Translations under genes and position numbers: made by a program
The notes under the pieces: generated by a model
What the model saw: the letters and a program-made list of their open reading frames with translations, nothing else
Told to the model about the DNA's origin: nothing
The model's database searches: none
DNA from: Chitinophaga sp. XS-30
Lineage (GTDB): Bacteria; Bacteroidota; Bacteroidia; Chitinophagales; Chitinophagaceae
Reading direction: 5' to 3'
Length of the DNA stretch: 64,000 bases
NCBI RefSeq assembly: GCF_008086345.1
Contig: NZ_CP043006.1
Coordinates: 5,516,032-5,580,031, forward strand
Shown here: piece by piece, positions 1 through 64,000 of the stretch
Layout of the letters: each line of letters begins with the position of its first letter
Numbering within the stretch: the stretch's first letter is position 1

Positions 1-72
1 GAAAAGCATGATGTTAAGTATGCTGATCAAATATTTCATATCGTCTTGATTTGTCTTTGTGAATGTGTTCTT

Positions 73-1926
73 TTACCAGCCGGTGTTCTGCACGATATTC
101 CTGTCTTTATCCAGTTCATCCTGCGGTATGGGAAACAGGTAATAGTTCTTCCGGAACACCCGTGTTTCGAATACTGTTCTGCGATAGAAGGCCGGGGGAT
201 CGGCATCTACGTTCATGCCCCAGAAAGCGCCGTGGTCCGTTTGTTCCGCGATCTTCCACCTGCGTGTATCGAAATAGCGGAGGTATTCGAATGCCAGCTC
301 GATCTGCCGTTCGTGACGGATGGCTTCGCGCATGGCGGCCTGGCCTGATGGTACGGGCAGTGGTGAGGCTCCCGCGCCATATTGCGGCACACCGGCCCTT
401 TCACGGATCATGTTGAGATAGCGGAGAATATCGGAGTGGCCCGGTTCTGCTTCATTCAATGCTTCCACATAATTGAGCAGCACTTCCCCGAAGCGGAATA
501 CCACATAAGCCCGTTCTGCATACTTGTTCAGGCGCGGATTGGTCAGCGGAGATACATTCTTGCGGTTGAGATAACCGGTGCGGGAATGGTCCCAGGAACC
601 CTTCTTCCCGGATTCACCGGAGAACCAGGTCTGGATGACCTTGTTGCCTTCGCTGGTATTGATCCAGTAGGAACCGGGGTAGGATACGGTTACATAAAAC
701 CGCGGCTCCCTGTTCACATACATATTGGAAACGCCGTTAGGATGGTATTTTCCGGCGGAGGTGGCAAAGCCTGTTTCCCGGTAGCCGGATGCCGGATTAA
801 TGATGGGGGAGCCATCTGAATTGTAGCCGGTGATGGGACGCAGACCATTATCCATTTCAAACTGGTCCACCAGTTGCTGTGTGGGACCGGTAGCAGAGAA
901 GCCTGCCGCTATGCCCCGTGGCGTAGCTGTGCGCTCCCATGCTGAAATGGAGCTTTTTGCGCGGGCGAATATCCATTCACTGTTCCAGGTATCGAGGAAA
1001 AGATCGCGGCATGAAGCCAGGGGATCGATATTCCCGCTGCCATCGTATTTTTTGTACAGGGAGAAAAGGCCTTCATCAATCAGTGCTTTGGAAGCATCGG
1101 CCGCGCGCCGCCACTTGTCCGGGTCCGTAGTCTGACTGATCAGCTGCTTGCCGTCTGCATTCTGCAACCCGGCATAGTCTCTGTTGCCATTGAACAGCGG
1201 GCTGGCGGCATACAGCAACAATCTCGCTTTTACGGCCATTGCAGCGGCTTTGGTGGCCCTTCCGTAGTCAAGTTCCGGCTGCACGGTAAAATGATCCGGC
1301 AGTTCTGTGGCTGCCTGATCCAGCTCCGCTACCACGTATGCCACACATTCATCAAAAGAACTGCGCGGAAGGTTCATGCGCGGATCACTGGCCGGTACAT
1401 CGCCGGGGATCAGTTCATCTCCGGCCAGCACAACGGGCCCATACTGCTGCATCAGCAGGAAATAGGCATAGGCCCGCAGGAACCGGGCTTCGCCCGTGTA
1501 CTGACGGACCAGTTCTTCTCCGTTGCTTTCAAGCAGTATCTGCGGATTGGAACCTACATGCGCCATGAAATAGGTGGCGGACCGGATGCCCTGGTAGTAG
1601 GCTGTCCAGAAATTATAATAATTGGAAGATGCATTCCAGTTACCGAGATTCATCTTGTAAGAATTGTAATCCGGCCGGTCGTAGGAAACATCACCTTCAT
1701 CGGATGAACCGATCCAGGGGATACCGGCTGTTACGCCTGCAGGGTCTTTCATCACCACATTGTAAATGTTGGCGAGATATTGCTCCGTGAGGTCCCTCCG
1801 GGAAAATACCTGCTCCATGGACAGCCGGTCATCCGGCACCTGGTCCAGAAAACCTTTCTGGCAGGCCGTGAAGGATAATATTGTCAGCAGAAAAAGGATA
1901 CCGCCTATGCTGTTCATATACATCAT
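73..1926 (-). CDS. SusD/RagB-family outer-membrane nutrient-binding lipoprotein (locus 1)
   Basis: Surface lipoprotein that binds substrate and caps the SusC channel encoded just upstream. The N-terminus is a lipoprotein signal (FLLTILSFTAC, then QKGFLDQVPDD), followed by the SusD N-terminal TPR-like part and a C-terminal RagB/SusD domain ending in the family signature FRKNYYLFPIPQDELDKD and RNIVQNTGW. About 618 residues, normal for the family. The frame extends to a TTG at 1947 inside susC, but ATG at 1926 (or 1923/1917) is preferred because it lies 4 nt after the SusC stop and directly precedes the signal peptide. It is the last gene of the sigma-fecR-susC-susD operon visible here; bases 1-72 downstream hold no gene that I can see. 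The substrate cannot be told from sequence. Confidence 0.93.
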   Translation of the reverse strand: MMYMNSIGGILFLLTILSFTACQKGFLDQVPDDRLSMEQVFSRRDLTEQYLANIYNVVMKDPAGVTAGIPWIGSSDEGDVSYDRPDYNSYKMNLGNWNASSNYYNFWTAYYQGIRSATYFMAHVGSNPQILLESNGEELVRQYTGEARFLRAYAYFLLMQQYGPVVLAGDELIPGDVPASDPRMNLPRSSFDECVAYVVAELDQAATELPDHFTVQPELDYGRATKAAAMAVKARLLLYAASPLFNGNRDYAGLQNADGKQLISQTTDPDKWRRAADASKALIDEGLFSLYKKYDGSGNIDPLASCRDLFLDTWNSEWIFARAKSSISAWERTATPRGIAAGFSATGPTQQLVDQFEMDNGLRPITGYNSDGSPIINPASGYRETGFATSAGKYHPNGVSNMYVNREPRFYVTVSYPGSYWINTSEGNKVIQTWFSGESGKKGSWDHSRTGYLNRKNVSPLTNPRLNKYAERAYVVFRFGEVLLNYVEALNEAEPGHSDILRYLNMIRERAGVPQYGAGASPLPVPSGQAAMREAIRHERQIELAFEYLRYFDTRRWKIAEQTDHGAFWGMNVDADPPAFYRRTVFETRVFRKNYYLFPIPQDELDKDRNIVQNTGW

Positions 1927-1930
1927 ATTT

Positions 1931-4900
1931 TTAGAAAGTAAAATCAATACCGGCGCTGTATGTTTTGATCATCGGAAATGCAGCGCCGCTGCCATTCCCC
2001 AACTCTACATCCCATAATTTGAAAGGCGACATGGTGAACAGGTTCATCCCTTCCAGGAATATCTGCGCATTCCTGATCTTTGCCCTGCCCAGCAGGGATT
2101 TCGGCATGTTGTAAGCCAGCTGCGCATTTTTCAGGCGCATATAGCGGCCGTTGCGCAGCCAGAACGTGCTTTGCGCGTAGTTGTCGTTGATGGTGCCGGG
2201 CGTGAGCCTTGGATAGAAGGCATCGGGATTGGGGTTTTCGAGTGACCAGCGGTCATCTATGTTGCTGTAGAGGTTGCCTCTTGTCAGCCCCTGCTGGAAA
2301 GGGATCATACCTTCTCCGCTGAGATAGATGTCCACATTCCCGATGCCCTGAAATAACCCGGACAGGGAAAATGATTTATAGGAAAAGGTAAAGCCGATGC
2401 CATAGATGATCTCCGGTATCTGCCCGTAGCCGATGGCCTTTCTGTCCATCGCATCGATCTTGCCGTCTCCGTTCAGATCTTTGTATTTGATATCCCCCGC
2501 ACGGGTATCGCCGGTTTGTTTCGGGCTATTGGCCACTTCATGATCGCTTTCAAAAAGACCGAGTGCCACATAACCGAAGGTCTGCTCTACTTTGTATCCT
2601 CTTTCTTCAAGCCAGGGATAGGCCCGCGGAGGTTCATCGTTCTCGATCACCTTGTTGCGGGTGAACGTGAAATTCCCGAGCAGCTGGAACCGGAAGTCCT
2701 TCCCGATATTACTGTTCCAGGTAACGGAACCGTCAATGCCCTTGTTCTCCACAATACCCACGTTGCCGAATGGCGCCTTGCGGAGCCCTACGTATGCAGG
2801 CACGGACACTTTCCGGAGAAAGATACCTTCCCTTCGCTCTCTGAATATGTCCGCCTGAATGCTGATGCCTTTCAGCAGCTGCATATCGATGCCGAGATTG
2901 GTCTTGGCAGAGGTCTCCCAGGTCACGTCTGCGGCATATTCTCCAATATCTTTCCCGCCGTAGGTATTGTTCATGTTCCTGCCAAACGTATAACCTGTCG
3001 GGGATTCCACCGTTGCGATGTAGGCAAAGCGGCGGCCGTCTATCGTGCTGCTGCCTACAATGCCGTGCGAGAAACGCACCTTCGCCATCTGTACAATATG
3101 CTTGAAGCCCTGGAAGAATTTCTCTTCCGACAACAGCCAGCCCGCGCCGATGGAAGGGAAAAAGCCGAAGCGGTTCTCCGGTGCAAAGTTCTCGGAACCG
3201 TTATAACCGAAGTTGGCTTCCAGGAAATATTTGTCAGCATAACCATAGGTGGCGCGCCCGCTGACACCCCTGAAACGCTGCGGCAGGGAGATCAGCAGAT
3301 CATCGGTCTGCGTATCGATCTTGTCGCTTTGGTTATAGATTACCATTGCACCGATGGCATGTTTACCGAATTCATTCATATAGTTGATCGAAGCCTCGTT
3401 GTACAAGGAGCGGTTTCCGATCTTGTTGGTGCTGTATCCCAGGTAGTCATCACCCCGCACCACTTCCTGGTAGATTAGGTTGCCGTCCGCATCCCGGCCG
3501 GTTGCCCTCCAGGTATTGGGTTTCTTGGTACGGCGCTGGCTCAGGTAATTATAGGCATCAAAGGAGAACATGGCATTGATGGAGAGCCCCTTTGTGATGA
3601 AGTCCAGATCCTGCCGCACCTGCAGATTGGAGTACAGCTGGTTGCGCCATTGATTGGCGTATCCCGTTTGCGTAAGCATGGCCCAGGGATTGCTGAGCGC
3701 ATTGGTGCCTGCGGGAATGTCCGGTATCTTCCCGTCTTTGTACATCACGGGATAGGTGATAGGCGACAGAAAGAAAGCCTTCTCGAATATTTCTTTCGCG
3801 CCGGCGCCGGGATAGTTCACATTGGCCAGCCAGCCCTGCAACCCAAGTTTGACATTCGTTGTACGGGTGGGTTGCAGGGTGAGGTTGGAGGTCACGTTGT
3901 ACCGCTTGAAAGCGATCTCGGAATTGTACGTGGTGAGGGCATCTGTTTTATACATGCCCACTTCATCAAAATAAGTAGCACCTACATAGTAAGTGGCCTT
4001 TTCACTGCCGCCGTTGATATTCATGTTCACACGGCGGGTGCGGCCGTATTTATTGAATAGTTCCTTGAACCAGTTAACATCGGGGTAAAGCTCGGGATCG
4101 GCCTGCGTACGGGTCATTTCGATCGCCTCATCTGAATAGATGGGTGTTCCGCCGCGGGTCTCCAGCGCTTCATTGGAGGCTTTCATATATGCCACGCCGT
4201 CCGCAAAATCAGGGATGCGGGTGAGGCTGGTGATGCCCTCATTATATCTCAGGCGGACCTGCGGTTTGCCCAGCCTGCCGGTCTTGGTGGTGATCAGCAC
4301 TACCCCGTTTGCACCGCGTACACCATATACGGCTGTTGCGGATGCATCTTTCAGGATGGCGAAGCTCGCCACATCTTCCGGATCTACGTTGTTCATATCG
4401 CGCGGCACGCCATCCACGAGGATCAGCGGTTTGCTGAGCGAGCTTTTGAAGGTGGATACGCCCCTGATCCAGATATCCGCCCCCGCGCCGATCTCCCCGT
4501 TGCGCTGCACGGAGATGACGCCGGACAAACGGCCACCGATCACGGTGCTGAGGTTCGCGGTGGGAAGTTGCAGCTCCGAGGGTTTTACGGAAGATTGCGC
4601 CCCTATGAGGCTGATCTTCTTCTGCTGACCGAAACCGATCACCACCACTTCATTCAGGCCGCCTTCCACTGCTTCCATCACCACATTGATCTCCTCCCTG
4701 TTCCGGACGGCGATCACCTGCTGTTTGTATCCGATGTAGGAAAATTCCAGCGAATCCTTAGGCTCGGCGCTGATGGCATACATGCCTTTATCATCCGTCA
4801 CGGCGCCGGTTGCCTTCCCTTTCACGCGTACGGAAACGCCCGGCAGGCTGTTGCCCATACCGTCTTTCACAAAGCCTTTGATCTCCATGGCAAAACGGGG

Positions 4901-5296
4901 AGCCGCCGCAGCTGAAGGCTGCAATGGGCCGGAGTTGTAGGCATTACGGATCACAATGGTCTGCCCCACTACTTCCCAGCTCAGTTTTGCCGGCTCCAGC
5001 AGATCTTTCAGCACTTCGCCCAGTTTCCTGTCTTTCACAGACAGGTTCACATTGTCTGACAATGCGGAATGGGTGCTGTAAACAAAATCCACATTGACCC
5101 GGTTGCCAAGCATTTGCAGCGTGGTTTCCAGCGTTTCATTCCTGACCTGCAGGCGTACCTTTCGGTCTAATACGGTTTGACCTTCCGCGCTGCGCGAAAA
5201 TGCCAGCTGCAGCGACATCAGTACAAACACAAATCCAATGGCTGATCCTCTCATGATGACAAGGATTGAGTGTTTAGAGAACCGGTAAAAATCCAT
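1931..5296 (-). CDS. SusC/RagA TonB-linked outer-membrane transporter with STN domain (locus 1)
   Basis: TonB-dependent importer of about 1,120 residues. Order: signal peptide, STN (secretin/TonB N-terminal) domain with VRLQVRNETLETTLQML and VKDRKLGEVLKDLL, carboxypeptidase-like regulatory domain (IKGFVKDGMGNSLPGVSVRVKG), the SusC signature NEVVVIGFGQQKK, plug (VLVDGVPRDMNNVDPEDV, ILKDASATAVYGVRGANGV) and a long beta-barrel ending in SAGIDFTF. The STN domain implies signalling to the FecR encoded upstream. Starts at GTG 5356 and ATG 5320 are possible; ATG 5296 is chosen because its context CAAATGT-ATG matches the start of the other STN-type SusC in this window (51553). A stem-loop lies in the spacer after fecR. 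The substrate is unknown. Confidence 0.93.
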   Translation of the reverse strand: MDFYRFSKHSILVIMRGSAIGFVFVLMSLQLAFSRSAEGQTVLDRKVRLQVRNETLETTLQMLGNRVNVDFVYSTHSALSDNVNLSVKDRKLGEVLKDLLEPAKLSWEVVGQTIVIRNAYNSGPLQPSAAAAPRFAMEIKGFVKDGMGNSLPGVSVRVKGKATGAVTDDKGMYAISAEPKDSLEFSYIGYKQQVIAVRNREEINVVMEAVEGGLNEVVVIGFGQQKKISLIGAQSSVKPSELQLPTANLSTVIGGRLSGVISVQRNGEIGAGADIWIRGVSTFKSSLSKPLILVDGVPRDMNNVDPEDVASFAILKDASATAVYGVRGANGVVLITTKTGRLGKPQVRLRYNEGITSLTRIPDFADGVAYMKASNEALETRGGTPIYSDEAIEMTRTQADPELYPDVNWFKELFNKYGRTRRVNMNINGGSEKATYYVGATYFDEVGMYKTDALTTYNSEIAFKRYNVTSNLTLQPTRTTNVKLGLQGWLANVNYPGAGAKEIFEKAFFLSPITYPVMYKDGKIPDIPAGTNALSNPWAMLTQTGYANQWRNQLYSNLQVRQDLDFITKGLSINAMFSFDAYNYLSQRRTKKPNTWRATGRDADGNLIYQEVVRGDDYLGYSTNKIGNRSLYNEASINYMNEFGKHAIGAMVIYNQSDKIDTQTDDLLISLPQRFRGVSGRATYGYADKYFLEANFGYNGSENFAPENRFGFFPSIGAGWLLSEEKFFQGFKHIVQMAKVRFSHGIVGSSTIDGRRFAYIATVESPTGYTFGRNMNNTYGGKDIGEYAADVTWETSAKTNLGIDMQLLKGISIQADIFRERREGIFLRKVSVPAYVGLRKAPFGNVGIVENKGIDGSVTWNSNIGKDFRFQLLGNFTFTRNKVIENDEPPRAYPWLEERGYKVEQTFGYVALGLFESDHEVANSPKQTGDTRAGDIKYKDLNGDGKIDAMDRKAIGYGQIPEIIYGIGFTFSYKSFSLSGLFQGIGNVDIYLSGEGMIPFQQGLTRGNLYSNIDDRWSLENPNPDAFYPRLTPGTINDNYAQSTFWLRNGRYMRLKNAQLAYNMPKSLLGRAKIRNAQIFLEGMNLFTMSPFKLWDVELGNGSGAAFPMIKTYSAGIDFTF

Positions 5297-5328
5297 ACAT
5301 TTGATTGTTTTTAGGAACATTAAACATG

Positions 5329-5363
5329 GCCCCCATGTGCAGGTTGGCGCTCGCACGGGGGGC
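5329..5363 (-). promoter_or_regulatory. Stem-loop in the fecR-susC spacer (locus 1)
   Basis: On the minus strand GCCCCC..GTGC pairs with GCAC..GGGGGC around a 12-nt loop (one asymmetric internal mismatch), preceded by an A-rich tract (AAAAGAAAA). There is no U-tract after it in the direction of transcription, so it does not look like a terminator for fecR. The second fecR-susC spacer (51629-51654) has a hairpin in the same position with the same A-rich lead-in. It could stabilise the susC mRNA or partly separate susC expression from the regulator genes; this is inference. Confidence 0.55.
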
Positions 5364-5446
5364 TTTTCTTTTATGATAACAGGATGCCCGTTCAGGCATA
5401 CGTATATGTCTGTCCTTGATCTGTTGCTATGTTGTTATGGAAACTG

Positions 5447-6538
5447 TCAGTTGCAGGGGCGGTCATTATGAATGACGACCTCATTCCCCTCAATAGTGCA
5501 TTCCGCGTTAATTGATATACAGATGATTTTTATAATGTCAGCCGGTGTTTGGTTGACGTGGAACCGGCCGTTGATCTCGCATTCGTTTTCATAACTGTTG
5601 AGTATCCTGATCCGGATCCCGAAAGTGCGCTCCAGCGCTGCCGTTACATCGCTGAGCGGAGTACGGTAAAAGTTAAGCTGACCTTCCATCCAGGCATTAT
5701 AAAGCGTATCCTTCGTTCCTTCATGGCTGATCCTGTTTTTTTGCCGGTCATATACGCCCACCTCTCCGGATGCCACCAATACTTTATCTGCTTCCGTTGT
5801 TTCTTCCCGGCTGATCTTGTCCTCCTGCCGGTCGTACACCGCCTTTTCTCCGGATGTGACCAGTAATTTATCCCCTGATCTCAACTTGCTGAGCTCCACT
5901 TTTCCCGTCATAACGCCAACGCTTATACGCTTATCTCCGGGATATGCCGATATGTTGAAATTTGTGCCCAGCACCCGTGTCTGCAATTCTCCGCTTTTGA
6001 TCACAAAGGGATGTTCGGGACTGGCCTGCACTTCAAAATAGGCTTCGCCTTCCAGCCGCACTTCCCGGTCTTTCCAGTTTTCCGCATAACTTAACCGGCT
6101 GCCGCTGTTCAGCACCACCACGGAGCTGTCCGGCAGCACAATTCTTTTTGTTTCCCGGTATGCCGTGGTCACCGTGTGAAGCTGCTGCGGCATCAGGCTG
6201 CCGCGGAAAAGGTAAAGCAGCGTTGCCCCCAGCACAACAAGCAGCACCGCCGCGATGCGCAGCCCGGCATACCAGCCGCGCCTCCGGGCCTTCATGTGAA
6301 TGACGGCTGTTTCTTCCCCGCCGGCATGTTGCACCCCCTCATCTTTCCCTATCGTCTGTTTCACGTCATGAAACAACCCGGCTAGGTATTCCTGCTGCGC
6401 TGCAGCGGACATCGCTTTCCATTCCCCGTCCTGCTGCGGCCTGCTGTCCAGCCAGTGCTGCACCGCCCGCTCTTCTTCAGGTGTACAATTCCCCGCGAGG
6501 TATTTATCCAGCAGTTTGCTGATTTGCGCTTGCTCCAT
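5447..6538 (-). CDS. FecR-family anti-sigma factor (locus 1) with an internal duplication
   Basis: Inner-membrane anti-sigma regulator, 363 residues, working between the STN domain of SusC in the periplasm and the ECF sigma factor encoded upstream. Residues 1-85 are cytoplasmic (QISKLLDKYLAGNCTPEEE), a membrane helix spans about 90-112, then the FecR domain (RIVLPDSSVVVLNSGSRL, EAYFEVQASPEHPFVIKSG, QTRVLGTNFNISAYPGD) and a C-terminal DUF4974-like part (GQLNFYRTPLSDVTAALERTF). Unusual: residues 223-250 and 251-278 are a tandem 28-residue repeat (DKLLVTSGEKAVYDRQ / DKVLVASGEVGVYDRQ, 16 of 28 identical) encoded by two adjacent 84-bp units at 5705-5872. The gene lies 67 bp after the sigma gene, in the same operon. 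Confidence 0.93.
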   Translation of the reverse strand: MEQAQISKLLDKYLAGNCTPEEERAVQHWLDSRPQQDGEWKAMSAAAQQEYLAGLFHDVKQTIGKDEGVQHAGGEETAVIHMKARRRGWYAGLRIAAVLLVVLGATLLYLFRGSLMPQQLHTVTTAYRETKRIVLPDSSVVVLNSGSRLSYAENWKDREVRLEGEAYFEVQASPEHPFVIKSGELQTRVLGTNFNISAYPGDKRISVGVMTGKVELSKLRSGDKLLVTSGEKAVYDRQEDKISREETTEADKVLVASGEVGVYDRQKNRISHEGTKDTLYNAWMEGQLNFYRTPLSDVTAALERTFGIRIRILNSYENECEINGRFHVNQTPADIIKIICISINAECTIEGNEVVIHNDRPCN

Positions 6539-6605
6539 GAGTGGACTTTACATATATATTGTCGAATGAAGAAATGTTGTGGTACTATAAACGGAGGAAA
6601 AAAAT

Positions 6606-7172
6606 TCAGAAAAGAAAGAACAGCAACTTTTTCAGGGAAAAACGCAAGTGCTTCAATACGGTTGTGAGCTGGTTCTTTACGGTTTGCGAAGAAATATTCA
6701 GGGTACTGGCAATTTCATTGACACTCATGTGTTGCTGGCGGCTCAGGCGGTAAATTTCGCGGGCCCGGGGCGGCATCCGGTCCAGTTCGGCGGTGATGGC
6801 ATTATCCAGGTCCCGGTACACGATCAGCTGACCCGTAGTGTTATCTATTTCCTTTTCAGCCGTATGCATGGCCTCCTTATAATCCTCCCGCAGCATATTC
6901 CTGCGCAGGTGATCGATCACACGGAAACGTACGGCCTGCATCAGGTAAGCACGCAGGGACTGGTTCACATGCAACTGCTCCCGCTTCGCCCACAGCTCTA
7001 CCAGCAGATCATGGATGATATCCCGTGCTTCTTCCAGGGAAACCAGCTTTCCTGCAGCAAAGTCCATCATCTCTTTTGCGTACCGGTTATAGAGCCATTC
7101 GAATGCCTCCATATCCCCTGTTCTGAAACGGAGTATCCATGCTGATTCCTCTATGTTAGCTGTACCGTTCAT
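6606..7172 (-). CDS. ECF RNA polymerase sigma factor, FecI type (locus 1)
   Basis: 188-residue sigma-70 family ECF factor. Region 2 is seen at about residues 20-90 (FEWLYNRYAKEMMDFA, DIIHDLLVELWAKRE, LRAYLMQAVRFRVIDHLRR); region 4 with a helix-turn-helix at about 130-180 (LDRMPPRAREIYRLSRQQHMS, EIASTLNISSQTVKNQLTTVLKHLR). It should direct RNA polymerase to the following susCD genes when released from FecR. ATG at 7172. A promoter with TTG, 19 nt, TACCTTTA lies at 7186-7215, suggesting constitutive low expression from the housekeeping sigma factor. The gene heads a four-gene operon. Confidence 0.94.
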   Translation of the reverse strand: MNGTANIEESAWILRFRTGDMEAFEWLYNRYAKEMMDFAAGKLVSLEEARDIIHDLLVELWAKREQLHVNQSLRAYLMQAVRFRVIDHLRRNMLREDYKEAMHTAEKEIDNTTGQLIVYRDLDNAITAELDRMPPRAREIYRLSRQQHMSVNEIASTLNISSQTVKNQLTTVLKHLRFSLKKLLFFLF

Positions 7173-7185
7173 GTTTTCGTAATGG

Positions 7186-7215
7186 TAAAGGTAGGATGGT
7201 CGTTAAATTAGCCAA
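7186..7215 (-). promoter_or_regulatory. Promoter of the locus-1 sigma gene
   Basis: Minus strand: TTG (7213-7215), 19-nt spacer, TACCTTTA (7186-7193); seven of eight positions match the Bacteroidota -7 element TAnnTTTG. A 12-bp perfect palindrome ATAGTTAACTAT (7218-7229) abuts the -33 element and could be an operator. Confidence 0.55.
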
Positions 7216-7273
7216 AAATAGTTAACTATCAAATATTCGCCGGTTTATTGCGCTTTAGCTAATTGTTAACAAA

Positions 7274-7312
7274 TGAAAAGGAGGAATGCAGCGGTTGCAT
7301 TCCTCCTTTCAC
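7274..7312 (-). terminator. Rho-independent terminator after the amino-acid permease
   Basis: A perfect 14-bp stem (AAAGGAGGAATGCA / TGCATTCCTCCTTT, 7277-7309) with a 5-nt loop, followed on the minus strand by TTTTC. It is symmetrical enough to work weakly in both directions. Confidence 0.8.
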
Positions 7313-7328
7313 ATGCAGCATAAAGCCG

Positions 7329-8753
7329 TTATTTTTTACGCAATGCGATAAAATACAATGGAATACCCAACAGTATGATCCCTAACCCGGGAATAGCATA
7401 ATTGGGTTCATAGATGAGCAGCAGCACGGCCAGCGCAAACGCCACGAGCATATAAATGGCCGGCAGCACCGGGTAGCCGAATGCCTTGTAGCTTCTGGGC
7501 GCATCGGGTTGTTTCTTCCGCAGGATGAAAATGCCGAGGATGGTCAGCACATAGAATATCAGCACGCCGAAGATCACCATAGCCAGCAGATCACCATAGC
7601 TGCCGGAGAGGCATAACAGCGACGCCCATACGCATTGTATCCAGAGGCCGTTCCCCGGTACGCTGAAACGGTTCAGGTCACCTACCTTTTTAAAGAACAG
7701 CCCGTCCTGCGCCATCGTGTAATAGATGCGTGCGCCGGAAAGTATAAGCCCATTGTTGCATCCGAAAGTGGAGATGATGATCATGGCGGCAATAGCGGCT
7801 GCGCCGATGCCGGTACCGAAGATCCTTTCCGCCGCGGCCATCCCTACCCTGCCTTCTTTTGCAAAAGCGATCTCCTGAAAAGGCACTACGGCCAGGTACA
7901 TAAAATTGGCCGCAAGATAGATGATGGTAACAATAAATGTTCCCAGGAACAGCGCACGGCCGATGTTCTTTTGCGGATTGCGGATCTCCCCGGCAATAAA
8001 GGTCACGTTATTCCAGGCATCGCTGGAAAAAAGCGTGCCTTTCATGGAAACGGCCATAGCACCAAACAGGGCCAGGCCGCTGAGCATAACGGGTACGGAA
8101 AGCTCCGTTCCGCCACCGGTACCGATCTGCATCGGCACCCAGGCTTGCTGCCAGTTGGCGTCCCATATTTCCTGCCGCGCGCCGATAAGGAAACCGAAAA
8201 TGATCAGGGCGAACAGGGAAAATATCTTTGTAAAGGTGAATACGGTCTGAATGATCTTCCCGTTTCTTACTCCGCGGGTATTGATATAGGTCAGCAGGAT
8301 GATCGACGCTATGGCGATCAGCTGGGCCACGGATACATGGAAGCTTCCCAGGGTTAGCACATAACTGCTTTCGCTCAGCGCAGGCTCAAAATACCCGATG
8401 TATTTCGCAAAGGCCATGGCTACCGCGGCAATGGTGCCCGTCTGTATCACACCGAACTGCGTCCACCCGAAAAGAAAGGCCACAAAAGGGTTGTATGCCT
8501 CTCGCAGGTACACATATTGCCCGCCTGCCCTAGGATACATGCCCGATAATTCTCCATAGCTGAGCGCGGCGATCAGCGTGACCACGCCGGCCAGCAGCCA
8601 CATGGCCATCATCCACCCGGCGGAGCCCACCATCTGCGCTACTTCTGCGGATACAATAAAAATACCGGAACCAATCATGGAACCGGCTACGATCATGGTG
8701 GCATCCACCAAGCCCAGACTGGGCTTAAATGCGTTTTCCTGGTTGACTGACAT
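7329..8753 (-). CDS. APC-family amino-acid permease
   Basis: 474-residue polytopic inner-membrane transporter of the amino acid-polyamine-organocation superfamily, with about 12 hydrophobic segments. TM1 carries the family signature (GLVDATMIVAGSMIGSGIFIV), with the substrate-binding GSGIF motif, and the TM2-3 region has LSYGELSGMYPRAGGQYVYLREA. It resembles Bacteroidota serine/threonine- or basic-amino-acid-type permeases, but the substrate cannot be assigned. It is a single-gene unit: the ATG at 8753 is preceded by a duplicated AACCTC motif in the leader, and a strong terminator lies downstream. Upstream is the terminator of the ompH-like gene, so it is transcribed separately. Confidence 0.9.
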   Translation of the reverse strand: MSVNQENAFKPSLGLVDATMIVAGSMIGSGIFIVSAEVAQMVGSAGWMMAMWLLAGVVTLIAALSYGELSGMYPRAGGQYVYLREAYNPFVAFLFGWTQFGVIQTGTIAAVAMAFAKYIGYFEPALSESSYVLTLGSFHVSVAQLIAIASIILLTYINTRGVRNGKIIQTVFTFTKIFSLFALIIFGFLIGARQEIWDANWQQAWVPMQIGTGGGTELSVPVMLSGLALFGAMAVSMKGTLFSSDAWNNVTFIAGEIRNPQKNIGRALFLGTFIVTIIYLAANFMYLAVVPFQEIAFAKEGRVGMAAAERIFGTGIGAAAIAAMIIISTFGCNNGLILSGARIYYTMAQDGLFFKKVGDLNRFSVPGNGLWIQCVWASLLCLSGSYGDLLAMVIFGVLIFYVLTILGIFILRKKQPDAPRSYKAFGYPVLPAIYMLVAFALAVLLLIYEPNYAIPGLGIILLGIPLYFIALRKK

Positions 8754-8787
8754 GCGAGGTTGATGTGAGGTTGATATAATGGTATGG

Positions 8788-8820
8788 CAAAAAAAATCCC
8801 GGTAACTGCGTACCGGGATT
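8788..8820 (-). terminator. Rho-independent terminator after the OmpH/Skp gene
   Basis: Perfect 10-bp stem AATCCCGGTA / TACCGGGATT with a 6-nt loop, followed by a run of eight T on the minus strand. Confidence 0.9.
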
Positions 8821-8828
8821 AAATGTAG

Positions 8829-9440
8829 TTATTTTTTTGCGGCAGCGGTGGCATTCAGTTCCCTGATCACCTCCCTGGTGACATCATAGGCTTCATCCTT
8901 GTACAGGATATTGCTGGCGCCGCTGCGGTAAGAAAAGATGAAGGAATATTCCTTATCGGCATTGAATTTCCGGATGCACTCGTCCAGCCGCTTCTGCAGA
9001 TCTTCGTTGAATTGCGCTTCCTGGGTCTGCAGCTGAGCGAACAGATTCTGGCGGTACACTTCATGTTCCTGCGCTTTCTTCTGCAGGCTGGCTTCCGCGG
9101 CCTGGCCTTCGGACTGCGTCATGGTAGGGGCTCTCTGCGCCAGTGAATTGTATTCGTTCTGCAGCTTTCTCTCCCTTCCGCTAAGATCATTCTGGGCTCC
9201 CTCTTTCTTCTTTTCCAGCTCTGCTTTCTTTTCTTTGAAATAATCGTAGTATGCCTCAAGTGTATCAATATCTACATAGGCCAGCTTTTGGCTAACTGCT
9301 GCGATGGATTGTTCTTCGGTCGATTTGTTGTTTCCGGAATTGTTGGCGGCAGTTTTATCATTTTGCTGGCAGGCAGTGAATACTCCGGCTACCGCCGCCA
9401 GAAAAAGACCATTTTTCACAAAAAGTTGACGAGTGTACAT
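8829..9440 (-). CDS. OmpH/Skp-family protein, predicted lipoprotein
   Basis: 203-residue envelope protein. The N-terminus is a lipoprotein-type signal (LFLAAVAGVFTAC, then QQNDK) followed by a Ser/Asn-rich linker. From about residue 52 (KLAYVDIDTLEAYYDYFKEKK) it matches the Skp/OmpH periplasmic chaperone family: a short beta strand, a long coiled coil rich in Glu/Lys/Gln (residues about 70-160), and a C-terminal return strand (YSFIFSYRSGASNILYKDEAYDVTREVI). Family members hold unfolded outer-membrane proteins in the periplasm. Here the lipid anchor would tether it, a variation common in Bacteroidota. It is a single gene with its own terminator. Confidence 0.88.
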   Translation of the reverse strand: MYTRQLFVKNGLFLAAVAGVFTACQQNDKTAANNSGNNKSTEEQSIAAVSQKLAYVDIDTLEAYYDYFKEKKAELEKKKEGAQNDLSGRERKLQNEYNSLAQRAPTMTQSEGQAAEASLQKKAQEHEVYRQNLFAQLQTQEAQFNEDLQKRLDECIRKFNADKEYSFIFSYRSGASNILYKDEAYDVTREVIRELNATAAAKK

Positions 9441-9654
9441 GTTGATCGGTAGTTTTTTTAACCCTTGAATGTAATAAAATGCTTATGGCGGCTAAAATAA
9501 GGTTTTTGAGATGAAAAAAAACGTTAAAATGGGAATATGGAAAGAAAGTATGGGTAAGGCTTTGCGGTCAAAACTTATCAGGTAAACCGCTCTGCGGCGC
9601 ACAGGGTTTAGCAGTAAAAGCAACCTGACGGCTGAGCCTCTGACCAGGCGCCGG

Positions 9655-9697
9655 AATAAAAAAGGGACTGCACCAATCACCTGATACAGCCCTTTCC
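9655..9697 (-). terminator. Rho-independent terminator after the glycerophosphodiesterase gene
   Basis: On the minus strand AAAGGGCTG pairs with CAG(T)CCCTTT (one bulged T), followed by TTTATT. The rest of 9441-9721 shows no gene: the only open frame there is short and has no recognisable features. Confidence 0.7.
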
Positions 9698-9721
9698 CGG
9701 TTCCTTTAGCGGAACAAGTGC

Positions 9722-10759
9722 CTATTTTACTTTTTCCAGCAATATTTCCGGTTCATTGGTGGTCAGATAATCCACCCCGGCTTTCAGGTACCTGTCCATA
9801 TCCGCAGGGTCGTTGACCGTCCAGATATTGGTGGTAACACCGGCCTTCTTTGCCGCCTGCAGGATGCTGATATCCTTGTCGATGACCTTGAAGCTGTAGT
9901 CCAGTCCCCATATATGATCAGCTTTCAGCTCCGCGGGGCTTTTATCTCCGTTGAGATAAGCTACTTTGGCGAAGGGGTCCAGTTCCACCAGTTTTTTGCA
10001 GATATTGTAATCGAAGCTGATGTACAGCATCCAGGCCTGGCACTGATATTTGCGGACCAGATCATAACAGGCCTGCGTCAGTTCAATGGCGCGGCCTGTC
10101 TTCGACGGTTTCAGTTCCAGTACCATCCGGGTATTATTCTGTTTCATGGCTTCCAGGATATATTCTTCGAAAGTCGGTACCCGGTCTCCGTTCTTCAGCT
10201 TGATCTGCTGGAGTTCCGCCAGCGGCGTTTCCTCCACGGATTTGCCGCCGATGTGCGGATCATGCGACAATACCGGCACGCCATCGGCAGACAACCAGAC
10301 ATCAAACTCTGAACCTTCACAGCCGATACGGATGGCATCTTTGAGAGAGGTCAGCGAATTCTCGCTGCCCGCGTTATTCTTGAATGCGCCACGATGCGCT
10401 ACGACCTTGTTGCGGTGAAAATCATCCCTTACGAGCGTAAAACGCTCCCGGCTGTTTCCGTTCAGTACGGTAACGGTATACTGGAATCCCGGAGCATCTG
10501 CGGGAATGGACTGTTTCTTCCGGAGCCGCAGCTCCCCTTTTTTACTGATCATGAACAGGCCGGAAGTATCTTCCAGCATTGGCCGACGGCTTAGTACGCC
10601 GTATTGATCATGTAATTTGCCCACCAGGGCGCCTTTTTTCGCCACGGGGACCGTATAATTATCCAGATGCAGATTGCGGGATTGACCCAAAGCCGCTACA
10701 GCAGCTAACATGGCAGGGAGCATGATCAGACTTTTCGTAAGTCGATAACGTACACGCAT
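9722..10759 (-). CDS. Secreted glycerophosphodiester phosphodiesterase
   Basis: 345-residue exported protein with a Sec signal (LIMLPAMLAAVAALGQS) and an N-terminal beta-rich cadherin-like part (residues about 28-112). The GDPD TIM-barrel shows the catalytic set: VVAHRGAFKNNAGSENSL (His and Glu), SEFDVWLSADGVPVLSHDP (Glu, Asp, His) and later VLELKPS. The family hydrolyses glycerophosphodiesters to glycerol 3-phosphate and an alcohol, here in the periplasm or at the surface. A glpF/glpK pair further along (53550-55788) could use the glycerol, but there is no physical linkage. ATG at 10759; I found no convincing promoter. Confidence 0.9.
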   Translation of the reverse strand: MRVRYRLTKSLIMLPAMLAAVAALGQSRNLHLDNYTVPVAKKGALVGKLHDQYGVLSRRPMLEDTSGLFMISKKGELRLRKKQSIPADAPGFQYTVTVLNGNSRERFTLVRDDFHRNKVVAHRGAFKNNAGSENSLTSLKDAIRIGCEGSEFDVWLSADGVPVLSHDPHIGGKSVEETPLAELQQIKLKNGDRVPTFEEYILEAMKQNNTRMVLELKPSKTGRAIELTQACYDLVRKYQCQAWMLYISFDYNICKKLVELDPFAKVAYLNGDKSPAELKADHIWGLDYSFKVIDKDISILQAAKKAGVTTNIWTVNDPADMDRYLKAGVDYLTTNEPEILLEKVK

Positions 10760-10943
10760 GGTTTGATATTTTCTGATTGAGATGATAACGCTTACCTTAT
10801 GTTACAAATGAAGTTTTATAAGATTACAAAATACTTACAGTTACTTACATTTCAAAATCCAGGCAAGGTAAAACGAAACTTTGGATATCGGGAGCGGGCG
10901 GAATTAAATTAATATTAAAACAGGCTTTCCGGGAAGGGCTTGC

Positions 10944-10979
10944 AAAAAGTAAAAGGGGAACACCGCAGCGTTCCCCCTT
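10944..10979 (-). terminator. Rho-independent terminator of the rpoBC operon
   Basis: GGGGAACGC / G(G)TGTTCCCC stem at 10955-10977 followed by TTTTACTTTTT on the minus strand, 25 bp after the rpoC stop. Confidence 0.85.
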
Positions 10980-11004
10980 CTCTATCATTACTGGTTTGAT
11001 ACTA

Positions 11005-14000
11005 CTATTCTTCTTCATCGAACTGGAACACCTCTTTGGAAGATGCCAGGATATCGTATTCTTCTTTGGAACCAACGATCATGTTTTCGAACTCTCTGAG
11101 ACCAGTACCGGCCGGGATCAGGTGACCTGTGATCACGTTCTCTTTCAGGCCGAGCATGTCATCTGTTTTACCGTTGATGGCTGCAGAAGACAGTACTTTG
11201 GTGGTTTCCTGGAAGGATGCGGCGGAGATCCAGCTGTGCGTACCCAGTGATGCTTTGGTGATACCGAGCAACAGCGGGCTGGAGGTGGCAGGATTGGCAT
11301 CGCGGTATTCCACGAGCTTCTTGTCCGACCGGCGCAGCAGGGAATTCTCTTCACGCACCTGGCGGAGGGTCACGATCTGACCTGCTTTCAGGTTGGCGGA
11401 TTCTCCTTCTTCAGTGACTACCTTCTTGTCGAAAATATTATCGTTCTCTTCGAAGAATTCAAACTTGTCCGTGGTATCGCCTTCGAGGAAGCGGGTATCT
11501 CCCGGATCTTCGATGGTTACCTTGCGCATCATCTGGCGTACGATCACTTCGATGTGTTTGTCGTTGATCTTCACACCCTGGAGGCGGTACACTTCCTGTA
11601 TCTCGTTCACCAGGTATTCCTGTACGGCGAACGGACCTTTAATGGAGAGGATATCTGCCGGGGTGATGGAACCGTCGGACAATGCAGTACCTGCTTTCAC
11701 AAAGTCGCCGTCCTGTACCAGGATGTGGCGGGTCAGCGGAACGAGGTACTTCTTGATCTGGCTCTCGCGGCTTTCGATGATGATCTCGCGGTTACCACGT
11801 TTGATGTTGCCAAAGGCTACCACACCATCGATCTCGGATACGATCGCGGGGTTGCTCGGGTTACGGGCTTCAAACAGCTCGGTAACACGGGGCAGACCAC
11901 CGGTGATGTCACGCAGCTTGCCGATCACGCGGGGGATCTTCACGATCACCTGTCCCGCTTTCACGGTTTCGCCTTCTTCAATCACGATGTGCGAGCCAAC
12001 CGGAAGGTTGTATGATTTGCTTTCCTTGTTCCCGTCGAGGATAAGGGAAGGTATCTTGTTCTTGTCTTTTGTTTCGATAACCACTTTCTCGCGGTGACCG
12101 GTCTGCTCGTCAGCTTCTTCGCGGTAGGTGATACCTTCCACGATGCTGTCGAACCGGATCTTGCCGGCGATCTCTGAAACGATAACGGCGTTGAACGGAT
12201 CCCATGTGCAGATCACATCGCCTTTGGTCACCTTCTGTCCGTCTTTCACGTTCAGCGTAGAACCATAAGGTACGTTGTTGGTGATCAGCAGGCGGTCGTT
12301 CTTCACATCCATGATCCTGAGCTCACCGGTACGGCCGATAACCACCTGTACTTTCTCGCCTTCGTTATTTTCGTAAGTCGTGGTACGGAGACCGTCGAAC
12401 TGAACGGTACCGTCGAACTTGGCGTTGAGGGTAGACTCTACGGAAGCAGAGCCGGCCACACCACCTACGTGGAAGGTACGGAGTGTCAGCTGTGTACCCG
12501 GTTCACCGATGGACTGCGCTGCGATGATACCTACGGCATCACCCCGCTGTGCAGTGTACCCGGTAGCCAGGTTCTTGCCGTAACACCTTACGCAAACGCC
12601 TCTGCGGCTTTCGCAGGTGAGTACGGAACGGATCTCTACGGTTTCTATCGTGCTGTCTTCGATATGTTTCGCAATTTCTTCCGTGATCTGCTGACCGGCT
12701 GCAACGATCAGCTCTTCGGAGAGCGGATCGAATACATCGTGCAGGGAAGTACGGCCCAGGATACGGTCGTACAGCGGTTCTACCACTTCCTCGTTGTCTT
12801 TCAGCGCTGAAGTTGCAATACCGCGGAGTGTGCCGCAATCCTCTTCTGTGATCACTACATCCTGCGCCACGTCAACGAGACGACGGGTCAGGTAACCCGC
12901 ATCCGCCGTTTTCAGTGCCGTATCCGCAAGACCCTTACGGGCACCGTGCGTAGAGATGAAGTATTCCAGTACGTTCAGACCGTCCTTGAAGTTGGAAAGG
13001 ATGGGGTTCTCGATGATCTCGGAACCGGAGGAACCGCTTTTACGCGGTTTCGCCATCAAACCTCTCAGACCGGCCAGCTGTTTGATCTGCTGTTTGGAAC
13101 CACGGGCGCCGGAGTCCAGCATCATGTACACGGAGTTGAAGCCCTGCTTGTCGGTAGCCAGTTCACGGATCAGTGTTTCCGTTACTTTGGTATCCACACG
13201 GCTCCAGATGTCGATGATCTGGTTATAGCGCTCGTTGTTGGTGATCAGACCCATGTTGTAGTTATCCCACACTTCATCTACCTCACCGGAAGCACCGTCG
13301 ATCATGAGTTGCTTCGCATCGGGGATGATCAGGTCATTGATATTGAAGGACAGACCGCCGCGGAAGGCTGTACGGAAACCAAGGGTCTTGATATCGTCCA
13401 GGAACTTCGCTGTTTTCGGAATGTCTGTAGCTTTAATAATGTCTCCGATGATCTCCCGCAGTGATTTCTTGGTCAGCAGCGCGTTTACAAAACCTGCTTC
13501 CCTGGGAACGAACTGGTTGAAGATCACACGGCCTACCGTTGTTTCGATCAGCTTGCGTTCCAGTGTACCGTCAGCCTTGCGCAGATCTGCTTTTACGCGG
13601 ATTTGCGCGTGCAGGTCCACACGGCCTTCATTATGCGCGATGATCACTTCTTCTGCGGAGTAGAAGGCTTTGCCCTCTCCTTTCACAATTTCCGTCTCGG
13701 TAGATTTTTTACCCTTGGAGATGTAGTAAAGACCGAGTACCATGTCCTGTGAAGGCAGGGTGATCGGCGTACCGTTCTGCGGGTTGAGGATGTTGTGGGA
13801 AGACAGCATCAGCAGCTGGGCTTCCAGGATCGCGGCGTTGCTCAAAGGCACGTGTACCGCCATCTGGTCACCGTCAAAGTCCGCGTTGAACGCAGAGCAC
13901 ACGAGCGGGTGCAGCTGTATCGCCTTACCTTCTATCAGCCTCGGCTGGAAGGCCTGGATGGACAGACGGTGGAGGGTCGGCGCACGGTTGAGCATTACCG

Positions 14001-15300
14001 GGTGGCCTTTCAGCACATTCTCCAGGATATCCCAAACCACGGCTTCTTTTCTATCTACGAGCTTTTTAGCTGATTTAACTGTTTTTACAATGCCTCTTTC
14101 GATGAGCTTGCGGATGATGAACGGTTTGAACAGTTCCGCAGCCATGTCTTTAGGCAGACCGCATTCATGCAGCTTCAGTTCGGGGCCTACCACGATCACG
14201 GAACGGCCGGAGTAGTCCACACGTTTACCGAGGAGGTTCTGACGGAAACGGCCCTGCTTGCCTTTCAGCACATCCGAGAGGGATTTGAGGGCGCGGCCGC
14301 CTTCTGCTTTCACGGCATTGGACTTCCTGGAGTTGTCGAACAGGGAATCCACCGCTTCCTGCAACATACGTTTCTCATTTCGCAGGATCACCTCAGGTGC
14401 CTTGATCTCGATCAGGCGTTTGAGACGATTGTTACGGATGATCACCCGGCGGTACAGGTCGTTCAGATCGGAAGATGCAAAACGGCCGCCGTCCAAAGGC
14501 ACAAGCGGACGTAATTCCGGCGGTACCACGGGGATATATTGCATCACCATCCATTCGGGACGGTTATCCACACGGCCGTTGGCTTCGCGGAACGCTTCCA
14601 CAACACTAAGGCGTTTCAGCGCCTCGGCTTTACGTTGCTGGGATGTTTCTGTGGCAGCCTGGTTACGGAGCTGGTAAGAAAGACCGTCAAGGTCGATACG
14701 TGCCAGCATCATCTCTACTGCTTCAGCGCCCATTTTAGCGATGAACTTGTTGGGATCTTCATCCGGCAACAGCTGATTGTCTTTCGGAAGCGTGTCCAGG
14801 ATATCCAGATACTCTTCTTCTGTCAGCAGATCACCGTAATTCAGCCCCTTTTCCTGTTTCACGCCGCTCTGGATGATCACGTATCTTTCATAATACACGA
14901 TCGTTTCCAGTTTCTTGGACGACATGCCAAGCAGGTAACCGATCTTATTGGGTAATGATTTGAAATACCAAATATGTACAACAGGCACTACCAGACGAAT
15001 ATGCCCCATTCTTTCACGACGCACTTTCTTCTCGGTCACTTCAACACCACAACGGTCGCACACAATGCCTTTATAACGGATACGCTTGTATTTTCCGCAG
15101 TAACATTCGTAGTCCTTAACGGGACCGAATATCCTTTCGCAGAACAAACCATCACGTTCCGGCTTGTAAGTACGGTAGTTGATGGTTTCGGGTTTCAGCA
15201 CCTCTCCATAAGAACGCTCCAGGATGGTATCCGGAGAAGCGAGACTGATGGTGATGCTGCTAAAATTTGATTTGGGACGATTTTCTTTCTTGATGGCCAT
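11005..15300 (-). CDS. rpoC: DNA-directed RNA polymerase subunit beta-prime
   Basis: 1,431-residue catalytic subunit of RNA polymerase. Seen in order: N-terminal zinc finger ([19 protein letters not shown]), the catalytic Mg-binding motif NADFDGDQM near residue 470, bridge helix/trigger-loop region ([21 protein letters not shown]) and the second zinc site ([11 protein letters not shown]). A long sandwich-barrel hybrid insertion follows the trigger-loop region, as usual in Bacteroidota. It ends in an acidic tail (FQFDEEE). The ATG at 15300 starts the standard [26 protein letters not shown]. It lies 160 bp after rpoB; that spacer holds a terminator-like hairpin, so rpoC could be partly uncoupled from rpoB. 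Confidence 0.99.
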
Positions 15301-15410
15301 TGTATGTTTTTTAAAGAAAACTCACTGTCATAGAAGTGAAGTCCTGCGATTCCCGGGGGCAGCGCCCGAACATTCACTTTAATTTGCTGAATCCTGCATG
15401 CTTCAACAGC

Positions 15411-15450
15411 ACTATAAAAAGCAGTACCCGGTCAGCAACACGGGTACTGC
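15411..15450 (-). terminator. Terminator-like hairpin between rpoB and rpoC
   Basis: Perfect 10-bp stem GCAGTACCCG / CGGGTACTGC with a 10-nt loop, followed by TTTTTATAG on the minus strand, starting 11 bp after the rpoB stop. Full termination would silence rpoC, so partial read-through, attenuation or RNA processing is more likely. I see no good promoter between it and rpoC. Confidence 0.75.
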
Positions 15451-15460
15451 ATAATTATGT

Positions 15461-18400
15461 TTAATCGAATTTCAGGTCCAGACCAAGACCGCGAAGCTCA
15501 TGGATCAATACATTGAAGGATTCAGGCACACCGGCTTTCGGGATGTTGTCTCCTTTCACGATGGATTCGTATGCTTTTGCACGGCCGACGATGTCATCGG
15601 ACTTGATGGTCAGCAGTTCCTGCAGGATGTTGGATGCACCGTATGCTTCGAGTGCCCATACCTCCATCTCACCAAAACGCTGGCCACCGAACTGGGCTTT
15701 ACCACCCAGCGGCTGTTGCGTGATGAGAGAGTATGGTCCGATAGAACGGGCGTGCATCTTGTCATCCACCATGTGGCTGAGTTTCAGCATGTAGATGATC
15801 CCTACCGTTGCTTTCTGGTGGAAACGTTCACCGGTTTCACCATCGCTCAGGTAAGTGTGGCCGAAGCTTGGCAGCTTGGCTTCATCGATATATGCTGCGA
15901 TCTCTTCGGTGCTGGCACCATCGAAGATCGGTGTGGCAAATCTTACACCCAGTTTCTGGCCGGCCCAACCGAGCACGGTTTCGTAGATCTGTCCGAGGTT
16001 CATACGGGAAGGTACGCCCAGCGGGTTCAGTACGATATCTACCGGTGTTCCGTCTTCCAGGAACGGCATGTCCTCGTCACGTACGATCTTGGCAACAATA
16101 CCCTTGTTACCGTGACGGCCTGCCATCTTGTCCCCTACTTTCAGCTTACGTTTGCTGGCCAGGTACACTTTCGCCAGTTTCAGCACGCCTGCGGGCAGTT
16201 CGTCCCCGATGGAGATATTGAACTTCTCGCGTTTGTAGCGGCCCAGCTCCTCGTTGTACTTGATATTGTAGTTGTGGAGCAGGGTATTGATCTGGTCGTT
16301 GGTATCCTGGTCGGTCGTCCAGCCCAGCGGGTTCACATTCTGGAAGTCCACATTCGCCAGGTTCTTGTTGGAGAACTTGGAGCCTTTGGAGATCAGCACT
16401 TCACCGTAAGTGTTGGTAATGCCGGCGGAGGTTTTGTCCTTCAGCAATGTCAACAGCTTGCTCATCAGCACTTCCATCAGGTCTTCCTCATTCTTCTGGT
16501 GTATTTTTTCCAGTTTTTCCAGGGCCGCTTTTTCGCGGGTCTTGGAATTCTTGTCTTTCTTCGCACGGGAGAACAGCTTCTTGTCGATCACCACACCTTC
16601 GGTAGAGGGGGGGGCTTTCAGGGAAGCGTCTTTCGCATCGGAGGCTTTATCCCCGAAGATCGCTCTGAGGAGCTTTTCTTCCGGAGAAGGATCGGATTCA
16701 CCGCGGGGGGTGATCTTGCCGATCAGGATATCGCCTTCCTTGATATGTGCGCCGATACGGATGATACCGTTCTGATCCAGGTCCTTCGTGGCTTCTTCGC
16801 TCACGTTGGGGATATCCGGGGTCAGTTCTTCCTCACCCAGTTTGGTATCGCGTACTTCAAGTTCGTATTCATCAATATGAATGGAGGTGAACCAGTCTTC
16901 CTTGGCTACACGTTCGGAGATCACGATGGCATCCTCGAAGTTGTAACCTTTCCAGGGCATGAACGCCACTTTCAGGTTGCGGCCCAGTGCCAGTTCCCCG
17001 GCGCGGGTAGCATAACCTTCGGTGAGGAAGTCCCCGTCTACTACCCTTTGCCCTTTCTTCACGGCGGGGCGCAGGTTGATACAGGTGCTCTGGTTGGTCT
17101 TGACGAATTTGGTCAGCTGGTAGATCACCAGGTCATCCTCGAAGCTCACCAGTTTCTGCATTTCATCACGCTCGTAGCGGACGTGGATCTCGTTTGCATC
17201 AACAAACTCCACCACACCTTTTCCGTTTGCGGTGATCTGCAGGCGGGAGTCCCGTGCAGCCTTTCCTTCCAGACCGGTACCTACGATCGGCACCTGCGGT
17301 GCGATCAGGGGAACGGCCTGACGTTGCATGTTCGATCCCATCAACGCACGGTTGGCGTCATCATGCTCCAGGAAGGGGATCAGGGAGGCGCTCAGACCCA
17401 CGATCTGGTTCGGGGCTACGTCCATATACTCCACCTCTCCCGGTTCCAGGATGGGGAAATCACCGGTTTCGCGGGATTTCACTTTATCGTTCACAAACTG
17501 TCCTTTATCATCCAAAGGAGCGTTTGCCTGTGCGATCTTTACAGAATCTTCTTCTTCGGCGCTCAGGTATTCGATCTTGTTCATATCCACTTTACCGTCT
17601 TTTACTTTGCGGTAAGGTGTTTCAATGAAGCCCATCTCATTCACCATGGCGTGAACGCACAGGGTGGAGATCAGACCGATGTTCGGTCCTTCCGGGGTTT
17701 CGATCGTACAGAGACGGCCGTAGTGGGAATAGTGTACGTCACGTACCTCAAAGCCTGCCCTTTCACGGCTCAGGCCACCGGGCCCGAGTGCGGAGATCCT
17801 GCGTTTGTGCGTGATCTCGGACAGCGGGTTGGTCTGGTCAAGGAACTGTGACAACTGCGAGGTACCAAAGAAGGAGTTGATCACGGAAGAGAGGGTCCTC
17901 GCATTGATCAGGTCTACCGGTGTGAATACCTCGTTATCCCTTACGTTCATTCTTTCACGGATGGTACGGGCCATACGTGCGAGGCCTACGCCGAACTGGG
18001 CGTAGAGCTGCTCTCCTACGGTACGTACACGACGGTTGGACAGGTGGTCGATATCGTCGATCTCCGCTTTACCGTTGGTCAGTTGTACCAGGTATTTGAT
18101 GATCGAGATAATGTCCGCCTTGGTCAGCACCTTCATATCCAGCGGAGTAGGCAGACCGAGCTTACGGTTGATCTTGTAGCGGCCCACGTCCCCGAGGTCG
18201 TAACGCTTGTCGGAGAAGAACAGTTTATCGATGATGCCCCTTGCTGTTTCATCATCCGGCGCATCGGCACCGCGCAACTGGCGGTAGATATGCTGAACGG
18301 CTTCCAGCTCGGAGTTGGAGGTGTCTTTGTTGAGGGTGTTATAGATGATGGCAAAGTCGCCGCTCACCTCTTCTTTCTGTACAAATACGGATTTCACGCC

Positions 18401-19270
18401 CATATCGGTGATCATCTCGATGTTCGCTTCGTCCAGGATGCTGTCGCGCTCCAGTACGATCTCGTTCCTTTCGATGCTCACTACCTCACCGGTATCCTCA
18501 TCCACGAAATCTTCCACCCAGCTGCGTAAAACGCGGGCGGCCAGCTTTTTGCCGGCGTATTTGTCCAGGGACTTCTTGTCTGCTTTCACTTCGTCAGCCA
18601 TGCCAAACAGTTCCAGGATGTCCTTGTCCGTTTCGTAGCCGATGGCACGTAACAGGGTGGTAACCGGGAACTTCTTCTTACGGTCGATGTAGGCGTACAT
18701 CACGTTGTTGATGTCCGTCGCAAACTCCATCCAGGCGCCTTTGAACGGGATCACCCTTGCGGAGTAGATCTTGGTGCCGTTGGGATGGACAGATTGACCA
18801 AAGAACACACCAGGCGAACGGTGGAGCTGTGAAACAACTACACGTTCAGCGCCGTTGATAACGAAGGTACCTCTGGGGGTCATATAAGGGATGTTTCCGA
18901 GGAATACATCCTGTACAATGGTCTGGAAATCTACGTGCTCCTCATCGTTACAGCTCAGGCGGAGTTTTGCCTTGAGCGGCACGGAGTACGTAAGCCCCCG
19001 CTCAATACACTCTTCGATGGTATAACGCGGAGGGTCTACGAAATAATCCAGGAATTCCAGATTAAAGATGTTACGGGTATCCGTAATCGGGAAGTTCTCC
19101 TTGAATACTTTAAAAAGGCCTTCGTTGTTTCGCTTGTCTGGTGTGGTTTCTAATTGGAAGAAATCCTTGAAAGATTGGATTTGGATAGCCAACAGATCCG
19201 GTGTCTCAGCAACTTGTTTGATCTTTCCAAAATTTACTCTTTCGTTAGTTTGGGCTTTTTTTAGAGACAT
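15461..19270 (-). CDS. rpoB: DNA-directed RNA polymerase subunit beta
   Basis: 1,269-residue core subunit. The rifampicin-binding cluster is intact and wild-type-like at about residues 460-530: [35 protein letters not shown] and [12 protein letters not shown], with the Asp, His and Ser equivalents of E. coli 516, 526 and 531, so no resistance substitution is visible. The C-terminal motifs ([33 protein letters not shown]) are typical. Start ATG 19270 ([17 protein letters not shown]). It lies 217 bp downstream of rplL; the spacer carries a long palindrome. Confidence 0.99.
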
Positions 19271-19430
19271 ATTCGAAGTTAGCAGTTAATATGACTTGTA
19301 AGAATAGGGGAAATTAAGGATTCTTTGCCAAAATACATCCAATTTATTGTGTTCCAGTCTCAAAGCCAACTCACTTTCCAGTGATTTCCCCATTTATTGA
19401 CCTTTAAAAAAGACACGTTCCCAAAGGGCT

Positions 19431-19462
19431 AAGGTCAAAAGTGAAATTTCACTTTTGACCTT
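19431..19462 (-). promoter_or_regulatory. 32-bp perfect palindrome between rplL and rpoB
   Basis: The arms AAGGTCAAAAGTGAAA and TTTCACTTTTGACCTT form an uninterrupted stem immediately after the rplL stop (25 bp on). It is not followed by a T-run in the direction of transcription. In E. coli the rplL-rpoB gap carries an attenuator and an RNase III cleavage site; this long stem is a plausible counterpart, by position and shape only. The remaining 160 bp before rpoB show no gene. Confidence 0.7.
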
Positions 19463-19487
19463 AAAAAGATGTATCGTAAACAAAGAA

Positions 19488-19862
19488 TTACTGAATCTCT
19501 ATTTCAGCACCAGCTTCAGTGAGCTTAGCTTTCAGATCTTCTGCCTCTGCCTTGCTTACGCCTTCTTTAATGGCTTTCGGCGCACCGTCAACCAGTTCTT
19601 TGGCTTCTTTCAGACCGAGACCGGTAAGGTCTTTCACTATTTTCACTACGTTCAGTTTGCTGGCGCCTGCAGCTTTCAGAATTACGTTAAATGCAGTTTT
19701 TTCCTCAGCAGCAGCGGCACCACCACCACCGTCAGCAGCTACAACAACTGCAGCAGCAGCAGGTTCGATACCGTATTCATTTTTCAGTACGTCTGCGAGT
19801 TCCTGAACTTCTTTAACTGTAAGACCTACTAATTGTTCAGCCAATGCTTTTACGTCTGCCAT
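19488..19862 (-). CDS. rplL: 50S ribosomal protein L7/L12 (bL12)
   Basis: 124-residue stalk protein: N-terminal dimerisation helices ([26 protein letters not shown]), an Ala/Gly-rich hinge (about residues 35-53) and the conserved factor-binding C-terminal domain ([40 protein letters not shown]). It binds L10, encoded just upstream, and recruits translation GTPases such as EF-Tu. The 97-nt rplJ-rplL spacer has a 7-bp hairpin (19932-19950, TTCCGGA/TCCGGAA) that could help set the L12:L10 ratio. Confidence 0.99.
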
Positions 19863-19959
19863 TGTATGATATTTTTGTAATGTGTTTTAAAAATTGTGTG
19901 TTTATGTTGTGACTTGGAAGCCTGTTTTGTGTTCCGGACAATATCCGGAATAAAGATGA

Positions 19960-20490
19960 TTACTCGGCTGCAGGAGCTTCTGCAACTTCGCCACCTTCTT
20001 TGTTCGCCTTTTCCAGTAAAGCAGCAATAACGCGTTTTGCGGGAGATTGCAGCAGACCGATAACTTCGCCGATAAGCTCGTTCTTGGTCTTGATCTTCAC
20101 CAGGTTAGCCAGCTGGTTATCGCCCAGGTACACTTCATCAGCAACAAATGCCGCCTTCAGTACGGGTTTTTCCAGTTTTGCATTTTCCTTGCGGAAAGTT
20201 GAGATGATCAATGCAGGCTCTTTCGGGCTGTCAGAGAACATCAGGGCCGTTACACCATTGAGGGCTTCGTACACGCCTGCATATTTCTCGTTGTCCAGGC
20301 TTTCAAGCGCCTTTTTGATGAGGGTGTTCTTGGCCACCTTCATTTCCACATTCTTGTCGAAACACACCCTTCTGAGGTGGTTCACCTGCGCTACCGACAG
20401 AGACTCTGTATTGGTGATGTAGAAGTTGCTGTATTGAGAGAACTTGCCTTTCAGCAGTTCAATTACCTCATTTTTTTGCTCTTTGTTCAT
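19960..20490 (-). CDS. rplJ: 50S ribosomal protein L10 (uL10)
   Basis: 176-residue stalk-base protein (MNKEQKNEVIELLKGKFSQYSNFYITNTESLS) that anchors L12 dimers to the 23S rRNA. The C-terminal helix (AKRVIAALLEKANKEGGEVAEAPAAE) is the L12-binding part. It lies in the rplK-rplA-rplJ-rplL series, 47 bp after rplA. Length and sequence are normal. Confidence 0.98.
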   Translation of the reverse strand: MNKEQKNEVIELLKGKFSQYSNFYITNTESLSVAQVNHLRRVCFDKNVEMKVAKNTLIKKALESLDNEKYAGVYEALNGVTALMFSDSPKEPALIISTFRKENAKLEKPVLKAAFVADEVYLGDNQLANLVKIKTKNELIGEVIGLLQSPAKRVIAALLEKANKEGGEVAEAPAAE

Positions 20491-20537
20491 TGCTTTTTGT
20501 TTGGCATTGATAACTTGTAATCCTACAGGCCTATCAA

Positions 20538-21227
20538 TTAGTTTTGAACAGATTTAGTGTCAATTACAATGCCCGGGCTCATTGTGCTGGCCATAGACAA
20601 ACCTCTCAGGTAAATACCTTTTGCGGTAGAAGGTTTCAGCTTGATGATCGCGTTGATCAGTTCCTGTGAATTCTGTTCGATCTTTTCAGGAGCGAAAGAA
20701 ATACGGCCGATAGACGCATGGATGATACCAGCTTTATCTACTTTAAAGGTGATCTTGCCGCCTTTTACCTCATTCACCGCTGCTGCTACATCATTGGTAA
20801 CAGTACCGGTCTTCGGGTTAGGCATCAGGTTACGGGGACCAAGGATCTTGCCCAGTTTACCGATCTTCGGCATTACGGCCGGTGTAGCGATGATCACATC
20901 GATATCCGTCCAGCCGCTTTCGATCTTCTGGATAAATTCATCCAGCCCTACATGGTCAGCACCGGCTTCTTTCGCAGCGGCCTCTTTATCGGGCGTGCAA
21001 AGCACCAGCACTTTCTTGGTCTTGCCGGTTCCGTGGGGAAGCGTTACAGATCCACGGATAGCCTGGTCAGCCTTCTTGGGATCAACGCCCAAGCGGATAT
21101 GTAAATCGACGGAAGAGTCGAATTTAGTGCAGTTAATGTCTTTAACGAGGGTGGAAGCCTCTTTCAGGCTGTAAGATTTGTTTTTGTCCACCTTAACGTC
21201 AGCCACCTTTCTATTCTTAGTTGCCAT
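20538..21227 (-). CDS. rplA: 50S ribosomal protein L1 (uL1)
   Basis: 229-residue protein of the L1 stalk. Typical motifs are [33 protein letters not shown] and [17 protein letters not shown]. In many bacteria L1 represses its own operon by binding the rplK leader; a small CCCG/CGGG hairpin in the rplK leader (21750-21763) is a possible target, but I could not match it to the rRNA site. ATG at 21227, 46 bp after rplK. Confidence 0.98.
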
Positions 21228-21273
21228 TTGTGAAATGATTTAAAAGTTAACCTGCTTGCACAGGGTGAACAAA

Positions 21274-21717
21274 TTAGTTTTCCCAGGGAGCTTTACCATC
21301 TACGGTAATACCCATGCTGCGGGCGGTTCCGGCAACCATTCTCATGGCGCTTTCTACCGTAAAGCAGTTCAGGTCGGGCATTTTGTCTTTTGCAATAGCC
21401 TCAACCTGTTCCCAGGTAACTTTACCCACCTTGTTGCGGTTAGGTTCTTTAGAACCACCTTGCACTTTGGCTGCTTCCAGCAACTGTACGGGAGCCGGAG
21501 GCGTTTTAATTACAAAGTCAAAGGATTTGTCAGTGTAAACGGTCAGCAAAACAGGCAATACCTTACCCATCTTGTCCTGGGTACGGGCATTGAACTGTTT
21601 GCAGAACTCCATGATGTTCACACCTTTGGAACCCAAAGCGGGACCAATCGGAGGTGCAGGGTTGGCTTGGCCGCCTTTCACCTGCAATTTCACGTACGTT
21701 GCGATCTCTTTTGCCAT
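21274..21717 (-). CDS. rplK: 50S ribosomal protein L11 (uL11)
   Basis: 147-residue GTPase-centre protein. The start is placed at ATG 21717 ([25 protein letters not shown]), the conserved N-terminus; the upstream extension of the frame is leader. The C-terminal rRNA-binding part is standard ([18 protein letters not shown]). It is the first gene of rplKAJL-rpoBC, with its own promoter at 21814-21844. Normally nusG precedes it directly, but here 3.7 kb with three other genes intervenes. Confidence 0.98.
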
Positions 21718-21813
21718 GATGTCTGTTTTAATTTGGTGAAACGTTCCCTCCCGTATGACCGGGAAAAAACTCCCAAAACTCAAAAGTCTTTAAAAGACCC
21801 TTTAAGGGGGATG

Positions 21814-21844
21814 CAAAGGTAGGTAAATAATAAATTAATAGCAA
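21814..21844 (-). promoter_or_regulatory. Promoter of the rplK operon
   Basis: Minus strand: TTG (21842-21844), 20-nt spacer, TACCTTTG (21814-21821), a full match to the Bacteroidota TAnnTTTG element, about 97 bp before the rplK ATG. It makes rplK transcription independent of secE-nusG. Confidence 0.78.
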
Positions 21845-22103
21845 AAAATGTTTGGAGTTCGGCATTTTTTTTGCTATTATCCGTGGATTCTGAACAAAAA
21901 TAATGGATAACGGATTAAAAAAGAATTGATTGTATGAAATCCCGGATCAAACTGACAGCTGTTTTCTACCGCGCCCCTCTCCGATAAATCAGCCGGCCGC
22001 AAATTTACGGAATAATCCGGTTCCCGCAACGGCAACACTGCGTCCGTTGATTATGAAACTCAGCCCCTTACGGGCATTAACACTTCCGCAACATTCCCCC
22101 ATT
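21845..22103. other. Intergenic region between rplK promoter and lactonase promoter
   Basis: Divergent spacer. Apart from the two promoters at its edges I see no gene: the short open frame starting at 21930 has low-complexity, unconserved-looking sequence and no start context. A weak inverted repeat TTATCC/GGATAA is present at about 21876-21910. Confidence 0.4.
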
Positions 22104-22133
22104 TTGAAAAACCCCGCAGATGTAGTACTTTTT
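22104..22133 (+). promoter_or_regulatory. Candidate promoter of the lactonase gene
   Basis: TTG (22104-22106), 19-nt spacer, TACTTTTT (22126-22133), seven of eight matches to TAnnTTTG; the ATG follows 23 nt later. Confidence 0.5.
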
Positions 22134-22156
22134 ACATTGCCTAATCCTACATACTT

Positions 22157-23341
22157 ATGCGTAATACTCTTATCCTCCTAAGCATGATGGCAACCGCTCT
22201 CCCTGACAGCCTTACAGCGCAACAACCTGCTGATTCCCTCGTCACTTACCTGCTTACCGGCACTTATACGGACACCGGCAGTGAAGGCATCTATGTCTAC
22301 AGATTCGATCCCGCCACCGGCGAACTCGTTCACATCAGCACCGCTTCCGGGCTGGAGAACCCATCATTCCTGGTGGTTGCGCCGGATCGCAAACATGTAT
22401 ATGCGGTGAGCGAATCCGGCGAGAACGGCAGAGCCTATGCCTTCAGTTTTGATCCGGCTACCGGCCTGCTGTCCCTCCTCAATGAACAGCCTTCCGGAGG
22501 GGCAGGGCCCTGCTATATCAATATCGACAGCGCCTCCAAAAACGTACTCGTGGGCAATTATGGCGGCGGCAGCCTGTCCGTGCTGCCTGTAAAGGAAGAT
22601 GGCAGCCTCGCCGCTCCGGTGCAGACCATACAGCATACCGGCTCCAGCATCGTGGAGTCCCGCCAGCAGGAGCCGCACATTCATGCCGCGGTCTTCTCTC
22701 CTGACGGCTGTCAGCTGTTTGTAACGGATCTGGGGATCGACAAGATCGTAGTATATAATTACAACTATGAGAATGCGTTCCAGCCGCTCATGCCCGGCAC
22801 CCCTCCTGCTGTGGGCATACGCCCCGGAGGGGGCCCGCGCCATTTCGTCTTCCATCCCAACGGCCAGTATGCCTACGTGGTACATGAGATCAGCGGGCAT
22901 ATCACCTGTTTCGATTACGCTACGGGCAAACTCGTTCCTTTCCAGCTGGTAGCTTCCACTCCGGCCTCCTATAAAGGCAACAACGCCAGCGGGGCGGATA
23001 TCCATATTTCGCCGGACGGCAAATTCCTCTATATGAGCAACCGTGGCGATCTGAATAACCTTGCCATCTTCCGGATCGATGCCCGTAGCGGGAAACTGAG
23101 CCTGGTCGGCCATCAGTCCACCAAAGGGAAATCCCCGCGAAACTTCATGATCGACCCCTCGGGCAGTTATCTGCTGGTAGCGAACCAGGACAGCAACAAT
23201 ATCGTGGTCTTCAAACGGAATAAGACCACGGGCCGGCTTACAGCCACGGGCCACGAGGTCAGCGTACCCAAACCGGTTTGCCTGAAGATGGTGGAGTGGG
23301 AACCGGATCACCGGATCCAGCCTTCTTCCCCGCCGTTGTAA
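22157..23341 (+). CDS. Lactonase-family seven-bladed beta-propeller protein, secreted
   Basis: 394 residues with a short Sec signal (MRNTLILLSMMATALPDSLTAQQ), followed by a propeller of the YbhE/6-phosphogluconolactonase (Pgl) family: repeated blade motifs YLLTGTYTDTGSEGIYVYRFDPATGEL, NPSFLVVAPDRKHVYAVSE, VLVGNYGGGSLSVLPV, HIHAAVFSPDGCQLFVTDLG and HISPDGKFLYMSNRG. The cytoplasmic homologue hydrolyses 6-phosphogluconolactone; the exported Bacteroidota forms have unproven substrates. The gene is on the opposite strand to the ribosomal cluster, inside the nusG-rplK break, and its 3' end overlaps the M23 peptidase gene by 34 bp. Confidence 0.88.
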   Translation: MRNTLILLSMMATALPDSLTAQQPADSLVTYLLTGTYTDTGSEGIYVYRFDPATGELVHISTASGLENPSFLVVAPDRKHVYAVSESGENGRAYAFSFDPATGLLSLLNEQPSGGAGPCYINIDSASKNVLVGNYGGGSLSVLPVKEDGSLAAPVQTIQHTGSSIVESRQQEPHIHAAVFSPDGCQLFVTDLGIDKIVVYNYNYENAFQPLMPGTPPAVGIRPGGGPRHFVFHPNGQYAYVVHEISGHITCFDYATGKLVPFQLVASTPASYKGNNASGADIHISPDGKFLYMSNRGDLNNLAIFRIDARSGKLSLVGHQSTKGKSPRNFMIDPSGSYLLVANQDSNNIVVFKRNKTTGRLTATGHEVSVPKPVCLKMVEWEPDHRIQPSSPPL

Positions 23342-24627
23342 CGTACAAGGTAGTAGTCATCATACGCTCCCAGCACCGCCACTGTTTCCCCGGCAGATAA
23401 TATGGCCTTCCGGGCGGACAGGGTGTCCGGTATTTCCCACAGCGGTGATGCTGCAGTCAGCCTCCGGTTGCGCACCGGCTTGTCCAGTTCCGTTACCGCC
23501 GTGCTGCTGATATAGCCGGTTTGCCTGTCCGGCAGCTGTACCCTCAACCAGTTCCCTGTGGCGGCTTCTACCCTTAAAGGCGTGTATCTGGACAAGGAAA
23601 TGGACGTTGTATCTGTTTTTGGGGCAGGGTATATCCCCGCTTTTGCGGACAGGATGCGCACGGTCTTCCCGGCAAGGCCTTCCGGGGCCCTGATAGCCGG
23701 AGGGTCCTTTATCACAGGGTTCACAAAAGCCAGCGGGTCTACCGCCCCGCCCTGCATATAAATACCGAAGTGCAGATGCGGGGGCGTAGTCCGGGCATTC
23801 CCGGTATTGCCCATCAGGCCCAGCGTATCCCCGGCCTTTACCCGCTGCCCCTGTTGTACCAGTTGTTCATCAAGATGCGCATAATAGAGGACAAATGATT
23901 TCCCCGCCGGGCGCAACCAAACGGTTTTCCCGCCCAGGTTGCTTTCTCCGACATTGGTCACGGTTCCATCGGCTGCGGCCACCACCGGCGTGCGGAACTT
24001 CGCAAAAAGGTCGATCCCCTCATGCCTGCGCGCACCCGCATCGCGCGAAGCGCCCCAATAACTCTGGATATGATTCTTCCCCGGCGCACGGATCGGGTAG
24101 GCCAGTGACGGGCCCGTGCGGATGCTGAGCGTATATTCCCCGCTTTCCAGCAACTCCGGCTGAATGCGCAGCAACAGGGAATGATTGCCATCGGCCTCGT
24201 ATTCAAGGCTGCGGGAAGAGGTATCTGCAGCAGCCAGCAGCTTCAGTTCACTCGTATTGCCATCCACCCGCCAGAGGTCCATATAAATGGTGAAACCGGC
24301 CGAAGGCACGGTTTCCAGGCTTATCTGCAGTTTCTCCCCTCTTCTGGCCGGAAAACGCAGGCCGACAGCTCCGGGACGGTCGGCGGCGAAATAGCCGTTC
24401 TCACTGTAGGGCGCCGTCACCACGGAGGGCTGGCTCAGGCTTCGGCTGGCGGCCTCCAGCCAGTGACGGCCCAGGGTGGTCCCGTCCAGCCCCGCTGCGC
24501 TGAGCCGCGCCGTGTATGCCTCGTGCGGTGTGCGCTTTCCGAAAACGCCGGAAACGGGCGTTTTACAGCCGGCGAGGAAACCTAGCAGCAGCCATACCGC
24601 TCCTGTCTGAAAAAGTAGCTGTCTCAT
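23308..24627 (-). CDS. M23-family metallopeptidase lipoprotein with C-terminal SH3-like domains
   Basis: 439 residues. Lipoprotein signal LLLGFLAGC, then a beta-rich region (about 85-175), then the M23 (LytM) fold at about 195-310 with the zinc ligands seen as HEGIDLF and PPHLHFGIY. Two SH3-like segments follow (KTVRILSAKAGIYPAP to GNWLRVQLPDRQTGYISS, and SPLWEIPDTLSARKAIL to DDYYLVRYNGGEEGWIR). M23 enzymes cut peptidoglycan cross-bridges; the SH3 parts probably bind cell wall. ATG 24627 is preferred to the TTG at 24633. It overlaps the lactonase gene tail-to-tail and lies within the nusG-rplK break. Confidence 0.9.
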   Translation of the reverse strand: MRQLLFQTGAVWLLLGFLAGCKTPVSGVFGKRTPHEAYTARLSAAGLDGTTLGRHWLEAASRSLSQPSVVTAPYSENGYFAADRPGAVGLRFPARRGEKLQISLETVPSAGFTIYMDLWRVDGNTSELKLLAAADTSSRSLEYEADGNHSLLLRIQPELLESGEYTLSIRTGPSLAYPIRAPGKNHIQSYWGASRDAGARRHEGIDLFAKFRTPVVAAADGTVTNVGESNLGGKTVWLRPAGKSFVLYYAHLDEQLVQQGQRVKAGDTLGLMGNTGNARTTPPHLHFGIYMQGGAVDPLAFVNPVIKDPPAIRAPEGLAGKTVRILSAKAGIYPAPKTDTTSISLSRYTPLRVEAATGNWLRVQLPDRQTGYISSTAVTELDKPVRNRRLTAASPLWEIPDTLSARKAILSAGETVAVLGAYDDYYLVRYNGGEEGWIR

Positions 24628-24757
24628 ACCCAACGGTCATCAAAATATGCGCCACAGCCGCCTGCCGCGACCAAACGCAGGAAATTAGATGTCGCACCGC
24701 ACAAAAAGCGGCAAAATCATCTATTCCGTAACTTCGTTCCCTCAAAATCACCCCATT

Positions 24758-25321
24758 ATGAAACATACATTGTTCTTTTTGATCTCCATTCTTTGCTCAT
24801 CCACCGCTGTATTGGCGCAGGACGAGGCGGCGGAAAAAGCCTGGATGGATTACATGACACCCGGCTCCATGCATAAAATGCTGGCTTTGGGCGACGGGGA
24901 ATGGAAATCTGAAATGAAGTTCTGGATGGCGCCCGGCGCTCCACCCAGCACTCAATCCGGCACCTGTACCAACAAAATGATCCTCGGCGGCCGCTATCAG
25001 GAATCCCGGCATGTCAGCAGCTTTGCGGGACAGCCTTTTGAGGGCATCAGCACACTCGGTTATGATAACGCGAAGAAGGTGTTCCAGAGCACCTGGGTGG
25101 ACAATATGGGTTCCGGTATCATGTTCCTGGAAGGGAAATGGGATGATGCCACCCGGTCCATTACCTTCACCGGCAAAACAACCGATCCGGTTTCCGGCAA
25201 GGAACAACTGGTCAGGGAGGTGTTTAAATGGGTAGATGATAATACCCAGTTCATGGAAATGTATATGATGACGGATGGAACAGAATTCAAATCCATGGAG
25301 ATGACACTCACCCGCAAATAA
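24758..25321 (+). CDS. DUF1579-family secreted protein
   Basis: 187 residues. ATG 24758 is chosen because it directly starts a signal peptide (MKHTLFFLISILCSSTAVLAQ). The mature part matches the DUF1579 family (GDGEWKSEMKFWMAPGAPP, CTNKMILGGRYQESRHVSSFAGQPFEGISTLGYDNAKKVFQSTWVDNMGSG), a lipocalin-like beta-barrel of unknown function. A possible -7 element TAACTTCG lies 21 nt upstream. It is the third gene within the nusG-rplK break and shares a bidirectional terminator with nusG. Confidence 0.85.
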   Translation: MKHTLFFLISILCSSTAVLAQDEAAEKAWMDYMTPGSMHKMLALGDGEWKSEMKFWMAPGAPPSTQSGTCTNKMILGGRYQESRHVSSFAGQPFEGISTLGYDNAKKVFQSTWVDNMGSGIMFLEGKWDDATRSITFTGKTTDPVSGKEQLVREVFKWVDDNTQFMEMYMMTDGTEFKSMEMTLTRK

Positions 25322-25334
25322 CCGTTCAACCTGA

Positions 25335-25372
25335 CAAAAAAAGCCGCAAACATTACTGCTTGCGGCTTTTTC
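25335..25372. terminator. Bidirectional terminator between DUF1579 gene and nusG
   Basis: Perfect 12-bp stem AAAAAGCCGCAA / TTGCGGCTTTTT (25338-25371) with T-runs on both strands. It ends the convergent DUF1579 (+) and secE-nusG (-) transcripts, so nusG cannot be co-transcribed efficiently with rplK. Confidence 0.92.
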
Positions 25373-25389
25373 CAGTTATATGCACAGCG

Positions 25390-25971
25390 TTAGCTGATCT
25401 TTTCTACCTGCATGAAGTTCAGCTCTACCGGGGTGGCGCGGCCGAAGATCTTCACGGTCACTTTCAGTTTCTTCTTGTCTTCCAGCACTTCTTCGATCAC
25501 ACCGTTAAAGTCGTTGAACGGTCCATCGATGATCTTGATGGTTTCGCCAATGATATACGGTTCGCTCATGGTGAGGCCCTGATCGGATATCTCGTCCACT
25601 TTACCAAGCATTTTATTGACTTCGGACTTGCGGAGCGCGATGGGCTTTTCCTTTCCGAGGAAGTGGATCACACCGGAAACCTGGCGGATGGACTGGATCA
25701 CTTCATCGGTCATTTTACCGTCGATGGCTTCGATCATCACGTAACCGGGATAGAAGTTCTTTTCGCGCATCACTTTTTTACCGGCCTGCACTTTATATAC
25801 CTTCTCCACCGGCAGGAAAATCTGGGTAATGACATTGCCCCAGTCACTGCGGCGGACTTCAATATCCAGGTATTCCTTTACTTTCTTCTCTTTGCCGCTC
25901 ACTACCCGCAGTACGTACCATTTCGTTTCCTGGGCGGGAGCCTGGGCTTCTTCCTTGTGGATTTCCTCCAT
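25390..25971 (-). CDS. nusG: Transcription termination/antitermination factor NusG
   Basis: 193-residue RNA-polymerase-binding elongation factor: an N-terminal NGN domain ([49 protein letters not shown]) and a C-terminal KOW domain ([53 protein letters not shown], broken here only for description). The start overlaps the secE stop by one base (TAATG), so the two are translationally coupled. Instead of running into rplK, the transcript ends in a strong terminator. Confidence 0.98.
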
Positions 25972-26165
25972 TATTGAAACAGTTTATAGTATTGCGTTAA
26001 TACCAGGTGAGACAGGGTATCCATGCCCCAAACCATCAATGTGATGATAATGGTGGCGATGAGAACGACCATCGTAGATGATTGCAGCTCCCGCCAGGTG
26101 GGCCAGGATACTTTATGAACCAGCTCGTGATAGGATTCTCTGAAATAATTCGTGATTTTGTTCAT
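25971..26165 (-). CDS. secE: Preprotein translocase subunit SecE
   Basis: 64-residue single-span inner-membrane subunit that clamps SecY. It shows the conserved amphipathic helix and hinge (YFRESYHELVHKVSWPTWRELQSS) followed by one membrane helix (TMVVLIATIIITLMVWGMDTL). The short single-helix form is usual in the phylum. It follows tRNA-Trp and overlaps nusG. Confidence 0.97.
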   Translation of the reverse strand: MNKITNYFRESYHELVHKVSWPTWRELQSSTMVVLIATIIITLMVWGMDTLSHLVLTQYYKLFQ

Positions 26166-26273
26166 CGTAATAAGTTATCCTGATATGAACGATAAAAATT
26201 GCCGTGCGGCTGAATTGTTTGTTGCTGATGACAAAATGCAAACAATTCAAGCTTCCGGCAATTCATTTTTCAG

Positions 26274-26344
26274 CACGGGTACTAGGATTCGAACCCAGAT
26301 CAAAGGTTTTGGAGACCCGTATGCTACCGTTGCACCATACCCGT
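26274..26344 (-). tRNA. tRNA-Trp (anticodon CCA)
   Basis: 71 nt. The acceptor stem ACGGGTA/TACCCGT is perfect, the anticodon loop CTCCAAA gives CCA, and the T-loop is TTCGAAT. The 3' CCA is not encoded. It lies between tuf and secE, its normal place in Bacteroidota. Confidence 0.97.
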
Positions 26345-26357
26345 GTGTGTTGTGATG

Positions 26358-26438
26358 AAAAAACCATTAACTATGGCAGTTCCTCTTTAGCAAAGATAGC
26401 TTTCTATTGATTAACCGCCGCCCGGTTAATGGTTTTTT
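26358..26438 (-). promoter_or_regulatory. Mutually exclusive hairpins between tuf and tRNA-Trp (attenuator-like)
   Basis: On the minus strand AAAAAACCATTAAC (26438-26425) is exactly complementary to GTTAATGGTTTTTT (26371-26358), a 14-bp stem ending in six T just before tRNA-Trp. An inner perfect hairpin, ATTAACCG/CGGTTAAT (26430-26410), uses eight bases of the first arm, so the two structures cannot coexist. A -7 promoter element TATCTTTG (26391-26398, without a good TTG) lies in the loop. Function is inferred from base pairing only. Confidence 0.6.
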
Positions 26439-26472
26439 TCAGCTCACAACTATTGTTCAGTATTGCTACTGA

Positions 26473-27660
26473 TTATTTCAGGATCTCGGTAACCTGACCA
26501 GCGCCTACGGTACGGCCACCTTCGCGGATCGCGAATTTCAGACCTTTTTCCATAGCGATCGGCTGGATCAGTTTAACGGTCAGGCCGATGTTATCACCAG
26601 GCATAACCATTTCAACGCCTGCAGGCAGTTCAACCTCACCGGTAACGTCAGTCGTACGGAAGTAGAACTGAGGACGGTATTTCTGGAAGAACGGCGTGTG
26701 ACGGCCACCTTCTTCTTTGCTCAGTACATAAACTTCACATTTGAAGTCGGTGTGCGGAGTGATGGAACCGGGCTGGCAGATAACCATACCGCGACGGATC
26801 TGGGTTTTTTCAATACCGCGGAGGAGCAGACCGGCGTTGTCACCAGCTTCACCTTCGTCCAGCAGTTTTTTGAACATTTCCACACCAGTGCAGGTAGATT
26901 TCAGTGACTCGGGGATCAGACCTACGATCTCAACGTTCTCACCTACTTTGATACGACCGCGCTCGATACGACCGGTGGCAACAGTACCACGACCGGTGAT
27001 AGAGAACACGTCTTCCACTGACATCAGGAACGGTTGGTCAACCGGACGCGGAGGCATCGGAATGTAAGTATCAACGGCTTCCATCAGTTCGTCGATCTTT
27101 GCAACCCATTTTTCGTCGCCGGCGAGAGCACCGGTAGCAGAACCCTGGATGATGGGCACATTATCACCATCGAAACCATAGGAAGACAGCAGGTCGCGGA
27201 TCTCGATCTCAACGAGTTCCAGCAGTTCCGGATCGTCTACCAGGTCTACTTTGTTCATGAATACTACGATACGGGGTACACCTACCTGGCGGGCCAGGAG
27301 GATGTGTTCCTTGGTTTGCGGCATAGGACCATCAGTAGCGGCAACCACCAGGATAGCACCGTCCATCTGCGCAGCACCAGTGATCATGTTCTTCACATAG
27401 TCAGCGTGACCAGGGCAGTCAACGTGCGCATAGTGACGTGCAGAAGTCTGGTACTCTACGTGGGCTGTATTGATAGTAATACCTCTTTCTTTTTCTTCAG
27501 GAGCCGCATCGATCTCGTCATATCCTCTTTTCTCAGCCAAGCCCTTGTTTGCCAGAATTGTCGTAATGGCAGCAGTCAAGGTAGTTTTACCGTGGTCCAC
27601 GTGACCGATGGTACCAATGTTAACGTGGGGTTTATCCCGCTTAAAGGTTTCTTTTGCCAT
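26473..27660 (-). CDS. tuf: Elongation factor Tu
   Basis: 395-residue GTPase that delivers aminoacyl-tRNA to the ribosome. GTP-binding motifs are intact: GHVDHGKT (about residues 19-26), DCPGHADY (about 81-88) and NKVD (about 136-139); domains 2 and 3 follow ([34 protein letters not shown]). Only one tuf copy is seen in the window. It is transcribed after four tRNA genes and carries an unusually structured leader of about 290 nt, including a tRNA-like element. Confidence 0.99.
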
Positions 27661-27679
27661 TGTATTTTTTTTTAAGATG

Positions 27680-27724
27680 GTTTGTAAAGATTGTATTATA
27701 GTTGTTAAAAAACGTTTTACAAAC
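27680..27724 (-). promoter_or_regulatory. Stem-loop in the tuf leader next to the start codon
   Basis: GTTTGTAAA (27724-27716) pairs perfectly with TTTACAAAC (27688-27680), enclosing a 27-nt AT-rich loop, about 20 nt before the tuf ATG. It follows the tRNA-like element directly and could affect access to the start. Confidence 0.45.
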
Positions 27725-27726
27725 TT

Positions 27727-27799
27727 GAGCCCGTCACAGGGATTGAACCCGCTCCTTTCCGCTTACTGGCGAAACGCTCATCCATTGAGCTTACCGGCT
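27727..27799 (-). pseudogene. tRNA-like element in the tuf leader (degenerate tRNA or tRNA mimic)
   Basis: A 73-nt stretch with clear tRNA parts: acceptor-like pairing AGCCGGT/ACGGGCT (six of seven pairs), a perfect D-arm GCTC-AATGGAT-GAGC, and a T-arm GCGGG-TTCAATC-CCTGT with a canonical T-loop. The anticodon arm is abnormal: pairing needs a bulge (TTTC-GC / GC-G-GAAA) and the loop lacks the invariant T33, so it should not decode. The standard order in the phylum is tRNA-Thr(GGT) followed by tuf, so this is an extra element. It may be a decayed tRNA or a structure that EF-Tu recognises. Confidence 0.5.
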
Positions 27800-27819
27800 T
27801 AGTTAAACTTCAAATTTCG

Positions 27820-27905
27820 GACACCGTACACCGCTTTACCGGTGACCTGTATCCGAAACCTTCGGGATCCGCCGGGAGAACACTTCTCCGGAAATCCCCG
27901 AGCTT
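27820..27905 (-). promoter_or_regulatory. Two strong hairpins between tRNA-Thr(GGT) and the tRNA-like element
   Basis: Hairpin 1 (minus strand): TCGGG(G)AT .. CCGGAGAA / TTCTC(C)CGG .. ATCCCGA. Hairpin 2: TTTCGGA .. CACCG / CGGTG .. TCCGAAA, with a symmetrical internal loop. They could be RNA-processing sites that separate the tRNAs from tuf mRNA or part of a leader control element. No open frame is present. Confidence 0.45.
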
Positions 27906-27951
27906 TTAAACGGGAACCGCTGCTGCAAAACCCTTTTTTAAAATCTCTTTG

Positions 27952-28023
<72 letters not shown>

Positions 28024-28037
28024 AGTGGTTCTTTTAG

Positions 28038-28110
28038 AGCGGGAGACGAGGTTCGAACCCGCGACCTACAGCTTGGAAGGCTGTCGCTCTACCAACTGAG
28101 CTACTCCCGC
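28038..28110 (-). tRNA. tRNA-Gly (anticodon TCC)
   Basis: 73 nt. Acceptor GCGGGAG/CTCCCGC, anticodon stem ACAGC/GCTGT with loop CTTCCAA (TCC), T-loop TTCGAAC. Confidence 0.97.
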
Positions 28111-28213
28111 ATATGAAAACACTGTACACTTCCTCATTCATCCCCCCCTCCTCATTTTCTTGCACAAGTTTGTTCCGCCCCTGTTGAACAAAAGCGGAAC
28201 AAAATAAGTTTTG

Positions 28214-28296
28214 TGGGCAGGACAGGATTCGAACCTGTGAAGTCGAAAGACAGCGGATTTACAGTCCGCCCCATTTGGCCGCTCTGGAACCTGCCC
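28214..28296 (-). tRNA. tRNA-Tyr (anticodon GTA)
   Basis: 83 nt with the long variable arm of class II tRNAs. Acceptor GGGCAGG/CCTGCCC, anticodon loop CTGTAAA (GTA), T-loop TTCGAAT. Confidence 0.97.
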
Positions 28297-28335
28297 AACT
28301 AAAAAAACTTTGCCCGGACCCGTCCGGAACGCCTG

Positions 28336-28409
28336 AGCCAGCAGAGGGATTCGAACCCCCGACCCACTGATTACAAATCAGTAGCTCTGGCCAACTGAGC
28401 TATGCTGGC
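28336..28409 (-). tRNA. tRNA-Thr (anticodon TGT)
   Basis: 74 nt. Acceptor GCCAGCA/TGCTGGC, anticodon stem ACTGA/TCAGT with loop TTTGTAA (TGT), T-loop TTCGAAT. First gene of the tRNA-tuf transcript. A weaker second promoter (TTG, 20 nt, TTATTTTG at 28455-28485) may lie just upstream. Confidence 0.97.
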
Positions 28410-28595
28410 GCTTTTCTGTCAAGAAAAAGTTTAACAACCTCTCAAAAGGAAGCGCAAAATAAATGGTAATCTTTTTAAGAAACAAATATTTTTTCACTTC
28501 AGGACCACAAACTTTTTTACTGATAAAAGTCGGCTAAAATGCCCTACAGTAAAGAACTTTACTACCCTCACCAATCCCTTTTTGAATCGGGATGG

Positions 28596-28625
28596 CAAAG
28601 GTAGTAAAGAGATAATTAATTCCAA
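28596..28625 (-). promoter_or_regulatory. Promoter of the tRNA-tuf-secE-nusG transcript
   Basis: Minus strand: TTG (28623-28625), 19-nt spacer, TACCTTTG (28596-28603), a perfect consensus match located 15 bp after the hpf stop and about 190 bp before tRNA-Thr(TGT). The leader between contains the short perfect hairpin AGTAAAG/CTTTACT (28550-28565). Confidence 0.78.
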
Positions 28626-28640
28626 AATATTTTTAGGAAA

Positions 28641-28940
28641 TTAATGTAAATTCTTCTCCTTCCGGCGTTTGATCTGGGTAACAAGCGAGTCAAATGCGAG
28701 GTCTATTGACTCTTCGAAGGATTTGGATTCGTGCTTTACAAAGAAATCGTGGCGGGGAATGTGTACCTTAATCTCGGCAATCTTGTCCTTGATCTGATGG
28801 GCTAACTGATCCAGCTTCAAAAAAACTTCAACGGTAACAATACGGTCATAAAACGTGGAGAGCTTCTGGATCCTTTTGTTCACATGATCAATGAGTTTGG
28901 CGTCAGCATCAAAACGCACAGTTTGGATTTGAACATTCAT
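28641..28940 (-). CDS. hpf: Ribosome hibernation promoting factor, short form (HPF/RaiA family)
   Basis: 99-residue protein (MNVQIQTVRFDADAKLIDHVNKRI) of the beta-alpha-beta-beta-beta-alpha HPF/YfiA fold, which sits in the tRNA/mRNA channel of idle 30S subunits in stationary phase. The basic C-terminal helix (SLVTQIKRRKEKNLH) is seen; the long-form dimerisation domain is absent. The gene lies between xerC and the tRNA/tuf unit, the usual order in the phylum, with a promoter for the tRNAs immediately downstream. Confidence 0.95.
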   Translation of the reverse strand: MNVQIQTVRFDADAKLIDHVNKRIQKLSTFYDRIVTVEVFLKLDQLAHQIKDKIAEIKVHIPRHDFFVKHESKSFEESIDLAFDSLVTQIKRRKEKNLH

Positions 28941-29263
28941 AGCACTTAGTTTTAACTTTTAACAATCTGATTTAAAGTTAGTAACGAACATTCATAGGCT
29001 ATTTTTTAGATGAGTGTCTCGGCTTTACTAATTTACTGAACTTTCCCACCTTTTTCGATTTCCGCCGGAAAAATTTTGTTAAAATGTATAATACCACAAG
29101 GTTACCCCTTCTTCCCGCTTTAACAAATGAGCGCCGTCAACACCGGCACTGTCTTTCGTCAGGAATAATTGTAAATGTTTATATTGATATAATAGAGAGA
29201 TACTGCAGGCTTGTCAGGGATTTGGGGAACTGATGCCTTACCATATGTAAACTGCCGCGGAAA
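28941..29263. other. Intergenic region between xerC and hpf
   Basis: About 320 bp with no convincing gene. No full TAnnTTTG element was found on the minus strand; the closest is TAACTTTA about 35 bp before the hpf ATG, with no TTG at the right distance. hpf may therefore use a different sigma factor or be read from the rpsU promoter. Confidence 0.4.
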
Positions 29264-30199
29264 TCACCGGGCTTTGGGGTGTGCCTGCTGATGCACCTTC
29301 TTCAGCTTCTCGATCGTGTTATGGGTATAAACCTGTGTGGCGGCGAGACTGGAATGCCCCAGCAATTCCTTGACGGCATTAAGGTCGGCCCCATTATTCA
29401 TCAGATGAGTGGCAAAGGTGTGACGGAGGATGTGGGGACTTTTCTTCCGGATCGTGGTGACCTGGCTGAGAGCGGCTTTCACCACTTTGTAAACATAGGA
29501 TTCGTCAAGGGGTTTGCCGTTTGGCTTCACCAGCAGACGTTCGAGGTCTGGACTCCCTATCTCCCGCCGTTTCCGCGCTTCATACGCGGCTATCTGCTCC
29601 AGGAGCGGGGAACTTACCGGAACAAAACGTTCCTTGTTGCCCTTGCCCAGTATTTTCAGCTGCCGGTTACCGGTATCCACCTGCTGCATTTTAAGGCCTA
29701 TCAGCTCCGCACGGCGCATACCGGTCTGATACAACAGGTCCAGGATCAGCCGGGCGGTAGCGCCCTTGAAATCATCGCTAAAAACGGGCTTGCCTGCAGC
29801 TGCATTCTCTTCCAGCTGCTGCATGCCTTTCTCTTCCACGAACACCGGCAGGCGCTTGCGGATTTTCGGGCTATTCACCTTGGCCATGGGGCTTTGCTCC
29901 AGCAGCTGCTTGCGGACGGCGTATTTGAAAAAGGATTTCAGGGTGGAGATCTTGCGGCGGATCGTGACGGCTGTAGCTGATTTCCCTCCCGGGGCAAGGC
30001 CGGTGACCAGCCAGGACTGGATATGGAAATACCGGATATCTTTCAGGGAAATATCCCCGTAAGTGTTTTCCAGATATCCGAAGAACTGCTCCAGATCTAC
30101 CCTGTAAGCCAGCACAGTGTGCGGGGAATAACGCTTCTCCAGCTCCAGGTAAGCCAGAAAAGCTTGTGCAAAGGCAGGTAGCGGCTGTTCTTCTTTCAT
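29264..30199 (-). CDS. xerC: Tyrosine recombinase XerC/XerD
   Basis: 311-residue site-specific recombinase that resolves chromosome dimers at dif. An N-terminal SAM-like core-binding domain (FLAYLELEKRYSPHTVLAYRVDLEQFF) precedes the catalytic domain, where the Arg (TGMRRAEL), the His-x-x-Arg box (SPHILRHTFATHLMNNGADLNAV) and the His/Tyr pair (LGHSSLAATQVYTH) are all visible. ATG 30199 is preferred to the GTG three codons upstream. Its place between rpsU and hpf is conserved in Bacteroidota, so it is the housekeeping copy and not a mobile-element integrase. Naming it XerC rather than XerD rests on context. Confidence 0.93.
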   Translation of the reverse strand: MKEEQPLPAFAQAFLAYLELEKRYSPHTVLAYRVDLEQFFGYLENTYGDISLKDIRYFHIQSWLVTGLAPGGKSATAVTIRRKISTLKSFFKYAVRKQLLEQSPMAKVNSPKIRKRLPVFVEEKGMQQLEENAAAGKPVFSDDFKGATARLILDLLYQTGMRRAELIGLKMQQVDTGNRQLKILGKGNKERFVPVSSPLLEQIAAYEARKRREIGSPDLERLLVKPNGKPLDESYVYKVVKAALSQVTTIRKKSPHILRHTFATHLMNNGADLNAVKELLGHSSLAATQVYTHNTIEKLKKVHQQAHPKAR

Positions 30200-30286
30200 A
30201 ACCAACACAAAAAAATTGATGACTGTAAAGTTATCGAAAACCTTACAATCATCAATCTTATGTATTAGATTTAATGCTGATCGTGA

Positions 30287-30484
30287 TTATACATCAAACT
30301 TGCCGGTAGCTACCTGCTGTTTGTACACAGCTTTCAGTACCTGGGTCCGGCGACGGATAGATGGCTTTGTAAATGACTGACGCGCTCTCAGTTGCAGCAG
30401 TATTTTCGCTTTCTCAAATTTCTTTTTATACTTTTTGAGCGCCTTGTCAATGTTTTCGCAATCTTTAGAATCGATAATTAACAT
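30287..30484 (-). CDS. rpsU: 30S ribosomal protein S21 (bS21)
   Basis: 65-residue basic protein near the anti-Shine-Dalgarno end of 16S rRNA (MLIIDSKDCENIDKALKKYKKKFEKAK, RRRTQVLKAVYKQQVATGKFDV). Notable: the start codon is preceded by AAAGGAGAAAT, a strong Shine-Dalgarno sequence, whereas the other genes in the window lack one. In Flavobacterium johnsoniae the rpsU mRNA is likewise an SD-bearing exception and bS21 controls its own synthesis; the same mechanism is inferred here. Promoter at 30510-30539. Confidence 0.97.
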   Translation of the reverse strand: MLIIDSKDCENIDKALKKYKKKFEKAKILLQLRARQSFTKPSIRRRTQVLKAVYKQQVATGKFDV

Positions 30485-30509
30485 ATTTCTCCTTTATTTT
30501 TACGGACGG

Positions 30510-30539
30510 CAAAGATACATCTAAATTCTCAAAATCCAA
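30510..30539 (-). promoter_or_regulatory. Promoter of rpsU
   Basis: Minus strand: TTG (30537-30539), 19-nt spacer, TATCTTTG (30510-30517), an exact consensus match about 25 bp before the ATG. Confidence 0.78.
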
Positions 30540-30577
30540 ATAAAAGTCACTTCTCTTTATCTCCGTCTGTAATTGAC

Positions 30578-30585
30578 TAATTTTG
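30578..30585 (+). promoter_or_regulatory. -7 element of the ribE promoter
   Basis: TAATTTTG fits TAnnTTTG; at 19 nt upstream there is TTT in place of TTG. The ribE ATG lies 23 nt downstream. It is arranged back-to-back with the rpsU promoter. Confidence 0.5.
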
Positions 30586-30608
30586 GACCTCAAATATTAA
30601 GCAAGAAT

Positions 30609-31205
30609 ATGTTTACCGGCATTATAGAAACAATGGGCACGGTCACGGCGGCGGAAAGAACGGGAGGTAACCTGGAGATCACCATCCGCGCTGTGATAGC
30701 ACCGGAACTGAAGGTTGACCAGAGCGTATCGCATAATGGCGTCTGCCTGACGGTTACCCGGGTGGATGGTCAGCAATATACCACCGTGGCAGTGGCGGAA
30801 ACCCTGCAGAAATCCAATATAGGGCTTGTCCGCCAGGGCTATTCCGTAAACCTGGAAAGGGCTATGGTCCTCAACAGCCGGGTAGACGGCCACCTGGTGC
30901 AGGGGCATGTGGATGGAACGGGCACCTGTGAGTCTGTGACGGAGCAGGACGGCAGCTGGCTTTACCGCATCCGTTTTCAATCGCAGTTTGCGGGATTGAT
31001 CGTGGAAAAGGGCTCCATCTGCCTGAACGGCATCAGCCTGACGGTGTTCGACATCACGGAAGATGCCTTTTCGGTAGCGGTGATCCCCTACACTTACCAG
31101 CATACCAATATCCAATATCTCAAACCCGGCGACACCGTGAACCTGGAATTTGACATCCTGGGCAAATACGTGGCGCGGCAACTGAACCGCTCACCCATCA
31201 AATAG
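30609..31205 (+). CDS. ribE: Riboflavin synthase, alpha subunit
   Basis: 198 residues; converts two 6,7-dimethyl-8-ribityllumazine molecules to riboflavin. ATG 30609 gives the invariant N-terminus MFTGIIETMG. Two lumazine-binding barrels in tandem are seen (about residues 1-95 and 96-190), the second beginning with DGHLVQGHVDGTG, with a C-terminal trimerisation helix (YVARQLNR). No FMN riboswitch is seen upstream; the leader is only about 20 nt. The next gene starts 7 bp later, so the two are probably co-transcribed. Confidence 0.96.
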   Translation: MFTGIIETMGTVTAAERTGGNLEITIRAVIAPELKVDQSVSHNGVCLTVTRVDGQQYTTVAVAETLQKSNIGLVRQGYSVNLERAMVLNSRVDGHLVQGHVDGTGTCESVTEQDGSWLYRIRFQSQFAGLIVEKGSICLNGISLTVFDITEDAFSVAVIPYTYQHTNIQYLKPGDTVNLEFDILGKYVARQLNRSPIK

Positions 31206-31212
31206 ATCCGCA

Positions 31213-32199
31213 TTGAACCAGACACTTTTACAGACCCTGGGCATTAAACACCCGCTCATCATGGCGCCCATGTTCCTCGTGAGCAATGAGCCGATGATGC
31301 TGGCCGCCATCCGCAGCGGCATTGCCGGCACTTTCCCTTCGCTCAATTACCGCAAGGAAGGCGAACTGCCTGCCCTCCTGGAAAGGCTCAACCAGGCCAA
31401 GGCCGGCCATCCGCAAGGCACATACGGGGTCAATCTGATCGTCCAGAAAACAAATCCGCTCTATAAAAAACACCTGGATGCCTGTGTAACGGCCAAAGTG
31501 CCGTTTTACATCACCTCCCTCGGAAATCCCCGGGATGTGATCGAGGCGGCGCACAGCTACGGCGCCAGGGTCCTCTGCGACGTGACCAATCTGCAGCATG
31601 CGGAAAAAGCGGCCCAGAACGGAGCCGACGGCTTCATTGCCGTATGTGCGGGGGCAGGCGGCCATGCAGGCCCCTACCCTATGCATGTGCTGGTACCGGC
31701 CCTGAAAAAAGCCTTCCCGGATATGACCGTCACCGCCGCAGGCGCCATCGCCACCGGTCAGCAGATCGCCAGTGCCATGGTGCTGGGGGCGGACAGCGTG
31801 TCCATCGGCACCCGGTTCATTGCCAGCCGGGAAGCCACCGTCAGCGATGAATACAAGAACGCCATTATCAGCCATGGCATGGAAGATATTGTGCTGACCG
31901 AGAAACTCTCCGGAACGCCCTGCAATATCATCAACACCCCCGCGGCGCAAAAAATGGGCTACCGGCAAAGCGGATTCGAAAAATGGCTGTCCCGCAACCC
32001 GCGTACCCGCAAATACTTCAAGATGATGGTGCAGATGAAAGGCATGAAAAAACTGGAAAAGGCCATCAAACCCAATCATTACAACCAGCTGTGGAGCGCC
32101 GGACAAAGCGTGGAAATGGTAGATGAGATACTGAGCGTAGAGGAGATCGTGCAGCGGCTCATGCAGGAATACCAGGAAAGCGTACGGGCATTGCGGTGA
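31213..32199 (+). CDS. Nitronate monooxygenase-like flavin enzyme
   Basis: 328-residue FMN-dependent TIM-barrel of the 2-nitropropane dioxygenase/nitronate monooxygenase family, which oxidises toxic alkyl nitronates. Seen: the first strand TLGIKHPLIMAPMF, the phosphate-binding and catalytic-His region GADGFIAVCAGAGGHAGPY, and AAGAIATGQQIASAMVLGADSVSIGTRFIASRE. The start is TTG 31213, because the first ATG (31261) would remove the conserved first strand. It is 7 bp after ribE, which may supply the flavin. The C-terminus runs into the first unit of a tandem repeat block. Some homologues are enoyl-ACP reductases (FabK), so the reaction is uncertain. Confidence 0.82.
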   Translation: MNQTLLQTLGIKHPLIMAPMFLVSNEPMMLAAIRSGIAGTFPSLNYRKEGELPALLERLNQAKAGHPQGTYGVNLIVQKTNPLYKKHLDACVTAKVPFYITSLGNPRDVIEAAHSYGARVLCDVTNLQHAEKAAQNGADGFIAVCAGAGGHAGPYPMHVLVPALKKAFPDMTVTAAGAIATGQQIASAMVLGADSVSIGTRFIASREATVSDEYKNAIISHGMEDIVLTEKLSGTPCNIINTPAAQKMGYRQSGFEKWLSRNPRTRKYFKMMVQMKGMKKLEKAIKPNHYNQLWSAGQSVEMVDEILSVEEIVQRLMQEYQESVRALR

Positions 32200-32380
32200 A
32201 CCGGATGGCTCGCGTGCTACACGGAAGACGCGTTGCTGGCATTGCGGTAAACCGGATGGCTCCCTTGCTACGCGGAAGACACCTTGCAGGCATTGCGGTA
32301 AACCGGATGCCCTGTACCGGATGGCTCCCACGTTTCGCGAAAGACACCTTGCAGGCATTGCGGCAAACCGGATGCCTGAT
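32188..32380 (+). repeat. 51-bp tandem repeats between the nitronate monooxygenase gene and truB
   Basis: Units begin at 32188, 32239, 32290 and 32355, each opening with GCATTGCGG(T/C)(G/A)AACCGGATG and continuing with GGCTC..ACACCTTGC-like sequence. Units 1 and 2 are 51 bp, unit 3 is 65 bp (it contains an internal duplication around CCGGATG), and unit 4 is cut off after about 26 bp. Unit 1 overlaps the last codons and stop of the upstream gene. The period is a multiple of three, so open frames run through, but nothing suggests translation. Confidence 0.85.
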
Positions 32381-32414
32381 GATAACGCTCACGACTAAAC
32401 GGAAGGAAAAATAA

Positions 32415-32422
32415 TATCTTTG
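32415..32422 (+). promoter_or_regulatory. -7 element of truB, 4 nt before ATG
   Basis: TATCTTTG matches TAnnTTTG exactly and ends 4 nt before the truB ATG; no TTG lies at the expected distance. If used, transcription would start at or within a base or two of the start codon, giving a leaderless mRNA. Confidence 0.5.
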
Positions 32423-32426
32423 CAAC

Positions 32427-33113
32427 ATGTCTTTACCCAATAATTACCAGGAAGGCGCTGTGCTGTTGATCAACAAACCGCTGACATGGACTTCCTTTGA
32501 TGTGGTCCGCAAGATCCGTAATACCACCAAGGCGAAAATAGGCCATGCCGGCACACTGGACCCCCTGGCCACCGGCCTCCTCATCTGCTGCACCGGCAAA
32601 ATGACGAAGAAAATAAACGAATACCAGGCCCAGGAAAAGGAATACACCGGAACATTCACCCTAGGCGCTACCACACCAACGTACGACCTGGAATCCACCC
32701 CCGAGAACCATCAGCCCGTACCCGAACTGGACAAAGCGGCATTACAGGCGTATGCCGACCGGTTCACCGGTGAATTGCAGCAGCTGCCTCCCATCCACTC
32801 CGCGATCAAACAAAACGGGAAACCCATTTACCATCTCGCCCGCAAAGGCGTGGACGTGAAGGTGGAGCCACGCAACATTACCATATATGCTTTCGAGATC
32901 ACTGAGGTGGCCTTACCCATCGTACATTTCAGGGTGCAGTGCAGCACCGGTACCTATATCCGCTCCCTCGCGCACGATTTCGGTGCGGCCATAGGTTGCG
33001 GAGCGCATCTGAGCAGCCTCTGCCGCACGAGAATAGGCCTTTTCAAACTGGAAGATGCCATGGAGGTAACGGATTTCATCGAGCAGTATAAACAGGCACA
33101 TCAGAACGGGTAA
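32427..33113 (+). CDS. truB: tRNA pseudouridine-55 synthase
   Basis: 228 residues; makes pseudouridine 55 in the T-loop of tRNAs. N-terminal KPLTWTSFDVVRKIR and the catalytic-Asp motif GHAGTLDPLATGLL are clear, with later motifs LPPIHSAIKQNGKPIYHLARKG and CSTGTYIRSLAHDFG. It is shorter than the E. coli enzyme and ends without a full PUA domain, as is common in the phylum. The 3' end overlaps tamL by 13 bp tail-to-tail. Confidence 0.97.
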   Translation: MSLPNNYQEGAVLLINKPLTWTSFDVVRKIRNTTKAKIGHAGTLDPLATGLLICCTGKMTKKINEYQAQEKEYTGTFTLGATTPTYDLESTPENHQPVPELDKAALQAYADRFTGELQQLPPIHSAIKQNGKPIYHLARKGVDVKVEPRNITIYAFEITEVALPIVHFRVQCSTGTYIRSLAHDFGAAIGCGAHLSSLCRTRIGLFKLEDAMEVTDFIEQYKQAHQNG

Positions 33114-35524
33114 CCGATCGCTATGTTCCAGATGATGTTCTCCCTGCGCCAGCGCACATCGCCCAGCGCCCATTGGTTCAGGAACCAGCCGCTTTTGTTC
33201 TTTTCTGTGGGATAGGGCTTCTTGAGCGGAATGCCCCAGTCGAAACGGATCAGGAAGTAGGTGAAGTCCAGCCGCAACCCCGCGCCGGTACCAATGGCCA
33301 GATCATTATACAGATTGTCAAAACGAAAATCCGCACCGGCTCTCAAAGTATCCTGTTTGAGCATCCAGATATTCCCGAAGTCAAGGAATGTGGCGCCTTT
33401 CAGGTTCATGCTCCCGCCAAATAAACGGAACAGGTTGAAACGGTACTCCACGTTACCTTCCAGCTTCAGGTCGCCGGTCTGGTCCGGGAATATCTCGGCA
33501 ATGGAAGAAGTATCCCGGAAAGAACCGGGCCCCAGTGTACGCAGGCGCCAGGCGCGGAGACTGTTGGGGCCGCCGGACGTGAACTGCCGGATGTAAGGCA
33601 ATACATCGCTTTGCCCGTAAGGGATGCCCACACCTGCGTATGCACGCGTAGCCACGGAGGATTTGCTGTAATTCCAGTAATGCCGGTAATCCAGCTCCAG
33701 CCGGAGGAACTGCGAAATATTTACGGTGGACAGGGTCTCCAGGCTTTCCCGGCCGCTGGTCACCCAGTTGGTCAACCCGTTGATCCCTTTCAGCCATAAC
33801 CCTGATTCTTCAAAGTTGATGCGGAAATAGGAGTTCTGACGTTTATGAAAGATATCGTTATTGCTGAAAGTATAGGTGATCCCCTCTCCGCCAATGAAAG
33901 CCGGCTCAAAACTGCGCCGCAGGTAAGGGTTCGGGGTTACGACAGAATCCTGGAATTCCTTCGTCAGCGCCACTCCTACATAATTCAGCATGAACGGCTT
34001 CACGATCCATCGTTTGTACAGCGATTCATTCCATTCATATCCCAGCGAAGCTGTCAGCTGCCGGATATCGAACTTCCTGATACGGGTAAGGTTGCTCCAG
34101 CCGGCAGAGATACGGGTCCTCGCCGTGGAACGGTAGTTCTGGCGCAGGCGGAAAGGCAACATGAAACGCGGCAGCACCAGGTCCGCATTCACACCATACT
34201 CCCGGGCCTGCAGGTCGAACCTGTCGTTTCGCGCAACTTCCAGGCCTCCCTTCAGGGTAATATGCAGCTCATTCGCCGAGCGGCTGACATTGTAATGCCG
34301 GTATCCAAGCGTCACGCCGCTACCTACAAGATAATCGTTACTCGTTGTTACATCAATATTGGCGCTCAGTTCCTGCTTCTTCCTGGGCGTGAGCAGCACA
34401 TAGGCATCCAGCTTCTGCACCGTATCCGTCCGCTCGCGGTATTGTACCGTAACGAACTGCCAGAGATTAAGGTCATACAGCCGGTTAACGGTATTGTTGT
34501 AATTCTGGATGGAATATCTTTCGTTCTTCCTGAGCTGTATGGCGCGGGCCAGCACTCTGGGGCGGATGATGTCCTCATGATACTTCACCGTCAGTATCCT
34601 TCCCGAGAAGGTTTTGTAGGTGGTATCGTTTACATTCCCGTTGGGTGAAAAGTCAGGATAGATGAAGATATCATGCAGATAGAAAAGTTTGGTAAGATCG
34701 GTGGCGGAGTCCTCCGGGTTCCGGATCACCACATCGATCTCCATGGTGGGCTTCTGGTCTGCACTCAATACAGAGGGCATGCTGGAGAAGGGGTTCAGCG
34801 GATCGATGAAGAGTGATTTGTTCAGGGTATCTACGGTAAACGTGATCAGGTCGCGGTTGAACTTGAAATACCCTGCATCCCGGATCAATCTGGTCAGCCT
34901 TTCGCGTTCGCCATTGAGGTTTTCGGCTTTGTAGGGTTCGCTTACCTTCAGCAGGGAGAACTTCTCTCCTTCCCTGACGATATGGCGAAGGGCTGTATCG
35001 GGAATATCGTAATTGATCTTTTTGATGACGAAGTTCTTGCCGGTAGTCACCTCATAGGTAACATCCGTCTTCCTGTTCCGGGTATCCACCTTATGATCTA
35101 CGGTAGCATAGAAATAGCCCTGGTTATTGAGGTAAGACACCATTCTTGAAACGGATTCGGCCGTCCGCACCGAGTCATAGATCACCGGGGCCTCCAGGTT
35201 ACGCTCTGCAAGAATGAGGTTCCAGAACCAGTTGCTCTTCTTTTCGTATGACTTCTGGTTGTACAGCCATACTTTCAGGCGGGAGCCCAGCAGCTTGGAA
35301 TTCGGCTGTTGCAGCATCAGGGATTTGGAGGAGAGGTCGCTTTTCAGGTCTGATTTTTCGGAAGAAGACAATGTGCCGTCGATAACAACGTTCGTTTTGG
35401 TCAGCAGCGTCTGGTCCTGCTGCAGATAACGGGTGTTGGAGCAGGCATTTAACAACAGGCATACCATCAGCAACGCGGGCAGCAGCGGCAGAGATGTATA
35501 TGACGGGTATGACTTTTTCTTCAC
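33101..35524 (-). CDS. tamL: TamL-type BamA/TamA-family outer-membrane lipoprotein
   Basis: 807 residues. Start is GTG 35524 (KKKSYPSYTS), because no later ATG leaves a usable signal; the lipobox is LLLNACSNTRYL. POTRA-like segments span about residues 100-330 (SVSRMVSYLNNQGYFYATVDHKV, VTTGKNFVIKKINYDIPDTALRHIV), followed by an Omp85 barrel with FTSGGPNSLRAWRLRTLGPGSF (the conserved extracellular-loop-6-like motif) and C-terminal YPF. TamL is the Bacteroidota lipid-anchored TamA relative, thought to act with TamB in outer-membrane biogenesis. It is divergent from the SpoU methylase gene. Confidence 0.88.
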   Translation of the reverse strand: MKKKSYPSYTSLPLLPALLMVCLLLNACSNTRYLQQDQTLLTKTNVVIDGTLSSSEKSDLKSDLSSKSLMLQQPNSKLLGSRLKVWLYNQKSYEKKSNWFWNLILAERNLEAPVIYDSVRTAESVSRMVSYLNNQGYFYATVDHKVDTRNRKTDVTYEVTTGKNFVIKKINYDIPDTALRHIVREGEKFSLLKVSEPYKAENLNGERERLTRLIRDAGYFKFNRDLITFTVDTLNKSLFIDPLNPFSSMPSVLSADQKPTMEIDVVIRNPEDSATDLTKLFYLHDIFIYPDFSPNGNVNDTTYKTFSGRILTVKYHEDIIRPRVLARAIQLRKNERYSIQNYNNTVNRLYDLNLWQFVTVQYRERTDTVQKLDAYVLLTPRKKQELSANIDVTTSNDYLVGSGVTLGYRHYNVSRSANELHITLKGGLEVARNDRFDLQAREYGVNADLVLPRFMLPFRLRQNYRSTARTRISAGWSNLTRIRKFDIRQLTASLGYEWNESLYKRWIVKPFMLNYVGVALTKEFQDSVVTPNPYLRRSFEPAFIGGEGITYTFSNNDIFHKRQNSYFRINFEESGLWLKGINGLTNWVTSGRESLETLSTVNISQFLRLELDYRHYWNYSKSSVATRAYAGVGIPYGQSDVLPYIRQFTSGGPNSLRAWRLRTLGPGSFRDTSSIAEIFPDQTGDLKLEGNVEYRFNLFRLFGGSMNLKGATFLDFGNIWMLKQDTLRAGADFRFDNLYNDLAIGTGAGLRLDFTYFLIRFDWGIPLKKPYPTEKNKSGWFLNQWALGDVRWRRENIIWNIAIGYPF

Positions 35525-35554
35525 TTGATTCCTGAATTAACGGGTATTGCCTGC

Positions 35555-35585
35555 TTGGCCGAATGCCGGATTTCTTGTAGGTTTG
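35555..35585 (+). promoter_or_regulatory. Promoter of the SpoU methyltransferase gene, -7 element 5 nt before ATG
   Basis: TTG (35555-35557), 20-nt spacer, TAGGTTTG (35578-35585), then ATCCT and ATG at 35591. This predicts a leaderless or nearly leaderless transcript. Confidence 0.55.
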
Positions 35586-35590
35586 ATCCT

Positions 35591-36331
35591 ATGTTGTCAA
35601 AGGCGCAAATTAAATATATTCAATCATTACAGCACAAAAAATACCGTCAAAAATTTGGCCAGTTTATAGCGGAAGGAGACAAGATCGTGCAGGAACTGCT
35701 GGCAGACCGGCGAAGCGTACAAGCCGTCTATGCCACAAGAGAATGGTTACTTGATCATCGTGCGCTGGCTGAAAGCGCTGCTGGTATTGACATTCAGGAA
35801 ATAGCGCCTCCCGTGCTCAAACAGCTATCCTCCCTGTCTACCCCACATCAGGCCCTTGCACTGGTCAATATTCCTCCCCCTTCCGAGCCGGTGCTGCAGG
35901 GGCATGTAACCCTGGTACTGGAAACGATCCAGGACCCCGGCAACCTGGGCACCATCATTCGTATAGCCGACTGGTTTGGTATCCGCCAGATCATCTGCTC
36001 ACCGGATTGTGTGGATGCGTGGAATGCCAAGACCATCCAGTCTACCATGGGCAGCGCCATGCGTGTACCTGTTATCGTGAAAGACATTCCCGGCCTTCTG
36101 ACCGCCAATGAGCATATCCCCGCCTATGCCGCCACCCTGCATGGAGAGAATATCGTCCAGACCCCGAAGATCACCGAAGGCCTGATCCTCATCGGCAACG
36201 AATCCCGGGGATTGAGCGAAGCTGTATTGAAACTTTGCCACCATCATATCACCATCCCCCGCATCGGCCAGGCAGAATCCCTTAACGCCGCTGTGGCAAC
36301 CGGTATTATCTGCGGCAGGTTATTGCTATAA
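35591..36331 (+). CDS. SpoU/TrmH-family RNA 2'-O-methyltransferase
   Basis: 246 residues. ATG 35591 is chosen (MLSKAQIKYIQSLQHKKYRQKFGQ); it is preceded at once by a promoter element. The N-terminal part is an RNA-binding L30e-like substrate domain (FIAEGDKIVQELLAD). The C-terminal SPOUT fold shows the three SpoU motifs: LETIQDPGNLGTIIRIADWFG, ILIGNESRGLSEAVLKLC and IPRIGQAESLNAAVATGI, which form the trefoil-knot SAM site. The family methylates ribose in 23S rRNA or tRNA; the exact target is not evident. Confidence 0.93.
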   Translation: MLSKAQIKYIQSLQHKKYRQKFGQFIAEGDKIVQELLADRRSVQAVYATREWLLDHRALAESAAGIDIQEIAPPVLKQLSSLSTPHQALALVNIPPPSEPVLQGHVTLVLETIQDPGNLGTIIRIADWFGIRQIICSPDCVDAWNAKTIQSTMGSAMRVPVIVKDIPGLLTANEHIPAYAATLHGENIVQTPKITEGLILIGNESRGLSEAVLKLCHHHITIPRIGQAESLNAAVATGIICGRLLL

Positions 36332-36377
36332 AATTCCCGCCCTACGTTCTTCCCGCCCATACGTCCCCTTCAACATG

Positions 36378-37598
36378 TTATTTGAACTGAATGGCCTTTA
36401 CCGGCAGGATGTTTCTGGTCAACAGGGTAGGGATCAGGAGGATCAGCAGGCAGATACCGAGCGTAACGGCGTTGATCATCAGCACTTTCCACCATTGCAT
36501 GGCAATAGGCGCCACGGTCATGTAATACGATTCCTCGGGCAGCTTGAAGAAACCGGTTTGCTGCTGGAGCAGCGCCAGGCCTATTCCCAGGATATTCCCG
36601 ATAATGATGCCGGCCAGCACGATATAGCCGGCCTGGTAGATGAAAATGCCCTGTATGGCGCTGTTGCGCATGCCGAGGGCTTTCAGGATGCCTACCATGT
36701 TGGTACGCTCAAGGATAAGGATGAGAATGGCGGTGGTCATGTTGATGATGGCCACAATGGTCATAATGATCAGGATGATGGCCTCGTTCTTGTTCTGCAA
36801 ACCCAGCCAGTCGAAGATATTGGGGTATATCTCCTGCATGCTGCGAACGGTCAGCTCATCCGGAAGCCGCTCACCGATGTGGTTACGGGCGCTGTCCATC
36901 AGGCGGTAATCGTCCAGGAAAACCTCATAGCCCCCGATCTCCTTTGGCTCCCAGTCATTCAGCCGCCTGACAAGATTGATATCCCCGATGATATAAGCCT
37001 TGTCATATTCCTCGATACCGGTCTTGTAAATGCCGCAAACGGTGAGTTTACGCACACGTGGCGGCAGGCCGTCCCCCCGGACAAAATACACGATAACCCC
37101 GTCATTCAACTTCAGCTGCAACAACGCGGCCGTGTTTTCTGAAATGATCATTTCGGATGCATACCCGCTGTCTGAAAAGCGGAGCGGGCGCCCTTCCGTC
37201 AGGAAACCCAACTGTGAATCCCGGTCTATTCCCTTGAAGATCATGCCCTCGGTTTCCTTTTCCGTTTTTACGATCACCGATTTGGTGGCGAATTTGTTGA
37301 CGGAGGTGATATGGGGATATTGCAAAAAGCCCGCTTCCAGTGCGGAATCCGCCGTAAAAGGCGTCTGCTCCGTCAAAGGCCCCGCATTCACCTGGAACTG
37401 CGTGATATGCAAATGCCCCCAGAAGCTGAAGATCTTGTCCGAGATCACCTGCTGGAAACCGCTGATCAATGCCGTAGCCAGGATCATGACCGCCACACTG
37501 AATGCCGTGGCGATCATGGCAATGTTGATAATGAACTTGGAAAAGGAAGAAAAACGGTTAAATGCAATCCTCCCGGCAATAAACATCGATACGCGCAT
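36378..37598 (-). CDS. ABC transporter permease, LolC/LolE type (FtsX/MacB fold)
   Basis: 406-residue inner-membrane permease: one N-terminal membrane helix (FIINIAMIATAFSVAVMILATALISGF), a large periplasmic MacB-like domain (about residues 50-260), and three C-terminal helices with the FtsX signature (LILILERTNMVGILKALGMRNSAIQGIFI, GYIVLAGIIIGNILGIGLAL). LolC/E proteins release lipoproteins from the inner membrane for transfer to the outer membrane. The ATPase is not adjacent, as is frequent in Bacteroidota. It is divergent from the T9SS plug gene. Confidence 0.88.
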   Translation of the reverse strand: MRVSMFIAGRIAFNRFSSFSKFIINIAMIATAFSVAVMILATALISGFQQVISDKIFSFWGHLHITQFQVNAGPLTEQTPFTADSALEAGFLQYPHITSVNKFATKSVIVKTEKETEGMIFKGIDRDSQLGFLTEGRPLRFSDSGYASEMIISENTAALLQLKLNDGVIVYFVRGDGLPPRVRKLTVCGIYKTGIEEYDKAYIIGDINLVRRLNDWEPKEIGGYEVFLDDYRLMDSARNHIGERLPDELTVRSMQEIYPNIFDWLGLQNKNEAIILIIMTIVAIINMTTAILILILERTNMVGILKALGMRNSAIQGIFIYQAGYIVLAGIIIGNILGIGLALLQQQTGFFKLPEESYYMTVAPIAMQWWKVLMINAVTLGICLLILLIPTLLTRNILPVKAIQFK

Positions 37599-37642
37599 GC
37601 CGCTAATTTATGGAATTTAGAAATTCATTGTAAATTACACTT

Positions 37643-38914
37643 ATGAGGAAAGTATTCACCGTGATAGCGTTATTATCTTTTTTCAACGCCCAGGCACAGG
37701 AAAACAGGATTTCGCAGGATCACGTCTACAGCCCCACGATCAAGACCGTCAAACTTAATCCCACCGGCGAACCCCTGGCACTCCCCATTGTCACGCTCAA
37801 CAGCGGAGAGAAACTGGAACTGAACTTCGATGACATGCAATACGAAGTGCGGAACTATTTTTATACCATTCAGCTGTGTAATGCGGACTGGACACCGGTC
37901 ATGATCAATACCATCCAGTACCTGAGAGGTTATTCCGAGAACCAGATCAGGGATTACCGCTTTTCCGCGGTGGCCTTGCAGAAATATGTGCATTATCACC
38001 TGGATTTCCCGAACCAGAACTGCACCCCTACCCTTCCCGGCAATTATGTGCTGAAGGTGTATCTGGACGGGGATACGTCGCAGCTCGCGTTCACCCGCCG
38101 CTTTATGGTCATCCAGCAGAAAGCCTCCCTTGGCGGTTATATTTCGCAGCCCACCAACCCGAAGCTCTTCCGCAATTCCCAAAAGATCAATCTTTCGGTG
38201 GATACGAAAGGCCTCAATATCCAGAACCCGTTCGATCAGGTGAAGATCGTGATCATGCAGAATTCCCGTTGGGACAATGCCATTACCGGCATCAAGCCCA
38301 GGTTCATAAAAGGGGATGTGCTGGAATATAATGCGGAGCAGGACTGCATTTTCCCGGGAATGAAGGAATGGCGGTGGCTGGACCTCCGCAGTCTGCGCCT
38401 GCAGACGGAAAGAGTGGAGAGATCGGAGTACGGCCGCACCACGACCGATGTGTATGTATTACCTGACTTTCCGCGGGACAATACGGTATATCAGTATATC
38501 AAGGATATTAACGGGCGGTTCATCCCTTCCACGCTGGATGATTACGATCCCAACTTTGAAGGGGACTATGCCAGGGTACATTTTGTCTTTCCCGCAAAGG
38601 AGCCTTATGCGGGATATGACCTGTATATCTTCGGGGAACTGACCAGCTACGAATGCAATACCAGCAACAAACTCACCTACAACGGGCCCCGCCAGGCATA
38701 CGAAGGAACGCTGTTCCTCAAACAGGGCTTTTACAACTATATCTACGCCCTGATAGACCGTACCAATGATCAGTTCAGCACGGAATACACGGAAGGGAAT
38801 TCCTGGGAAACCGAGAACGACTATACCGTACTGGTGTATTACAAGGCATTGGGCGGGCGGCACGATGAGCTGATCGGAAGGATGCAGCTTAATTCCCTGA
38901 CGAGCCGCCGCTGA
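37643..38914 (+). CDS. Type IX secretion system plug protein (DUF5103 family)
   Basis: 423 residues with a signal peptide (MRKVFTVIALLSFFNAQAQ). The mature protein matches the family formerly called DUF5103: ISQDHVYSPTIKTVKLNPTGEPLALPIV, the motif FYTIQLCNADWTPVMINTIQYLRGY, and C-terminal GFYNYIYALIDRTNDQFSTEYTEGNSWETENDYTVLVYYK (each quoted in part). In the SprA translocon of Flavobacterium, Plug closes the channel on the periplasmic side, so this organism probably has a type IX secretion system. The stop codon abuts that of ndh on the other strand (TGA/TCA). Confidence 0.82.
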   Translation: MRKVFTVIALLSFFNAQAQENRISQDHVYSPTIKTVKLNPTGEPLALPIVTLNSGEKLELNFDDMQYEVRNYFYTIQLCNADWTPVMINTIQYLRGYSENQIRDYRFSAVALQKYVHYHLDFPNQNCTPTLPGNYVLKVYLDGDTSQLAFTRRFMVIQQKASLGGYISQPTNPKLFRNSQKINLSVDTKGLNIQNPFDQVKIVIMQNSRWDNAITGIKPRFIKGDVLEYNAEQDCIFPGMKEWRWLDLRSLRLQTERVERSEYGRTTTDVYVLPDFPRDNTVYQYIKDINGRFIPSTLDDYDPNFEGDYARVHFVFPAKEPYAGYDLYIFGELTSYECNTSNKLTYNGPRQAYEGTLFLKQGFYNYIYALIDRTNDQFSTEYTEGNSWETENDYTVLVYYKALGGRHDELIGRMQLNSLTSRR

Positions 38915-40249
38915 TCAGGGTGTCATCAGCGCATCCGTCTGGTTAACGGTTTGCCCCAGTTTTACAATATTGGCAGCGCCCCGTTTAATGATAATGCGTG
39001 TGCCGCGGTCGTAGGTAAAGTAACGGTAGAACCAGTTGATGAATACGACCAGCTTGTTACGGAAGCCCATCAGGTTCAGCAGATGGACGATCATCCAGGC
39101 CACCCAGGCAATATAACCGCTTAAACGGATACTGCTGAATTCCGCGACCGCCCTGTTCCTCCCTATCGTAGCCATACTGCCCAGATCTGTGTACCGGAAC
39201 GGCTGCAGTGGTTTCCCTTTCAGCTCATTCGCAATATTCTTCCCCAATTGCTTGCCCTGTTGCATGGCTACCTGCGCCACCATCGGGTAACCTTTGGGGA
39301 AACGGCTGTCATTCACCTGCTGCGCAATATCCCCGATCAAGAAGATATTGGAAGCGCCCTGCATGCGGTTCACCTCGTCTACTACTACACGGCCATTGGG
39401 AAGGATCAGGTCTTCCGGCAGCCCCTTGAGCGGAAACCCTTTCACACCGGCGGCCCAGAGCAGGGATTGCGTGGCGATGGTTTCCCCGTTGCTGAGCGTG
39501 AGCGTACGCCCGTCATAATCCTTCACGGCCGTATTGGTCAGCACTTTTACTTCCAGGAATTTGAGCCCCTCCAGCGTTTTTTGGCTGGATTGTTCGCTCA
39601 TGGAAGCCAGCACTTTGGGGCCGGCCTCTACCAGGTAGATGTTCATGAGGTGCAGCGGCAGTTCAGGATAGTCTTTCGGCAGGATGTATTTCCGCAGTTC
39701 CGCGAAAGCGCCGGCCAGTTCCACGCCCGTGGGGCCGCCGCCCACCATTACAAAATTGAGCTTCGCGCGGATAGCCATTTCATCGTTCATCAGCAAAGAT
39801 TCCTCAAACTGCTTCAGCACATAATTGCGTATCTGCACAGCTTCGATAAGCGATTTCATACCAATGGCATGCTCCTCGATGACCTTGTTGCCAAAGAAAT
39901 TGGTATTGCTGCCGGTAGCCACCACCAGGTAGTTATAGCGGATATCGCCGATGTTCGTATGCAGGATATTGTCCGCCGCGTTCACCCCTTTCACGTCCGC
40001 CATGCGGAAATAGAAGTTCTTTTGCCGTTTGAAAATGCCTCTGAGCGGGAACGCGATGCTGTCCGGTTCCAGCCCCGCGGTAGCCACCTGGTAAAGCAGG
40101 GGCTGAAAAAGATGGTAATTGTTCCTGTCCAGCAGTACTACCTGTACCCGGGCGTGCCTTAAAGCTTTCGCCAGGTTGATGCCTGCAAATCCTCCTCCAA
40201 CGATCACTACCCTGGGCCGGTCTGTTTCCGGAATGTTCGGTTGTATCAT
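38915..40249 (-). CDS. ndh: Type II NADH dehydrogenase (NADH:quinone oxidoreductase)
   Basis: 444-residue FAD enzyme that passes electrons from NADH to menaquinone without proton pumping. N-terminal FAD-binding Rossmann motif VVIVGGGFAGINLAKALR, the second nucleotide motif NFVMVGGGPTGVELAGAFAEL, and the FAD contact IFLIGDIAQ are all present; the C-terminal amphipathic/hydrophobic region (GYIAWVAWMIVHLLNLMGF) binds the inner membrane. The ATG at 40249 is preceded by TAAATTTG and only 5 nt, predicting a leaderless mRNA. Confidence 0.95.
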   Translation of the reverse strand: MIQPNIPETDRPRVVIVGGGFAGINLAKALRHARVQVVLLDRNNYHLFQPLLYQVATAGLEPDSIAFPLRGIFKRQKNFYFRMADVKGVNAADNILHTNIGDIRYNYLVVATGSNTNFFGNKVIEEHAIGMKSLIEAVQIRNYVLKQFEESLLMNDEMAIRAKLNFVMVGGGPTGVELAGAFAELRKYILPKDYPELPLHLMNIYLVEAGPKVLASMSEQSSQKTLEGLKFLEVKVLTNTAVKDYDGRTLTLSNGETIATQSLLWAAGVKGFPLKGLPEDLILPNGRVVVDEVNRMQGASNIFLIGDIAQQVNDSRFPKGYPMVAQVAMQQGKQLGKNIANELKGKPLQPFRYTDLGSMATIGRNRAVAEFSSIRLSGYIAWVAWMIVHLLNLMGFRNKLVVFINWFYRYFTYDRGTRIIIKRGAANIVKLGQTVNQTDALMTP

Positions 40250-40254
40250 GATTG

Positions 40255-40286
40255 CAAATTTAAATGCTACGGCATTGAGGCCTCAA
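40255..40286 (-). promoter_or_regulatory. Promoter of ndh, -7 element 5 nt before ATG
   Basis: Minus strand: TTG (40284-40286), 21-nt spacer, TAAATTTG (40255-40262), then CAATC and ATG. Confidence 0.5.
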
Positions 40287-40353
40287 ATGCCATACCATTG
40301 TTAATTATTATCAAAAGTACAAAACTTTCAGGAAAAAATGAAAGATAAGGATA

Positions 40354-40396
40354 AAATAAAGGCGGCAGTACAAAGTGTAGCACAGCCGCCCTTATC
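40354..40396 (-). terminator. Terminator of the sulfatase operon
   Basis: GGCGGC/GCCGCC stem (40361-40390) extended by A/T pairs, followed by TTTATTTTAT on the minus strand, 20 bp after the sulfatase stop. It also separates the operon from the ndh promoter. Confidence 0.75.
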
Positions 40397-40415
40397 AGAT
40401 CAGTACTTTTCCGGG

Positions 40416-41828
40416 TCATCTCCCGCCCGTCAGTGGAAAAAGTGGGCTTTCAACATGCGCCTGCTGCATGTACTGTTCCATTTTTTTAACAATATCCGGA
40501 TGCCGGGCTGCAATATCCTGCTGCTCACCGGGATCCTCCTGCAAATCATAAAGTTCCAGCGGTTTGTCCGGATCGTTCTTCAGTTGAAGCCGTACAGCTT
40601 TCCATTTGCCTGCACGTACAGCCTGACGGCCGCCGCTTTCATGGAACTCCCAGTATAAATACCGATGCTCTTTCTGTCTGCCTTTGCCCAATAGCGTTGG
40701 CAGAATGGAAATACCGTCTGTAATGCCTGCCGGCGGTGCACCTGCAATCTCAAGGAAGGTTGGCATCAGGTCCCAAAAAGCGGCCGGGTGCGCCGTTTCC
40801 GAGCCTGCCTTTACCTTTCCAGGCCATTTTACAACAAAAGGCACCCGGATGCCGCCTTCATAAAGGTCCCGCTTTACACCACGGAAACCTCCGCTGCTGT
40901 TAAAGAATCCGGGATCAGCTCCGCCTTCCTCATGCGGGCCGTTATCACTGCTGAACATGACAATAGTGTTGTCTGACAACCCCAATTCCTCCAGTTTGTC
41001 CAGCACCTGCCCCACATAAACATCGAGCCGGCTTACCATAGCGGCAAACGTAGCGCGAGGTTTTGTGACGGAGGCATATCCGGCCACCAATGCTTCAGGG
41101 CCATAATCATTCCCCCGATGCGGCGTTTCGCTGAAGCGGTGCTCATACATGCGATACCAGGCATCCTCCGGCCCCTGCAGCTCCGCATGCGGCAGCACAG
41201 AAGGTATGAAAAGAAAGAAGGGCCGGTCTTTATTCGTCTCGATAAAAGCCAGCGTTCTTTCCTGTATAAGCGCGGGCGCATAAACCTTTTTTTCATTCAG
41301 GTCATTGCCTTCCAATACAACTTTATCGTTGTTGTCCCAAAGATGTGTAGGGTAATAGCGATGGGACTGCCGTTGGCAATTATAGCCAAAGAAGGTATCG
41401 AACCCTTTTTTGTCCGGCGCTCCGCTGGTGCCAACCATGCCCAGTCCCCACTTGCCAAAGGCGCCGGTAGCATAACCGGCCCGCTGCAGCATCAGCGCAT
41501 AACTCTGTACCGAATCAGCCAGCGGTTCCTGTCCTTCAGGCTGTATTTCTTTGTTCCCCCGGATATACGTATGCCCCGTGTGCAATCCGGTCAGCAATGA
41601 AGACCGGGAAGGCGCACAAACTGTAGCGCCGGAATAAAAGGAAGTAAAGCGCATTCCCTGTGCCGCAAGACGGTCCAGATTCGGAGTTTTGATCTTTTGT
41701 TGCCCGTATGCACCGATATCTCCGTATCCGAGGTCATCTGCAAGAATGAATACGATATTCGGTTTTTGTTGTGCATTTGCGATCGTGCTGCAATTGATGC
41801 ACAAAAAGAGCATAAGTAATTGTTTCAT
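40416..41828 (-). CDS. S1-family sulfatase (arylsulfatase A-like), secreted
   Basis: 470 residues with a signal peptide (LLMLFLCINCSTIANAQ). The metal-binding start PNIVFILADDLGYGD and the formylglycine motif CAPSRSSLLTG (Cys71, C-x-P-S-R type) are intact, with GKWGLG, SDNGPHEEGG and the C-terminal WKAVR/ELYDLQEDPGEQQD also typical. It should hydrolyse sulfate esters in the periplasm after Cys-to-formylglycine conversion; the maturase is not in this window. It is the last gene of a five-gene susCDCD-sulfatase operon, 11 bp after susD, implying a sulfated substrate. Confidence 0.95.
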   Translation of the reverse strand: MKQLLMLFLCINCSTIANAQQKPNIVFILADDLGYGDIGAYGQQKIKTPNLDRLAAQGMRFTSFYSGATVCAPSRSSLLTGLHTGHTYIRGNKEIQPEGQEPLADSVQSYALMLQRAGYATGAFGKWGLGMVGTSGAPDKKGFDTFFGYNCQRQSHRYYPTHLWDNNDKVVLEGNDLNEKKVYAPALIQERTLAFIETNKDRPFFLFIPSVLPHAELQGPEDAWYRMYEHRFSETPHRGNDYGPEALVAGYASVTKPRATFAAMVSRLDVYVGQVLDKLEELGLSDNTIVMFSSDNGPHEEGGADPGFFNSSGGFRGVKRDLYEGGIRVPFVVKWPGKVKAGSETAHPAAFWDLMPTFLEIAGAPPAGITDGISILPTLLGKGRQKEHRYLYWEFHESGGRQAVRAGKWKAVRLQLKNDPDKPLELYDLQEDPGEQQDIAARHPDIVKKMEQYMQQAHVESPLFPLTGGR

Positions 41829-41839
41829 ATATTAGTTTT

Positions 41840-43483
41840 TTACCATCCTGTATTCTGCTTTATCATGCCACCACTGGCGGTTACTTCCTGATACGGTATC
41901 GGATAAAGATATTGTTTGGCTGCAAAGGAAACATAGTCCACCTGCTGATAGCCGTATGTAAAGGTTCCATCGGCATTCCTGGTGATCCTGACACCTGAAA
42001 CCTGTTTGTTCAGCATTTGCTCCGCTACTTTCCAGCGCCGGAGGTCCCAATACCGGTGTTCTTCAAAAGCCAGTTCCAGCCTTCTTTCCAATCGAATGGC
42101 CTCCCTCATTTCCATTTTGTTCATGTTCGCTTTCAGCCCGTAGAGGCCATCTGCTCCTTCCTCCAGGCCTGCTCTCCTGCGAATACTCATCAGCTGTGTA
42201 TATGCTGCATCACGATCGTCCGTTTCGTTGGCGGCCTCTGCATAATTAAGCAATATTTCTGCGTAACGAAAGATCGGGAAGTTATGGTCCTGGTTGGAAT
42301 AATCGCTGGCGGTGCCGAAATTCCCCAGGAACTTGCGCAGGTAATATCCCGTCCGCGTACGGCGGGATACACGCACTTCAGCGGCCGGATTATCCAGTCC
42401 GCCTTCAAATGTTTCCACAGCACGGCCCAGCCACATCATTCCATTATAAAAAACGGTGGCAGACAGGCGCGGATCACGATTCGCATAGGGATTGGCCGGG
42501 TCATAGCCGGCACCCGCATCCGTAATAGCGCTGCCGTTCAGCATGGGAAATGCATCCACCAGTTGTTGTGTAGGGCTAACATATCCCTGGCTCACGTTGG
42601 GTTCCACATACCCGATCGGAGCGTTCTGCCGTTCAAGGTTGGAATGCTGTACAGCCTGATAAGCAAGTATCACTTCCGGGCTTTTCCTGTTCGTAAATAT
42701 TCCGTTGAAATTGGCCGCCAGAGAATATTTGCCAAGGCTGATCACATCCCGCGCAGCCGTAGCGGCGGCCAGCCACCTGGCGCGGTCATCAGCGGGATTA
42801 TTGAGCGGGCTTGCTGCAAGCAGCAATACCCTGCTTTTCAGTGCCAGCGCTGCGGCCTGCGTGATCCGTCCAAGATTGGTATTATCTATCGGGTCACTAC
42901 GCAGCGACGGAAAGATGGCATCACATTCCTGAACGATATAAGCCACTACCTCATCAAACGTGTTCCTTGTAAGCCGGATAGGCTCCTCCAGCGAAAAGTA
43001 CCTGCTCCCGAGAAGCGGTACTCCCCCGTAACGGCGGACCAGTTCAAAATAGCTCATCGCCCTGATAAAACGCACTTCAGCTTTCCAGTATGCTTTGGTA
43101 GTTTCATCACGAGGCACTACATCTACCTTGGCAAGAAAAAGATTGGCCCTGCGGATGGCCTCATAGGAAAAGGCCCATTTGTCATCCGGATTGTTGACCG
43201 CCGTGAGCCTTGATTTGCCCAATACTTCAATATCATTGCCATAGCCTGAAGCAACGGCATCATCGGTTGCCGCATCCAGTACTACATTATCGATCCGGTT
43301 ATACCCATTGGGCAGGAAGGCGTAGATGCCGTTAACGACCCATTCCGCATAAGTACCGTTCTTGTCCAGCGAATCATACACAATGTTGTCGGTGATCCGC
43401 TCAACAGGATAGGTTTCGTACTTCCGGCAGGAGAATGCGAAAACAACAGCCGCGATCGCCAATATATATATTCTGATATTCAT
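41840..43483 (-). CDS. SusD/RagB-family lipoprotein (locus 2, second pair)
   Basis: 547 residues with a lipoprotein signal (IYILAIAAVVFAFSC, then RKYETYPVE). SusD N-terminal domain with ALALKSRVLLLAASPLNN and C-terminal RagB/SusD domain ending EEHRYWDLRRWKVAEQ, KQYLYPIPYQEVTASGG and MIKQNTGW. It pairs with the SusC that ends 10 bp upstream and is followed 11 bp later by the sulfatase. The first pair's SusD (46342) is clearly related but distinct, so this is not a recent duplication. Confidence 0.93.
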   Translation of the reverse strand: MNIRIYILAIAAVVFAFSCRKYETYPVERITDNIVYDSLDKNGTYAEWVVNGIYAFLPNGYNRIDNVVLDAATDDAVASGYGNDIEVLGKSRLTAVNNPDDKWAFSYEAIRRANLFLAKVDVVPRDETTKAYWKAEVRFIRAMSYFELVRRYGGVPLLGSRYFSLEEPIRLTRNTFDEVVAYIVQECDAIFPSLRSDPIDNTNLGRITQAAALALKSRVLLLAASPLNNPADDRARWLAAATAARDVISLGKYSLAANFNGIFTNRKSPEVILAYQAVQHSNLERQNAPIGYVEPNVSQGYVSPTQQLVDAFPMLNGSAITDAGAGYDPANPYANRDPRLSATVFYNGMMWLGRAVETFEGGLDNPAAEVRVSRRTRTGYYLRKFLGNFGTASDYSNQDHNFPIFRYAEILLNYAEAANETDDRDAAYTQLMSIRRRAGLEEGADGLYGLKANMNKMEMREAIRLERRLELAFEEHRYWDLRRWKVAEQMLNKQVSGVRITRNADGTFTYGYQQVDYVSFAAKQYLYPIPYQEVTASGGMIKQNTGW

Positions 43484-43493
43484 GAGCTTGCAA

Positions 43494-46310
43494 TTAGAAT
43501 TTGATCGATATTCCTCCGTTTAAAATGCGCTGAAGCGGATAACCCATACTTCTGCTCTCGGGATCAAACCGGTCCTGTCCGCTGAATGTAAGGAGGTTGT
43601 AGCCGCTGGCAAATACCCGGCAGCCTTTGATCTTCCAGCGGTCCAGCATACCGCCGCGAAAAGTATATCCCAGGGCCACCGTTTTCAGCCGGAGGAAATC
43701 CGCAGATGATAACCAAAAAGAAGAATTTACGTGGTTATTGGGATTGAACCCTGCCGTTAAACGCGGATAAGTAGCGTTGGAAGCTGTTTCCGCTGTCCAG
43801 CGGCCATAATGATGCGGAAAAGCTGGTCCTCTTCCTTCGTTCTGGAACTCCCATTCGCCTGTACCTGTAAGGCTGATCGTTCTGTTAGCCAGGCCTGCCA
43901 GCTGGAGGGACAAGTCAAACCCCTCCCATGTAAAACCTGCATTGATACCGTAGTATATTTCCGGATCATCGGGACCGATCCTTGTTACATCGTAGAAATT
44001 AATCACACCATCCCCATTCAGGTCCCGGTATTTCAGATCTCCCGGTGCCGAGCGGTATCCCTCTACTACAGGCCCTTCTCCTGCAGTGGTCACGAATCCA
44101 TCAGCAATGTATCCATATAACTGCCCGATGCGGTTGCCCGCAGTTTCCATCCAGGGGTATGCCTGTGCAGGCTGGTCATTATGGGTAATGCGGCCACGTT
44201 GTACAGCGATGTTAGCGGCAATGAAATAATTAAAGTTGTTCCCTCCGTCCGCCCAATGTGCAGTAGCTTCCAGGCCGGTGTACAAGCTCTTGCCCAGGTT
44301 CTCTGCGGGATATGGTGCACCCAGCATCGCGGAATTGCTCCCCCGCTGTTGCAGGAGATCAAAGAATCTGTTCCGGTAATAGTCTGCCGAAAGTGTAAAA
44401 CGCTCGTTCAGCATGCTGAGATCCACCCCCAGGTTCCACTTCAGCGCTTTTTCGGTAGTGCGTACATAGGGCAGCTGGCTTTCCGCTGTTCCCTGTACGC
44501 CGCCTGCTCCGGTACCAATATAGTAGGCAGACCCATAATTGGAGTAGGTGTACAGATAGCTGAAATAGTTAGCGTCTATACGGCCTGTGAGGCCATAGTT
44601 GGTGCGCAGTTTCAGGCGGTCCAGAAAACCCTCGCGGGGGAAGAAGCTTTCGTTGTGCACATTCCAGCCGATACCCGCTGAAGGATATAGTTGGTATTGA
44701 TGGCCGGGTTTGTACCAGTTATTGCCGCTGTACGAGGTAACCATGTCAAAAATATAGCGGTCGCTCATGCGGTATTGTGCACGAAGGATACCATTTTTGA
44801 TGACAAAAGGCAGCTGGCTTCCGTAGCGGGCGCTGCTTCGCTGATACTGCACGGCAACATCAAGGTGATGGCTGTCCCAGCTTTTGGAAACTCCGGTGGA
44901 AAGGTCTATGAACAGGGAACCATTACGCACGCTTACGTCCGATGCGTTGGCCTGCTCTCCGATGCTCCCGAACTGCCGGTAAGTAGTATCATGAGCGCCT
45001 GTTACTTTCATTTCGTATGTGGCGAAATTCTTGTTGCGGATGAGATTATGAATGATCTCCATGGTATAGGACGCCGTTGCCTTTACCCACCATCCTTTCC
45101 AGACATCTCCCATATCTCTTTCCAGTAACAGATCAGCGAGTCCATCGTTCATATTGATCTGGGAATATCCGGAACCGGTAGACTGGCCCCGGATATTGTT
45201 CGAGAACAGTTGGTTGCCACCGAAAGAACCATCCGGATTGAATACAGGGTAAGCATTTGCCGGCGTATTAAGCATGCTGTTGAAGAGTCCGGATATGCTC
45301 CCGGTTGAAATATCCAGCCGGCCGGTGTTGGGCGCAAAACTCAGGGAAGCGGCCCCTCCGGGCGCATTCCTCCGGCGGCTGGAACCATGGATGTTGAGGG
45401 ACAATATTGTACGGGGAGAAAGATCAATGCTAACGTTCCCGCGAAAACCGAAACGCCGGTAGTCCACATTGGTGCTGTAGCTGTTGAGCGCGCTCTGCGT
45501 TAAAAGACCACCCTGTTTGAGGTAGTCAATGGAAAGAAAATAGCCCATGGCATTCGTCTTTCCGTCCGCGCTCAGCACATACCGCTGATATGGCGCCTGC
45601 TTTTCCATGATCTGCCCGTACCAGTCATTGTCAGGATGAGTATAGGGCGCACTGCCATCCCTGTATTTTGCGATATCGTCCATGGTGTAAAGCGGTGGTC
45701 TGCCATCGTTTATCAAAGCTTCATTGTACAGTTCAGCATAGGCGGCAGAAGACAACTGTTCCCGCAGCTTCAGTGGCTGCGCAATACCTGTATTAACGGA
45801 AAAGTCCATATTATGCCCTGGCTGCGCGGCCTGCTTGCGGGTCGTGATCATGATCACTCCGTCCGCTCCTCTCAACCCAAGCGCTGCGGCGGACAATGCA
45901 TCTTTTAATACCGTGATGGATTCCACCTGCTCGGGCAAAATGGCGTATATATTCCTGGGAATACCGTCTACCAGCACAAGCGGCGTTCTTCCTCTCAGTA
46001 AAAAGAAAGGCTGGTCATTGCCGGGCTCACCATTTTCCTGGAAGGTGGCCAGTCCGGGTACTTTCCCGGAAAGCGCATTGCCGATACCGGTCAGGGGCAC
46101 TGCACCAAGTGTTTTTCCTTCTACAAAACCGACAGCTTCCACCAGATGGTTTTTCGGCTTTTGTGTAAAAAATAAAGGATAAAGGCTGTCCTGCTGCACT
46201 ATCTGCTTCAGGCTATCCTGGAGGAACGGGCCTTTCTGATGCGCAACTGCCGGAACAGCGGACAATATCAGGAAGAACAGGCTAAATATGATCTTTATAT
46301 AGTTGTTCAT
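43494..46310 (-). CDS. SusC/RagA outer-membrane transporter lacking STN and regulatory domains (locus 2, second pair)
   Basis: 938 residues, about 200 shorter than the other two SusC proteins here. After a signal peptide (IIFSLFFLILSAVPAVAHQ) it goes almost directly into the plug (IGNALSGKVPGLATF, FFLLRGRTPLVLVDGIPRN, SITVLKDALSAAALGLRGADGVIMITTRK); the STN and carboxypeptidase-like domains and the NEVVVxGxG signature are missing. The barrel is complete and ends GGISIKF. Without STN it should import but not signal to FecR. ATG at 46310, 31 bp after susD of the first pair. Confidence 0.92.
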   Translation of the reverse strand: MNNYIKIIFSLFFLILSAVPAVAHQKGPFLQDSLKQIVQQDSLYPLFFTQKPKNHLVEAVGFVEGKTLGAVPLTGIGNALSGKVPGLATFQENGEPGNDQPFFLLRGRTPLVLVDGIPRNIYAILPEQVESITVLKDALSAAALGLRGADGVIMITTRKQAAQPGHNMDFSVNTGIAQPLKLREQLSSAAYAELYNEALINDGRPPLYTMDDIAKYRDGSAPYTHPDNDWYGQIMEKQAPYQRYVLSADGKTNAMGYFLSIDYLKQGGLLTQSALNSYSTNVDYRRFGFRGNVSIDLSPRTILSLNIHGSSRRRNAPGGAASLSFAPNTGRLDISTGSISGLFNSMLNTPANAYPVFNPDGSFGGNQLFSNNIRGQSTGSGYSQINMNDGLADLLLERDMGDVWKGWWVKATASYTMEIIHNLIRNKNFATYEMKVTGAHDTTYRQFGSIGEQANASDVSVRNGSLFIDLSTGVSKSWDSHHLDVAVQYQRSSARYGSQLPFVIKNGILRAQYRMSDRYIFDMVTSYSGNNWYKPGHQYQLYPSAGIGWNVHNESFFPREGFLDRLKLRTNYGLTGRIDANYFSYLYTYSNYGSAYYIGTGAGGVQGTAESQLPYVRTTEKALKWNLGVDLSMLNERFTLSADYYRNRFFDLLQQRGSNSAMLGAPYPAENLGKSLYTGLEATAHWADGGNNFNYFIAANIAVQRGRITHNDQPAQAYPWMETAGNRIGQLYGYIADGFVTTAGEGPVVEGYRSAPGDLKYRDLNGDGVINFYDVTRIGPDDPEIYYGINAGFTWEGFDLSLQLAGLANRTISLTGTGEWEFQNEGRGPAFPHHYGRWTAETASNATYPRLTAGFNPNNHVNSSFWLSSADFLRLKTVALGYTFRGGMLDRWKIKGCRVFASGYNLLTFSGQDRFDPESRSMGYPLQRILNGGISIKF

Positions 46311-46341
46311 GCTACTCGTTTTTTAATCCGTAGATAAGGGA

Positions 46342-48096
46342 TTACCATCCCGGATTTTGCTTGATGTTACGGTTTACCGCGATCTCTGTTTGCGGGATCG
46401 GGAACAGATAGCTGTTGGCCTTGAAGTAACGCGGGCTTCTCACATTGAATCGCGTTTGGCTGAAAGAACCGTCAGAATTGGACGTAATACGGATCCCCTC
46501 AATAAACTTTCCATCGTAACGGTCCCCGATACGCCAGCGTCTGAGGTCCCAGTAGCGGTGTTCTTCAAATGCCAGCTCTATGAAGCGTTCATTATGGACC
46601 AATTCGCGGGCCTCTTCGGGGCCGGGGTTTGCGGGAAGGCCATAGAAACCATCTGCCCCCGGTTCTATGCCGGCCCTTTTCCTTAATTCAACAAGCTGCA
46701 TTCTTGCCCTCGGCCAGTCTCCCGTTTCAACCGCAGCTTCCGCGAGATTCAGCATGATCTCGGCATACCTCAAAATGGGCGGGCAGCGGAGGGTATTCGC
46801 AGAGCTGGCGGCGCTGAGATTTTCGTCCGCAGCTTTTCTCACATAATAGCCGGTATTCGTACCCGTATTGTTGGAGGCCGGTTTGAGGCCGTCAAGGTTT
46901 GCCCCCTGGTAAGTATAAACGGGTGAGGCAGCATTCGTCCTGTGATCAAAATATAACGCGCCATTGTAGACAACCGTGAAGTAAAAACGGGGATCGCGGT
47001 TGGCATACATATCATTTTCATTATAACCCGAACCAGGTTCGCTGATGACTTTGCCATTTTTCATCGGGAAGGCATCTACCAGTTGCTGCGACGGGTAACG
47101 CAGGAAATTGCCGTTGCGGGAGGGCGGGTTGCAGGCTGCTTCAATGATCTTGTTAGCTCCGACCATTTCCGCAAGAATGTACTCATTGTTCACTCTTTCC
47201 AGAAAGAGCTGGTAGAATCCATTGCCTGGACGTGTGGTATTGTCTGTGTGGAGGGAATACCTGTTCATCTCCATTACATCCTGCGCAGCCTGCAGCGCTT
47301 TGCCCCACCGGCTTTCGTCCGCAGAGGGATATGCGGTGAGCGATATCACTTCCGGGTCTGTAGCGAAGCTGCCGCCATTGAATAATGGGCTGGCTGCAAA
47401 CAGGAGCACGCGGGATTTTAGCGCAAGCGCAGCACCGCGGGTGATTCTTCCATAATTGATGCCGTTGTAATTTAAAGGAAGTGGCAGGGCAATAGCGTCT
47501 AATTCGGAAACAATATAGTCCACACACTCGGCATATGTATTTCTGCCCGCCTCATTCGGCGCATCAAGGGCGAAGACCTCATCCCCCACCAGCACCACTC
47601 CGCCCCAGTATTTTATGAGATTGTGATAGAAGTATGCTCGCAGAAAACGTGCCTCCAGTGCCGTTCTGGCTTTGAGTTGAGGAGAAAGCGGCATATTCGG
47701 CAGGTTTTTCAGATAGATATTCACATGCCGGATGCCGGTATAAAGGTAACTCCATGAGTTATCCGTTTTGGCATAGAAATTTGGCCCGAAGGTTCCGCCG
47801 AATATCTGGTTGGGCACATTATGCGCCCCTGGCCAGCGGGTTTCCGCTTCATCAGTGCATTCACTGAATCCGGCTCCTACCGTATTCACTTCCTTACCTG
47901 CGTTGTTCCCAAACTCCAGGCGGCTGTAAATGCCTGAAAGAAAATCCATGGTACGTGCACTGTCTATAAAAACGGCAGCTTCGTTCAGTTCATTCGTGGA
48001 CTTCGGGTCCAGGAAATCCCTGGCATCCCTGCAACTGAAAATACAGGTCAGCATGCAGGCAGACAGGATGTATAATATCGTAGTGTATTTGTACAT
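46342..48096 (-). CDS. SusD/RagB-family lipoprotein (locus 2, first pair)
   Basis: 584 residues. The frame is open further upstream into susC, but ATG 48096 is right because it starts a lipoprotein signal (TTILYILSACMLTCIFSC) and lies 31 bp after the susC stop. N-terminal SusD domain (RFLRAYFYHNLIKYWGGVVLVGDEVF, ALALKSRVLLFAASPLFNGG) and C-terminal RagB domain (EEHRYWDLRRWRIGD, KANSYLFPIPQTEIAVN, NIKQNPGW). It partners the STN-type SusC upstream. Confidence 0.93.
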   Translation of the reverse strand: MYKYTTILYILSACMLTCIFSCRDARDFLDPKSTNELNEAAVFIDSARTMDFLSGIYSRLEFGNNAGKEVNTVGAGFSECTDEAETRWPGAHNVPNQIFGGTFGPNFYAKTDNSWSYLYTGIRHVNIYLKNLPNMPLSPQLKARTALEARFLRAYFYHNLIKYWGGVVLVGDEVFALDAPNEAGRNTYAECVDYIVSELDAIALPLPLNYNGINYGRITRGAALALKSRVLLFAASPLFNGGSFATDPEVISLTAYPSADESRWGKALQAAQDVMEMNRYSLHTDNTTRPGNGFYQLFLERVNNEYILAEMVGANKIIEAACNPPSRNGNFLRYPSQQLVDAFPMKNGKVISEPGSGYNENDMYANRDPRFYFTVVYNGALYFDHRTNAASPVYTYQGANLDGLKPASNNTGTNTGYYVRKAADENLSAASSANTLRCPPILRYAEIMLNLAEAAVETGDWPRARMQLVELRKRAGIEPGADGFYGLPANPGPEEARELVHNERFIELAFEEHRYWDLRRWRIGDRYDGKFIEGIRITSNSDGSFSQTRFNVRSPRYFKANSYLFPIPQTEIAVNRNIKQNPGW

Positions 48097-48127
48097 AGCT
48101 GGTTGATAATTTAGATGAAGACTGATA

Positions 48128-51100
48128 TCAAAGGCTGATGCTGACGCCTGCATTGAATATCCTGGTAACGGGATATACATAGGTGCCGATATTGGCGGCA
48201 ACTTCCGGATCGTACTGGTATTTATTGAAAAAACTGGACCAGGTGAAGAGATTGTAACCGTTCGCAAACAGTCTTAACGAAGACAGTTTTAACCGCTGTG
48301 CGATGTGAGACGGGAAAGTGTACCCCATTTCCACCGAGCGAAGGCGGATGTAGTCTGTGCTTTGCGTCCAGAAGGTAGACAGGTTGCCGTTCGGATTCAT
48401 ATAGGTACCCACAAAATTGGATGTCAATGCGGGGAATTCTGCCGTAGCAGCGGTTTCCGGTGTCCATCGTTTCAGATGTAACGGCTGCAGCGCTGCTTTG
48501 AAAGGTACAGCCATGTCAAAACTGGTATGTGAATCTGCTCCGAGATTAGACTGGAAGAGCGCAGCAATATTGAACCCTTTATAATTGGCTCCGAGCGTAA
48601 TGCCCAACACGGTGTTTGGAAGATTGGGCCGGCCGGTATAGGCCATATCGTCTACATTGATAATTCCGTCCCCGTTCAGATCTTTATACCTGAGGAAGCC
48701 TTCACGTACGGTCCCCGCAGGTTTGGGCACATCCGGCTTATTAAGGTCGTCCGCAGAATAGAACGCCCCTTCCCAAATGTACTGGCGGTTGGTGCCAATG
48801 GGCATTCCAGTACGGTCTTGCCAGGGATAGAGTGCCGGTGGGTCATCACGGAAAATCACCTTGTTTTTCGCAAAGGTCATCATACCGCCGATGTTGTATC
48901 CAACTTTTCCTATCGTGCCATTGTGCCGGATATTCAGCTCGTATCCCGCGTTCTCCACTTCCCCGAGGTTCACATAAGGAAGTGTGGCTGTTTGCACACC
49001 GAAGGAACGGGGAATGGTCTGCCGCCTTGTAAGGATATCATAGCGGTAATTGTGAAAGTAATCTGCGGTAACATTGAGCTTGTTATTGAACAAAGCCAGA
49101 TCAATCCCGAAATTCCACTTCCTTTCGGTCTCCCAACTTACATCATCATTCCCCTGATCGCTTTCAATAATAGCCGTGACGGCATTCGGTGTTTCTCCGA
49201 ATGCATATCCACCACTCCGCACATATCTCTCTTCAAAAAAATACTGGTTAACACTTCCAATGTTGTCATTACCCACAATGCCCACAGAACCGCGAAACTT
49301 CAATTGCTGTACAAAAGGCAGTTTATCTTTGAAAAAGTTTTCGTTGTGTGCATTCCATGCCAATGCAAAAGCGGGGAAAAGATTAAAGCGCTTCTGTGTA
49401 ACAAAACGGTCTGAGCCGTTGTATGCGCCAGAAGCACTGAACACATAACGTTCCTTGTAATTGTAACCGAAACGATAGGTGTACCCCCGGAAATTAAAAG
49501 GCAACGCTGCTCCCTCGAAATAACTTGTCTGGTTGTAGAGCAACAGCACATTAACGTTATGTCCGCCACCATAATTACCGTTGTAATTTACGCTTGCCTG
49601 CAGGTTGAGCCGGTGGTTGGGCGTTCCGCCGTTGTATCCCAGCGTATAAGGCGCAACACGGTAGATATTGACATCACGCGGTGTGTAGGAGCCGTCCTCC
49701 GGATTGTAATAATAAGCTGGAATACCGCTACGGGTCTGGGAGCGCGTAGCTGTATTCGCATAGGAATAAGTGGCCATTCCCTTGACAGACAGCCCTTTCA
49801 GCATCGAACTCAACTGCTGTTCCGCAGTAAAGCCTGCATTCATGAAATTGTTGTAGTCACGGGAGTACCCTCCCAGCGACATCAGCCCTGCAATATTGTT
49901 GAATTTGTCCCTTGGCTGGTACAAGGCCGCGTCCGGATACCCGAAACTGCCATCCGGATTATAAACCGGGTAGCCGTAAGACCGGGTAAAATCATACTGA
50001 AATACCTGGAATGCGACACTGGGTGAAGGTTGATTGGTTTCTGCAAAAGTGCCGGTCAGATCAAGTTTTACTTTCAGCGATCTGGTTACATCAATATCCA
50101 GGTTGGAGCGGAACTTGTAGCGATGGAGGTAGTAGTTATTATTGACCTTGCTGCTATTCGGCTCCGGTTCCCTGCCTTTATAGGGAATGTCTTTCAGCAG
50201 GCCGCCCTGGTTCAGGTATCCCATGGACAGGAAATAGCGTACCCGGTTACTGCCGCCTGAAAAATTCAGATTTGTCTGGGTCATGGGCGCCAGGTCCCGG
50301 TAAATAGTTTTGTACCAATCCACATCCGGATGCCCGTACGGGTCCGCGCCGGTGCGATACAATTCCAGGTCCTCATCGTCAAACAAACGAGCCAGGCCAT
50401 CGTTTACCAGGGCCTCATTAGTGAGCACGGCTGCATCGTAAGCGCCCAAGGTCCGCAATGTTCTTACCGGCACCTGTACTCCCGCTTCCGAGCGGATCTC
50501 TATGGAAGGTTTCCCCGTCCTGCCGCGTTTTGTAGTAACCAGTATCACACCGTTCGCTCCTTTTACGCCATAGATGGCCGTAGCTTCCGCATCTTTCAGG
50601 ATGGAGATAGACGATACTTCATCCACATTGATAAACTGGAATTGTCCAAGATTATATTCCACATCATCTACCAATATCAGCGGGGATACGCCACCGTTGT
50701 AGGTAGCTACACCCCGAATGGTCATTTCGGCGGCATCGCCTCCCGGTTGGCCGCTGCGCTGCTGTGAAAAATAGCCGCTTACTTTGCCTGTGAGCAGATT
50801 CTGCAAGCTGGCGCCCGGTGTCTCCCGGATGGTTTTCTGATCAACCGTACTGATGGCAGCGGTGACGAGCGATTTCTTCTGGGTACCGTATCCGACTACG
50901 ACCACTTCATCAAGCCCCTCGCTCTGCTCCCGCAATACTACATTCCATGCAGAACGCCCGTCCAGCCGTACCTCCAGCGTGGAATACCCGATATAGTTGA
51001 ACATGAGCGTGTCCGCTTTTTCCGGAACGTTAAGCGTGAAATTCCCATTCTCATCCGTTGTGGTACCAAGCGCAGTGCCTTTTATCCTTACAGTCACGCC

Positions 51101-51553
51101 GGGCAGCGTTTCACCTCTGGAATTAACGACCCTGCCTTTTATGATTTTCTGCTGGGGTGGCCCCGGTTCCTCAAGCAGTGGCGGCGGCTGCAACCTGACG
51201 GTGATAAGTATGATCCTGTTTTCCAGCCGGTAGCTAAGCGGCTGGCCTTGCAGCGCAGCTTTCAGCGCTTGTTCCAAACTGGCGTTTTGCATGCGCAGTG
51301 TCACCGGATAGGTTCCTTCCAGCATTTCGGTACTGTAAAGCACCTGATAACCCGTCTGCTTCCTGATCTCGGAAAATACCTTGCGTAAAGAAGCATTTTC
51401 AAGATCAAGGCTGATTTGCTGGAGATAAGCTGCACTTGAGATCTGTACAAGAAAAATGGTGAGCAACATCGCTATCAGCTTCATAACCCGGAAGATTTTA
51501 GTTAGATTCTGGTAGGGGAACAGGATTCCCTTGCATCGAATGATGAAATTCAT
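48128..51553 (-). CDS. SusC/RagA TonB-linked transporter with STN domain (locus 2, first pair)
   Basis: About 1,141 residues. Signal segment (LIAMLLTIFLVQISSAAYLQQ), STN domain (ISLDLENASLRKVFSEIRKQTGYQVLYS, VTLRMQNASLEQALKAALQGQPLSY), carboxypeptidase-like domain (IKGRVVNSRGETLPGVTVRIKG), the signature LDEVVVVGYGTQKKSL, the plug (LILVDDVEYNLGQFQFINVDEV, ILKDAEATAIYGVKGANGV) and the barrel ending NAGVSISL. ATG 51553 is preferred to the upstream TTG; its CAAATGT-ATG context matches the locus-1 SusC. The STN domain links it to the FecR upstream. Confidence 0.94.
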   Translation of the reverse strand: MNFIIRCKGILFPYQNLTKIFRVMKLIAMLLTIFLVQISSAAYLQQISLDLENASLRKVFSEIRKQTGYQVLYSTEMLEGTYPVTLRMQNASLEQALKAALQGQPLSYRLENRIILITVRLQPPPLLEEPGPPQQKIIKGRVVNSRGETLPGVTVRIKGTALGTTTDENGNFTLNVPEKADTLMFNYIGYSTLEVRLDGRSAWNVVLREQSEGLDEVVVVGYGTQKKSLVTAAISTVDQKTIRETPGASLQNLLTGKVSGYFSQQRSGQPGGDAAEMTIRGVATYNGGVSPLILVDDVEYNLGQFQFINVDEVSSISILKDAEATAIYGVKGANGVILVTTKRGRTGKPSIEIRSEAGVQVPVRTLRTLGAYDAAVLTNEALVNDGLARLFDDEDLELYRTGADPYGHPDVDWYKTIYRDLAPMTQTNLNFSGGSNRVRYFLSMGYLNQGGLLKDIPYKGREPEPNSSKVNNNYYLHRYKFRSNLDIDVTRSLKVKLDLTGTFAETNQPSPSVAFQVFQYDFTRSYGYPVYNPDGSFGYPDAALYQPRDKFNNIAGLMSLGGYSRDYNNFMNAGFTAEQQLSSMLKGLSVKGMATYSYANTATRSQTRSGIPAYYYNPEDGSYTPRDVNIYRVAPYTLGYNGGTPNHRLNLQASVNYNGNYGGGHNVNVLLLYNQTSYFEGAALPFNFRGYTYRFGYNYKERYVFSASGAYNGSDRFVTQKRFNLFPAFALAWNAHNENFFKDKLPFVQQLKFRGSVGIVGNDNIGSVNQYFFEERYVRSGGYAFGETPNAVTAIIESDQGNDDVSWETERKWNFGIDLALFNNKLNVTADYFHNYRYDILTRRQTIPRSFGVQTATLPYVNLGEVENAGYELNIRHNGTIGKVGYNIGGMMTFAKNKVIFRDDPPALYPWQDRTGMPIGTNRQYIWEGAFYSADDLNKPDVPKPAGTVREGFLRYKDLNGDGIINVDDMAYTGRPNLPNTVLGITLGANYKGFNIAALFQSNLGADSHTSFDMAVPFKAALQPLHLKRWTPETAATAEFPALTSNFVGTYMNPNGNLSTFWTQSTDYIRLRSVEMGYTFPSHIAQRLKLSSLRLFANGYNLFTWSSFFNKYQYDPEVAANIGTYVYPVTRIFNAGVSISL

Positions 51554-51628
51554 ACATTTGCACAATTAGGTTAAGGAAATAAGTTATCCGAACGGCCTGT
51601 TTTGATAACCGAAAAATTGACCTGTAGA

Positions 51629-51654
51629 ACCGGTTACGTGGCTGCGTAACCGGT
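51629..51654 (-). promoter_or_regulatory. Stem-loop in the fecR-susC spacer (locus 2)
   Basis: Perfect 10-bp stem ACCGGTTACG/CGTAACCGGT with a 6-nt loop, preceded on the minus strand by seven A and not followed by T. It corresponds in position and layout to the hairpin at 5329-5363. Confidence 0.6.
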
Positions 51655-51687
51655 CATTTTTTTGGTTGAATGAGATTTGCTTGTTTT

Positions 51688-52815
51688 TCAGTGTTTTATT
51701 GTAATTGTATTATTCACCAGGTGGAATTTTATGTTGCCTGTTTCCTCCAGCATTTTCAGTACATCGGAAAGTTGCATGGAACGCGGGATACCTCCGTTAT
51801 AGCGGATACGCGGAATGTCTTTTTCAATTACCTCTACATCGTACCAGCGGGATAATTGTTTCATAATATCAGGTAAATAGGTATCGTTAAACAAAAAATT
51901 GCCATGCTTCCAGGCCATGACCTGCTCAATATCTGCTTTGGTTTTGTATATGGAGCCGGAGCGCATGTTCAGCTGCGATTGCTCACCCGGCATCAGTTTA
52001 TTACTGTTCTTCTCTCCATGCACCAGTACGCTCCCTTCCAGCAAGGTCGTTCGCACCAGGCCGTCGTCAGCGTAAGCATTAATATTAAAATGCGTACCCA
52101 GTACCTGTATCGTTTGTCCGGATGATTTCACAAGAAAAGGATGGGCCTTGTTTTCCGCCACTTCAAAATACCCTTCACCTGTCAGTTCTACTTTTCTTTC
52201 AAGTCCGTCAAAAAAGGTGGGGAATCTTAGCGAAGAAGCGGAGTTGAGCCAGACCTTTGTGCCGTCCGGCAAACGTATCTGGAACTGCCCTCCTCTTGGT
52301 GTAGTGATCGTATTAAATACGATCGCCGGTATATCTTTTCCCGTGGCGGGCGGCGCTGACTCATACACGATCTCGTTACCGGCAGACTTTCTGATGCGGG
52401 CACCTCCCTGCAAAGCAAGGTTGCCCGCTGCCGCATCATCCAGCGCAATCTTCCGTCCGCCACCAAGCGTCAATACAGCCCGGTTGCTCCCTGGTGCTTT
52501 GTCTTCAGCCAAGGCTGCGACCTGTGAAGAATGGTCGCCTTTATTGCCGGTGAACAATAACCAGGTCAACGCAATGCCTGTGAGCAATGCTGCGGCGGCC
52601 ATCGAAGCCAGTACCAACCGTCTCCTCCGGCGACGCAGGAAAAGCCGGTCATTAATCCTCCGCTTGATTTCCCTGCCGGTATTCTCCTGTACCATTTTTA
52701 TCTCTGCTTTTGCCGCAATCGCGTCAAGATATGCGTTATACCATGCGATTTCCTCATCGGAAGCCGTACCATCGCTAATTCTGCCAGCCAGTTTAATAAA
52801 ATCCGAGTCGTTCAT
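51688..52815 (-). CDS. FecR-family anti-sigma factor (locus 2)
   Basis: 375 residues. Cytoplasmic N-terminus (MNDSDFIKLAGRISDGTASDEEIAWYNAYLD, quoted in part) with a basic cluster RRRRRR before the membrane helix (about residues 66-88), FecR domain (TTPRGGQFQIRLPDGTKVWLNSASSLRFP, GEGYFEVAENKAHPFLVKSSG, IQVLGTHFNINAYADDG) and C-terminal DUF4974-like domain (WKHGNFLFNDTYLPDIMKQLSRWYDVEV). It relays the SusC STN signal to the sigma factor encoded 64 bp upstream. It has no internal repeat, unlike the locus-1 FecR. Confidence 0.95.
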   Translation of the reverse strand: MNDSDFIKLAGRISDGTASDEEIAWYNAYLDAIAAKAEIKMVQENTGREIKRRINDRLFLRRRRRRLVLASMAAAALLTGIALTWLLFTGNKGDHSSQVAALAEDKAPGSNRAVLTLGGGRKIALDDAAAGNLALQGGARIRKSAGNEIVYESAPPATGKDIPAIVFNTITTPRGGQFQIRLPDGTKVWLNSASSLRFPTFFDGLERKVELTGEGYFEVAENKAHPFLVKSSGQTIQVLGTHFNINAYADDGLVRTTLLEGSVLVHGEKNSNKLMPGEQSQLNMRSGSIYKTKADIEQVMAWKHGNFLFNDTYLPDIMKQLSRWYDVEVIEKDIPRIRYNGGIPRSMQLSDVLKMLEETGNIKFHLVNNTITIKH

Positions 52816-52879
52816 GTACCAGGTGTGTACATATAAGGCACTTAAAAAAGAAGATACCCCCTATGCCTTATAAAAAAAT

Positions 52880-53446
52880 TCAGAAAAAGATCAGCAGGGA
52901 AGAGAGGTTGCCAAGTTTCATCCGGAGGCGTTTCAGGGCGGTAGTGATCTGATTTTCCACTGTTTTTTCAGAAATGCCGAGCTTTTGCGCAATTTGCCGG
53001 TTAGAAAGGTATTCGTTCCTGCTTAACAGAAAAATTTCTTTGCAACGTCCGGGCAGGCCTTCTGTAAAATGGATGACGAGTGCTTTCAGTTCTTTCAGTT
53101 CAACAGACAACTCGCCCTCGGCTGGAACTGGTGAGGGTACTGTCACTTGTCCGTAAAAAGCTCTTTGCTGGTTCAGACGGCGAATGTAGTTCGACACTTT
53201 GTATTTAACAGCCATCGTAAGATAGCCGCGCACAGAGGTTAGCACAAGGTGTTCGTGATGTTCCCATAGCCAGACAAATATGTCCTGCAGAATATCCATG
53301 CAGGCGTTTTCATCGCGCAATATGTAATAAGCAGTCTGGTAAAGGGCTTTCCAATGGCGGTTATACAATTCATCGAAAGCGCGGTTATCGCCGGCCTTCA
53401 ACAAGTCCAGCAATACAGTATCAGCATATGTGGAATACTCCGTCAT
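52880..53446 (-). CDS. ECF RNA polymerase sigma factor, FecI type (locus 2)
   Basis: 188 residues. Region 2 (FDELYNRHWKALYQTAYYILRD, DILQDIFVWLWEHHE, RGYLTMAVKYKVSNYIRRL) and region 4 with helix-turn-helix (GRCKEIFLLSRNEYLSNRQIAQKLGISEKTVENQITTALKRLR, in part) are clear. It heads the six-gene FecR-susCDCD-sulfatase transcript. Promoter TTG, 18 nt, TATCTTTA at 53476-53504, overlapping the T-tail of the glpF terminator. Confidence 0.95.
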   Translation of the reverse strand: MTEYSTYADTVLLDLLKAGDNRAFDELYNRHWKALYQTAYYILRDENACMDILQDIFVWLWEHHEHLVLTSVRGYLTMAVKYKVSNYIRRLNQQRAFYGQVTVPSPVPAEGELSVELKELKALVIHFTEGLPGRCKEIFLLSRNEYLSNRQIAQKLGISEKTVENQITTALKRLRMKLGNLSSLLIFF

Positions 53447-53475
53447 TCATTAACCGTGGAAGGGGCAGTTGAAGA

Positions 53476-53504
53476 TAAAGATAGTCAAAAAATAAAAAAG
53501 GCAA
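53476..53504 (-). promoter_or_regulatory. Promoter of the locus-2 sigma gene
   Basis: Minus strand: TTG (53502-53504), 18-nt spacer, TATCTTTA (53476-53483). Like the locus-1 sigma promoter, the last position is A in place of G. Confidence 0.5.
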
Positions 53505-53529
53505 TCTCCTCATACCAGAGACTGCCTTT
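53487..53529 (-). terminator. Rho-independent terminator of glpK-glpF
   Basis: Twelve-pair stem AAAGGCAGTCTC / GAGATTGCCTTT (one G-T pair) followed by TTTATTTTTT on the minus strand. Confidence 0.9.
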
Positions 53530-53549
53530 ATACTTATCAACAAACGTAC

Positions 53550-54257
53550 TTACTTTAATGCCAGGTGCAAAGCGGCCGCCAGCAAAGCGCCGATTATCGG
53601 CCCCACTATGGGTATCCAGGCATATCCCCAGTCGCTGTCCCTTTTCCCTTTGATGGGCAATATAAAATGGGCAATACGGGGGCCGAGGTCACGGGCGGGG
53701 TTGATGGCGTAACCGGTAGGCCCACCCAGGGAAAGCCCGATGGCCAGTACCAGCAAGGCTACAGGCAGTGCATCCACTGCACCCAGACCTACTTCTGCCT
53801 TGGCAATATAAAACACGCCGAAGATCAGCACAAACGTACCGATGATCTCCGTCAACAGGTTGGGTATTGTGCTGCGGATAGCCGGGCCGGTGCAGAATAT
53901 AGCCAGTTTGCCATCGGGATCGTCCGTGGCATCGAAATGCTGTTTGTAGGCGACCCATACCAGGCACGCGCCCAGGAAAGCGCCCAGCATCTGCGCCGAG
54001 ATGTATGTGGGCACCTGCGCCCATTCAATACTGCCGGCAGTAGCCAGTGCAATGGTCACCGCGGAATTCAGGTGAGCGCCGCTGTAAGCGCCTACGGCAA
54101 ATACGCCGACAAATACGGCCATGGCCCAGCCCATGGTGATCACGATCCATCCGCCGTTCTGCCCTTTGCTTTTATTCAATATACAGTTGGCCACAACGCC
54201 ATCCCCAAGAAGGACGAGCAATGCGGTACCGATCATTTCTGCCAGGAATGTGGACAT
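53550..54257 (-). CDS. glpF: Glycerol uptake facilitator (aquaglyceroporin, MIP family)
   Basis: 235 residues, six membrane helices and two half-helices. The second pore motif is canonical for glycerol channels (GYAINPARDLGPR, with the Asp after NPAR). The first reads SGAHLNSAVTIAL, so the usual NPA is NSA. GWAMAVFVGVFAVGAYSGAHLN and the helix-7 region otherwise match GlpF. It lets glycerol diffuse in for trapping by GlpK, encoded 34 bp upstream in the same operon. The single Pro-to-Ser change may alter selectivity or may be neutral. Confidence 0.94.
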   Translation of the reverse strand: MSTFLAEMIGTALLVLLGDGVVANCILNKSKGQNGGWIVITMGWAMAVFVGVFAVGAYSGAHLNSAVTIALATAGSIEWAQVPTYISAQMLGAFLGACLVWVAYKQHFDATDDPDGKLAIFCTGPAIRSTIPNLLTEIIGTFVLIFGVFYIAKAEVGLGAVDALPVALLVLAIGLSLGGPTGYAINPARDLGPRIAHFILPIKGKRDSDWGYAWIPIVGPIIGALLAAALHLALK

Positions 54258-54291
54258 CTTTATATCAGTTTTTTAGTAGCGTGTAGATGGA

Positions 54292-55788
54292 TTATTGTTC
54301 GGCCCAGACTTTGGCAGCGCGGATGGCGCGTTCCCAGCCTTTTGTGAGTTGCTCCCGTTTGGAGGTTTCCATTTCCGGTGCGAAACGCGCATCCTCCTTC
54401 CACTGGCTGCGGATGGTCTCAATGCTGTCCCAGAACCCGGTGGCCAGGCCGGCGAGGTAAGCCGCGCCAAGAGCGGTCGTTTCCGTCACCTTCGGGCGTA
54501 CCACGTTGGTTTCCATAATATCTGCCTGGAACTGCATCAGCAGGTTGTTGGCCGTTGCCCCGCCATCTACGCGAAGTTCCGCGATCTTCATCCCGGCATC
54601 GGCTTCCATCGCTTTTAAAACATCCATGGTCTGATAAGCGATGCTGTCCAGCGCTGCACGGGCTATGTGAGCATCCTTTGTGCCCCGTGTCATCCCAACA
54701 ATGGTGCCCCGCGCATACTGGTTCCAATGCGGCGCTCCAAGGCCGGCAAAGGCAGGCACCAGGTACACCCCGTCCGTATCTTTGACTGACAGCGCCAATG
54801 CTTCCACATCAGCGGAATGGCGGATAATGCCCAGACCGTCCCGCAGCCATTGCACTACGGCGCCGCCGATGAAAATGCTGCCTTCAAGCGCGTATTGGGT
54901 TTTACCATCGATGCGCCAGGCGATAGTCGTCAGCAGATTGTTGCCGGACTCAATGGCTTTATCACCGGTATTCAGCATCATAAAGCAACCGGTACCATAG
55001 GTGTTTTTTACCATGCCCGGCTCAATGCACATCTGGCCGAACAATGCTGCCTGCTGATCCCCGGCAATGCCCGCAATGGGAATCTCATAAGGGGTAAGCG
55101 TAGCTTCCGTATGGCCATATATCTCGCTGGATGCGCGTACTTCCGGCAGCATGCTGGCCGGAATGCCCATCAGTTCAAGGAGGCTTTCGTCCCATTGCTG
55201 GGTATGAATATTATACAACATGGTACGGGAGGCATTGCTCACATCGGTGATATGCAATTTCCCTTTGGTAAAGTTCCAGATGAGCCAGGTGTCTACCGTG
55301 CCGAATGCCAGTTCCCCGGCTTCAGCGCGCTGGCGGGCGCCTTCCACATTATCGAGTATCCATTTCACTTTGGTGCCGGAAAAATAAGCATCCAGTATCA
55401 GCCCGGTACGGGAACGGATGTCCTCCGCCAGCCCCCGGTTGCGCAGTTCGTCACAGAAGGCAGCCGTACGCCTGTCCTGCCACACGATAGCATTATATAA
55501 AGGTTTGCCTGTTTTACGGTCCCATACAATAGTGGTTTCCCGCTGGTTGGTAATGCCGATGGCCGCGATATTGTCCCCGCTGGTACCGGCTTTTACGATC
55601 ACTTCGGCGGCAACGCCTGCCTGGGTGGACCAGATCTCGTTGGGATCATGCTCTACCCATCCCGGTTCAGGGAAGATCTGTCTGAACTCCTTCTGGGCTA
55701 CGGCTACAATGTTTCCTTCCTTGTCAAAAATGATCGCCCGGGAGCTGGTGGTTCCCTGGTCCAGGGCCATAATGAATTGTGCTTCCAT
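54292..55788 (-). CDS. glpK: Glycerol kinase
   Basis: 498 residues; ATP-dependent phosphorylation of glycerol to glycerol 3-phosphate. FGGY-kinase motifs are all present: [78 protein letters not shown] and [19 protein letters not shown]. Length is standard. It is first in the glpK-glpF operon; I found no convincing consensus promoter in the 150-bp AT-rich gap upstream. Confidence 0.98.
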
Positions 55789-55937
55789 TCGTACTTATAT
55801 TGTTTAACGTGGTACCTAGGTTTACGAGGTAGTAAGATAGGGAAGAAAATGTAAAAAATAAAAAATTAAAAGTAAAAAAGAAATGCGGAACGGGCGTCAA
55901 TGGTGGAAAAAATACCGTGGCCACGGGGGCACGGCAC

Positions 55938-55979
55938 TATAAAAAGAGGGCTGCCCCGGTCTTTTGGTGCAGCCCTCTT
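55938..55979 (-). terminator. Rho-independent terminator of the transaldolase-like gene
   Basis: Perfect 11-bp stem AAGAGGGCTGC / GCAGCCCTCTT with a 14-nt loop, then TTTAT on the minus strand. Confidence 0.9.
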
Positions 55980-56001
55980 ATATCTTTTCCTGTTGTTTCG
56001 T

Positions 56002-56655
56002 TTACATTTTCTTGGCATCTTCCAGGAACTTGGCCAGGCCAATGTCCGTCAGGGGATGTTTCAGCAGGCCGAGGATGGAGTCCAGCGGGCAGGTACATAC
56101 ATCGGCGCCAACTTCCGCACATTTTACAATGTGGAGGGCATTGCGGATGGAAGCTGCAAGGATCTCCGTTTTGAAGCCCTGAACGCTGTAGATCTGTGCG
56201 ATCTGCGCGATGAGTTCCACACCATCCCAGCTGCCGTCGTCAATACGCCCGATGAACGGCGATACGTAGGATGCGCCGGCTTTTGCCGCCAGAATGGCCT
56301 GACCTGCGGAGAACACAAGCGTACAGTTGGTACGGATACCGTTGTCAGTAAACCATTTGATGGCTTTCACGCCGTCTTTTATCATGGGCACCTTCACCAC
56401 GATGTTCGGGTGAATGGCTGCAAGTTTCTTCCCTTCTTCCACCATGCTGGCGTAATCGGTGGAGAGCACTTCAGCGCTCACATCGCCACCTTCTACCACT
56501 TCGCAGATGGCTTCATAATGTTTCATGATGGCAGCTTCACCTTTAATACCTTCCTTCGCCATGAGAGAAGGGTTGGTCGTAACACCGTCGAGGATACCAA
56601 GGTCGTGCGCTTCCTTTATCTGCGCAAGGTTTGCTGTATCTATAAAGAATTTCAT
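56002..56655 (-). CDS. tal: Transaldolase / fructose-6-phosphate aldolase family protein
   Basis: 217-residue small TalC/FSA-type barrel (MKFFIDTANLAQIKEAHDLGILDGVTTNPSLMAKEG, in part). The Schiff-base lysine is in NIVVKVPM. The residue that in E. coli FsaA is Gln59 is here Glu (GDVSAEVLSTDY); FsaA Q59E is known to gain transaldolase activity, so transaldolase of the pentose phosphate pathway is the better guess. Databases usually label this group fructose-6-phosphate aldolase. It is a single gene with its own terminator, between glpK and the SRP RNA gene. Confidence 0.88.
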   Translation of the reverse strand: MKFFIDTANLAQIKEAHDLGILDGVTTNPSLMAKEGIKGEAAIMKHYEAICEVVEGGDVSAEVLSTDYASMVEEGKKLAAIHPNIVVKVPMIKDGVKAIKWFTDNGIRTNCTLVFSAGQAILAAKAGASYVSPFIGRIDDGSWDGVELIAQIAQIYSVQGFKTEILAASIRNALHIVKCAEVGADVCTCPLDSILGLLKHPLTDIGLAKFLEDAKKM

Positions 56656-56798
56656 AAAGAGAGATTAAGTATTGTTTAAGTTCAAAAACGTGCATTTGTA
56701 CCCCTGGTCCGAAAGAAGCTCCGGGCAATTTAAACAAACATCAAACTGGTTCTGAAAAAAAGGGGGAAGAACTTTCGGCCATTCATAAAATAAAAAAT

Positions 56799-56893
56799 GG
56801 CAAGTTACTTATATCGCACCGCTTCAACCGCCTACCCTTGCTACATTCCTGTCCTGGGGGAGTTCAGCAGGAGCTGGTCGTATAAGACTTGCC
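56799..56893 (-). ncRNA. ffs: Signal recognition particle RNA (4.5S RNA)
   Basis: 95-nt hairpin RNA. The terminal stem pairs GGCAAGT..CTTATA with TATAAG..ACTTGCC. The apex carries the conserved Ffh-binding motif: CAGGACAGGAATGTAGCA (56857-56840) with the GGAA tetraloop closed by A-T and C-G and the AGCA side of the symmetrical loop. A perfect promoter lies 4 nt before the 5' end and a T-run (ATTTTTTATTTT) follows the 3' end. It binds Ffh to form the SRP that targets membrane proteins. Confidence 0.85.
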
Positions 56894-56897
56894 ACTG

Positions 56898-56928
56898 CAA
56901 AGGTATATCAATGGATATTAATTTGCAA
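56898..56928 (-). promoter_or_regulatory. Promoter of the SRP RNA gene
   Basis: Minus strand: TTG (56926-56928), 20-nt spacer, TACCTTTG (56898-56905), identical in -7 sequence to the rplK and tRNA-tuf promoters; the RNA 5' end is 5 nt beyond. Confidence 0.8.
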
Positions 56929-57009
56929 ATATTATAGTTGAATTGTTGATTTTGCAAGCGGGGCCTGGGTCTAAAGGAGTAAGTCGCAGACGCGCGTGGC
57001 GATCTTCCG

Positions 57010-57723
57010 CTATTCCTTTCGCTTCTTTTTGGCCGGTTTCCGGTAAAGGTCCTTTTCATTCTCGATAATGAGCGATTCGTCATCCGCACCCTGCTTCACG
57101 GGGATGACGGACGCCGCATTGATCTCCCGGTTGCCACGGTACACGGCACTGACGGAAATAGCTTTGGTAACACTGTCTTCCTGCGGTATCAGCAGGTCCT
57201 GCCCGATGATCCGTCCCTCGCTGGCGTATAAACGCACCCGGGTGGTATCCAGCGGGTAGATCTTCCCTGTATTGTAGATCCCTTCCACATTCAGGTAAAA
57301 ATGAATGCCGCGTTTCAGGCTGTCCGTATAATGCCGGAAGCGGATAGCAGTGAGGAACGGCAACTGCAGGTCAACTTCGTGCTGCTTGTTTCCCGGCTCG
57401 TCCTGCAGGCTTACCAGCAGGCGGATACGGTAATTGTCCGGCCGGATATTGTTCCTGGAAAAACGCAGTACCCCGTTGCGGCATTCGCCGTCCGGCGATT
57501 CAACCTTTATCCTGCTCCAGCTGTAATCTCCCTTTAAAAGCCCGCTGGTCCGGCGGACACTGCTGTCCGTGTACCTGATCTCCAGACCGATGGGTGTACT
57601 GCTGTACAACTCCGCAACCGCGGCGGAATCAAATACTGCTGTTATCCGCGCCACTTCCTTCTGCTGCGCCAGGGCAGGCAGGGAACACAACATCAACATC
57701 ATCCATTTTACCATGATCTTCAT
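57010..57723 (-). CDS. Secreted protein of unknown function
   Basis: 237 residues with a signal peptide (MVKWMMLMLCSLPALAQQ). The rest looks all-beta, with regularly spaced short strands (IGLEIRYTDSSVRRTSGLLKGDYSW, PFLTAIRFRHYTDSLKRGIHFYLNVEG), and ends in a basic tail (DLYRKPAKKKRKE). I recognise no family. It stands alone on the minus strand before the SRP RNA gene and is divergent from the methyltransferase gene. Confidence 0.7.
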   Translation of the reverse strand: MKIMVKWMMLMLCSLPALAQQKEVARITAVFDSAAVAELYSSTPIGLEIRYTDSSVRRTSGLLKGDYSWSRIKVESPDGECRNGVLRFSRNNIRPDNYRIRLLVSLQDEPGNKQHEVDLQLPFLTAIRFRHYTDSLKRGIHFYLNVEGIYNTGKIYPLDTTRVRLYASEGRIIGQDLLIPQEDSVTKAISVSAVYRGNREINAASVIPVKQGADDESLIIENEKDLYRKPAKKKRKE

Positions 57724-57814
57724 TTTGCTAAAACTGTTCCAAATTTAACGATTGCCGGCCGCGAATGCGGACACTTGAAAAAAATTTCTATTTTCACGGA
57801 ATTTTCAGAACCAT

Positions 57815-58621
57815 ATGTCACTACCACAACATTCGGATGCCACCCTTCGCTACCAACAGCAGGTAGAGAATTCCAGGAATTACGTTTTGCCCTTCATTGC
57901 GCAGGAATTCCCGGATATGAACGGACTGCGCGTAATGGAGATCGGTTGCGGCGAAGGCGGGGTACTGACGCCTTTCCTGGAAAAAGGCTGCCATTGTGTG
58001 GGTGTTGACCTGTTCCCGGAACGCATCGCGCTCGCCACCGGTTTTCTGGGTGACTATGTCAATAATGGCCAATTGCAGCTGATCGCCAAAAACATCTACG
58101 ATGTGGATTTCTTCGGCGAGTTTCAGCATGCCTTTGATCTCATCATCCTGAAAGATGCCATTGAGCACATTCCGGAGCAGGACAAGCTGGTCGCCTACCT
58201 GAAGAATCTGCTTTCCCCGCGCGGACAGGTGTATTTCGGTTTCCCGCCCTGGTATATGCCGCACGGCGGGCACCAGCAGATCTGCCAGAGCAAGGTGCTG
58301 AGCTTCCTGCCGTACATCCACCTTCTCCCCCGCCCGCTGTACCGCGGCCTGCTGAAGGCCTTCGGGGAGCATGAGGGAACGGTCAGGGAGCTGATGGAGC
58401 TGGTGGATACAGGCATTTCCATCGAGCGGTTCGAGAAGGTCGTGAAAGCGGCGGGATTCGATATCACCCAGCGTAAATATTATCTCATCAACCCCATCTA
58501 CAAATATAAATTCAAGCTGCAGCCCAGGGAGCAATTCGGATGGATGAAAGGCATTCCTTTTGTGCGGAATTTCTTTACGACGTGCATGTACTATATGATC
58601 CGGCCGGAAGCGGAGAGATAA
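57815..58621 (+). CDS. Class I SAM-dependent methyltransferase
   Basis: 268 residues. Rossmann-fold motif I is LRVMEIGCGEGGVLTPFLEKG, the acidic end of strand 2 is VGVDLFPERIALA, and motif IV is LIILKDAIEHIP, as in UbiG/methyltransferase-11/12 types. The C-terminal part (FGFPPWYMPHGGHQQICQSKVLSFLPY) resembles enzymes acting on lipids or polysaccharides, but the substrate cannot be told. It is convergent with aroE, 14 bp apart. Confidence 0.85.
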   Translation: MSLPQHSDATLRYQQQVENSRNYVLPFIAQEFPDMNGLRVMEIGCGEGGVLTPFLEKGCHCVGVDLFPERIALATGFLGDYVNNGQLQLIAKNIYDVDFFGEFQHAFDLIILKDAIEHIPEQDKLVAYLKNLLSPRGQVYFGFPPWYMPHGGHQQICQSKVLSFLPYIHLLPRPLYRGLLKAFGEHEGTVRELMELVDTGISIERFEKVVKAAGFDITQRKYYLINPIYKYKFKLQPREQFGWMKGIPFVRNFFTTCMYYMIRPEAER

Positions 58622-58635
58622 AAGTGGTTGCTGAT

Positions 58636-59370
58636 CTACCCTTCATTCCATATCTCCCAGGATGCCTCCGCCTGCAGCACCAGCATCTCATGCCCGTTCT
58701 TCACCGCCGCGCCACGCGCAGCGCCGTGCTGCAAAAACTGTGTTTCAGCCGGATTGTAGATGAGGTCGTACAGCAAATGATCTTTACTGATCAGATCGTA
58801 AGGGATCGGCGGAGCATCGGCAATATCCGGGTACATGCCGAGGGGGGTGGTATTGACGATCAGGGAGTGGGTTTTCATGATCTCCGGGGTAACGGCCTCA
58901 TAGCCAATGGTGCCATCTGTGTATTTGCGGCTCACTTCGGTATAGGTAATGCCCAGTTGCCGCAGTGCGAACTTTACAGCTTTTGCGGCGCCGCCCGCAC
59001 CCAGGATCAGGGCTTTGGTATGATGAGGGCGCAACAGGGGCTCCAGCGACCGCCGGAAACCGATCACATCGGTGTTATATCCTTTCAGGCGGCCATGCTG
59101 CCGGCGGATGCAGTTCACGGCCCCGATCTCCTTTACGGCTTCGCTGAGCTCATCCAGGAAAGGGATCACTGCCTGCTTGTATGGAATAGTGACGTTCAGG
59201 CCTTCAAGGCCCGGGGTTTCTTCCCATAAGCGGGGAAACTGTTCGATCTCCGGAATGGGAAAGTTTTCATAACGGCATCCTGTGATGCCTTCTTTTTCAA
59301 ACTTCTCTGTAAAGAAGCCTTTTGAAAAAGAATGGGAAAGCGGAAAGCCGATGAGACCGAATAATCGCAT
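58636..59370 (-). CDS. aroE: Shikimate dehydrogenase
   Basis: 244 residues; NADPH-dependent reduction of 3-dehydroshikimate in aromatic amino-acid synthesis. Substrate-site motifs FGLIGFPLSHSFSKGFF and GLNVTIPYKQAVIPFLDE (catalytic Lys), AVNCI, the NADP-binding glycine loop LILGAGGAAKAVKFAL, and the C-terminal NGHEMLVLQAEASWEIW are seen. It is the last gene of a minus-strand series with the ComA-like and TPR genes; a perfect 10-bp hairpin (GGCGGAACAC/GTGTTCCGCC, 59385-59420) lies in the 61-bp spacer upstream. Confidence 0.96.
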   Translation of the reverse strand: MRLFGLIGFPLSHSFSKGFFTEKFEKEGITGCRYENFPIPEIEQFPRLWEETPGLEGLNVTIPYKQAVIPFLDELSEAVKEIGAVNCIRRQHGRLKGYNTDVIGFRRSLEPLLRPHHTKALILGAGGAAKAVKFALRQLGITYTEVSRKYTDGTIGYEAVTPEIMKTHSLIVNTTPLGMYPDIADAPPIPYDLISKDHLLYDLIYNPAETQFLQHGAARGAAVKNGHEMLVLQAEASWEIWNEG

Positions 59371-59384
59371 GGTGTGCTGTTACA

Positions 59385-59420
59385 GGCGGAACACAGGGCG
59401 CATATCCCCGGTGTTCCGCC
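59385..59420 (-). promoter_or_regulatory. Hairpin between the ComA-like gene and aroE
   Basis: Perfect 10-bp GC-rich stem with a 16-nt loop and no T-tail; a possible mRNA processing or stability element, ending 14 bp before the aroE ATG. Confidence 0.45.
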
Positions 59421-59431
59421 GGATGGATATA

Positions 59432-60196
59432 TTATGCTTTGTCCAGGAAGAGGTGGAAGGTATCGCCGCGAAGGCCTACCCTCATGGCTTCCAGGGAAAT
59501 GATCTCATTCGGGGCCAGGTTGCCGAGGTTGGCGTTGCAGCCTACCAGTTCCAGGAAATAGAGTTGCTGATCTTTCTGCGGCGCTTCCCAGATGATCTTT
59601 TCAGCGGGGATCTGTGTGAGTATCTCCTGCACCAGGCCTTCCCTTACTTCACCCGAACCGCGGTAAATACCTACGTTACCGCCTTCGCGGGCTTCGGCGA
59701 TTACATAAGTGGCGCCGGCGGCAAGTTCTGCACGCATCAGCTCGATCCATTTATAGGGGGGAATGATATGCTCCGCATCTTTTGAACCTACTTCACTGAG
59801 CACCAGTCCATGTTTGGTCAGCTTTTCGATGTACCCGCATTTTTCAGCATGCGGAATGGTGATAGAGCCGTCGGATACTTCCATGTAGCTGATCCCGTAA
59901 TCCTTTATCGTTTTTACGTATTCATCGAACTGGTTGCGGATCAGGAAGGCTTCAAACAAAGTACCGCCAAAGTAAACAGGGATGTTGGCCGACTGGTACA
60001 ATTCGATTTTCTGACGGAGGTTGGGCGTTACGAACGAGGTGCCGAAGCCCAGCTTGATAATGTCTACGTGAGGCGATGAAGCAGATAAAAAGTTCTTTGC
60101 TTCTTCTACGCTCAAGCCTTTGTCCATGACCATGGTCAATCCATGAGCCCGGGGCTTGGTGGTCCTTTCAGGAATTTGCGTCAGATTAAAATTCAT
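59432..60196 (-). CDS. Phosphosulfolactate synthase-like protein (ComA family)
   Basis: 254 residues of a TIM-barrel matching the ComA family, which adds sulfite to phosphoenolpyruvate to give phosphosulfolactate. Family-like stretches are GLTMVMDKGLSVEEAKNFL, VDIIKLGFGTSFVTPNLRQKI, YFGGTLFEAFLIRNQFDEYV, GISYMEVSDGSITIP, VLSEVGSKD and VIAEAREGGNVGIYRGSGEVR. In Bacteroidota a role in making sulfonates is possible, but coenzyme M itself is not expected. A -7 element TAGCTTTG is at 60246-60253, 49 bp upstream of the ATG, without a clear TTG. Confidence 0.85.
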   Translation of the reverse strand: MNFNLTQIPERTTKPRAHGLTMVMDKGLSVEEAKNFLSASSPHVDIIKLGFGTSFVTPNLRQKIELYQSANIPVYFGGTLFEAFLIRNQFDEYVKTIKDYGISYMEVSDGSITIPHAEKCGYIEKLTKHGLVLSEVGSKDAEHIIPPYKWIELMRAELAAGATYVIAEAREGGNVGIYRGSGEVREGLVQEILTQIPAEKIIWEAPQKDQQLYFLELVGCNANLGNLAPNEIISLEAMRVGLRGDTFHLFLDKA

Positions 60197-60357
60197 TTTG
60201 CACGGTTTTATTCTTCTTAATGGTCATTTCCACCAAACTAACATACAAAGCTATGCCTACCTGTAATCGGATTGGTTAAGTTGGCCTTTTTTTTAAAATG
60301 TTGAACAATTTAGAAAACCGCCGCAAAAATAAGAAGTAATCTTTTAGAAAGTGAATT

Positions 60358-61788
60358 TTAACGTTTCCGTCTGTACCGGCTGATCAGTTCCACCACGCTG
60401 GTATGCTGAAGGATGGACGGATCAAGGTCCACCAGCTTCTTCACCTGCCTGGGATGCAGTTGCAGCGCGGTTTCCAGGTGAAGCAGCCCTTCTTTTGTCC
60501 TGCCCATGGCTATCAGCATGGCGGCCCTGTAGAAAATAAATACCGGCTTCCGCCCGATCTTGGCTTCCGCAGCTTCCAGCTGGGTGAGGGCTTCTTCCAC
60601 ATGCCCGGCCACATAGAGGCCGCGGACCAGTTCTTTCCATGCCTGGGCGCTGCTGGGACGCAGCCGCACGGCATTCAGGAAATACACCAGCGCTTCCTTG
60701 TCGCTCCCAACCTGGAGGTAGCACTGGCCAATGGTTACATTGTATTCCACACTTTGCTTGTTGATGCGGAGCGCGGACTGGAGGGACTTGATAGCGCATT
60801 CCCAGTTCTCTTCCGTCATATACGCCTTCGCGATCTTGAGGTAAAGCTTGTCGTCATTCGGACTGAGGTGGGATGCCTTGCGGTAGTAGTAACGGGCCTG
60901 TGTGAACTTGCGCATTTTTTCGTAGCAATGCCCGATGGCCTCATAGATCACATCTTCCGGCTTGGCTACTTCCAGGTGCCTTTGCAGCACTTCAATAGCT
61001 TCGTTGTACTTGCGCAGGTGAATATACGCATCGCCCATATTGCGATAGGCGTAATCGAATTTTTCATCGATCACTACGGCATACTGGTAGGCGTCAACGG
61101 CCTTTTCATAGAGTTTCAGGCCCTGATATGCCGTACCCAGATTGAACCAGGCCAGCTGATTATAAGGATGTTCATTGATGATCCGGGTATGCAGCCGGAT
61201 GCTTTCCTCATTTCTGCCGGTAAATTCCGTCCAGAAACAGATCTTGTGCAGGGCTTCCTCGTTATTTGCATCATAATCCAGCAACATCTTCAGGCAATCG
61301 AACACCTTTTCGAACTCCTCCCAGTCGTCATATACATCCGCCAGTTCCAGCAGCAGGTCTGTACGGTCCTCCCCTTCAAACATGCCGATCTGCTCTTCCA
61401 GCAGCGCCGCCGCCTTTTCATGCTGGTTCATGGCCAGGTACACATCTGTTTTGAGTATGTAGAGATTGATATCGTTGCTATCCAGGAGCGCGGCCTTTTC
61501 CAGTAAGGCCAGGGCCTCCCGGTATTTCTTTGTCTCAATAAGCAACGCTGATTTCTTGAGGAGCAGGGCGGAGGAGAAGGGGAACTGCTCAATGGCGATC
61601 TCCACCGCCTGAAGAGCATTGTTCAGTTCATCATGCTCATCATAATAGTCGATGATCTGTTCAAAGGAATCCTCATCCAGAAAGGAATGAGAGCGTCCCT
61701 CCTTTAGATTCTCAAATTGCTGAAGCAAGTCCCTCAAATCTTCAAAATCCTCGTTAAACTCATTAAATGATGGGAAGTCGTGATTCAT
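60358..61788 (-). CDS. Tetratricopeptide-repeat protein
   Basis: 476 residues. ATG 61788 (MNHDFPSFNEFNEDFEDLRD) is preferred to the upstream frame extension. An acidic N-terminal part is followed by about 11 TPR units covering almost the whole protein (for example NQLAWFNLGTAYQGLKLYEKAVDAYQYAV, DYAYRNMGDAYIHLRKYNEAIEVLQ and DVIYEAIGHCYEKMRKFTQARYYYRKA, each in part). There is no signal peptide or enzyme domain, so it is probably a cytoplasmic scaffold; the partner is unknown. The promoter candidate TTG, 20 nt, TATATTTA (61794-61824) ends 5 nt before the ATG. Confidence 0.88.
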   Translation of the reverse strand: MNHDFPSFNEFNEDFEDLRDLLQQFENLKEGRSHSFLDEDSFEQIIDYYDEHDELNNALQAVEIAIEQFPFSSALLLKKSALLIETKKYREALALLEKAALLDSNDINLYILKTDVYLAMNQHEKAAALLEEQIGMFEGEDRTDLLLELADVYDDWEEFEKVFDCLKMLLDYDANNEEALHKICFWTEFTGRNEESIRLHTRIINEHPYNQLAWFNLGTAYQGLKLYEKAVDAYQYAVVIDEKFDYAYRNMGDAYIHLRKYNEAIEVLQRHLEVAKPEDVIYEAIGHCYEKMRKFTQARYYYRKASHLSPNDDKLYLKIAKAYMTEENWECAIKSLQSALRINKQSVEYNVTIGQCYLQVGSDKEALVYFLNAVRLRPSSAQAWKELVRGLYVAGHVEEALTQLEAAEAKIGRKPVFIFYRAAMLIAMGRTKEGLLHLETALQLHPRQVKKLVDLDPSILQHTSVVELISRYRRKR

Positions 61789-61793
61789 TACTG

Positions 61794-61824
61794 TAAATAT
61801 ATGGGATTTTAGGGCTGTCACCAA
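61794..61824 (-). promoter_or_regulatory. Candidate promoter of the TPR gene, -7 element 5 nt before ATG
   Basis: Minus strand: TTG (61822-61824), 20-nt spacer, TATATTTA (61794-61801), CAGTA, ATG; seven of eight -7 matches. Predicts a leaderless mRNA. Confidence 0.42.
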
Positions 61825-61920
61825 ACCGCCACCCGCTTACCGTTTATGTATTTTTTAACATTTTATTAAGAGAAGTTTGTATTTTGCATTAAGATTCCGT
61901 TATGATAGATAATTTTTTCG

Positions 61921-61928
61921 TATATTTG
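61921..61928 (+). promoter_or_regulatory. -7 element of the small secreted protein gene, 7 nt before ATG
   Basis: TATATTTG matches TAnnTTTG exactly; no TTG at the usual distance. The region between it and the divergent TPR promoter is AT-rich. Confidence 0.45.
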
Positions 61929-61935
61929 CAGTACA

Positions 61936-62343
61936 ATGAAGAAGATAAATAACATAAAACGAAGATTTTCATTGTCTTGCCTCATGGTAAGTGCTTTATT
62001 CGTGCTTGCATTGAGCGTGAAAGCCAATGATCCGGGCTTTAGTGTTGATGATAATAATGATGACAAGGTTAAAAAAACGGAAAACCGTTTCAACCTTACC
62101 ACCAATACCACAATGCCCAAGACAAACCTGAGCCTTGATGCCGGGTTTATTGCCAGCGGTGTATTGAAGACCTCCTTCAACCTGAGTTCCAAAAATACCG
62201 TAAATGTCAAGTCTGTAATGACTTACAAGAAAGGTAACGTTACTTACGTTGTTCCTTACAACGTTAATGTACGTGTTCAGACGCCTGAGCCCACCATGCG
62301 GTATCACCAGGTGCAGATCAAATTGCCCTTCAGAAAAGGTTAA
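61936..62343 (+). CDS. Small secreted protein of unknown function
   Basis: 135 residues: basic N-terminus and signal peptide (SLSCLMVSALFVLALSVKA), then an acidic Asp/Asn stretch (VDDNNDDKVKK) and a Thr/Asn-rich beta-type region (NRFNLTTNTTMPKTNLSLDAG, YKKGNVTYVVPYNVNVRVQ). I recognise no family. It has its own -7 element and a terminator, so it is a monocistronic unit, and it ends convergently with the third sigma factor gene. The product could be periplasmic or surface-exposed. Confidence 0.7.
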   Translation: MKKINNIKRRFSLSCLMVSALFVLALSVKANDPGFSVDDNNDDKVKKTENRFNLTTNTTMPKTNLSLDAGFIASGVLKTSFNLSSKNTVNVKSVMTYKKGNVTYVVPYNVNVRVQTPEPTMRYHQVQIKLPFRKG

Positions 62344-62370
62344 TTATAGTTTGAAAAGAGATTTTTTGTA

Positions 62371-62398
62371 AAGAGCGCCTTGAATGGGCGCTTTTTTA
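62371..62398 (+). terminator. Rho-independent terminator after the small secreted protein gene
   Basis: AGCGCC / GGCGCT stem with a 7-nt loop followed by TTTTTTATT on the plus strand; its tail just reaches the end of the convergent sigma gene. Confidence 0.85.
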
Positions 62399-62977
62399 TT
62401 GGAAAAACAACAACACCAGGCAGGTCGTCAGGTCCGTAAGCCCAACCCGCAATATCTTCAGCGCTTTCGTGATATGGTTTTCCACGGTTTTTTCAGAGAT
62501 CCCCATAATAGCGGCAATCTCTTTATTACTCTTATAGGCTTTCCGGCTTAATTCGAATGCTTCCCGGCATTTGGTTGGCAGCTGTCTCACACTTCTCTCG
62601 TAACTGGAGCGGAGGTCTTTGACCATCACGGTTTCTTCAGCGGAATTATCGTAGTCTTTAGCCGTCACTTTCAGGGCCGATCTATAGCTGTTCCTGACCA
62701 TCTCCCTGCGGATCTGGCTGATCACCAGGTAACGGATGGAGGTATGCATGTAAGCCTTCAGTGAAGTATGCACTTTCAGGGTATGCCGGTTGCTCCACAT
62801 GCTGGTAAAAAAATCCTGCACGGTCTCTTCCGCACCCTCCCTGGCCCCCAGCCTCTTGTAAGCCGCAGCAAAACATTCTGCCCAATAGCGGTTATATATT
62901 TCCTCGAACGCAGAAATATCACCCTGACCCATCAGTTCCAGTAGCGCTTCATCCGAAATTTTGTAACGGTTCCGCAT
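62396..62977 (-). CDS. ECF RNA polymerase sigma factor (locus 3)
   Basis: 193 residues of the Bacteroidota FecI-like ECF group: region 2 (FEEIYNRYWAECFAAAYKRLG, EETVQDFFTSMWSNRHTL, KAYMHTSIRYLVISQIRR) and region 4 with helix-turn-helix (CREAFELSRKAYKSNKEIAAIMGISEKTVENHITKALKILR, in part). Unlike the other two loci, its FecR partner (63154) is on the opposite strand, divergent. A full promoter lies at 63003-63033. It ends convergently with the small secreted protein gene. Confidence 0.94.
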   Translation of the reverse strand: MRNRYKISDEALLELMGQGDISAFEEIYNRYWAECFAAAYKRLGAREGAEETVQDFFTSMWSNRHTLKVHTSLKAYMHTSIRYLVISQIRREMVRNSYRSALKVTAKDYDNSAEETVMVKDLRSSYERSVRQLPTKCREAFELSRKAYKSNKEIAAIMGISEKTVENHITKALKILRVGLTDLTTCLVLLFFQ

Positions 62978-63002
62978 AACAGCTTTAGTTTCTGTGGAAT
63001 TT

Positions 63003-63033
63003 CAAAACTAGCGGTTAACCACAATATTTTCAA
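63003..63033 (-). promoter_or_regulatory. Promoter of the locus-3 sigma gene
   Basis: Minus strand: TTG (63031-63033), 20-nt spacer, TAGTTTTG (63003-63010), an exact consensus match 25 bp before the ATG. Confidence 0.7.
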
Positions 63034-63153
63034 TTTCATCCTGCCGGACAAGGTGAAATTAACAATTAATTGATGTGCGCACTAATCATTTTTCCCATAG
63101 TAGGGGTTCGCGGTATTTATGCCGACTCTATTCATGTAAACTGTCTGAAGAAC

Positions 63154-64000
63154 ATGAAAAAGGAAATATCCCCTGCGCTCCTGGAAAAATATCTGAATGG
63201 AGCCTGTGACCCCGAAGAAGAAGCCTTCATACTTGCCTGGTACGATTCCTTTGAGGAAAAAAGCGGGTTGTTGGAGGAGCTGCCGCATGCCAGTCAGCAA
63301 CAGGTAAAGCAGCAGATGATGAACCGCATCCGGTCGCGCATCACGGACTCCCGCAGGAGCCGGGGCCGCCGTATCCGCATTTTTGCATATGCCGCAGCAG
63401 CAGCCGTGTTATTATTGGGGATTGTAAGATTTGCAGGGCTGTACCAGGTCAGCCCCCCAGGTATAGAAACGATCCGTGTACAGGCCCCGCTGATGGTGAC
63501 CAATCTCACGAAGTCTATCCGTTACCTCTCCCTGCCGGACGGCAGCAGCGTTTGGCTGAGCCCCGGATCCCGGCTGGAATATGACAGCGCATTCACCCAA
63601 AGGGAGATCAGCATGAGCGGGGAAGCTTTCTTTGACGTAAGCCCGGATCCCGACCGGCCATTCGTGATCTACAGCAGCGAAACCGTAACCCGGGTACTTG
63701 GCACCAGCTTCCGCATCAGGGCGCATGACAACGCACCCGCTACGGAAGTAACGGTAGCCACCGGTAAAGTATCCGTGGAAACCCGCCGGAAAAACGGCTC
63801 CCCGGGCATTACACTGCTGCCTAACCAGCAGGCCGTTTATCTGAAAGAAACCAAAGAACTGAAAAAAACGGAAAACAGGCAGGCTGAACTGCGCATCTGG
63901 CAAAAGGCCAGCCTGTCATTCGATAATGCATCCATGCGTGAAGTCATGGCTGCCCTGAACAAACATTTCGGGGTGAAGGTCCGCACCGCGGACCCCGGCC
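63154..64000 (+). CDS. FecR-family anti-sigma factor (locus 3), cut by the window end
   Basis: At least 282 codons, open to the last base. ATG 63154 (MKKEISPALLEKYLNGACDPEEE) starts a typical cytoplasmic segment; a membrane helix follows a basic stretch (RRSRGRRIRI, then FAYAAAAAVLLLGIV, about residues 71-88). The FecR domain is clear (IRYLSLPDGSSVWLSPGSRLEY, GEAFFDVSPDPDRPFVIYSSE, VTRVLGTSFRIRAHDN), and the start of the DUF4974-like domain is present (LSFDNASMREVMAALNKHFGV). A susC/susD pair probably follows beyond the window. It is divergent from the sigma gene at 62396. Confidence 0.92.
   Translation, partial: MKKEISPALLEKYLNGACDPEEEAFILAWYDSFEEKSGLLEELPHASQQQVKQQMMNRIRSRITDSRRSRGRRIRIFAYAAAAAVLLLGIVRFAGLYQVSPPGIETIRVQAPLMVTNLTKSIRYLSLPDGSSVWLSPGSRLEYDSAFTQREISMSGEAFFDVSPDPDRPFVIYSSETVTRVLGTSFRIRAHDNAPATEVTVATGKVSVETRRKNGSPGITLLPNQQAVYLKETKELKKTENRQAELRIWQKASLSFDNASMREVMAALNKHFGVKVRTADPG

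Follow-up and report, generated by a model that had tools for sequence, protein, structure and literature searches.

Why should a tRNA-like fold lie between an intact tRNA gene and the start codon of tuf in Chitinophaga sp. XS-30, and what could it be doing there? The stretch of 64,000 nucleotides that was analysed (the window) is part of a 6.18 Mb genome assembled as one contig, and its minus strand carries, in this order, the genes for tRNA-Thr(TGT), tRNA-Tyr, tRNA-Gly, tRNA-Thr(GGT), EF-Tu (tuf) and tRNA-Trp. The tuf gene (26473..27660, minus strand, ATG at 27660) codes for a protein of 395 amino acids and is the sole close EF-Tu match in the genome, the runner-up exhibiting 32% identity. 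The tRNA-Thr(GGT) gene (27951..28023, minus strand) is intact, is called by ARAGORN, scores 71.3 bits with the Rfam model and occurs in every one of the 79 genomes of the genus; it is the likely source of the duplicate described below. Upstream of the tRNA cluster is an ORF of 99 amino acids (28641-28940), presumably resembling a ribosome hibernation factor, followed by an ORF at 29264-30208 that presumably resembles a XerC-like recombinase.

A sequence-only reading of the window had placed two hairpins, a cloverleaf element and a 9-bp stem between tRNA-Thr(GGT) and tuf, and each of these lies exactly where it was reported. The coordinates that follow all refer to the minus strand. The two hairpins, as predicted by folding, occupy 27864..27898 and 27812..27861 in the spacer that follows the tRNA gene. 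The tRNA-like element (TLE) extends over 27728..27799, measured from its 5′ acceptor strand to the last base able to pair with that strand. The 5′ acceptor strand, AGCCGGT (27793..27799), pairs with 27728-27734 at six of seven positions, the remaining one being G.G, and 27735 is unpaired; when the TLE is numbered from the T-stem instead, 27728 becomes N73 and the acceptor stem has six positions in the window. The D-arm, GCTC-AATGGAT-GAGC, is located at 27776..27790 and includes G18 and G19, and the T-arm, GCGGG-TTCAATC-CCTGT, is located at 27736..27752. Between them, at 27757..27774, is an arm at the anticodon position that had been called broken and lacking T33. Both T33 and a 7-nt loop are indeed absent, but the arm is not broken, because a 6-bp stem with a 6-nt loop is present. 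Directly 3′ of the TLE, at a fixed position, is a conserved 9-bp inverted repeat formed by GTTTGTAAA (27716..27724) and TTTACAAAC (27680..27688), the second arm of which ends 19 nt before the tuf ATG.

The leader was compared across 79 genomes, which constitute every genome of the genus group, Chitinophaga, a genus of soil bacteria, with the window's own counted. The clade that includes the window (the window clade) comprises 17 genomes with 15 distinct elements, and the remaining, or main, clade comprises 62 genomes. The D-arm, the T-loop and an AGTTTGT flank were located in all 79. The D-stem, T-loop and AGTTTGT block, by which the TLE was parsed, were picked as landmarks after the sequences had been viewed, and therefore their invariance in 79 of 79 genomes is partly a product of that choice; an alignment made with MAFFT without landmarks returned the same columns as invariant or almost so. 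The elbow bases G18, G19, T54, T55, C56 and A58 are present in every one of the 79 TLEs, with the reservation that letters of the T-loop and D-stem also served as landmarks. On a tuf tree no change falls at G18, G19, T54, T55, C56, A58 or T59, whereas N20 changes 13 times, position 15 eight times and position 60 four times. This is the pattern of a tRNA elbow that has been kept.

The 3′ flank of the TLE is found 64-78 nt from the tuf ATG in the 79 genomes, whereas the distance from tRNA-Thr(GGT) to the TLE ranges from 21 to 309 nt, and on account of this near-fixed spacing on one side and variable spacing on the other we consider that the TLE belongs to tuf and not to the tRNA. Pairwise identity averages 0.82 in one half of the TLE and 0.78 in the other, 0.84 between the TLE and the ATG, and 0.87 over the initial 600 nt of tuf. 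It drops to 0.31 (more exactly, 0.307) in the spacer 5′ of the TLE, where the sequence of the first hairpin is unconserved across the genus; two further cluster spacers average 0.23 and 0.32, and the anticodon arm 0.38. The two upstream hairpins had also been read as part of the tuf leader. They are present, but they are not special to tuf, given that spacers between tRNA-Gly and tRNA-Thr are comparably structured and neither kind of spacer is conserved in sequence. Folding energies give a mean z of -3.18 for the spacers between tRNA-Thr and the TLE (57 of 79, those of at least 50 nt) and -2.60 for the Gly-Thr spacers (35 spacers of at least 50 nt), which are thus strongly structured though their sequence is unconserved. 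When the upstream hairpins were considered as repeats, no second copy was found in the genome. None of the 79 genomes has, between tRNA-Thr and tuf, a match to the Bacteroidota-type promoter consensus, which we take to be TTG-N17-23-TAnnTTTG.

Pairing was assessed on 72 distinct TLEs, 57 from the main clade and 15 from the window clade, that were left after identical cores had been collapsed. Standard pairs occupy 92.1% of cells among these 72 sequences, compared to 35-49% when the partner is slid by one to three columns. The covariation score is 0.189 versus 0.100 for shuffled alignments (0 of 500 shuffles as high), the pairs changed on both sides number 9 versus 7.0 (13 of 500 as high), and the further pair types number 21 versus 19.6 (130 of 500 as high), all three comparisons having been made with kinship left in. 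The D-stem is invariant in 72 of 72 distinct elements, does not vary in the genus and undergoes no change on the tuf tree. The T-stem is paired in 359 of 359 cells on the alignment, with one G.G in a single genome (L004) if its sequence is left ungapped, and four of its five pairs have changed on both sides. Its pairs change state 26 times in all on the tuf tree, pair 50:64 only once, and therefore some of these changes were inherited by groups of genomes.

The acceptor helix is less regular. As aligned it is 74.4% paired, in part because the sequences of the window clade can be fitted only when the register is moved by one base. Among the 57 distinct elements of the main clade, positions 3-7 form standard pairs in 53-57, whereas 2:71 does so in 23 and 1:72 in 34; the 15 distinct elements of the window clade, read in the shifted register only, have a standard 5:68 pair in 8 and a mismatch in 7. 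The window clade has altered both its acceptor and its T-stem sequences yet retains their pairing, subject to the register shift and to the 5:68 mismatch in 7 of 15. The four lower acceptor pairs reach a mean folding probability of 0.32 in the 17 genomes of the window clade and 0.08 in the other 62, and RNAalifold recovers the D-stem, the T-stem and six pairs of the inverted repeat, with the acceptor stem absent. The inverted repeat itself is invariant at six of nine pairs, and no compensatory change was found in it across the genus, so it may be conserved as sequence.

Folding of the TLE alone in the window is at chance level (z -0.60), and the 79 TLEs have a mean z of -1.19, with 13% below -2; the whole 297-nt leader of the window has a z of -3.52. 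On the alignments, nevertheless, the TLE in the tuf leader is real, and the evidence for this is comparative and does not come from folding.

The arm at the anticodon position contributes a different kind of evidence, since its sequence is unconstrained across the genus. It occurs as 70 distinct sequences in 79 genomes, and 69 of the 70 have a best stem of 3-9 bp by a simple search that misassigns some arms (loops up to 22 nt). Its mean folding z is -1.98 against shuffles, and its hairpin loops measure 3-18 nt in folds. The Rfam tRNA model (RF00005) gives the TLE of the window 17.8 bits, below the cut-off of 29, and ARAGORN makes no call at the TLE in this genome. Among 20 chosen loci of the genus, 16 pass the RF00005 cut-off with 33.2-48.8 bits, one scores 24.9 and three, including that of the window, have no listed match. 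No Rfam family other than tRNA, and hence no known leader or riboswitch, was found above cut-off within the 3 kb around the element in the window or in the listed matches of the 20 loci. Across the genus, ARAGORN calls a tRNA at the TLE in 32 of 79 genomes, with anticodons for Gln, Tyr, Phe, Leu, Ile, Asn, Lys, Cys and Val, a stop anticodon and several that it leaves undetermined. These calls, together with the 16 loci above the cut-off, are what could be cited for a working tRNA with an unusual anticodon, but the same calls are diverse enough to include stop and accompany a highly variable loop length. A free anticodon rules out such a tRNA in our judgement, and we accord this reading almost no credence. 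The anticodon and the C2:G71 pair are identity elements for ThrRS; because the TLE has a random anticodon and has mostly lost C2:G71, aminoacylation by ThrRS appears unlikely.

The simpler alternative that had been offered, a decayed fifth tRNA gene, does not survive the comparison either. The letters of the D- and T-arms are like those of tRNA-Thr(GGT), as a functionless relict would have them, and another genus appears to carry a true relict of the sort (L081, described below). Against this, the element has paired stems in 79 of 79 genomes, and the cluster spacers fall to 0.23-0.32 identity while the TLE halves and the following leader hold at 0.78-0.84. The earlier reading had proposed that close relatives be aligned and compensatory changes sought; the element recurs in all 79 genomes of the genus, and the T-stem carries changes on both sides in four of its five pairs. 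Presence throughout, pairing and these two-sided changes rule out a simple relict, for which we retain only a very slight probability. Considered together, the presence of the TLE, its fixed position, the changes in its T-stem, its unchanged elbow and its free anticodon arm lead us to conclude that it is not a relict in decay and that it does not serve as a tRNA in decoding.

As to its origin, the resemblance of the D- and T-arm letters to tRNA-Thr(GGT) of the same genomes makes tandem duplication the simplest source. The D-loops differ, reading AATGGAA or AGTGGCA in many TLEs versus AGGGGTA in the five tRNA-Thr genes that were compared. From sequence, the TLE looks like a duplicate of tRNA-Thr(GGT) that was kept for another job. 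The arrangement of a tRNA directly before tuf looks ancestral on the available loci: the adjoining tRNA is tRNA-Thr(GGT) in 42 of the 43 loci with tuf from other genera, and tRNA-Thr(TGT) in one, although these loci were retrieved by their match to the window region and hence do not form a random sample. ARAGORN finds a further tRNA in only one of the 43 spacers (L095), where tRNA-Thr(TGT) (1827-1900) follows tRNA-Thr(GGT) and adjoins tuf at 120 nt upstream. Another genus of the Chitinophagaceae (L081, about 1666-1748) has, by eye, an apparent decayed second copy of tRNA-Thr that has lost its D-arm, some 200 nt before tuf, and a further locus (L087) has, also by eye, a short T-arm piece between tRNA-Thr(GGT) and tuf.

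A covariance model of the TLE plus the leader (R1) was searched against 294 genomes of the family, six of them from the genus. It scores 131-171 bits in those six and at most 80.6 bits outside the genus. At 23 of the 24 loci with the best matches outside the genus the TLE is absent and tRNA-Thr(GGT) adjoins tuf; the last of them (L137) has tRNA-Gly and no tuf. Thus, neither the R1 search of the 294 family genomes nor inspection of the 43 spacers revealed a TLE outside the genus, though weak ones could be hidden among the tRNA matches. No extra copies were found in the genome, where five of the six further R1 matches coincide by coordinates with tRNAs and the sixth (L142) is called tRNA-Thr(CGT) by ARAGORN. 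A leader pattern searched in 84,980 named species genomes returned 26 matches, 23 of them labelled Chitinophaga, which do not amount to a census because the pattern by design misses most genomes of the main clade. Four of these matches were inspected, and the same tuf leader was found in [Flexibacter] sp. ATCC 35208 (L152) and in a MAG labelled Flavihumibacter (L168). One pattern match (L170) is apparently due to chance, being inside a coding gene with no tuf after it and no tRNA on the strand. Hairpin formation in other genera was also examined: the first 45 nt after a tRNA-Thr that precedes tuf have a z of -1.20 (47 loci), versus -1.18 after other tRNAs of the cluster (104 spacers), the 47 being those of 51 loci that passed a filter which itself required tRNA-Thr to adjoin tuf.

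A clue to what the element may be doing comes from a single base. When numbered from the T-stem, the base after the discriminator (27727 in the window, equivalent to C74) is C in 79 of 79 TLEs, that of L004 by alignment, and it undergoes no changes on the tuf tree, versus 6 and 5 at its two neighbours. In this genome 44 tRNA genes were examined, among them those at 27951-28409 (39 fetched and 5 in the window, from 45 tRNA-model matches with one partial match of 34 bits omitted), and every one has C at the same position; only four of them encode CCA, and positions 75 and 76 vary. All 330 tRNAs of the cluster that were tabulated for the genus likewise have C there, the table's 331 rows including one TLE labelled Tyr by ARAGORN. 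By this comparison the TLE follows the 3′-end rule of the tRNA genes of its genome, and because the two have C74 in common, RNase P and RNase Z, which process tRNA ends, are favoured over EF-Tu as its readers. The genome codes for a class A RNase P RNA (253 bits) and a homologue of RNase Z (288.3 bits, slightly below the curated 292.95).

We therefore put forward, with a probability of roughly 0.4, the reading that the TLE serves RNase P, RNase Z or both, the enzymes that trim tRNA ends, as a signal fixing where the tuf mRNA begins. According to this proposal, a tandem copy of tRNA-Thr(GGT) beside tuf would have become a permanent part of the tuf leader in an ancestor of Chitinophaga, with decoding left to the intact tRNA-Thr(GGT) upstream, an outcome that would represent subfunctionalisation of a duplicated tRNA. 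Transcription would run through the tRNA cluster into tuf. The TLE in the joint transcript would then be recognised and cut by RNase P on its 5′ side, by RNase Z on its 3′ side, or by both, splitting the tuf message from the tRNA part and giving it a defined 5′ end. This new end would consist of three nucleotides (C74-N75-A76) followed by the stem of the hairpin. The hairpin may shield the start region or present it.

By comparison of sequences, all 79 genomes keep the elbow, the T-stem, the C74 equivalent, the inverted repeat and most of the acceptor at a near-fixed distance from tuf, and the arm at the anticodon position, free in sequence but still mostly paired, also speaks for processing. 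Several observations speak against it. The acceptor stem is imperfect at 2:71 and 1:72 in the main clade and at 5:68 in the window clade, and therefore the action of RNase P or RNase Z should suffer. The invariant C is position 73, not 74, in the shifted register of the window clade. A C-C-A sequence after N73, which is an anti-determinant for RNase Z, occurs in 10 of 79 TLEs. Processing is likewise disfavoured by the low probability with which the acceptor folds, by the lack of excess structure after tRNA-Thr in other genera and by the lack of compensatory change in the inverted repeat. Moreover, C74 might instead be part of the AGTTTGT block, which is one base away.

The sequence-only reading had proposed a tRNA mimic through which EF-Tu lowers its own expression. 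The mimicry of form is supported, but autoregulation by EF-Tu is less favoured, because the 3′ end lies inside the leader, most species have an acceptor with imperfect pairing, and the invariant base is the one shared at the 3′ end by the tRNA genes of this genome. Such feedback would have free EF-Tu bind the acceptor and T-arm of the TLE in its own mRNA, held near the start codon by the hairpin, and block ribosome loading. EF-Tu reads the acceptor and T-stem of a tRNA and not its anticodon, which matches the parts of the TLE that are kept and lost, and the near-fixed distance to the tuf start agrees with the same idea. Tight binding, however, requires a free aminoacylated 3′ end, and the 3′ end of the TLE is internal, with no free NCCA end in the gene. 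Many species also have an imperfect acceptor stem. The D-arm is dispensable for EF-Tu, yet the D-stem is unchanged on the tree, and C74 without CCA is no determinant for EF-Tu. In favour of feedback, autoregulation of tufB has been reported in Salmonella (Brandis 2016). On balance, we judge EF-Tu feedback unlikely, and processing is favoured over it.

A variant of the processing signal would make the TLE a sensor of processing load, in which its cutting competes with that of tRNA precursors, so that tuf output tracks the capacity of RNase P and RNase Z or the supply of tRNA. Its determinants are identical to those of the processing model, and EF-Tu and tRNA are needed in proportion, as is generally known; we consider this variant improbable on the present sequences. 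That the duplicated tRNA serves in some such manner as a regulatory mimic, a cis-acting sensor coupling EF-Tu synthesis to tRNA supply or processing (either by the load on RNase P/RNase Z or by EF-Tu itself), is a tentative suggestion to which we attach less belief than to the processing signal.

Alternatively, the fold might not be recognised as a tRNA at all and might instead act on translation start, message stability or an RNA switch, the 3′ strand of the acceptor pairing with a downstream ‘anti-acceptor’. This pairing averages -4.92 kcal/mol, versus -4.31 kcal/mol when partners are swapped, a value as low being reached in 1 of 2000 permutations that ignore relatedness. It tracks changes in five genomes (L034, L044, L047, L053 and L068), and 27 of the 57 distinct elements of the main clade could form an anti-acceptor helix of 6 bp. 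The disregard of relatedness weakens this test, and the pairing shrinks to 4 bp in the window (27711-27735), with a mean probability of 0.00 in its clade and 0.26 in the others; the retention of the elbow bases and C74 would also go unexplained. We regard an anti-acceptor switch as only partly supported, and a purely structural leader as rather doubtful.

Some known systems exhibit aspects of the proposed signal. Like the TLE, the tRNAs that punctuate transcripts, for example in mitochondria, place between coding parts a tRNA fold that is read by end-processing enzymes and whose anticodon is irrelevant; here, by contrast, a former tRNA that would be cut in this manner appears to be kept only for such a role, before one bacterial gene. 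The tufB leader of Salmonella, where tuf is behind thrU-tyrU-glyT-thrT, has a structure tuned to the level of EF-Tu. Autoregulation there reportedly relies on competing stem-loops near the start and on Rho, and works through translation speed; that leader is not known to contain a tRNA-like element. Synthetase-bound mimics of the thrS operator type share with the TLE the mimicry of tRNA in the mRNA leader of a translation factor, but they copy the anticodon arm, which in the TLE is the free part. To our knowledge, no EF-Tu leader working by whole-tRNA mimicry has been described before, and no report of a tRNA-like element in a tuf leader was found among the matches listed in the open-access full-text literature. 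None is named in passages of PMC6134099 and PMC7247131. tRNA-Other, a pseudo-tRNA of Bacillus cereus (PMC3399842), is a non-decoding tRNA-like element within a larger RNA, as the TLE is, but this one flanks a genomic island, belongs to a larger regulatory RNA and is not described there as a tuf leader. tmRNA (PMC3929946) also keeps the upper half of a tRNA with the lower half replaced and is bound by EF-Tu; it differs from the TLE in being a separate RNA with a tag frame, and its 3′ end accepts alanine.

With these considerations in mind, we view the TLE as clearly exemplifying how a tRNA gene can be recruited into a leader, and 79 natural variants separate the parts that are kept from those that are free. 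Automatic annotation may list many TLEs as tRNAs with false anticodons, given that ARAGORN does so in 32 of 79 genomes. The finding bears, in a non-pathogen that can be cultivated, on how EF-Tu output is matched to tRNA, and on how the 5′ ends of messages located behind tRNA genes are formed in Bacteroidota.
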